DNA of 33,797 nucleotides from Deltaproteobacteria bacterium. GTDB lineage: Bacteria > Desulfobacterota > Desulfobacteria > Desulfobacterales > UBA11574. Position 1 is the first letter of the stretch; each line of letters begins with the position of its first letter. This document shows, one piece after another, positions 1 through 33,797 of the stretch. Below the pieces are notes generated by a model, which ran no database searches, was not told the origin of the DNA, and was given only the letters and a program-made list of their open reading frames with translations. Location of the stretch: NCBI GenBank assembly GCA_019308685.1, contig JAFDHQ010000020.1, positions 1 through 33,797 on the forward strand, written 5' to 3'. Position numbers and translations under genes: made by a program.

Positions 1-266
1 AGCTGATTCTTTTGGACCCGGTTAAATTCGGATTTAATCTTACCCATGATGCTTATTATCCGGTTCTTGAATTCGACCGGATCACCATCGATTGTTTCCA
101 GGAAATTCCTCTCAGCCTGATCGCAAAGGCTTCCGGAACGGATTTTAAAGTCATCAAGGATCTTAATCCCGAAATTCGGGGACACTGTCTTTCCGAAGGC
201 ACCCATACCATTCTCATTACCAAAGGAGCGAAAAAGAGTAACCCGGATGCGCCGGTGACATCATAA
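1..266 (+). CDS. C-terminal fragment of a lytic murein transglycosylase (MltD-like), 5' end outside window
   Basis: Frame is open at the window edge; translation ...IPLSLIAKASGTDFKVIKDLNPEIRGHCLSEGTHTILITKG resembles the linker/LysM-adjacent C-terminal region of MltD-type transglycosylases. Confidence 0.55.
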   Translation, partial: LILLDPVKFGFNLTHDAYYPVLEFDRITIDCFQEIPLSLIAKASGTDFKVIKDLNPEIRGHCLSEGTHTILITKGAKKSNPDAPVTS

Positions 267-474
267 GCTTACGGGAATTGCTATCCCGCTGGAAGCGAAA
301 AAAATATAGAGTTTTTAATGGCTCCCGGTTCATACTGCTTCCCTGGCCCCAGTGAAATAGAAAAAAGTTTCACCCCAGTACGATTTGCCGGACCTACGGG
401 GCAGGCGGGGTAAAAATGATGGTATGATGGTCAAAAGCGTATAACTACGGTGTGCGGATCAAATTGTCATTTTA

Positions 475-490
475 GGTCCGGGACCGGACC
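475..490. repeat. Short perfect inverted repeat GGTCCGG-GA-CCGGACC
   Basis: Direct reading of ggtccgggaccggacc in the 267-714 intergenic region; function unknown. Confidence 0.5.
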
Positions 491-714
491 AGGACAATGA
501 ATTGGAATTACAATAAAAGTCGTGGATATAGCTTGTATTTTTTTTAGAATGGCTATTTTGATATGAAGATGTTATTTTAGTTTATTAATTGTGAATTTTG
601 TGCTTTTTGTGGTAAAATTTTTTTATTTTCGCCAACAAGACACCAAGGGCTTACTGGAATATAGCAAGCTTTGTGCCGGGCTGGCAAATGTTATGATGTT
701 TATTTTGAGACGCT

Positions 715-1407
715 ATGAGATATTATCCGGTCAATCTTGATATACGAAATCGAAAATGCTTAGTTGTGGGTGGAGGATCAGTGGGCACACGCAAGGTAAT
801 GACGTTGCTCGACTGTGGCGCAAAAGTAACCGTTGTCAGTAATGAAGTGACCCGGCAGTTGCTTAAGCTTGCCGACAGCGGCTCCATCGTTTTGAAAAAA
901 CGACCCTTTCAAATTTCTGATCTCGACAAAATGTTTCTTGTCATCGGTGCAACAGACAACCCGGAATTGAACCTGCAGATTCATACCCAAGCGGAACAGG
1001 TGGGTATGCTGTGCAATATCGCAGATCGCCCCGAAGTTTGTAATTTTATTCTCCCGGCCATTGTAAACCGGGGAGATTTGATTATCGCCATCTCGACTTC
1101 CGGGAAAAGTCCTGCTTTTGCAAAAATGATGCGAAAAAATCTGGAAAAGGAATTTGGAACCGAATATGCTGAATTTCTCCGACTTATGGGTGGAATCCGT
1201 AACAAACTTTTAAATCAAGATCACGAACCCGAGGCTCATAAGCCTCTTTTTGAGAAGTTGATACAACGAGACCTTGTTAAAATGATAAAAGGCCGTGATA
1301 TCGTGGCGATTAATTCCTTGCTTTTTGAGATTCTTGGTGAAGGATATATATTCGACGAATTAATGACAAACCATCAGATATCCAACCCGATTTTGAAAAA
1401 TATATAG
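715..1407 (+). CDS. Precorrin-2 dehydrogenase / sirohydrochlorin ferrochelatase (Met8p/CysG N-terminal type)
   Basis: MRYYPVNLDIRNRKCLVVGGGSVGTRKVMTLLDCGAKVTVVS with Rossmann motif; adjacent to hemA. Confidence 0.9.
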   Translation: MRYYPVNLDIRNRKCLVVGGGSVGTRKVMTLLDCGAKVTVVSNEVTRQLLKLADSGSIVLKKRPFQISDLDKMFLVIGATDNPELNLQIHTQAEQVGMLCNIADRPEVCNFILPAIVNRGDLIIAISTSGKSPAFAKMMRKNLEKEFGTEYAEFLRLMGGIRNKLLNQDHEPEAHKPLFEKLIQRDLVKMIKGRDIVAINSLLFEILGEGYIFDELMTNHQISNPILKNI

Positions 1408-2238
1408 GTGCCATCCGTGGAAATTTTGATAGTTATAACCATTTTCTTCTACATGTTGAGCACGGCAGGATATGTTGCCTATCTTTTCCTTCAGAAAAAT
1501 TATCTCCAAAAAATAGGGGTTTATTTGATTTTTGTCGCCTTTTTATGTCATACGGTATCGATCGGTTATGGGTTTGTTCAATCCGGACATTTTCCCATAA
1601 ATAATCTTCACCAAACCCTCTCCATGGCAGGCTGGACCATTGCCGGTGTTTTCCTGATCTTTCACTACCGATTTCATCTTAAGATTCTGGGGATATTTGC
1701 CGCTCCATTAGTGACTCTGGTAATGGTCATAGCATCCCGGTTACCGAGCGCACCGCATCAGGCTGACAGTGTCTTAAATAATATATGGCTTGTTGCTCAT
1801 GTCATTACCATCTTTATGGGCGAGGCATCATTTGCTCTGGCCTGCGGAGTGGGGTTTTTATATCTTGTGCAGGAACACACGATAAAGTCCAAAAATCATG
1901 GATTTTTTTTCAAACGTCTTCCGTCTTTGGATCTTCTCGATACAACCGGATATGCATGTATTGTTGCAGGGTTCACAATGCTTACTTTGGGACTTATAAC
2001 CGGTTTCATCTATGCCAAGTCGGTCTGGGGAAGGTTCTGGAGCTGGGACCCCAAAGAGGTCTGGTCAGGTATTACCTGGCTGTTGTATGCCGCCTTGCTC
2101 CATCAGCGCCTCACGGTAGGATGGCGGGGGCGGAGGGCGGCAATTATGGCAATTATCGGTTTTGCAGTCATTTTATTTACTTTTTTCGGTGTTAACTTTC
2201 TATTGCAAGGCCATCACGGAGAATTCACAAGATTGTAA
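1408..2238 (+). CDS. CcsA/HemX-like cytochrome c biogenesis membrane protein (GTG start)
   Basis: Multiple TM segments and WGRFWSWDPKEVWSGITWLLYAALLHQR, the tryptophan-rich WWD-type signature of CcsA/CcmC proteins. Confidence 0.85.
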   Translation: MPSVEILIVITIFFYMLSTAGYVAYLFLQKNYLQKIGVYLIFVAFLCHTVSIGYGFVQSGHFPINNLHQTLSMAGWTIAGVFLIFHYRFHLKILGIFAAPLVTLVMVIASRLPSAPHQADSVLNNIWLVAHVITIFMGEASFALACGVGFLYLVQEHTIKSKNHGFFFKRLPSLDLLDTTGYACIVAGFTMLTLGLITGFIYAKSVWGRFWSWDPKEVWSGITWLLYAALLHQRLTVGWRGRRAAIMAIIGFAVILFTFFGVNFLLQGHHGEFTRL

Positions 2239-2272
2239 ATATGGGGATAACGATAATATATTATAAAGAAAT

Positions 2273-3541
2273 ATGTTAGAAATCGTCTTATTGGGATTGA
2301 ATCATAAAACAGCACCGGTGGGGTTGAGGGAGTGCCTGGCATTCTCGCCGGACGAGACATCTACCGTGCTGAGAGCGTTTCAAGAATCACCGGTGATCCG
2401 TGAAGCAGTTCTTGTTTCAACCTGCAACCGTGTAGAAATTCTCATGGCCACCGAGGACAAGGCCAATGCGGTTCGGACTGCTAAAATGTTTCTATCGGAA
2501 TTTAAAAAGCTACCTGCTTCCGAATTTGAAAAATCCCTTTATATCCATAAGGGAGATGATGCGGTCCGGCATATGTTCAGAGTTGCATCAAGTCTTGATT
2601 CCATGGTTGTTGGAGAACCACAGATACTGGGTCAGATAAAAGAAGCTTATAAAATGGCTACGTTAAAGAAAACATCCGGTGTTATTCTGAACAAGTTGTT
2701 TCATCGAACCTTTTTCGTGGCAAAACGGGTTCGCAGTGAAACCGGAATCGGAGATCATGCGGTATCCGTCAGTTACGCGGCTATTGAGCTGGGGCGCAAA
2801 ATATTCGGCGCCTTTGAAGGAAAAAATGTACTCCTTATCGGAGCCGGAGAAATGGCTGAACTGGCGGTTGAACATCTGATTCGAAATAAAGCCGGGGATA
2901 TTTTGGTTGCGAACCGAACGTTTGAAAACGGTGTTAAACTTGCCAAAAGGTTCAAGGGAGAAGCGATCCGGTTTGAAGAGATTGCAGACAGCTTACAGCA
3001 TGTTGATATTGTTATCAGTTCTACCGGTTCAACCGATTACGTTGTTACCCGCGAACAGGTAAGGGCGATCATACGCCGCCGCCGGAATCGCCCCATTTTT
3101 TTTATTGATATCGCGGTCCCCCGGGATATTGATCCGGAAATAAACCGCCTGACCAATTCATATGTTTATGACATCGATGACCTGAAAGGAGTTATCGACG
3201 AAAGTATTGAAAATCGCAAAAAGGAGGCGATTAAAGGGGAAAGAATTGTAGACGAAGCGGTCATCGGTTTCAGGCAGTGGTACGATAATTTGAATGTGAT
3301 ACCCACCATTGTTGCATTAAGGAACAAAATGGACGGTATTGCCAAAACGGAAATAAAAAAAACATTGCATTCTTTAAAACATCTGTCAGAAGAAGATCGC
3401 CAAGCCATTGCCCGAATGACGAACGCCATGATAAATAAAATCCTGCATGATCCCATGCAGTTATTAAAAAGCAATGGATATCATCAAAACAAATCCGGCT
3501 ACCTCGACATTACCCGAAAACTTTTTAAACTTGATGAGTAA
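2273..3541 (+). CDS. hemA: Glutamyl-tRNA reductase
   Basis: LGLNHKTAPVGLRE, LVSTCNRVEIL, VVGEPQILGQIKEAY, LIGAGEMAELAVEHL motifs. Confidence 0.95.
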   Translation: MLEIVLLGLNHKTAPVGLRECLAFSPDETSTVLRAFQESPVIREAVLVSTCNRVEILMATEDKANAVRTAKMFLSEFKKLPASEFEKSLYIHKGDDAVRHMFRVASSLDSMVVGEPQILGQIKEAYKMATLKKTSGVILNKLFHRTFFVAKRVRSETGIGDHAVSVSYAAIELGRKIFGAFEGKNVLLIGAGEMAELAVEHLIRNKAGDILVANRTFENGVKLAKRFKGEAIRFEEIADSLQHVDIVISSTGSTDYVVTREQVRAIIRRRRNRPIFFIDIAVPRDIDPEINRLTNSYVYDIDDLKGVIDESIENRKKEAIKGERIVDEAVIGFRQWYDNLNVIPTIVALRNKMDGIAKTEIKKTLHSLKHLSEEDRQAIARMTNAMINKILHDPMQLLKSNGYHQNKSGYLDITRKLFKLDE

Positions 3542-4493
3542 ATGGAGGACAACGTTGAAAAAAACAGCATTCCTTTTTCCCGGTCAGGGATCACAATCTG
3601 TGGGTATGGGTCTTGATTTTTATCAGGAATACGACGGTGTCAGGGAAATTTTTGACATGGCGGAAGAGATAACCCGAATCAATATATCCAGACTGTGTTT
3701 CAAAGGTCCTTTTGACGAGCTTACCCAAACGGTGAATCTTCAGCCTTCAGTGACCGCTGTAAATCTGGCCTGCCTTTTTGCAATTGAAAAAGAAGGTGTC
3801 AGGCCTGATATATCCGCCGGCCATAGTCTGGGCGAATACAGCGCAATGCATGCTTCAAACGTCGTTTCAAAAGAAGATACCATCAGACTCGTTTTTAAAA
3901 GAGGTGAACTGATGCACCGTGAAGCAACCCAGTATACAGGATCCATGCATGCAATTATCGGGCTGCCTATTAATACCGTCGAAGAACTGGTTGCCGAAGT
4001 ACAAAAAGAGGGAATTGTTGCCGTGGCAAATCACAACACCAAACAGCAAATTGTAATAACCGGAGCGCCGGATATGGTTAAGAAGGTTTCTGCCCTGGCA
4101 GCCTCCCGGGGCGCCAAAGCCATCCCGTTGAAAGTTAGCGGGGCATGGCACAGCGAATTGATAAAAGGCGCCCAGGAAAAGTTTGGTGAGTTTATGGAAT
4201 CAGTACATTTTAGCACACCGGACAGGCCCATGCTTTTTAATGTAACGGGTGACTATGCTATAAACACCGATGATATTAAATCGATCATGGTCCGGCAGCT
4301 TTGCAGCCCTGTCAAATGGTATGACTCGGTCCGCAGGCTTATGGCAGAAAACGTGGAGATCTTTGTTGAAGTGGGCCCGGGAAAGGTTCTTACCGGTTTA
4401 ATTAAAAAGATTTTGCCTAAGGATTATCCTTGTAAAATATATACGGTAAACAGCATGAAGCAGATGGAGCGATTCTTGAAACAAACCACTTGA
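3534..4493 (+). CDS. fabD: Malonyl-CoA:ACP transacylase (start ATG 3534 or TTG 3555; ORF-track start 3474 is inside hemA)
   Basis: TAFLFPGQGSQSVGMG and GHSLGEYSA active-site motifs. Confidence 0.93.
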   Translation: MSKWRTTLKKTAFLFPGQGSQSVGMGLDFYQEYDGVREIFDMAEEITRINISRLCFKGPFDELTQTVNLQPSVTAVNLACLFAIEKEGVRPDISAGHSLGEYSAMHASNVVSKEDTIRLVFKRGELMHREATQYTGSMHAIIGLPINTVEELVAEVQKEGIVAVANHNTKQQIVITGAPDMVKKVSALAASRGAKAIPLKVSGAWHSELIKGAQEKFGEFMESVHFSTPDRPMLFNVTGDYAINTDDIKSIMVRQLCSPVKWYDSVRRLMAENVEIFVEVGPGKVLTGLIKKILPKDYPCKIYTVNSMKQMERFLKQTT

Positions 4494-4614
4494 TTTTTCC
4501 GTGATAGTATAAGGTATATTGTTACATATATCTTTTTACACGCTGTCACAGATGATGAGGGGTAAAAGCTAAGAAAAGAGACTTTTTAAAAATTACAAAA
4601 AATAAATTTTATTC

Positions 4615-4643
4615 TTTACATAGACTTTTTGTTAAGGTAGACT
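4615..4643 (+). promoter_or_regulatory. Candidate sigma-70 promoter TTTACA-N17-TAGACT upstream of dksA
   Basis: Direct reading; 17-nt spacer, about 50 bp upstream of ATG 4693. Confidence 0.45.
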
Positions 4644-4692
4644 ATCTCTTTTTAAAAAAATTTGAGCTATTTATTATTTCAAAGGTTTTGCC

Positions 4693-5055
4693 ATGGAAAA
4701 GGATGATATTGAATATTTTAAAGAATTTCTAACCGACCGTTTAGAAGAACTTTTGAGCCATGCAGACAATACTGTCTCAGGCATGACCACCCCGAAAGAG
4801 AATTTTCCGGATCCAGCGGACCGAGCTTCTCTTGAAGCAGACCGGAATTTTATGCTTCGTATAAGGGATAGAGAAAACAAACTTATTAAAAAGATTAAAA
4901 AAGCCCTAGATCGTATCGAAGACGGCACTTTCGGAATATGTGAAAAGTGCGGTGAAGATATTTCAACGAGTCGCCTTAAAGCCAGACCGGTTACAACGTT
5001 ATGTATTGGTTGTAAAACCAAAGAAGAGGCTTTTGAAAAAGCCCTCGGATTATAA
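4693..5055 (+). CDS. dksA: DksA/TraR-family C4 zinc-finger RNA polymerase-binding regulator
   Basis: FGICEKCGEDISTSRLKARPVTTLCIGCK zinc finger and N-terminal coiled-coil-like region. Confidence 0.88.
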   Translation: MEKDDIEYFKEFLTDRLEELLSHADNTVSGMTTPKENFPDPADRASLEADRNFMLRIRDRENKLIKKIKKALDRIEDGTFGICEKCGEDISTSRLKARPVTTLCIGCKTKEEAFEKALGL

Positions 5056-5062
5056 TAAGAAT

Positions 5063-5962
5063 GTGAAAATAGACCTTCATATTCATTCAACAGCTTCTGA
5101 TGGGACATTATCACCATTAGAGATCCTCAATCTGGCTCAAAGCATCAATCTCGGGGCCATATCCATTACAGATCACGATACCATTGATGGAACAAAAGAA
5201 GCCCTTGCCATTGGGATACCGCCTTCCATTAATTTCTTAACCGGTGTTGAAATCAGCGCGGTTCCACCGCCGCCTTTTTCCTTTCCGGGAAGCTTTCATA
5301 TTTTGGGTTATGCCATCAATGTTGATGATTCTGTATTAAATCAAACACTTGTTAAACTTCAGGAGGCGAGAAAGAATAGAAACCCAAGAATTATTGAACG
5401 GCTGAATCGCATGGGCTACGAAATTACGTTGAATGAAATACGGAAAGATGCCGGAGAATGTCAGCTTGGAAGACCTCATATTGCAAAGCAAATGGTAAAA
5501 AAAGGCTTTGTTCAATCGGTTTCCAAGGCATTTGACAAATATCTGGCAAAAGGTCAACCGGCATATGTTGATAAATATCGTATTGACTGTGACAGAGCAA
5601 TTGAAGTCATACTCAATGCCGGGGGAATTCCTGTTCTGGCCCATCCCGTTCTTCTCGATATCAAAAATGATGATGTTCTTGAAACGCTGATTGCTCGTTT
5701 AAAGGAAATGGGCCTTAAAGGAATAGAAGCCTATTATCCTGACCATACGCCCGATCTTATCGTTCGATATACTGAGATAGCCAACCGGCATGGATTATTA
5801 ATTACAGGAGGTACTGATTTCCACGGTTCTATCAAGCCCGAAATTATAATGGGGTCAGGTAGAGGAAATTTTTCCGTTCCCTATGAATTATATGAAAATA
5901 TGGTAAAATCCCAAAATATTGTTCATAAAAAACACGAAAGTTGCAATACGGGAATTAAATGA
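5063..5962 (+). CDS. PHP-domain phosphoesterase (RNase AM/TrpH-like); probable GTG start at 5063
   Basis: KIDLHIHSTASDGTLSPLEI and ITDHDTIDG, VLAHP, ITGGTDFHG metal-binding motifs. Confidence 0.85.
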   Translation: MKIDLHIHSTASDGTLSPLEILNLAQSINLGAISITDHDTIDGTKEALAIGIPPSINFLTGVEISAVPPPPFSFPGSFHILGYAINVDDSVLNQTLVKLQEARKNRNPRIIERLNRMGYEITLNEIRKDAGECQLGRPHIAKQMVKKGFVQSVSKAFDKYLAKGQPAYVDKYRIDCDRAIEVILNAGGIPVLAHPVLLDIKNDDVLETLIARLKEMGLKGIEAYYPDHTPDLIVRYTEIANRHGLLITGGTDFHGSIKPEIIMGSGRGNFSVPYELYENMVKSQNIVHKKHESCNTGIK

Positions 5963-6660
5963 TACAAACAGATCTGTCTGAATTAACCCTCAAACTTAAT
6001 TATAAATTTAAGAATAAAGACCTTCTTTCTGAGTCCTTAAGACACAGTTCATTTGTAAATGAACAACTCGACACAGACCTTCAGGACAATGAGCGGCTTG
6101 AATTTCTTGGGGATGCTGTTTTAAATCTAGTCGTAGGGCACATCCTCATGCAAAGATACCCCGAGTTAAAAGAGGGCGATCTATCCAGAATGAGGGCCAA
6201 TTTGGTTAATGAATCTCAACTTGCATCCATTGCCCGCGGAATAAATCTGGGTTCCTATATACAACTGGGCAAAGGGGAAAACCAATCAGAAGGCTGGAAT
6301 AAGCAATCCATACTGGCAAACACATTTGAGGCTGTCATTGCGGCGGTTTACATGGATGGGGGTTTTGATGTTGTTTTTAGGATCATTGAAGGCCATTTTT
6401 CGTTTTTGATAAATTCCGTAACTACACCGACTGCCAATCACGATTTCAAAAGCCAAATTCAGGAACTTGTTCAGATGGAATACAGATCCGTACCGATTTA
6501 CAAAGTCGTTCATGAAAGCGGGCCGGATCACGACAAAACTTTTCGGGTTCAGTTGAAAATTGGTGAGGTCCAGGCAGAAGGAATCGGAAAGAGCAAGAAG
6601 GCCGCTGAACAGGATGCTGCCAGAAAAGGCCTTGATATTTTAAAATCCGGACCGGGTTAA
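5959..6660 (+). CDS. rnc: Ribonuclease III
   Basis: ERLEFLGDAVLNLVV signature plus C-terminal dsRBD (DFKSQIQELVQ...GIGKSKKAAEQDAA); ATGA overlap with the upstream PHP gene. Confidence 0.95.
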   Translation: MIQTDLSELTLKLNYKFKNKDLLSESLRHSSFVNEQLDTDLQDNERLEFLGDAVLNLVVGHILMQRYPELKEGDLSRMRANLVNESQLASIARGINLGSYIQLGKGENQSEGWNKQSILANTFEAVIAAVYMDGGFDVVFRIIEGHFSFLINSVTTPTANHDFKSQIQELVQMEYRSVPIYKVVHESGPDHDKTFRVQLKIGEVQAEGIGKSKKAAEQDAARKGLDILKSGPG

Positions 6661-6745
6661 GCGGTCGAGTCGTTTAGATCTTATAACCTTATGAATTTGA
6701 CTTATTACGAATTCATCGGTTGTCATTATTTGGAAAAAGATTGCG

Positions 6746-7777
6746 TTGCTTAATAAGAAAAACACTCCTTTCGTCATTCCGATTTTTTTACCCAATGTCG
6801 GGTGTCCGCATCAATGCGCTTTCTGCAACCAGACATCCATCACCGGTGTAACGCCTGACACTATTTCTCCGGTAACACTTCGTTTTCTAATAAACAACTT
6901 TCTTCAATATAAAGAGAAAGATAGACGGTCTGTTCAGGTGGCTTTCTACGGCGGGAATTTTCTGGGCCTAAAAAAGGATTACATCAGGGTTCTTCTTGAT
7001 GAAACTACAAAATTTGTAAAAAACAAAAGAGTTGACAGTGTTCGGTTTTCCACCCGGCCGGATACTATAGGCGTTGAACAGCTGGATATTATTAAGGGTT
7101 ACCCGGTTTCAACCATTGAAATCGGTGTTCAATCAATGGATAATCAGGTGCTGGCTATGGCTCAACGGGGACACACCGCCTTGGATACGGAAAAAGCGGC
7201 GGCTCTGCTAAAGGAGCGGAGCTATGAAGTCGGCATGCAGATGATGGTTGCACTTCCGGGTGATGACGAAACCAAATCCCTTATTACCGCACAAAAAATT
7301 ATATCACTTTCTCCTGATTTTATAAGGATTTATCCTACGGTTGTACTTGCAAGCAGCCGCCTTGCCGTTTGGTATAAAAAAGGAGAATATACACCCTGGT
7401 CTCTTTCGCGATGCGTATCCCTTGTCAAAAATCTTTACCTTTTTTTCAAAAGCAAGAAAATACCGGTCATTCGTATGGGGCTTCAGGCCTCAGAGGATCT
7501 TTCAAAAGAAACGACAATTTTAGCAGGGCCCTACCATCCGGCTTTCGGACATATGGTCCATTCTAAAATATTTCTTGATATGGCCACATCACTCCTGGAA
7601 GCTGAGAGGGGCTCTTGTGACAAAATTACCATTAAAGTTCATCCCCGAAGCATTTCAAAAATGAGGGGGTTAAAAAATAAGAACGTGGAAAACCTGAAAA
7701 GAAAATTTCATATCAAATCACTTGAAATTATCTCGGATCTTTCTATTGCTGAAGATAAACTAAAAATTATATTATAA
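6746..7777 (+). CDS. Radical SAM protein (Elp3/HemN-like fold, no GNAT domain)
   Basis: CPHQCAFCNQ (CxxxCxxC) and FYGGNF motifs; immediately downstream of rnc. Confidence 0.85.
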   Translation: MLNKKNTPFVIPIFLPNVGCPHQCAFCNQTSITGVTPDTISPVTLRFLINNFLQYKEKDRRSVQVAFYGGNFLGLKKDYIRVLLDETTKFVKNKRVDSVRFSTRPDTIGVEQLDIIKGYPVSTIEIGVQSMDNQVLAMAQRGHTALDTEKAAALLKERSYEVGMQMMVALPGDDETKSLITAQKIISLSPDFIRIYPTVVLASSRLAVWYKKGEYTPWSLSRCVSLVKNLYLFFKSKKIPVIRMGLQASEDLSKETTILAGPYHPAFGHMVHSKIFLDMATSLLEAERGSCDKITIKVHPRSISKMRGLKNKNVENLKRKFHIKSLEIISDLSIAEDKLKIIL

Positions 7778-7813
7778 ATTTGTATTAACCAAAACATTCT
7801 TGGGATGAAATGG

Positions 7814-8089
7814 TAGGGCAGACGCATTTGAATCCCAATACAGGGAGAAGGCTCCACGACGGCGTATATCTCTTTCCAACCGACTGAATCTTGTGCTTAA
7901 GCACCCGTAAGCCCGAGCCGCGCCAGAGTTATTAAGAACAATTCGTCGCTAAATTATCCCATTGATTTGTTAAGTCATAATTTCATTCGGCTCGGACTAA
8001 CGCGTGCTAAAGCCCTTCAAACAGTCAGTCGGTTTCCAAGAGAAACACGCCGTCGCTCCGCTGCACCGAAAACAAATACGTTTACCCTG
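7814..8089. repeat. MITE-like full-length imperfect palindrome (~276 bp), candidate TSD GAyGAAATGG
   Basis: Left arm tagggcagacgcatttg...cgacggcgtatatctctttccaaccgactga...taagcacccgtaagcccgagccg pairs with right arm cggctcggactaacgcgtgcta...cagtcggtttccaagagaaacacgccgtcg...caaatacgtttaccctg. Flanked by gatgaaatgg (7804-7813) and gacgaaatgg (8090-8099). Confidence 0.8.
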
Positions 8090-8109
8090 GACGAAATGGG
8101 TAACCTTGT

Positions 8110-8736
8110 TTAATGATCAACAGACTCATGGATAAGGCCGATTATCTTCCGTGATGTATATTCTCCCACATCCGCCAGAGCGTCTATGGGCAAGAACGAT
8201 AGAGCATTATTTGAATAAAGGCAGGTAACCGAAGCCGAAAAATCGTCATCGGCTTCATAGAAAATATAGCAAAGGGCTATTTTGGGCAACGGATAGACAA
8301 TAAATGAAAAATCGCCTTTAACGCTTGCCGGAGCGTTACATCCGATGAGATTTGCCATAATTGAGCCTTTTGCTTTTTGGATTTTTTCAACGTATGGTAG
8401 CAAAATCTGTTGCGTATGGGTGACAAAAGCCCCGGCATAGGGCATACTGTTTGGAAAATCCTTAAAGGCTTTTAACGGCTCCAGCACGCTTGGCTCTGGA
8501 CCGGCATGGAGTGCATACAGGGAAATCAGAATCCCAATTACGCCGGTCTGTTGGACGTTGCCCAGAAAGATTCCATCGGGTCGAAGCTCACATTTCTCAC
8601 CAAAAGCATCAAATAAAAAGGAATCTCCATCCCGTTTTGAGGGCAAAACCCGTGTCAGATCTTCCAGGATATTTTCATAAAGTCTTTTAAGATTATTCTG
8701 TACAATTTTAGCGTAATTGTCGCCTATAATTTCCAT
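8110..8736 (-). CDS. DUF3786-type protein of unknown function
   Basis: 208-aa ORF with good coding character; overall resemblance to DUF3786 proteins (from memory, not searched). Confidence 0.6.
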   Translation of the reverse strand: MEIIGDNYAKIVQNNLKRLYENILEDLTRVLPSKRDGDSFLFDAFGEKCELRPDGIFLGNVQQTGVIGILISLYALHAGPEPSVLEPLKAFKDFPNSMPYAGAFVTHTQQILLPYVEKIQKAKGSIMANLIGCNAPASVKGDFSFIVYPLPKIALCYIFYEADDDFSASVTCLYSNNALSFLPIDALADVGEYTSRKIIGLIHESVDH

Positions 8737-8955
8737 ACCTCATATTCTCCATTTTTTCTTTGTTTATCACGACGATTTATAATATTCAAATTTGGTTTGA
8801 TTTTTTAAATGAATTTATAGGGTTAGTAAAGCAGAAACGAACCTTTCCATAAATTATGAAGCCGTGTCAATATTATCATTTAGTACATCAGAACTTTTTG
8901 AGATGTTATGCTTTTTATATATATTTGCCCATAGAGCCATATAAATTCTTGAAGG

Positions 8956-8984
8956 TTGACAATGCATATTCACCGCAGTATATT
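8956..8984 (+). promoter_or_regulatory. Sigma-70 promoter TTGACA-N17-TATATT upstream of trxA
   Basis: Direct reading ttgaca-atgcatattcaccgcag-tatatt; near-consensus boxes and spacing. Confidence 0.75.
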
Positions 8985-9017
8985 TTGATTTATTTTTAGT
9001 TTTATTCAGAAAAATTT

Positions 9018-9359
9018 ATGAAAGGAAATAATCTTATGGCGAAGGGTATTATGGAAATAGCTGACAGCAGCTTTGATGACGAAGTGTTGCAGTCTGAAAA
9101 ACCGGTACTGGTAGATTTTTGGGCCCCCTGGTGCGGTCCGTGCAGGGCAATAGAACCGCTTGTTGAAGAGCTTGCCGAGGCTTATGGTGACAAATTCAAA
9201 TTTACGAGATGTAATGTTGATGAAAACCCGGTTACACCGACAAAGTACGGGATAAAATCTATACCCACCCTTATTTTCTTTAAAGAGGGAAAAGTGCTCG
9301 ATAAGATTGTCGGCATCGTTCCTAAATCAAAACTCGAAGAAATTATAACTAAGGTTTAA
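9018..9359 (+). CDS. trxA: Thioredoxin
   Basis: VDFWAPWCGPCRAIEPLVEELA; start may be ATG 9018 or the internal ATG of MAKGIMEIAD. Confidence 0.95.
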   Translation: MKGNNLMAKGIMEIADSSFDDEVLQSEKPVLVDFWAPWCGPCRAIEPLVEELAEAYGDKFKFTRCNVDENPVTPTKYGIKSIPTLIFFKEGKVLDKIVGIVPKSKLEEIITKV

Positions 9360-9373
9360 CAGGAAAATATTCA

Positions 9374-10303
9374 ATGAAAAGCGTTGATTACGAGCTTGTC
9401 ATTATCGGCGGTGGCCCTGCTGGGCTCACCGCCGGTCTTTATGCGGCACGGGGCGGTTTAAATGTAATTCTGATCGAAAAGATTGTGCCCGGCGGGCAGG
9501 TCATGATTTCCGATTGGATTGAAAATTATCCCGGATTTCCGGAAGGAATCAGCGGTCCCGATCTGGTTCAGAAGATGACCGAGCAGGTCAAACGATTTGA
9601 TCTGAATATAGAAAATAATGAGGTCCTTTCCGTAGATTTTTCCGAGCCGGTTAAGAAAATTACTTTAAACGACAAAACCATTACAAGCCATACCATAATT
9701 ATAGCAACCGGTGCCTCACCAAAAAAGCTGGGGGTTCCCGGAGAAGATATTTTTTATGGAAAAGGCATCTCTTCATGTGCCACCTGTGATGGTCCGTTTT
9801 TCAAAGACCGTGTGGTTGCTGCTGTGGGCGGTGGTGATACCGCCGTACAGGAAAGTTTGTTTCTCACCAAATTTGTAAAAAAATTATACCTCATTCATCG
9901 AAGAGACAAACTTCGTGCTGCGGCAATTCTTCAGAAACGTGCGTTTGCAAATGAAAAAATAGAGATGATATGGGATTCTGTTTTGACCGATATCGGCGGT
10001 TTAACCAATGTTGAAAATATTACCGTGCAAAATGTCAAAACAGATGACAAAAAAAAACTTTCCGTCGATGGATGCTTTATATGGGTCGGTACAATTCCCA
10101 ACACTCAATTCTTGGCGGATAGTGTAAAACTGGATGAATACGGTTTTATTATTGCAGATTTAAATATGGAGACATCAGTACCCGGTGTATTTGCCGCAGG
10201 TGATGTCAGAAATACCCCGTTGCGCCAAGTGGTAACTGCGGTTGGCGACAGTGCCATTGCAGCTATTTCTGCAGAAAATTATGTTGAAAACCTAAAAAAA
10301 TGA
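9374..10303 (+). CDS. trxB: Thioredoxin reductase
   Basis: IIGGGPAGLTAGLYAARGG, CATCDG redox site, GVFAAGDVRN. Confidence 0.95.
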   Translation: MKSVDYELVIIGGGPAGLTAGLYAARGGLNVILIEKIVPGGQVMISDWIENYPGFPEGISGPDLVQKMTEQVKRFDLNIENNEVLSVDFSEPVKKITLNDKTITSHTIIIATGASPKKLGVPGEDIFYGKGISSCATCDGPFFKDRVVAAVGGGDTAVQESLFLTKFVKKLYLIHRRDKLRAAAILQKRAFANEKIEMIWDSVLTDIGGLTNVENITVQNVKTDDKKKLSVDGCFIWVGTIPNTQFLADSVKLDEYGFIIADLNMETSVPGVFAAGDVRNTPLRQVVTAVGDSAIAAISAENYVENLKK

Positions 10304-10980
10304 AACGTATCATAGTGTTTGGCCTCATTTCGTTGTTTTTCGTTTCGGGCTGCGCATGGTTCCAGCCAGAAGAAGAAAAAACGGCACAGGAACTTGCAAG
10401 GGATGGAATGGATCAATTCAACCGTGAAAGATATAACGAATCCATAGCATCCTTTGAGAAACTCAAAGACTGGTATCCTTTCAGTAAATTTGTGCCTTTT
10501 GCGGAATTGAAAATAGCCGATGCCAATTATAATATAAAAGAGTATGAAGAAGCGGTTGCAGCATATGAAGAGTTTGAAAGTCTTCATCCCCGTAATGAGG
10601 CCATACCCTACGTTATATATAAAATCGGGCTCTGTTATTTCAAGCAGATCGATACTGTCGACAGAGATCAAACCACGGCGAAGAAGGCACTTAATACGTT
10701 TAACCGTCTTAAGAAACAGTTTCCGGGAGATTCATATGCGATCAAAGCCGAAGAACATATCAAAAAATGTTTGAAAAGCCTTACCGGGCACGAACTTTAT
10801 GTTGGACTTTTTTATTTAAAAAGCAAACATTACAAAGCCGCTTTGCATCGTTTCAAGACAATCCTCACCAAATACTCTGATGTGGGCGTCCACCAAAAGG
10901 CTTTGCAGCATATCGCCACCTGTGAGGCACTGTTGAAAGAACAGGAAGAGAAAAAGGTCTCTCAACAGAAAATAAATTAA
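10300..10980 (+). CDS. bamD: Outer-membrane protein assembly factor BamD-like TPR lipoprotein
   Basis: Lipobox (FVSGCAW), TPR-like [32 protein letters not shown]; 4-bp overlap with trxB. Confidence 0.85.
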
Positions 10981-11068
10981 ACTCCATCAGACCTTAGGAA
11001 AAATACTTTACATCCTTATTATTTCGTTGTACTTAAACCGGTTCAGAAAGATAAAAGGAGAAATGATA

Positions 11069-11260
11069 ATGGCCAAAATATGTGAAATCTGCGGAAAAAA
11101 ACCGCTTGTTGGAAATAATATAAGCCACGCCCACAATGTGACAAAACGTCGATTTAATCCAAACCTTCAGAAGGTACGGGCAGTCTATAACGGCAGGGTC
11201 AAAAGGATAATGGTCTGCACCAACTGTATAAAATCAGGCCATATCGTTAAAGCGCCATAG
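11069..11260 (+). CDS. rpmB: 50S ribosomal protein L28 (zinc-binding form; start 11063 or 11069, not 11027)
   Basis: [36 protein letters not shown]...[10 protein letters not shown] with CxxC...CxxC. Confidence 0.95.
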
Positions 11261-11283
11261 GTCTATATTGGAAACAAATTAAG

Positions 11284-11423
11284 TTTCCAATGCAGAAATG
11301 AGCAATTTTTAGCAAGGTCAAGGAAATCAAGGAACACCGCGGAGGCGTACACGTAGTACGCCGCACAAGTGATTCCGCAGATTGACGCAGAGATTGCGGA
11401 AAAGGGCCATTTCTGGATGGAAA
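11284..11423. repeat. MITE-like palindromic element (140 bp), TIR TTTCCAtccAGAAATGG, near-perfect 9-bp TSD
   Basis: Ends tttccaatgcagaaatg... and ...catttctggatggaaa; central palindrome gcgtacacgtagtacgc; flanked by caaattaag (11275-11283) and ctaattaag (11424-11432). Confidence 0.8.
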
Positions 11424-11435
11424 CTAATTAAGGAG

Positions 11436-13538
11436 CTACGCGTTTATTCTCTTTACTTCTTGTATGTGTTTTATCTTCCGGATGTCCGATAGAACTTTTT
11501 TAAGATGTTCGGTATTTTTAACGGCCAGGGTAAAATAGATGTCAACGATTTTACTTTCCCGGGTTTCCGTATGTGCGCTGAGTATATTTGAACCGTTTTT
11601 GCTGATATTGGAAGTGATGTCAGCCAGTAGTCCCACTCTGTCGTAAGATCGAATTATAATTTTTACGGGATAGGTATCTGCAATATCGATGTTCCACTCT
11701 ACGTCGATTTGTCGTTCGGGGCTCATTTTCAGAGCGTTGACACAGTTGGTCCGGTGAACGGTCACTCCATAGCCCCTGGTGATATACCCTGTAATCGGAT
11801 CTCCGGGAACCGGCTGGCAGCATTTTCCGAACTTTATCAGGATATCATCAACGCCCTTTACAACCACACCTTCCCTCGGCTTTTTCTTCCGTACACGGCC
11901 TACGATTTTGTTAAAGAGCGATTCGTGCTCTTTTTCTTGCTCGGGTTTAGGGGTAATTTTTCGTACGATCTGTAAAGGGGTAATTTTACCATAACCGACA
12001 TTTGCAATCAGATCATCGATATGTTTGAAGCCAAAAAGTTCAACAACCTTATCAATCTCTTCCGATTTTAAAAGGGCATTAAAATTAAGACGGTATTTGC
12101 GAAAAGCCTTTTCGCACATCTCCCGGCCAAGGGAAATGCTCCGTTCTTTTTCCTGGATTTTGATCCACTGTCTTATTCTGGAACGGGCCTTGACCGTCTT
12201 GACAAAATTCAACCAGTCCTTGCTCGGATGGCCCTTCTTTGATGTAAAAATTTCAACAGTGTCTCCAGTTTTTAATTCATATTGAAGGGGAACAATACGG
12301 CCGTTTACCTTGGCGCCGGCGCATTGATTTCCGACTTCTGTATGAATTAAAAAAGCGAAATCGACCGGCGTGGCGCCTCTGGTTAAGGATTTTATTTCTC
12401 CTCTGGGAGTATAAACGTAAACTTCATCCGGAAAGAGATCGATTCGAACATTTTCCAGAAATTCATCCGGATCTCTGAAATCTTCCTGGTGTTCCACAAG
12501 ATCTTGAATCCAGGAAAATGTTTTGGTCATCTTTTCGTTTAAACGGCAACCTTCCTTGTAGCTCCAGTGAGCGGCAATGCCGGATTTGGCGACCTTATCC
12601 ATTTCTCGGGTTCGTATCTGTATCTCTATTCGTTCACCAAAAGGCCCAATAACTGTAGTGTGTAAGGATTGGTACATATTGGCTTTGGGAACACCGATAT
12701 AGTCTTTGAACTTTTTGGCAACCGGTTTCCAGAGGGAATGTATTGAACCAAGAACTTCATAGCACTGAGGTATTGTATCGAGGATTATCCTGAATGCAAT
12801 AATATCGTACACTTCTTCAAATTCAAGGTTCTGGGAAACCATTTTTTTATAGATGCTGTAAAAATTCTTATATCTTCCCAGAACTTCGCATTTCAAATTG
12901 TGCTCATCCATTTTTTTCTGAATGAAGCTTTTAACGCTTTCTATTTTAGAATATTCTTCAGGTTGAAGATACCTAAACGAGGTGTCTTCCAGTTCCTTTT
13001 TTATCCAGTAAATACCCAGACGGGCTGCAATAGGAGCATAGATATCAATGGTTTCCCGCGCTATTTTTCTCCTTTTTTTCTCCGAGTGAAACTCAAGTGT
13101 TCTCATATTGTGAAGCCGGTCCGCAAGCTTGATCAGTATGACCCGGATATCGTCCGCCATGGCAAGAATCATCTTTCTGATACTTTCGGCCTGGCGTGCC
13201 TGAGAGCTGCTACTAAAGGGAAGCGCACTCAATTTGGTTACCCCGGAGACAATATGTGTAATTTCCTCTCCGAACATCGCATTTATTTCTTCCGGGGTGG
13301 CATGGGTATCTTCGACCACATCGTGCAACAGGCCGGATGCAACGCTGATAACATCGAGTTTCATGTCAGCCAGAATGCCGGCGACTTCCAAGGGGTGAGA
13401 AAGATAGGGCTCTCCGGACAGACGTACCTGACCATCGTGGACCCTAGCCGAGTAAATATAGGCACGGTCTAAGATGTCCAGATCCGCATCCGGATAATAT
13501 TCGGTAATTTTATCAATTATGTCATTGATACGGATCAT
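11436..13538 (-). CDS. RelA/SpoT bifunctional (p)ppGpp synthetase/hydrolase
   Basis: HD motif (ASGLLHDVVEDT), synthetase region (FYSIYKKMV...DIIAFRII), TGS and ACT domains. Confidence 0.95.
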   Translation of the reverse strand: MIRINDIIDKITEYYPDADLDILDRAYIYSARVHDGQVRLSGEPYLSHPLEVAGILADMKLDVISVASGLLHDVVEDTHATPEEINAMFGEEITHIVSGVTKLSALPFSSSSQARQAESIRKMILAMADDIRVILIKLADRLHNMRTLEFHSEKKRRKIARETIDIYAPIAARLGIYWIKKELEDTSFRYLQPEEYSKIESVKSFIQKKMDEHNLKCEVLGRYKNFYSIYKKMVSQNLEFEEVYDIIAFRIILDTIPQCYEVLGSIHSLWKPVAKKFKDYIGVPKANMYQSLHTTVIGPFGERIEIQIRTREMDKVAKSGIAAHWSYKEGCRLNEKMTKTFSWIQDLVEHQEDFRDPDEFLENVRIDLFPDEVYVYTPRGEIKSLTRGATPVDFAFLIHTEVGNQCAGAKVNGRIVPLQYELKTGDTVEIFTSKKGHPSKDWLNFVKTVKARSRIRQWIKIQEKERSISLGREMCEKAFRKYRLNFNALLKSEEIDKVVELFGFKHIDDLIANVGYGKITPLQIVRKITPKPEQEKEHESLFNKIVGRVRKKKPREGVVVKGVDDILIKFGKCCQPVPGDPITGYITRGYGVTVHRTNCVNALKMSPERQIDVEWNIDIADTYPVKIIIRSYDRVGLLADITSNISKNGSNILSAHTETRESKIVDIYFTLAVKNTEHLKKVLSDIRKIKHIQEVKRINA

Positions 13539-13549
13539 CGAAGATTAAT

Positions 13550-13697
13550 GTTTTCGTAAAAAGTCCGATTTAGACGGTTTCGTAAAAAGTTCAAATTCAA
13601 GGCGTGCAAATTTTGTAATTATGAGGCGTGCTTATCGTACGTTGAATGATTACGAAATGCAGCACAACGCAGAAGTTGGACTTTTTACGAGACCGTC
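13550..13697. repeat. MITE-like palindromic element (148 bp) with CGTAAAAAGTCC ends and perfect 9-bp TSD
   Basis: Left ends tttcgtaaaaagtcc (13552-13566) and gacggtttcgtaaaaagttc (13573-13592), right end ggactttttacgagaccgtc; flanked by AAGATTAAT at 13541-13549 and 13698-13706. Confidence 0.8.
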
Positions 13698-13701
13698 AAG
13701 A

Positions 13702-15222
13702 TTAATATGCCTTTGCAAATATAACCCGCCCGCTGCTCGGTCCGCCACAAAATATACAATTACCTTTTTCTGACGGGCCGGACAGGGGAATGCATCTAAT
13801 GGTCACACTTAGATCTTCCTTTATTTTCGATTCACAATGATCTTCCCCGCACCAGTGTGATAATGCAAATCCACCATGAATCTCAGGCTGTTCGGGATTT
13901 TCCGGGGTGAAAAATTCGTAAAAATTTTTTTTATCGTCTAGGGTTATGGAATGAGTTTTTCTAAACAACAGGGCACGATCGAAAAGAGTCTGCTGTATGT
14001 CATCCAAGATATGTGTTATTTCCTCAACAAAATATTCCCTTTTAATCGATGTTTTTTCTCTGTGCCCCTTATCTCTCCTTCCAACATATACCGAGTTGTC
14101 GGCAATGTCTCTGGGACCGATTTCAGCCCGCACCGGAATACCTTTTTTTATCCATTCCCATCCTCTGGCGCCCCCGATTTCGCGATCGTCAATTTCCACT
14201 TCTAGACGGCGGTGGTGATAAAATTTATCTTTCAATTCTTTTGCTAGATTATCAACATAGGTCATAACGGTCATCCTGTCCTCATATTTTCGGATTATGG
14301 GCATCAGAACCACATGTGATGATGCAACCCTGGGCGGAAGAATGATACCATCATCATCACCATGGGTCATTATAAGTCCGCCAATAAGGCGAGTGGAGGC
14401 TCCCCATGAAGTGGTCCAGGCATATTCCTCTTTCTCCATGGAAGACTGGAACGTTATTTCAGAAGCTTTGGCAAAATTCTGCCCCAAAAAGTGTGAGGTG
14501 CCGGCCTGGAGGCCTTTTCTGTCCTGCATCATTGCTTCGATGCACAAGGTGTCTACTGCTCCGGGAAATCTTTCTGAGGCAGTCTTTCTCCCTCTGATTA
14601 CCGGCATGGCCAGGTATTCTTCGGCAAGACGGAAATATACATCGAGCATCAGTTGGGTCCGTTCAATGGCTTCTTCTGCTGTGGCATGGACGGTGTGCCC
14701 TTCCTGCCAAAGAAATTCAGTGGTTCTTAAAAATACACGGGTTCTCATTTCCCATCTGACAACATTTGCCCATTGGTTGATGAGGAGCGGAAGATCGCGA
14801 TAACTTGAAACCCACTTGGAAAATGAATCTCCAATGATGGTTTCAGACGTCGGCCGTACTATTAAGGGCTCATTGAGCATTCCTGAAGGCTCGAGACCGC
14901 CGTTAACCCCTTTTTCAAGTCGGTGATGTGTAACAATTGCACACTCCTTTGCAAAGCCTTCCACATGTTCAGCTTCTTTTTCAAGAAAAGAAAGCGGTAT
15001 AAAAAGAGGGAAATACGCATTTTTAACCCCTGTCTCTTTGAACATATCATCAAGTATGCGCCTTATATTTTCCCAAAGCGCGTATCCCCAGGGTTTAATC
15101 ACCATACATCCTCTCACTGGGGATTGGTCTGCCATTTGAGACGCTTTGACCACCTGCTGGTACCATTCCGGATAATCTTCAGCACGGGTCGGTATTATCG
15201 CAGTTTTGTTTTGTTTGCCCAT
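13702..15222 (-). CDS. proS: Prolyl-tRNA synthetase, short archaeal/eukaryote-type (no bacterial editing insertion)
   Basis: ~506 aa; EDYPEWYQQVVKASQMADQSPVRGCMVIKPWGYALWENI and C-terminal ...CIFCGGPSSGRVIFAKAY. Confidence 0.92.
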   Translation of the reverse strand: MGKQNKTAIIPTRAEDYPEWYQQVVKASQMADQSPVRGCMVIKPWGYALWENIRRILDDMFKETGVKNAYFPLFIPLSFLEKEAEHVEGFAKECAIVTHHRLEKGVNGGLEPSGMLNEPLIVRPTSETIIGDSFSKWVSSYRDLPLLINQWANVVRWEMRTRVFLRTTEFLWQEGHTVHATAEEAIERTQLMLDVYFRLAEEYLAMPVIRGRKTASERFPGAVDTLCIEAMMQDRKGLQAGTSHFLGQNFAKASEITFQSSMEKEEYAWTTSWGASTRLIGGLIMTHGDDDGIILPPRVASSHVVLMPIIRKYEDRMTVMTYVDNLAKELKDKFYHHRRLEVEIDDREIGGARGWEWIKKGIPVRAEIGPRDIADNSVYVGRRDKGHREKTSIKREYFVEEITHILDDIQQTLFDRALLFRKTHSITLDDKKNFYEFFTPENPEQPEIHGGFALSHWCGEDHCESKIKEDLSVTIRCIPLSGPSEKGNCIFCGGPSSGRVIFAKAY

Positions 15223-16301
15223 TCTGAATTCCTATAATTATCAAATTTTTCAACCTCAGCCAGTAAAACCTCGACAAGTTTCTCTTCAGGAAATTTTTTA
15301 ATGACCTTTCCCTTCTTGAAAAGAATCCCTGTGCCATCACCGCCGGCAATACCGATATCCGCCTCTTTGGCTTCTCCCGGCCCGTTGACAATGCAGCCCA
15401 TGATGGCAACTTTAATCGGCACGGGGTTTAACAATAAAGCTTTTTCAATACGTTCCACAATATTAAAGAGATCGATTTTACAGCGTCCGCAGGTCGGGCA
15501 TGATATAATGTCGGGCCCATACCGTCGGATATCAAGTGCTTTCAGAATTTCATATCCCACCCGAACCTCTTCAACAGGGTCCCGTGTTAAAGACACACGA
15601 ATCGTATCTCCGATACCCTCCGCAAGAAGCATTCCAATACCAAGGGATGACTTGGCGATTCCTGAATAAAGCCCTCCCGCCTCTGTTACACCCACATGAA
15701 GCGGCAAATCAGTTTTTGAGGAAATGAGCCTGTACGCCTCTACGGTACGATGTACATCAGAGGCCTTCATGGAGATTTTTATATTGTGAAAATCCAATGA
15801 CTTTATTAAATCAATGTGCCGCATGGCACTTTCAACCATGCCTTCTGCACTTACCCCATTATATTTCTTCAGGATGTCTTTTTCAAGGGAGCCCGCATTA
15901 ACTCCGATTCTGATGGGGATATTAAACGTCTTTGCACAGTCAACAACCGCTTTAATTTTTTTATGACCACCGATATTACCGGGATTTAGCCTCAGCCCGT
16001 CAGCACCTGACTTTATGGCGGCAAGGGCCAGGCGGTAGTCAAAATGGATGTCAGCGATTATCGGAATAGAGACTTTTTTCTTTATTGAAGATATGGCCTC
16101 GGCAGCCTCTTGGTCGGGCACGGCTACCCTTACAATTTCACATCCGGCCGTTTCCAGGCGATGAATTTGTGAAACCGTGGCCGGAACATCTTGAGTAAAT
16201 GTATTTGTCATGGACTGGACTGCAATAGGGGCATTGCCGCCCACCGTTACATTGCCCACCTTAATTGGGCATGTATTTTTTCGTCTTATTAAAAAAGGCA
16301 T
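15195..16301 (-). CDS. ispG: 4-hydroxy-3-methylbut-2-enyl diphosphate synthase
   Basis: VQSMTNTFTQDV, LRLNPGNIGG, ISCPTCGRC, MGCIVNGPGEAKEADIGIAGG. Confidence 0.96.
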   Translation of the reverse strand: MPFLIRRKNTCPIKVGNVTVGGNAPIAVQSMTNTFTQDVPATVSQIHRLETAGCEIVRVAVPDQEAAEAISSIKKKVSIPIIADIHFDYRLALAAIKSGADGLRLNPGNIGGHKKIKAVVDCAKTFNIPIRIGVNAGSLEKDILKKYNGVSAEGMVESAMRHIDLIKSLDFHNIKISMKASDVHRTVEAYRLISSKTDLPLHVGVTEAGGLYSGIAKSSLGIGMLLAEGIGDTIRVSLTRDPVEEVRVGYEILKALDIRRYGPDIISCPTCGRCKIDLFNIVERIEKALLLNPVPIKVAIMGCIVNGPGEAKEADIGIAGGDGTGILFKKGKVIKKFPEEKLVEVLLAEVEKFDNYRNSEWANKTKLR

Positions 16302-16587
16302 AACCGTTTGTTATTAATATGTATTGTCAATATATATAGTGTCGTAACCCGTATAATTTGCTCGCAAAATACGTTTTATGTGTTCATCGACCGATGCGTT
16401 CATAAAACTTTAGCAGGATATATAAGTAGCAGACAGATCTTTTTAGTTCAAGAAAAATACAGATTTTGCATTTGGCTTATAAAAAATATGGGTGTATAAA
16501 GATACAGGGGCTTTGTCCTATATATTCATGGGCAACTCAATTCTTTTGTAAAATTTCCAAGGCATTAATAATAAAAGGAGAAATGAA

Positions 16588-17022
16588 ATGGAACGGCAAC
16601 ATGGCAAAAGATTTGCGGAAAAACACGGGCCGGATGCAACGCCGAACAGTTTAATTAAAAATGAAATTTTAAAAAGGACTCATAAAAATGAAATCCCTTG
16701 CGCGGTTGCTTTTGAAATAGCAGAGGCATTGCAAGTGTCAGCAGATGCAGTGGGTATGACCGCCGACCTGATGGATTATAAGCTGGTAAAATGCCAACTG
16801 GGATTGTTTGGGTATCCGCCAAAAAAAAAGATTGTGAAGTCTCAAGATCCCGTAGCTGAGGACTTAAAGAATGCCATTTCAGACGCGTTGGATCAGGAGA
16901 AACTTTCTTGCAAGAGCGCATGGAAGATCGCCTCGCGATTTAAAATCCACAAAATGAAAATCAGCGGTGCCTGCGAGGCCATGGGGGTCAAGATAACCCA
17001 CTGCCAGCTGGGAGCGTTTTAG
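16588..17022 (+). CDS. Hypothetical protein with two tandem ~39-aa Cys-containing modules ending in CQLGxF
   Basis: RBS aaggag 16575-16580; gapless internal repeat IPCAVAFEIAEALQVSADAVGMTADLMDYKLVKCQLGLF / LSCKSAWKIASRFKIHKMKISGACEAMGVKITHCQLGAF. Confidence 0.75.
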   Translation: MERQHGKRFAEKHGPDATPNSLIKNEILKRTHKNEIPCAVAFEIAEALQVSADAVGMTADLMDYKLVKCQLGLFGYPPKKKIVKSQDPVAEDLKNAISDALDQEKLSCKSAWKIASRFKIHKMKISGACEAMGVKITHCQLGAF

Positions 17023-17189
17023 CGTCCATCCATAAACGGCATCTTTCGGCCCCCGGCAGCGTTCTCGCTCGTTTTCAATCCTTGACATAGCGCGCTATGC
17101 TTGTCGGAGATCCCGTGATGTTTTCGGGGAGGTTGAAAACTCGCTCGGGCCTGGCCGGAAACCAAAACCTACCATTTATGGATGGACAC
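17022..17189. repeat. GTGTCCATCC palindromic element, copy 1 (168 bp)
   Basis: gcgtccatccataaacggcatcttt... to ...cctaccatttatggatggacac; internal gttttcaatcc / ggttgaaaac and catagcgcgctatg; high identity to 32291-32432. Confidence 0.88.
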
Positions 17190-17241
17190 GAATTCGTTAA
17201 GTTTTATTTTTTCCTCCTGACTCAATTATATCCCGTCAATT

Positions 17242-17285
17242 TTCTGACACATCGTTAAATTTCTGATAAAAGAATGATGTCAGAA
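17242..17285. promoter_or_regulatory. Three TTCTGAYA half-sites (two as a perfect 8-bp inverted repeat), candidate activator-binding region
   Basis: TTCTGACA 17242-17249, TTCTGATA 17261-17268, TGTCAGAA 17278-17285. Confidence 0.4.
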
Positions 17286-17356
17286 TTTTTTTTGGAACCC
17301 CAATTAAGGAGCATAACTGTTTATTGTTATTGATATAAAATTATTTTCAAATTTTT

Positions 17357-17372
17357 TGGCACAAAAAGTGCT
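17357..17372 (+). promoter_or_regulatory. Candidate sigma-54 promoter TGGCACAAAAAGTGCT
   Basis: GG/GC dinucleotides spaced as in TGGCAC-N5-TTGCW; 78 bp upstream of the PilZ ORF at 17450. Confidence 0.6.
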
Positions 17373-17449
17373 AACGTGCTGTAATGATAATGAAGGGTCG
17401 GTAAGCTTCTTCGATTCAATAACCCCATGAAAAAGGATCAATTAAATCC

Positions 17450-17908
17450 ATGAAAACGGTTTATGTTAACGATGCCAATCAAGCATCGATAATCTGTCCC
17501 AAATGCGGCTTTACCAAAGAGATAGATATGACGAATTTCAAGAATGCTCAAAAGAGCCTGAAGGGAAAATGCCGATGTGGCGAGGTTTTTGGGTTCAGCA
17601 TCGAATTTCGAAAAAACTACCGCAAGAAAGTCAGACTCGCCGGCGAATACCGTATTAACAGAAAAGAGAAAAAGGGCGAAATCATCGTTGAAGACCTTTC
17701 AATGAATGGCATTCGGTTTGTAAATTTAGGATTACATCAAATTTCGATAGATGATACATTGGAAATAAAATTTGAGTTAGATAACCAGATGAGATCAGAA
17801 ATCAACACACTCGTTCAGGTGGTATGGGTGAAAGATCAAATGGTCGGCGCAAAATTCAGCGGACCGAAATCGTTTAAATCGGAGTTGGGCTTTTATTTGA
17901 GAACATAA
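17450..17908 (+). CDS. Zinc-ribbon-like + PilZ domain protein (paralog of 29854-30312)
   Basis: CPKCGFTK...CRCGEVF, then FRKNYRKKVR (RxxxR) and EDLSMNGIRF (DxSxxG). Confidence 0.85.
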   Translation: MKTVYVNDANQASIICPKCGFTKEIDMTNFKNAQKSLKGKCRCGEVFGFSIEFRKNYRKKVRLAGEYRINRKEKKGEIIVEDLSMNGIRFVNLGLHQISIDDTLEIKFELDNQMRSEINTLVQVVWVKDQMVGAKFSGPKSFKSELGFYLRT

Positions 17909-17982
17909 ATGCCATGTACATGAAAACCTCCGACTCGTGCAAAATTCAGGAAATAATTTTTAAAATTTCAATAATTGAAGAT

Positions 17983-18011
17983 TTGACACGTCAATTGCGG
18001 TCAGATATCTA
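17983..18011 (+). promoter_or_regulatory. Candidate sigma-70 promoter TTGACA-N17-TATCTA
   Basis: Direct reading upstream of the GTG start at 18057. Confidence 0.5.
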
Positions 18012-18056
18012 TTCAATGAATCCCCAAAACAAAAAGCAATAAGGAGGTTCAATTCG

Positions 18057-19739
18057 GTGAAACAGTATTCCATAAGTCCTGATGGCGAAAAGTTCCAGTT
18101 ACCCGATCCGGAGGAGTATGCAAGGGAATTCGAACGGCTAAAGAATATCGTACATAATCAACGAGACAAGGGTCGTAAAATTGTGGTGGTCATGGGTGTA
18201 GGATTTGTCGGTGCTGTAATGGCTGCAGTGGTAGCAGATTCGGAAGATGAAAATGGCAACCCCGTCAAGTTTGTCATTGGAATGCAGCGGCCGAGTACTC
18301 GCAGCTACTGGAAGATTCCTTTGCTGAACCGGGGATTGCCCCCTGTACAGGCAGAAGACCCGGAAGTGTTGCCAATGATCCGCCGCTGCGTAAAAGAGAA
18401 AAAGACTCTTACGGCTACGTTTACTTACGATGCCCTGAAGCTAGCGGATGTGGTGGTGGTAGACGTTCAGTGTGATTACCTGAAGGAGTCTTTGGGTGAT
18501 GTGAAGAATGGACAGGCGGACATGGCCGCGTTGGAGATATCCTTGGAGATCATCGCCGAGCATATTACCCCTGATGCGCTTGTGCTTATTGAAACAACCG
18601 TGGCCCCGGGCACCACCGAACAGGTGGCGTATCCCATTATGAGGAAAGTGTTTCGCAAACGGGGTATTGAGAGTGATCCTCTGTTGGCCCATAGTTTTGA
18701 AAGGGTGATGCCCGGCAAGCATTATGTTGCCAGTATCCGCGATTTTTGGAGGGTTTGCAGCGGAACCAACGAGGAGGCCACTCGCCGGGTGAAAAAGTTT
18801 CTCGAAGAAGTGATTAATACGGATGAGTATCCTCTTACGGTATTAAATCGGCCCATTGAGTCGGAAACGGCAAAAATCGTGGAAAATAGTTTCCGTGCAA
18901 CGATTCTGGCGTTCCTCGACGAATGGAGCCTGTTTGCCGAACGAAATGGCGTTGACCTTATCAAAGTTCTCGAAGCGATCAAAGTTCGACCCACACACAG
19001 CAACATTATTTTTCCGGGACCCGGTATTGGCGGCTACTGCCTACCCAAAGACGGCGGGTTGGGAATGTGGGCATACCGACATATTCACGGGTTTGAAGAC
19101 GATATTTTTAAAGTTACCCCCCTCGCCATCAACATCAACGATACCCGTTCATTGCACGTTGCCCAACTGACCCGAGATGCGCTCCGAAATATGAGCCGTC
19201 CGCTGGCGGCCGCCGAAATCCTGCTCCTTGGAGCCTCTTATCGCGAGGATGTTGGAGACACTCGTTACAGCGGATCTGAGTTGATCGTTCGCAGACTGAC
19301 TGAAATGGGAGCCGAACTTAGGGTGCACGATCCCTATGTGCAGCACTGGTGGGAATTTGAAAAGCAAGACGAGTACCCCTCACCGACGCATAGCCTGAAA
19401 AGGTTCTTCCGAAATCAGGACAAACTTGCCGACCTGCATGTCGAGCAAGATTTGTCACAGGCATTACACGGTTCCGATGCGGTTATTTTTGCAGTCAGAC
19501 ACAAGCATTATTTAGATCTGGACCCCGATAAGGTCGTGGAGACCGCCGGTTCTCCCCTGGCGGTCATCGACTGCTTCGGTATATTGGATGATGCTAAAAT
19601 CAAGCGCTATTTCGAACTTGGCTGTGAGGTCAAGGGATTGGGCCGAGGTCACGTCAAAAGGATTAAGGATCAGGTGCGAGCCGAAAGAGAGGAAATGCTG
19701 CTGGCATTAAGCGCCAAGCACAAAGCGGATCATCCGTAG
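18057..19739 (+). CDS. UDP-glucose/GDP-mannose dehydrogenase-family nucleotide-sugar dehydrogenase (560 aa, GTG start)
   Basis: VMGVGFVGAVMAAVVAD Rossmann motif, ETTVAPGTTEQ, GPGIGGYCLPKDGG catalytic Cys loop; RBS aaggagg. Confidence 0.88.
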   Translation: MKQYSISPDGEKFQLPDPEEYAREFERLKNIVHNQRDKGRKIVVVMGVGFVGAVMAAVVADSEDENGNPVKFVIGMQRPSTRSYWKIPLLNRGLPPVQAEDPEVLPMIRRCVKEKKTLTATFTYDALKLADVVVVDVQCDYLKESLGDVKNGQADMAALEISLEIIAEHITPDALVLIETTVAPGTTEQVAYPIMRKVFRKRGIESDPLLAHSFERVMPGKHYVASIRDFWRVCSGTNEEATRRVKKFLEEVINTDEYPLTVLNRPIESETAKIVENSFRATILAFLDEWSLFAERNGVDLIKVLEAIKVRPTHSNIIFPGPGIGGYCLPKDGGLGMWAYRHIHGFEDDIFKVTPLAININDTRSLHVAQLTRDALRNMSRPLAAAEILLLGASYREDVGDTRYSGSELIVRRLTEMGAELRVHDPYVQHWWEFEKQDEYPSPTHSLKRFFRNQDKLADLHVEQDLSQALHGSDAVIFAVRHKHYLDLDPDKVVETAGSPLAVIDCFGILDDAKIKRYFELGCEVKGLGRGHVKRIKDQVRAEREEMLLALSAKHKADHP

Positions 19740-20482
19740 TGCGGACTCCGGGATACTCGCATAGGTTACGGGATAGGACGTAAAAATTAAAAACAGTTGG
19801 TTATCGAAACCAGTAGTAACTTCTCAATAAGTTCTAAGTTGTACAGGGGGGTTAAAACTAAAGGCCCAAAACTGTTAAAACTTACCGGCAAAAATGTCGA
19901 CAACTGACCTACAATGGGTTTACAACACCCAAAATGTGGGATTTATCAAAGATGTTTTGATAAAATTATTTTGTACAAATTTTTTTATCAATTTTTTTCG
20001 CCAAATTTTGTGAATTATTTATGGCGCCTCCAGGCAGCGATGAAAAACGATATCACAATTATAAAACCGACTTCAGATTTCAAAATAAATAGCAGTGAGC
20101 TGAAATCAGGCTTATGTGCATAAACGTTGGAGATGGTGCAGGTTTAACACGTTCAAAATTCCTGTGCTCACCACCACATATCCCCGCCCTCGCCTTCAAA
20201 AATATTCTTACCATAGAGCGACATGAAGACCATCAATTGAGAAAAAATTAGTCGTCCTCTATACCCCTAATCCATTTACCCTTGAGTGTTCCGGAAATAT
20301 GGCCAAAAACGGTTTTCAAGTGTATAACCAACTCTTTGTATAGATCATTTAGTAATATACGCAGTAAGTAACGCCCCCTAACTTTACTACATTACGGACA
20401 ATAGTAAAAAAACCCTAAATATTTTACATAAAGTTCCGAAATATATATAGATTGAACTTTTAAATGAATTTTATGCGGTGAA

Positions 20483-22609
20483 TTGAATTTTATACAGGCA
20501 GTCTTTATGAACAATGACAAAGGAATCTTCAAAATGATTAATTTTGGGAAATCGATCCAATCTCATTTTTTGAAGAAATTTCATTGGGGCTTTATCATGC
20601 TCTTAATGGTTTTTCTTTTTATTTGCAGTCCCTTCGTGATTCGAAGCGCAAGTGCAGATTACGTCTCTGAAGAGAGTTTGCCCGATTTGACGGAACTCAG
20701 TATTGAAGACCTGATGAATATCGAAGTTGTTTCTGTCTCAAAAAAAGCCCAGAAATTCTCTGACTCGGCTGCAGCAATATTTGTCATTACACAGGAAGAC
20801 ATTCGGAGATCCGGCGTAAACAGCATACCCGATGCCTTGCGAATGGTCCCTGGTATTCAGGTTGCACGGATCGATGCAAATAAATGGGCTATTAGTTCTC
20901 GGGGTTTCGGCACCAGGTTTACAAACAAATTGCTGGTGCTGATGGACGGCCGAACCATATACACGCCGCTTTACTCCGGTGTTTTTTGGGGCACTCAGGA
21001 CACCGTGCTTGAAGATATAGACCGGATTGAGGTCATCCGGGGACCGGGAGCGGCCATGTGGGGCGCCAATGCCGTGAATGGTGTCATCAATATCATTACG
21101 AAAAAAGCAAGTGAAACACAAGGTACGCTGATTAGCGCAGGTGCCGGGAGCGAAGAGCGTATTTTTAGCAATGTTCGATATGGCGGAAAGATGCACGACA
21201 ACGGATACTTCCGGATTTATGGCAAATATTTCGAACGTGATAATTTCATCGAGCGCGACGAAAGTAGAGGTTCAGATGAATGGGATGCCCTGCGGGCGGG
21301 AGTCCGGTTGGATTGGAACGATTCTTTTACGATACTTGGGGAAATTTTCGATGGTGATTCCGGCGGTAGAATAAATACGGTGACGTTTACGTCCCCATAC
21401 AGCCAGATCATCGAAGACGACATCAAAAACTCCGGCGGACATGTTTTGCTGCGATGGGACAAGTATATATCCGATACATCCGATTTATCCGCTCAGTTTT
21501 ATTACGATCGACTTGAATATGAGTTTAGTCTCTTGGGAACGGAAGTCGACACATTTGATATCGATATTCAGCACCGGTTTCCACTGGGAGAACGCCAGGA
21601 AATTATTTGGGGACTGGGTTACCGTTATATTCAGGATGATATTACCAATACAGATATACTGTCCCTGACCCCCGATGACGATGAGTACGATTTAATCAGT
21701 GCGTTCATCCAGGATGAAATTTCATTTCTGGATAAAACCCTTCACTTTATTATCGGTTCCAAGTTCGAACACAATGACTTTACCGGATTCGAAATCCAGC
21801 CGAATATGCGAATCTTGTGGTCGCCCAAAGATCGATATTCGGTCTGGGCTTCTGTTTCCAGGGCCGTAAGGACACCGAACCGCGTAGAAGATGGCTTCAA
21901 AATCGACAACGCTGTTAAACCCGCCGGTTCGTTACTCCCGGTTTTTCCAGGAGCAGGTGTGGTTAGAATTTTGGGAAACCGCGATTTTGACTCCGAAGAT
22001 CTCCTCGCTTTCGAGTTCGGCGTGAGATCATGGTTTAGGGACAACTTGTCCATTGATGTTGCGGCCTATTATAATATTTACGACAACCTGCGTGATCAAA
22101 CCGCCGGGGTCCCCTTTGTGGATCCGTCGTTCTCTCCTGCGGTTCTCATTTTACCCTATGTAAATAATAACAATATGGATGGTGAAACCTTTGGCATAGA
22201 ACTGGCTGCTGATTATCGGCCGTTTGAATGGTGGAAACTCAAAGCTGCATATACCTACCTTCAAATTAACCTTCATACCGACGGCATTTTAACTCTTGGA
22301 CAGGAAAAAAGCGAGGAAGGAAGCAGTCCCCACAATCAAATTTCATTGCGTTCAACCATGGATTTAAAGAAGAATTTTGAACTGGATTTATGGGGCCGGT
22401 ACGTGGACAACCTCACCGGGCAGAATATAGGCAGTTATATTACCATGGATGCAAGGTTGGCGTGGAAACCGTCGAAAATTGTTGAGGTGGCTGTTGTTGG
22501 ACAAAACCTTTTTGACAAGTCACATCCTGAATTTGAGCCTCAATTTTTGCAAACCATACCGACGGAAGTTGAACGAGGGGTGTATTTAAAAGTCAGCCTC
22601 TCATTTTAA
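20483..22609 (+). CDS. TonB-dependent outer-membrane receptor
   Basis: Plug domain (VFVITQEDIRRSGVNSIPDALRMVPGIQVARIDANKWAISSRGF...IEVIRGPGAAMWGANAVNGVINIITK), beta-barrel, terminal aromatic F. Confidence 0.93.
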   Translation: MNFIQAVFMNNDKGIFKMINFGKSIQSHFLKKFHWGFIMLLMVFLFICSPFVIRSASADYVSEESLPDLTELSIEDLMNIEVVSVSKKAQKFSDSAAAIFVITQEDIRRSGVNSIPDALRMVPGIQVARIDANKWAISSRGFGTRFTNKLLVLMDGRTIYTPLYSGVFWGTQDTVLEDIDRIEVIRGPGAAMWGANAVNGVINIITKKASETQGTLISAGAGSEERIFSNVRYGGKMHDNGYFRIYGKYFERDNFIERDESRGSDEWDALRAGVRLDWNDSFTILGEIFDGDSGGRINTVTFTSPYSQIIEDDIKNSGGHVLLRWDKYISDTSDLSAQFYYDRLEYEFSLLGTEVDTFDIDIQHRFPLGERQEIIWGLGYRYIQDDITNTDILSLTPDDDEYDLISAFIQDEISFLDKTLHFIIGSKFEHNDFTGFEIQPNMRILWSPKDRYSVWASVSRAVRTPNRVEDGFKIDNAVKPAGSLLPVFPGAGVVRILGNRDFDSEDLLAFEFGVRSWFRDNLSIDVAAYYNIYDNLRDQTAGVPFVDPSFSPAVLILPYVNNNNMDGETFGIELAADYRPFEWWKLKAAYTYLQINLHTDGILTLGQEKSEEGSSPHNQISLRSTMDLKKNFELDLWGRYVDNLTGQNIGSYITMDARLAWKPSKIVEVAVVGQNLFDKSHPEFEPQFLQTIPTEVERGVYLKVSLSF

Positions 22610-22618
22610 CTGACACCA

Positions 22619-23242
22619 GTGGCTGCGACAAACATGGGAATGATATTTAGGTGGATATTACCAGGTTCGATCATGCGAATTTATAGAAACAGGATATTAG
22701 AAATAATAAAGGGTTTCTTACTTTTCGTGGCATTTCTCTTTGTGGTGATCCAGCCCGTTGGACGAGCCACCGCAAGAGTTTCCCTCGAGTACCATGTCAA
22801 GGCAGCATTTCTCTATAATTTTACAAAATTTGTGAAATGGCCCGAAAAAGCGTTTGCAAACGCAACATCACCGATTAAAATTTGCATTCTGGGAGACTCT
22901 CCCTTCGGGCCATCGCTGGATGCCATTAAAAATAAAACAGCCGGCGGCAGAAAACTTGTGATTTTTGAAGCCAAGAGCGTGGATGATGTCGAAGATTGTC
23001 ATGTTCTTTTCATTAGTAGTAGTTCGGAAAAAGAGTTTTTCGATTCGATTGAACGCTTTCGGGAAAAAAGTGTCTTCACTGTAGGAGACAAACAGGGCCT
23101 TGCTCGAAAAGGATGTGTTATTAATTTCATCGTGGTCAACAATAAAGTCCGGTTCGAAATTAATACAAAATCCGCAGAGAGAGCTAATTTGAAGATCAGT
23201 TCACAATTACTGAAAATTGCCAGGATCGTTAATGATGAATAG
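22619..23242 (+). CDS. YfiR/DUF4154-family periplasmic protein
   Basis: N-terminal TM/signal, then YHVKAAFLYNFTKFVKWPEKAF...ICILGDSPFG...GLARKGCVINFIVVNNKVRFEIN. True start may be downstream of GTG 22619. Confidence 0.85.
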   Translation: MAATNMGMIFRWILPGSIMRIYRNRILEIIKGFLLFVAFLFVVIQPVGRATARVSLEYHVKAAFLYNFTKFVKWPEKAFANATSPIKICILGDSPFGPSLDAIKNKTAGGRKLVIFEAKSVDDVEDCHVLFISSSSEKEFFDSIERFREKSVFTVGDKQGLARKGCVINFIVVNNKVRFEINTKSAERANLKISSQLLKIARIVNDE

Positions 23243-23251
23243 GAGATTTTA

Positions 23252-24889
23252 ATGCTGTCTTTTCGTGATGCATCGATTAAGAGAAAGCTTCTGGCAAGTA
23301 TCATGGTAACCTGTCTCGTTGCACTGGTCCTGTCGTCTGCGGTGTTTATGGCTTTCCAGATAATCTATTACAAAAGGTCAACCATAAAGGGACTGGCCAC
23401 TCTTGCTGAAATGATCGGCACCAACAGCACTGCAGCCATTGTCTTCAACGATCCCGGTTCGGCTGAACAGACACTCGCCGCATTGAAAGCGGAGCCTACC
23501 ATCACTGAAGCCTTGATATTTAATCCAAAAAATGAGCTTTTCGCAACATATGCCTCAGCAGGAAAGATCAAATCATCTTCAACCCCGACGACTGAAGAAG
23601 AAGGGCATCAATTCAAAGGTAATTTATTAACACTTTGGAGACATATCGTATTTGACGGAAATAAAATTGGGACTGTGTATATAAAATCGGATTTAAAGCC
23701 TTTTTACCGTCAGATCAACCATTTCTTATTGATAATGGTTGCCATTATGATCCTTTCGGCGTGTCTTTCTTATTTACTGGCAACTAAGTTTAGAAAAAAC
23801 ATATCCACACCAATTTTGAGTCTTGCCGAATCCATGAAGAATGTCTCGAACAACAAAAATTATTCAATCCGCCTCAGAAGGACCACAAGAGATGAGCTGG
23901 GATCCCTTATCAATGGATTTAACAACATGCTCGAGCAGATCGAAATTAGAGACAAAGAGCTTGAAAAGCACCGACATCATCTTGAGGATGAAGTCGAAAG
24001 GAGGACTCAGGAGCTCCTCGAAACCAATAGGAACTTAGAGCAGGCAATTCATGAAATGGAGATTGCTAAAAGATCCGCTGAGCTCGCAAATAAAGCAAAA
24101 AGCGATTTTTTAGCCAACATGAGCCATGAATTGAGGACACCGCTGAATCATATCATTGGATTTACCGAACTGGTCGTTGATAAAAACTTCGGAGACATCA
24201 ACAAGACACAGGAGGAATATTTGAATGATGTCCTGGACAGCAGCCGTCATTTGCTGTCCCTCATCAACGATATTTTAGATTTATCTAAGGTGGAAGCCGG
24301 CAAAATTGAACTCGAACCTTCCAGAATAAATCTGCAAGATCTACTTGAAAACAGCCTGACCATGGTAAAAGAAAAGGCGATAAAGCATGGCTTGCAGATG
24401 GAACTCGATGTGAACGGCATACCCGATCTCATCACAGTGGACGAGCGCAAAATTAAACAGATCATCTACAACCTGCTGTCCAATTCAGTTAAATTTACCC
24501 CTGACGGTGGACAGATCCAAGTCACCGCACAAATGATGAATAGTGATGATCTCCATTCTCGTTTAGAAGCTGTTGGACTTTCCCCTTTAAGTTCTGAATC
24601 CGTCGAAAACAATCGGGATTGGGCCCTGCTTTCCGTAAAAGATACGGGCATTGGCATTAAACCGGAGGCGCTGAGCCGGATATTCAATCCTTTTGAACAG
24701 GTTGAAATTTCTATAAGCAGGAAATATCAGGGAACCGGTTTAGGGCTCTCATTGGTCAAAAGCATGGTTGAGCTTCATGGCGGAAGGATTTGGGTTGAAA
24801 GCGAAGGTCTGGGCAAGGGTGCGACATTTTCGTTTGTCATACCGGTGAATATCGATGCCGGCGTAAAGAATGAGGAGTTAAAGAGATGA
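23252..24889 (+). CDS. Membrane histidine kinase: CHASE8-type periplasmic sensor, HAMP, HisKA, HATPase_c
   Basis: TM-ATLAEMIGTNSTAAIVFNDPGSAEQTLAALKAEPTITEALIFN (CHASE8-like), TM, HAMP, FLANMSHELRTPLNHIIGF H-box, NLLSNSVKFTPDGG, GTGLGLSLV. Confidence 0.92.
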   Translation: MLSFRDASIKRKLLASIMVTCLVALVLSSAVFMAFQIIYYKRSTIKGLATLAEMIGTNSTAAIVFNDPGSAEQTLAALKAEPTITEALIFNPKNELFATYASAGKIKSSSTPTTEEEGHQFKGNLLTLWRHIVFDGNKIGTVYIKSDLKPFYRQINHFLLIMVAIMILSACLSYLLATKFRKNISTPILSLAESMKNVSNNKNYSIRLRRTTRDELGSLINGFNNMLEQIEIRDKELEKHRHHLEDEVERRTQELLETNRNLEQAIHEMEIAKRSAELANKAKSDFLANMSHELRTPLNHIIGFTELVVDKNFGDINKTQEEYLNDVLDSSRHLLSLINDILDLSKVEAGKIELEPSRINLQDLLENSLTMVKEKAIKHGLQMELDVNGIPDLITVDERKIKQIIYNLLSNSVKFTPDGGQIQVTAQMMNSDDLHSRLEAVGLSPLSSESVENNRDWALLSVKDTGIGIKPEALSRIFNPFEQVEISISRKYQGTGLGLSLVKSMVELHGGRIWVESEGLGKGATFSFVIPVNIDAGVKNEELKR

Positions 24890-25281
24890 AAAACCAAACC
24901 GTTTTGGTTATAGAGGACAATCCGTCAAATATGAAGCTGGTGAGAGCGCTTCTCGAGCTCGGAAATTTCCAGGCCATTGAGGCGGAAACCGCTCAAAAGG
25001 GCATCGATCTGGCCAAGAAAATGATTCCGGATCTTATCCTGATGGACATTCAGTTACCTGATATGAATGGACTTAACGCCACCCGGGCTATCCGGCAGAT
25101 AGAGTCCATTAATCATATACCGATTGTCGCATTGACTGCCTATGCGATGCAAGGTGATCAGGAAAAGGCACTGAACGCAGGTTGCTCCGGATACATAACA
25201 AAACCATTGAGCACCAGGAGCTTTCTAAAAAAAATCCATGAGTATATCAATCAAGATGTGAAGGAACGTTCAGAACATTAA
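24886..25281 (+). CDS. Single-domain response regulator (REC, DivK/CheY-like)
   Basis: VLVIEDNPSNMKLV, DLILMDIQLPDMNG, ALTAYAM, GYITKP; ATGA overlap with the kinase gene. Confidence 0.93.
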   Translation: MKNQTVLVIEDNPSNMKLVRALLELGNFQAIEAETAQKGIDLAKKMIPDLILMDIQLPDMNGLNATRAIRQIESINHIPIVALTAYAMQGDQEKALNAGCSGYITKPLSTRSFLKKIHEYINQDVKERSEH

Positions 25282-25317
25282 CCACAAATTCTTTTTCTGT
25301 AAGGGTTAGGAGTCATA

Positions 25318-26853
25318 GTGTCAATTTCAAGTAATGTAGAGGTGTTGGATAAAAGAACGTTGATTGACCCTGTAGATATAAACACCTATGAAAAACAGGT
25401 AGGCGCCCCTTTTATTGACAGCTTGACGGGTCTTCCCAATCATGGATTCTTCATTATGACATTGGATCGTGAAACCAAACGATCCGAGCGCTTTGGCTCA
25501 TCCATCAGCGTTGGGTTGATCAACATCGATTGTTTCAGGCTGCTCAATAAGAGTAAAGGCAGTGTGGAGGGAGACCGTATCCTTAGGAAAGTAGCGGAAT
25601 GTATCCAAAACAGCATCCGGCAGGTCGACCTTGCCGCCAGGTTGTATGGTGACCTTTTCGCCGTCATTTTCACAGAGTCTGCCCTCGAAAACGCCGTGAA
25701 TGCTGCAGAGCGAATCCGTTTGAATATAGAAAAAACCCAAAATAAAATGGTTACGGCCAGCATCGGCCTTAGTGGATATCCAAGACATACGAAAAAGCCG
25801 TCTTCTCTGTTACAAGAGGCATATGCGGCACTCATCAAATCAAAAACAAAAGGGAAAAATTGTATTTCCTATGCGACCGAAACAACGAATAAGGTGGATA
25901 CGATTGCACCCAATGTTCTCATTGTGGATGATATCCCGAAAAATCTAAAACTATTGGAGGGGATGCTACAGCCATTGCGTTATCACGTGCTTAAAGCAGA
26001 CAGCGGAGAAGCTGCCTTGGATATTATGAGCAAGGTTGATGTGGATCTTGTCTTGCTCGATGTGATGATGCCAGGTTTGGATGGGTTCGAGGTATGCCGA
26101 AGAATTAAAAATGATCCCCGACTCAGAATTGTCCCTATCATTTTAGTGACGGCATTGGATGATTCGAAATCCAAAATAATGGGGATCGAAGCCGGGGCCG
26201 ATGATTTTATTTCTAAGCCGCCCAACAAGGCCGAACTCATCGCTCGCACCAGATCACTCATCAAGCTCAAGCAAATTAACAGTAATCTGGTCGATATTGA
26301 AAATGTTCTTTTTTCGCTTGCCAGAGCCGTGGAAGCGAAAGACGCTTATACCCAGGGGCATATCGAACGGGTGTCGAACTTAGCCATGGTGTTGGGGCGA
26401 AAACTGGGCTTGAATGAAAAGGAGCTTGAGGCGTTGAAATATGGCGGCATTCTTCATGACGTCGGCAAGATAGCGGTGCCGAGGGAGATTTTGAACAAAC
26501 TGGGACGATTGAATGAAGAAGAGTGGGAGGTGATGAAATCACATTCTATCGTGGGGTATCAAATCTGCCTGCCGTTGGAAAAGAATCTCGGTCCGGCTTT
26601 GGATGTCATTCGCTACCACCATGAAAAAATGGATGGCAGCGGATATCCGGATCACCTGAAAGGGAAAGATATTCCGGTTGTCGCCAGGATTGTGGCGGTT
26701 ACGGATATTTATGATGCGATCATAACGGACAGGCCCTATCGAAAAGGAATGTCTCGGAAAGAAGCCATTGACATTCTTCTAAAAGAAGCCGAAGATGGCA
26801 AACTCGACCCTGAAATCGTCCAACTGCTGGTGGATCATCTCACATCCAAATAG
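25318..26853 (+). CDS. Degenerate GGDEF - REC - HD-GYP protein (GTG start)
   Basis: DSLTGLPNHGFF...RLYGDLFAV (GGDEF position degenerate), VLIVDDIPKN...LLDVMMPG, GGILHDVGKIAVP...HHEKMDGSGYP. Confidence 0.92.
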   Translation: MSISSNVEVLDKRTLIDPVDINTYEKQVGAPFIDSLTGLPNHGFFIMTLDRETKRSERFGSSISVGLINIDCFRLLNKSKGSVEGDRILRKVAECIQNSIRQVDLAARLYGDLFAVIFTESALENAVNAAERIRLNIEKTQNKMVTASIGLSGYPRHTKKPSSLLQEAYAALIKSKTKGKNCISYATETTNKVDTIAPNVLIVDDIPKNLKLLEGMLQPLRYHVLKADSGEAALDIMSKVDVDLVLLDVMMPGLDGFEVCRRIKNDPRLRIVPIILVTALDDSKSKIMGIEAGADDFISKPPNKAELIARTRSLIKLKQINSNLVDIENVLFSLARAVEAKDAYTQGHIERVSNLAMVLGRKLGLNEKELEALKYGGILHDVGKIAVPREILNKLGRLNEEEWEVMKSHSIVGYQICLPLEKNLGPALDVIRYHHEKMDGSGYPDHLKGKDIPVVARIVAVTDIYDAIITDRPYRKGMSRKEAIDILLKEAEDGKLDPEIVQLLVDHLTSK

Positions 26854-26880
26854 CTTTTTCCTTCCATATTTGGTTCAGGC

Positions 26881-26900
26881 GGACTTTTCATGAGACTGTC
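26881..26900. repeat. Solo element end ggacttttcatgagactgtc
   Basis: 17/20 match to the right end ggactttttacgagaccgtc of the 13550-13697 element; no partner end seen nearby. Confidence 0.5.
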
Positions 26901-26905
26901 ACGTT

Positions 26906-27859
26906 TTAATTCACCGATTCTTCCTGCTGTTGCGAGACACAAAATCCCCGTAAACGGTGACCCAGCAGTTCCAGGAGTTTAAACTGAAGATCAGGATTGC
27001 CCAATAGCTGTTCTTTAAATATTTTTTGATTGATGACCATCACGTCAACATGCGTTTCTGCAATGACATCCGTTGAGCGGGGTTTCTGGGTCAACAGGGA
27101 GAGTTCCCCGAAGATTTCACCTTCGCCCAAATGTGTAATGATTGTTTCACCCCGGTCACCCTTGCGTCGCCCTTTCATAGAAACGGTCACGCGGCCGTCA
27201 ACAATTACGTACGCACAGTCGCCCATATCACCGCATTGGATGATCTTTTCACCGGCCTTGAAAAACTCACGCTCGAAAGTCCTCAATTTGCCATGAAAAC
27301 CTTGAAACCGGGCCATCTCATAAAACTTTGGAGATATTTCCTTTAAATCCAACAACATTGGCAATACTTCTATTCCAAGCTCTTTGTTGATAAATGACGG
27401 GTGAATTCTTTTAAACCCCATACCTTTCATCATATTTTCTACAAGTGGGTTTATGGCCGCTATCACGTGACTGACGTTTCTCGATATTACCCAGCAAACA
27501 CCCATGCTGAGCAGCATGAAAATCAACCGGGGAACTTTTCTGTACCGTTTCTTAATGCAAAACATACTTGCCGCCGCTACTTTCGAAGAATCGGCCGGGA
27601 TATGGGGTCTGAAATCGAATAAGTGTTCTGAAGGTGTACCGACTTTGGAAAATTCGGTGATTCTAAGACCGCCCACAACCTCCTGATCAAACATGGCAAT
27701 GATATTAACGGTTAATGGAAAGGCGTCAAACCGGTCAAAGATACGACCCGATGGATTTGGTTTGAAATACCCTTCTTCTTCAACAAATATCTCGTGTCTT
27801 GCATGAAAGAGTTGGTGTATTTCTTCAGCAGTTTGCGCGATTTTGACTCTTACAGACAT
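26906..27859 (-). CDS. N-acyl-amino-acid/AHL synthase-like (GNAT superfamily) acyltransferase fused to C-terminal cyclic-nucleotide-binding domain
   Basis: N-term EEIHQLFHARHEIFVEEEGYF...GGLRITEF...AAASMFCIKKRYR; C-term FKAGEKIIQCGDMGDCAYVIVDGRVTVS...LGEGEIFGELSLLTQKPRSTDVIA (cNMP-binding cassette). Confidence 0.75.
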   Translation of the reverse strand: MSVRVKIAQTAEEIHQLFHARHEIFVEEEGYFKPNPSGRIFDRFDAFPLTVNIIAMFDQEVVGGLRITEFSKVGTPSEHLFDFRPHIPADSSKVAAASMFCIKKRYRKVPRLIFMLLSMGVCWVISRNVSHVIAAINPLVENMMKGMGFKRIHPSFINKELGIEVLPMLLDLKEISPKFYEMARFQGFHGKLRTFEREFFKAGEKIIQCGDMGDCAYVIVDGRVTVSMKGRRKGDRGETIITHLGEGEIFGELSLLTQKPRSTDVIAETHVDVMVINQKIFKEQLLGNPDLQFKLLELLGHRLRGFCVSQQQEESVN

Positions 27860-29556
27860 GTATTAGATCTTTCGGTATCAGCACTTCTTTTTGGGTGTTG
27901 AAAAATTGGCGATGCATGAAATTCATATCTTCCAGGTGATAAAATACTGTCCGGATCCAAAAGATTCTTAATGCGACTCACCAGTTCATCGTAGTGGCTA
28001 TTGGTACCGGTAAGAGCTGCCATCGATTGAATACCCAGCCGGTATGGATAGTATCCGGCCATAATAAACGAATTCAGCATTTTATCATGGCATTCAATTG
28101 CCTTCTCATCCTCACCGGAAACATCCCGGTCATATACGATAGATGGAAACATATAAACCGCCCGCTCCGATGGAAAAATAAATGCGATCTGCGGCTCAAA
28201 ACCAAACTCCTCAGCGGTTTTTTGGGCAATTTTGATGGCCCGAGACAAATGGTTGCTCATAAAGGGCACCACCGGACAGAGCCAAATAATACCGCATCTG
28301 TCTTTATCCGGATCCATGGTCCGGGGTAGAGAAAATTTTTTCCGCCAATACGTGCTGCGGGTGCTTTTTTCCGTGGGAAATCCCAAAAAAACCGATTCAT
28401 CATAAAGGGCTTTAATGGTATCTTTAAGGCTGGTTCCAGTCAGCCACTGTAATGGCCTGTTCATCCATCCCATAACTCGTGCTTTGGCTTCATTGATGAA
28501 AAATATCCTGTCCGTATAGGATCCCAGCATCTTTTTTATGATTTTTCGATCAGCCCTGGCGTGCCGTCTGCTGGGACTATATATACCCCCAACGCCGACC
28601 CATTCACTCTTCCCCCATGGCGATTTGATTCTCTTTATTTTCTCAAGTGGCAGCGGCGTTTGACCGCTCGTGATTTCCCAAGGGTACTGGCGATCTGATG
28701 CAATCATTTTATAGACGTTCCACACCGCGACACTATTCGCTTTAACCACGCCTTGTGCTTGAAGCTGGTTAAGATTATCGATGACCAGATTCAACTGTGA
28801 CATATTTCTTACGGTGAACACCAGGGACTGAAACCACCCCGGATGTGCTTGGAGCCAAAATGACATACGGGTTACAATGCCAAAATTGGATTGAGAAAAA
28901 AGGCCATCCAGATGAGGTCCAATGCCCCATCGTGTAAGATTTCCCACCTTGGCGCCCGGAAACCTTGAATATCCGGTCTGTATACAGTCCCCGCTCGGCA
29001 AGACGATCTCCATGTCGCAGCAATGTGAAAAACGATCGCCCAGGGGGCCGATGCCATCGCCTCGCTCCATGGCATTCCCAATGAGGCTTGCATCTGGCGA
29101 ACCTCCGGTCACGGCAATAAAATGCCTGGAATTTCGTTCCCGTAAGTAATTCGCCGCTTGTATGAATGTGACACCTGGTTCGACAGTGATATATGCGAGT
29201 TCATCATCATAGTCCACAATTCGGGTCATCCGGCTGAGATCAAAAAGCACACAGTTGTCTTGAACCGGCACGCGGGAGCCCAGCCCCCAGTTCTTTCCCT
29301 GGCTGATGGGATAAATGGATATCTTATACCTGGCGGCAATGCGAACACAGTGCTGAACCTGAGACTTGCTTTTGGGATAAATAATAGCTGGAATTTTTTG
29401 TACCGTTTTAAAGGTCGCCGTCTCTGCGTCAACAACGCTTTCATTTTGCGTATCAACATTTTCCTCACCGAGATAATTAGACCAATCTTCAATCGCCTTT
29501 TGATAACGGTTCATAATGTCCTTTCCCAAAAAAAGAGTTAGATCTTTAATTGCCAT
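27850..29556 (-). CDS. FAD-dependent oxidase/dehydrogenase of the VAO/PCMH family (p-cresol methylhydroxylase flavoprotein / vanillyl-alcohol oxidase-like)
   Basis: PAIIYPKSKSQVQHCVRIAARYKISIYPISQGKNWGLGSRVPVQDNCVLFDLSRM...VEPGVTFIQAANYL...TGGSPDASLIGNAMERGDG...; overlaps the downstream acyltransferase start by 10 bp. Confidence 0.85.
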   Translation of the reverse strand: MAIKDLTLFLGKDIMNRYQKAIEDWSNYLGEENVDTQNESVVDAETATFKTVQKIPAIIYPKSKSQVQHCVRIAARYKISIYPISQGKNWGLGSRVPVQDNCVLFDLSRMTRIVDYDDELAYITVEPGVTFIQAANYLRERNSRHFIAVTGGSPDASLIGNAMERGDGIGPLGDRFSHCCDMEIVLPSGDCIQTGYSRFPGAKVGNLTRWGIGPHLDGLFSQSNFGIVTRMSFWLQAHPGWFQSLVFTVRNMSQLNLVIDNLNQLQAQGVVKANSVAVWNVYKMIASDRQYPWEITSGQTPLPLEKIKRIKSPWGKSEWVGVGGIYSPSRRHARADRKIIKKMLGSYTDRIFFINEAKARVMGWMNRPLQWLTGTSLKDTIKALYDESVFLGFPTEKSTRSTYWRKKFSLPRTMDPDKDRCGIIWLCPVVPFMSNHLSRAIKIAQKTAEEFGFEPQIAFIFPSERAVYMFPSIVYDRDVSGEDEKAIECHDKMLNSFIMAGYYPYRLGIQSMAALTGTNSHYDELVSRIKNLLDPDSILSPGRYEFHASPIFQHPKRSADTERSNTCL

Positions 29557-29853
29557 AGTGAATAGTATCTTTTTATTTATCGGAATTTTCAGCTAATTCT
29601 TTAGGACTATCTGAAAATAGGACATTTTTTCGGCATCAGGATCCCCAAAGAACAACCTCTGCCCAACGTTTGGTATCTTTTGGGATAAATTGAGACTATA
29701 TACGAAAATATATCATTTAAAAGCGTGTGCTTTCTGGCCAAGTATCGACATCATTCACAACAACAATTTTTATGCAGATATCATATTTTTCTGGTGTCAA
29801 GTTAAATAGATCCTATAGTTGAAAATCGTCGAAACGTCCCTGTGTAGGACAAA

Positions 29854-30312
29854 TTATTTCCTCAGATAAAACCCCAAATCTTTTTCAAGTAATTTTGGAT
29901 TATTGAACTGTGCTCCGACATTGCGGTCGTTGATCCATTTTATTTTGATAGTCGTGTGGATTTCTGTTTTCATTGGATTATCTAAATTAAATTTCAATTC
30001 GACTAAATCATCTTTGGAAAAATTATGTGGCTTAAAAGTTGTAAAATTGGTTCCAGTCATTGAAATGTCTATGATTAGAATATCATCCCTTTCATTTTTT
30101 TCATGGATAAAGCATTCACCAGCAAGCTGAACCTTCTTACGGTAATACTTTCGAAAATCCAAGGTGAGCCGAAATTCTTCGCCACATTTACATTGAACCT
30201 TTAGTCTCTTATGGGTATCCTTAAATTTAAATACATTTATATTTTTTTCTAATTCGCATTTGGGGCAGATTATCTTTACCTGATTGGTACGGCCTACATA
30301 AACTTTTTCCAT
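29854..30312 (-). CDS. Zinc-ribbon-like + PilZ domain protein (paralog of 17450-17908)
   Basis: CPKCELEK...CKCGEEF, FRKYYRKKVQLAGE (RxxxR), IIDISMTGTNF (DxSxxG); same 152-aa length as its paralog. Confidence 0.85.
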   Translation of the reverse strand: MEKVYVGRTNQVKIICPKCELEKNINVFKFKDTHKRLKVQCKCGEEFRLTLDFRKYYRKKVQLAGECFIHEKNERDDILIIDISMTGTNFTTFKPHNFSKDDLVELKFNLDNPMKTEIHTTIKIKWINDRNVGAQFNNPKLLEKDLGFYLRK

Positions 30313-30583
30313 TTATGTTCCTCTTTAACCATTTAAAGGTCAATTATCATTTTGTTACGTTTTAATTGAAATATTAATAAAATGGCTGAATCGCTGATAT
30401 CATAACCGGTGGTTGTCAAATAGGTTATCCAGGGAGACAGAGAATCAAACGAACACCCAGGTCAGGAAAGCGGCGTAAATGGTTTTGAGCAATAATTCTA
30501 TTTGTTTGTTCTTTTGAGCGATAAGGGTGTGAAAAAAATCCTCTATTTTATCAAATCAAGCAATTGAAAATTTCCGATATATT

Positions 30584-31213
30584 TTAAAATAGGCCCACAA
30601 ATGGATTGAAGCGCTTTTCACTGCCGATGCTTGTTTCCGGGCCATGTCCTGAAAGAACTCTTACATCATCGTCCATTTTGAAAAGTTTTGTCCGAATGCT
30701 TGATATAAGGGTATTAAAGTCTCCGCCGGGAAAATCGGTGCGTCCGATGGAACCGGCAAAAAGCGTATCTCCCACGAAAACGATTTTGTCTGTATACAGT
30801 GAAATACCTCCCGGCGTATGCCCCGGCGTATGAAGAACCTTTAACAAAATATTTCCAAAAGAGACGGTATCTCCTTCTTCAATGGTTTGATCACATGGTG
30901 GTGAATTTTCTACTGAAATTCCAAAAACAGCGGCATTGGATGAAAGCGAACCCAGCATGGGGGCATCAAGGGGATGGATCAGGATGTCTGCAGCGGTGGC
31001 ATCTTTTATTTTTCCGTTTGCACTGACATGGTCAAAATGGCCATGTGTATTGATGATATATTTTACTTTTAACTCGGAATCTGCAAGAGAACGCAGAATT
31101 CTGTCGGCATCTCCCCCGGGATCGATGACAACACCGTCCTTTGTTTCTGCACATCCGAAAATAAAGCAGTTTGCCATAAGCGGTCCAACAACAAGTTCTT
31201 TAATAATCAACAC
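30584..31213 (-). CDS. MBL-fold metallo-hydrolase (glyoxalase II-like)
   Basis: NTHGHFDHVSANG, HTPGHTPGGISLY, FVGDTLFAGSIGRTDFPGGD. Confidence 0.9.
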   Translation of the reverse strand: MLIIKELVVGPLMANCFIFGCAETKDGVVIDPGGDADRILRSLADSELKVKYIINTHGHFDHVSANGKIKDATAADILIHPLDAPMLGSLSSNAAVFGISVENSPPCDQTIEEGDTVSFGNILLKVLHTPGHTPGGISLYTDKIVFVGDTLFAGSIGRTDFPGGDFNTLISSIRTKLFKMDDDVRVLSGHGPETSIGSEKRFNPFVGLF

Positions 31214-31290
31214 AGCCTCCTTAGCAATTCGATGAGTGAATTCAATGAGTTGTTCTTTATCATTATAAGTATAACGGATAGACCCGGCTA

Positions 31291-31788
31291 TTACTTGCGG
31301 GCGTCATCAAAATCGGGTATGTTGTGCCCGTTTTTTTCCCCGGTTTGGTTTTTTTGAATATGATTTTTTACTATAATTTCTTTGTTTTCAAGTGCCATGC
31401 GAATGCTGTCGAGAATTCCATTGATAAAAGCACCTGATTCCTTGGTGCCGAATTTCTTTCCCACGTCAATCGCCTCGTTGATAGACACTTTATATGGAAT
31501 ATCATGGCAGTAAAGCAGTTCATATACGGCAACTCTCATGGTGTTTCTGTCAACGCAGGACATGCGGCTGAGCTTCCAGTTGTCGGAAAATCGTTCAAGG
31601 ATCGAATCGATTTCACCTTTGCCCTGAATAACACCGTTTACAAGCTTAAGAAAAAAGGGAAGCATTTTTCTTGGAGGAGTAAAATTGCTGCAGAAGTTTT
31701 TCAAAATCTCATTTGAGTCATTCGGGCTCATATCCATATAAAAGAGGGCCTGCATGGCGAGTTCTCGTGACTTGCGACGGTTTCCCAT
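31291..31788 (-). CDS. nusB: Transcription antitermination factor NusB
   Basis: RRKSRELAMQALFYMD...VAVYELLYCHDIPYKVSINEAIDVGKKFGTKESGAFINGILD. Confidence 0.93.
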   Translation of the reverse strand: MGNRRKSRELAMQALFYMDMSPNDSNEILKNFCSNFTPPRKMLPFFLKLVNGVIQGKGEIDSILERFSDNWKLSRMSCVDRNTMRVAVYELLYCHDIPYKVSINEAIDVGKKFGTKESGAFINGILDSIRMALENKEIIVKNHIQKNQTGEKNGHNIPDFDDARK

Positions 31789-31790
31789 GG

Positions 31791-32264
31791 TTATGCCCGG
31801 TCGACAACCTCAATCAAATTTGCCATCTCAACGGCAGCTATTGCAGCATTCCATCCTTTATTGCCGGCTTTTGTTCCGGCACGTTCGATAGCCTGTTCGA
31901 TGGTGTCGGTTGTCACGATGCCGAAGATCACCGGAATTTCAGAATCAAGACTGACCATGGCAATTCCTTTGGACACTTCAGCGCTAACATAATCAAAATG
32001 TGGCGTTGCTCCCCGAATCACGGCACCCAGACAGACAACGGCGCTATATCGACCCGTTGCCGCCATTTTTTTGGCCATCAACGGTATTTCAAATGCACCG
32101 GGAACCTTCACAATTTCTATATCTTCGTCTCGGGCACCGGATCGCAATAGTCCGTCTACGGCACCCTCTTTTAGTCTGTCGGTGATAAAATCATTAAAAC
32201 GGCTTACCACAAGTGCAAATTTTTTGCCCTCTGCCAGCAGGTTCGCTTCTAAAATTTTTGGCAT
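31791..32264 (-). CDS. ribH: 6,7-dimethyl-8-ribityllumazine synthase; start corrected to ATG at 32264
   Basis: [42 protein letters not shown]; gaggaa RBS upstream of 32264. Confidence 0.95.
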
Positions 32265-32290
32265 ATATATTCCTCCCGGTTTAATAAATA

Positions 32291-32432
32291 GTGTCCATCC
32301 ATAAACGCCATCTTTTGCCCCCCGGCGGCGTTCTCGCACGTTTTCAATCCTCGACATAGCCCGCTATGCCTGCGGTTGAAAACTTGCTCGGGCCTTGCCG
32401 AAAACCAAAACCTACCATTTCTGGATGGACAC
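32291..32432. repeat. GTGTCCATCC palindromic element, copy 2 (142 bp)
   Basis: gtgtccatccataaacgccatctttt... to ...cctaccatttctggatggacac; near full-length imperfect palindrome; high identity to 17022-17189; lies between ribBA and ribH. Confidence 0.88.
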
Positions 32433-32435
32433 GAG

Positions 32436-33650
32436 TTAGGGTATTGTATCAATGTTTAACAGATGCCCCATCTTTAGCTTTTTACACTCCAGATAACACC
32501 GGTTATATTCATTAGGCTCAATTTCAATCTTTATTTGCTCAACGATACTGAGTCCATATCCGTCAAGCCCAATAACTTTTTTGGGATTGTTTGTAAGGAG
32601 TCTCATCTTTTTTACTCCCAAATCAACAAGAATCTGTGCACCGATGCCGTAATTTCTCAAATCGGGTTTGAATCCCAGTTCTTCATTGGCTTCAACCGTG
32701 TCAAGGCCGTTATCCTGGAGTGCATATGCTTTTAATTTATTCACAAGGCCGATCCCTCTTCCCTCCTGGCGGATATAAAGCAATACTCCGGATCCTTCTT
32801 TTTCAATCATTTTCATGGCCTTATGCAGCTGTTCTCCACAGTCGCAGCGGAGTGAACCGAAAATATCTCCTGTCAGACATTCCGAATGAACCCGAACAAG
32901 TACAGGGTTATTGGAATCGATTTCACCCTTTACCATTGCGATATGAAGCAACTCATCCACATCATTTTCATAAACAATGGCTTTGAAATCTCCGGCAATG
33001 AAAGTGGGGACAACCGTTTCCGCTGCTCTTCTTACAAATGATTCGGTGCGCATCCGGTATTCAATGAGATCGGCGATGGTACATATTTTTATATCATGTT
33101 CTTTGCTAAATTTTTCCAGAGCCGGCATTCTGGCCATGGTTCCGTCCTCATCCATGATTTCACAAATTACACCGGCAGGTTTTAAGCCGGCAAGACGCGC
33201 CAGATCTATGGAGCCTTCCGTCTGGCCGGCGCGTACCATGACGCCGCCTTCTCTTCCCCTCAAGGGGAATACATGTCCGGGCCGGACAAGATCTCTGGGT
33301 TTGGCATTATCCGCTACAGCCGTAAGGATTGTGGTGGCACGGTCCGCAGCGGAAATACCCGTGGTTACGCCGCATCGAGCCTCGATGGATACGGTAAAAC
33401 CGGTCTGAAACCGCGATGTATTGTTGTCCACCATCAGCGGGAGGTCGAGGGAGTCGATCTTTTCTCCGGTCATGGAGAGGCAGATAAGTCCCCGACCGTA
33501 TTTTGCCATAAAATTAATTGCTTCAGGTGTAACCGCTTCGGCAGCCATGGTAAGGTCGCCTTCATTCTCTCGATCTTTATCATCAACGAGAATGACCATA
33601 CGTCCGGCCCTTATTTCTTTAATGGCATTTTCAGTGGTTATCAGTGGCAT
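32436..33650 (-). CDS. ribBA: Bifunctional 3,4-dihydroxy-2-butanone 4-phosphate synthase / GTP cyclohydrolase II
   Basis: [16 protein letters not shown]...; [33 protein letters not shown]. Confidence 0.96.
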
Positions 33651-33702
33651 TATAAATTAGTTTCTCCTTAATAAAAATTATGCAGCGTTCATTTGCGGTT
33701 AA

Positions 33703-33797
33703 AACCACGGATGAACACAAATAAACAAGAATTTAAAAAAAATATCATATCACAATTTTAGGCATTTTTTACATGTCCATTTGTGTGCATTAGCGTT
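33703..33797. repeat. Palindromic repeat reaching the window edge (aaccacggatgaacacaaat ... atttgtgtgcattagcgtt)
   Basis: Left aaccacggatgaacacaaat versus reverse complement of right arm aacgctaatgcacacaaat; right boundary not visible. Confidence 0.55.

Follow-up and report, generated by a model that had tools for sequence, protein, structure and literature searches.

A candidate two-gene lipid operon in a Desulfobacterales genome: a FeeM-fold acyltransferase fused to a cyclic-nucleotide-binding domain and an overlapping VAO/PCMH-type flavoprotein gene

Described systems and the gene pair

The fee cluster comprises 13 genes, with an ACP of its own. FeeG belongs to the VAO/PCMH type of flavoproteins, as does CndG of chondrochloren, which, going by the title of a 2010 report by Rachid, is said to be an oxidative decarboxylase. 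FeeG oxidatively decarboxylates N-acyl-tyrosine (PMC8762209), and the 4-phenol group of VAO/PCMH flavoproteins contains a clade, OxD, of oxidative decarboxylases (PMC7617285). NasP is, in the accounts of Clardy and Brady 2007 given by PMC4897644 and PMC5643525, a cAMP-activated N-acyl-phenylalanine synthase. N-acyl-Tyr, Phe or Trp are the substrates from which OxzAB, TyzABC and TrzAS form acyl-oxazolones (PMC10404671, PMC12856293). With cAMP activation of an N-acyl amino acid synthase (NasP), oxidative decarboxylation of N-acyl-tyrosine (FeeG/CndG) and flavin-dependent desaturation (TyzC/OxzB) already published, the individual ideas of an earlier note on the DNA studied here have precedents and are less new than it implied.

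The gene pair at issue lies in a stretch of 33,797 nucleotides analysed as a whole (the window, contig C258), from a 3.26-Mb genome in 283 contigs that is 95 percent complete; within the order, relatives were matched in Desulfobacterales and Desulfosarcinaceae MAGs. The features of the pair are the following.

26906..27859, minus strand: gene 2, fusion of a FeeM-fold N-acyltransferase and a cyclic-nucleotide-binding (CNB) domain, 317 aa, ATG start (ORF list, Pfam, AlphaFold2)
27850..29556, minus strand: gene 1, VAO/PCMH-type FAD flavoprotein, 568 aa, ATG start, candidate enzyme for oxidative decarboxylation or dehydrogenation of an N-acyl aromatic amino acid (ORF list, Pfam, PDB sequence search)
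27850..27859, minus strand: end of gene 1 and beginning of gene 2, overlapping by 10 bp, ATGTCTGTAA (ORF coordinates and sequence)
27290..27859, minus strand: N-terminal acyltransferase domain of gene 2, aa 1-190 (Pfam; predicted fold matching FeeM 2g0b and AHL synthases)
27005..27268, minus strand: CNB domain of gene 2, aa 198-285 (Pfam cNMP_binding PF00027, E 4.6e-19; AlphaFold2)
27074..27115, minus strand: phosphate-binding cassette IFGELSLLTQKPRS, aa 249-262, with Glu252 and Arg261 (sequence and alignment of relatives)
28975..29388, minus strand: FAD_binding_4 domain of gene 1, aa 57-194 (Pfam, 6.4e-22)
28039..28044, minus strand: Tyr505-Arg506 of gene 1, equivalent to the phenolate-binding Tyr473-Arg474 of p-cresol methylhydroxylase (PCMH), invariant in an 11-sequence alignment
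29281..29283, minus strand: Leu92 of gene 1, aligned with PCMH Tyr95; the residue is Tyr in all FeeM- or acyltransferase-linked relatives (alignment)

Both ORFs and their overlap are exactly where the earlier note had placed them. At the junction (...AATACATGTCTGTAAGAG...) the gene 2 ATG lies upstream of the gene 1 TAA, an arrangement suggestive of translational coupling. None of the ORFs, domains, cassette and fold matches of the pair is at chance level. Each half has a known precedent; the pairing itself, a CNB-fused synthase with a gene 1-type flavoprotein, was found in the source genome only among all genomes searched.

Set beside the described systems, gene 2 resembles NasP as a predicted N-acyl amino acid synthase that would be controlled directly by a cyclic nucleotide, whereas NasP is beta-proteobacterial. 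It also resembles Nas343 and Nas354 (PMC4897644), N-acyl amino acid synthases likewise fused C-terminally to a second-messenger-binding domain, but theirs is of the c-di-GMP/PilZ kind and the Glu103 needed in Nas354 is absent from gene 2. With FeeM it has a common fold, but FeeM lacks a CNB domain and possesses a catalytic Glu that is missing here. The PEP-CTERM/exosortase-associated acyltransferase TIGR03694, encoded near close relatives of gene 1 (L037, L042 and L093), differs from gene 2 in having no CNB domain and in retaining the E-I-S-R motif. The OxzAB, TyzABC and TrzAS pathways share with the window the combination of an N-acyltransferase with flavin-dependent tailoring, and most CNB-synthase relatives of gene 2 have an OxzB-like neighbour; however, tailoring in those pathways is done by ThiF plus a nitroreductase-type FMN oxidase, while in the window a VAO/PCMH FAD protein is encoded and OxzB is lacking. 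Gene 1, for its part, belongs to the same fold family as PCMH and the eugenol and vanillyl-alcohol oxidases and has their phenolate-binding Tyr-Arg pair. Unlike them, it shows no covalent-FAD His at the VAO position by alignment (gapped there), carries a loop inserted before G422, has Leu in place of PCMH Tyr95 and has no adjacent cytochrome subunit gene.

The predicted fused synthase and its relatives

The N-terminal half of gene 2 is matched best in Pfam by FeeM (PF21926, E 8.5e-18, aa 21-171, 65.1 bits against a cut-off of 27), with weaker matches to Acetyltransf_5 and Autoind_synth (0.0022; 18 bits vs 65 for FeeM). AlphaFold2 modelled the whole protein with a pLDDT of 80.7 and the N-domain with 87.4. 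In Foldseek searches with the N-domain model the top structural match was FeeM 2g0b (TM 0.77/0.78), and AHL synthases (BjaI, TM 0.71/0.65; TofI, RpaI and LasI) and GNATs were matched as well. A sequence search of the PDB with the same domain retrieved AHL synthases and GNATs only and not FeeM, which the structure search did retrieve. The FeeM/LuxI-like nature that had been proposed for this half is thereby borne out at the level of predicted fold.

The C-terminal half had been described as a CNB domain with an FGE...R cassette, and this description holds: next to the PF00027 match, the cassette at aa 249-263 (IFGELSLLTQKPRST) contains F250-G251-E252 and R261, so that its Gly, Glu and Arg are all present and it is intact. 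E252 and R261 are nearly invariant in the alignment of gene 2 relatives, and the model of this half matches cAMP-bound CRP/GlxR in Foldseek. Two class III nucleotide cyclases are encoded in the source genome. The cassette does not point with confidence to either cAMP or cGMP as the ligand.

A defining feature of FeeM-type synthases, the catalytic Glu, appears from the alignment to be missing. Glu103 of Nas354, the equivalent of FeeM Glu95, has been reported as essential (PMC4897644). Gene 2 has Ala96 there, at a position that is variable among its CNB-fused relatives (Ala, Ser, Cys, Gly, Tyr or Thr, never Glu), while canonical FeeM relatives and exosortase-type acyltransferases (motif E-I/F-S) in the same alignment keep the Glu. 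The location of most CNB-fused relatives in what look like oxazolone operons makes it probable that they are catalytically competent by means of another base.

Those relatives were found by an alignment scan of genome contigs, which gave 16 loci; a single-sequence scan gave none. An OxzB-like ThiF-nitroreductase gene is nearby in 12 of the 16, overlapping the synthase gene by 4 bp in L046, L047 and L050, and three others lie near FeeM, MMPL or LolA-like genes. A VAO/PCMH flavoprotein gene adjoins none of the 16. The nearest relative, L043 (38 percent), with which gene 2 branches in the tree (99/98), has lost the CNB cassette residues and matches Autoind_synth at 3.9e-7; at L043:539-3351 its synthase gene is followed by a B12-binding radical-SAM gene. 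No relatives were found in viral contigs, and plasmids had no full-length relative and only a partial match to the CNB region. OxzB-like proteins are absent beside the pair and from the source genome, where only a 27 percent ThiF match occurs elsewhere. Because the CNB-synthase relatives mostly adjoin an OxzB-like gene, the parsimonious reading is that the tailoring partner appears to have been exchanged in the source genome, leaving a gated N-acyltransferase module with a different oxidative enzyme. Acyl-oxazolone synthesis by the window pair itself was rejected for want of an OxzB-like partner.

At L046:4158-7432, L047:2511-5722, L050:1353-4564 and nine further loci, Desulfobacterales-type operons pair a ThiF-nitroreductase fusion with a CNB-fused FeeM-like acyltransferase that is extended at its C-terminus, and these 12 are candidate cyclic-nucleotide-controlled acyl-oxazolone pathways. 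The literature found by our search makes no mention of a CNB domain in an acyl-oxazolone context. In such longer relatives of gene 2 the C-terminal extension looks CRP-like by eye and has no Pfam match; its assignment as a DNA-binding domain was set aside.

The flavoprotein and its genomic company

Gene 1 had been assigned to the VAO/PCMH type, and the assignment, here to the 4-phenol group, is supported by its FAD_binding_4 domain together with similarity to PCMH over the full length. Its best PDB matches by sequence are PCMH (2.8e-61) and the oxidoreductase 8s7s (2.5e-61), followed by eugenol and vanillyl-alcohol oxidases, and its family profile matches PCMH at 3.5e-131. The accompanying idea that it oxidises a phenol fared less evenly: two of the three phenol-contact residues are kept (Y505/R506, which bind the phenolate), but the third, PCMH Tyr95, is Leu92, common only to the Megaera, Azospirillum and catabolic Rhizobium relatives among the sequences compared. 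At the N5-site position, VAO/PCMH enzymes have an acidic residue if they are oxidases and a small one if they are dehydrogenases (PMC7617285). Gly151 of gene 1 aligns there and is small, hence dehydrogenase-like, as would suit an anaerobe. Residues 411-423 contain no His or Tyr, so that neither is seen at the FAD-linking positions, in a region where the alignment is gapped and in a family with non-covalent members. The loop inserted before G422 is common to FeeM-linked members and absent from the catabolic ones compared. The nearest neighbour of gene 1 in the tree is from Azospirillum, with no FeeM in its annotated surroundings.

Among 292 genomes of the order, the flavoprotein occurs in 8, and all 8 also have a FeeM-family gene, which 41 genomes of the whole set possess (hypergeometric 8e-8, without correction for kinship). 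Close relatives of the flavoprotein have FeeM-family or exosortase-type acyltransferases nearby in four Desulfobacterota genomes: as the next gene in G052 and G536, beyond an intervening MMPL exporter in G276, and 7 kb away in G247 with MMPL and LolA-like genes between. Several such loci have an adjacent MMPL exporter, and L094 has a 4-bp overlap between the flavoprotein gene and one for an MMPL-like exporter. On the Methylorubrum populi plasmid pMPPM04 (L099:3068-9711), genes for FeeM (6.5e-39), a methyltransferase, the flavoprotein, a tryptophan-halogenase-like protein and an amidase form one operon with 4-bp overlaps, suggestive of a small pathway to a halogenated N-acyl amino acid. Remoter flavoprotein relatives on plasmids occur in other settings, such as adjoining cytochrome c in Sulfuricurvum. 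We know of no flavoprotein partner for NasP.

The co-occurrence that had been anticipated for the pair therefore holds for this type of flavoprotein, recurrently linked with FeeM-family synthases, but not for the exact combination with a CNB-fused one. Neither gene was found in the remaining members of the family that were sampled, among them six of the same genus, so the pair was either gained or widely lost.

Two further loci deserve mention. At L036:3417-12849, genes for FeeM, a LolA-like protein, an MMPL exporter and the flavoprotein stand on the same strand beside PEP-CTERM proteins, a possible cluster for N-acyl amino acid synthesis and export. A plasmid of Candidatus Megaera polyxenophila, a Rickettsiales endosymbiont, encodes amid transposases a flavoprotein 36.5 percent identical (L098:8977-10587). 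Two of its phenol-contact positions are Leu and Asn, a LysE-like exporter (by eye) is encoded upstream of it, and no acyltransferase was seen nearby.

Proposed function, rival readings and surroundings

We lean towards reading the pair as a minimal lipid operon, in which an N-acyl aromatic amino acid would be made under cyclic-nucleotide gating and then undergo flavin-dependent oxidation. Binding of cAMP or cGMP to the fused CNB domain would switch the activity of gene 2, and NasP makes activation by cAMP a possible direction for such a synthase. With acyl-ACP or acyl-CoA as the donor, gene 2 would attach a fatty acyl chain to the amino group of an amino acid, in the likeliest case an aromatic one, for instance tyrosine; for an aromatic N-acyl product we count the OxzB-like partner type of most CNB-synthase relatives, which tailors N-acyl-Tyr/Phe/Trp (PMC10404671, PMC12856293). 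Gene 1 would then take a hydride from the benzylic carbon of this product via a quinone-methide-type intermediate, the outcome being either oxidative decarboxylation to an N-acyl-aminovinylphenol, as with FeeG/CndG, or an N-acyl-dehydro amino acid. FeeG makes this second step known chemistry, and the OxD clade means that the flavoprotein group of gene 1 includes oxidative decarboxylases. By analogy with FeeG/CndG, decarboxylation is favoured over simple desaturation, and the FeeM linkage as a pointer to such a role for gene 1 is suggestive only. The lipid might act as a signal, a surfactant or an antibiotic. As folds and domains agree with an N-acyl amino acid synthase, a CNB domain and a VAO/PCMH enzyme and the catalytic Glu of the synthase is missing, we describe the pair as working like a gated synthase with an oxidative tailoring enzyme, not as a proven member of either class.

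The alternatives concern different steps. It is unlikely, though worth weighing, that gene 1 desaturates the N-acyl amino acid without loss of CO2, giving an N-acyl-dehydrotyrosine type of product, a reaction for which TyzC/OxzB use a flavoprotein fold unrelated to that of gene 1: the CNB synthase is usually coupled to the desaturating and cyclising ThiF-nitroreductase type, and N-acyl dehydrotyrosines are known natural products whose desaturase is unassigned, but FeeG and CndG act on N-acyl-tyrosine as reported oxidative decarboxylases and the source genome has no OxzB-like protein for the cyclisation step. We regard as improbable that gene 2 is closer to an acyl-homoserine-lactone or other amine acylase, with a non-aromatic acceptor and a signal as product, the flavoprotein acting at a different position or substrate. 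The missing Glu and the weak Autoind_synth match, stronger in L043, would fit such an enzyme, as would R21, F25, D42, D45, R66 and R107 of gene 2, which coincide with the classic conserved positions of LuxI-type proteins. Against it stand the far higher FeeM score in Pfam, FeeM as the top structural match, the OxzB-like operons of the relatives, whose substrates are N-acyl amino acids, and the lack of any recognised LuxR-type gene among the neighbours of the pair that were examined.

Very unlikely, in our view, is that gene 1 is a 4-alkylphenol dehydrogenase of the ordinary catabolic sort, or another member of the VAO family, whose overlap with gene 2 is fortuitous or reflects an operon of different purpose. 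Its distant relatives are catabolic PCMH types, as in Sulfuricurvum, and both its Azospirillum neighbour and its Leu92 speak for this reading, but closer relatives are recurrently linked to FeeM or exosortase-acyltransferase genes and the loop before G422 is the one typical of FeeM-linked members. Returning to the gated lipid operon, a broader picture can be offered only tentatively, and we hold it possible rather than probable: Desulfobacterales may possess an acyltransferase module gated by cyclic nucleotides whose tailoring enzymes are interchangeable, usually being OxzB-like ThiF-nitroreductases (cAMP-controlled oxazolones), possibly a B12-radical-SAM protein in one relative, and a VAO/PCMH flavoprotein in the window, which would represent an anaerobic, second-messenger-controlled route to styryl-amide/dehydro-amino-acid lipids with a synthase devoid of the FeeM catalytic Glu. 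If true, how much of a lipid natural product is made in uncultured relatives of sulfate reducers would depend directly on second-messenger state, and a gated N-acyltransferase would be combinable with different oxidative partners. The pair would also offer a compact two-gene system in which to study CNB control of a FeeM-fold enzyme and catalysis without the proposed general base.

As for the surroundings, no additional gene is clearly part of the gene 1-gene 2 unit. ACP, exporter and electron-acceptor genes are not found adjacent to the pair, and a scan for promoters and terminators stayed at chance level, with no promoter signal above shuffled sequence. An adjacent MMPL exporter was rejected; the best MMPL protein of the genome is encoded on a different contig and shares 23 percent identity with its FeeM-linked counterpart. 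The GC content (45.6 vs 43.0 percent for the window) is uninformative on the origin of the pair. Beyond its 3' end, at window positions 20483-26853, convergent plus-strand genes encode a TonB receptor, a YfiR/HmsC-like protein, a CHASE8 sensor kinase, a response regulator and a GGDEF-REC-HD protein, likely a surface-sensing c-di-GMP unit. Two similar 152-aa PilZ-domain proteins flank the region, one at 17450-17908 and the other, upstream of the pair, at 29854-30312.
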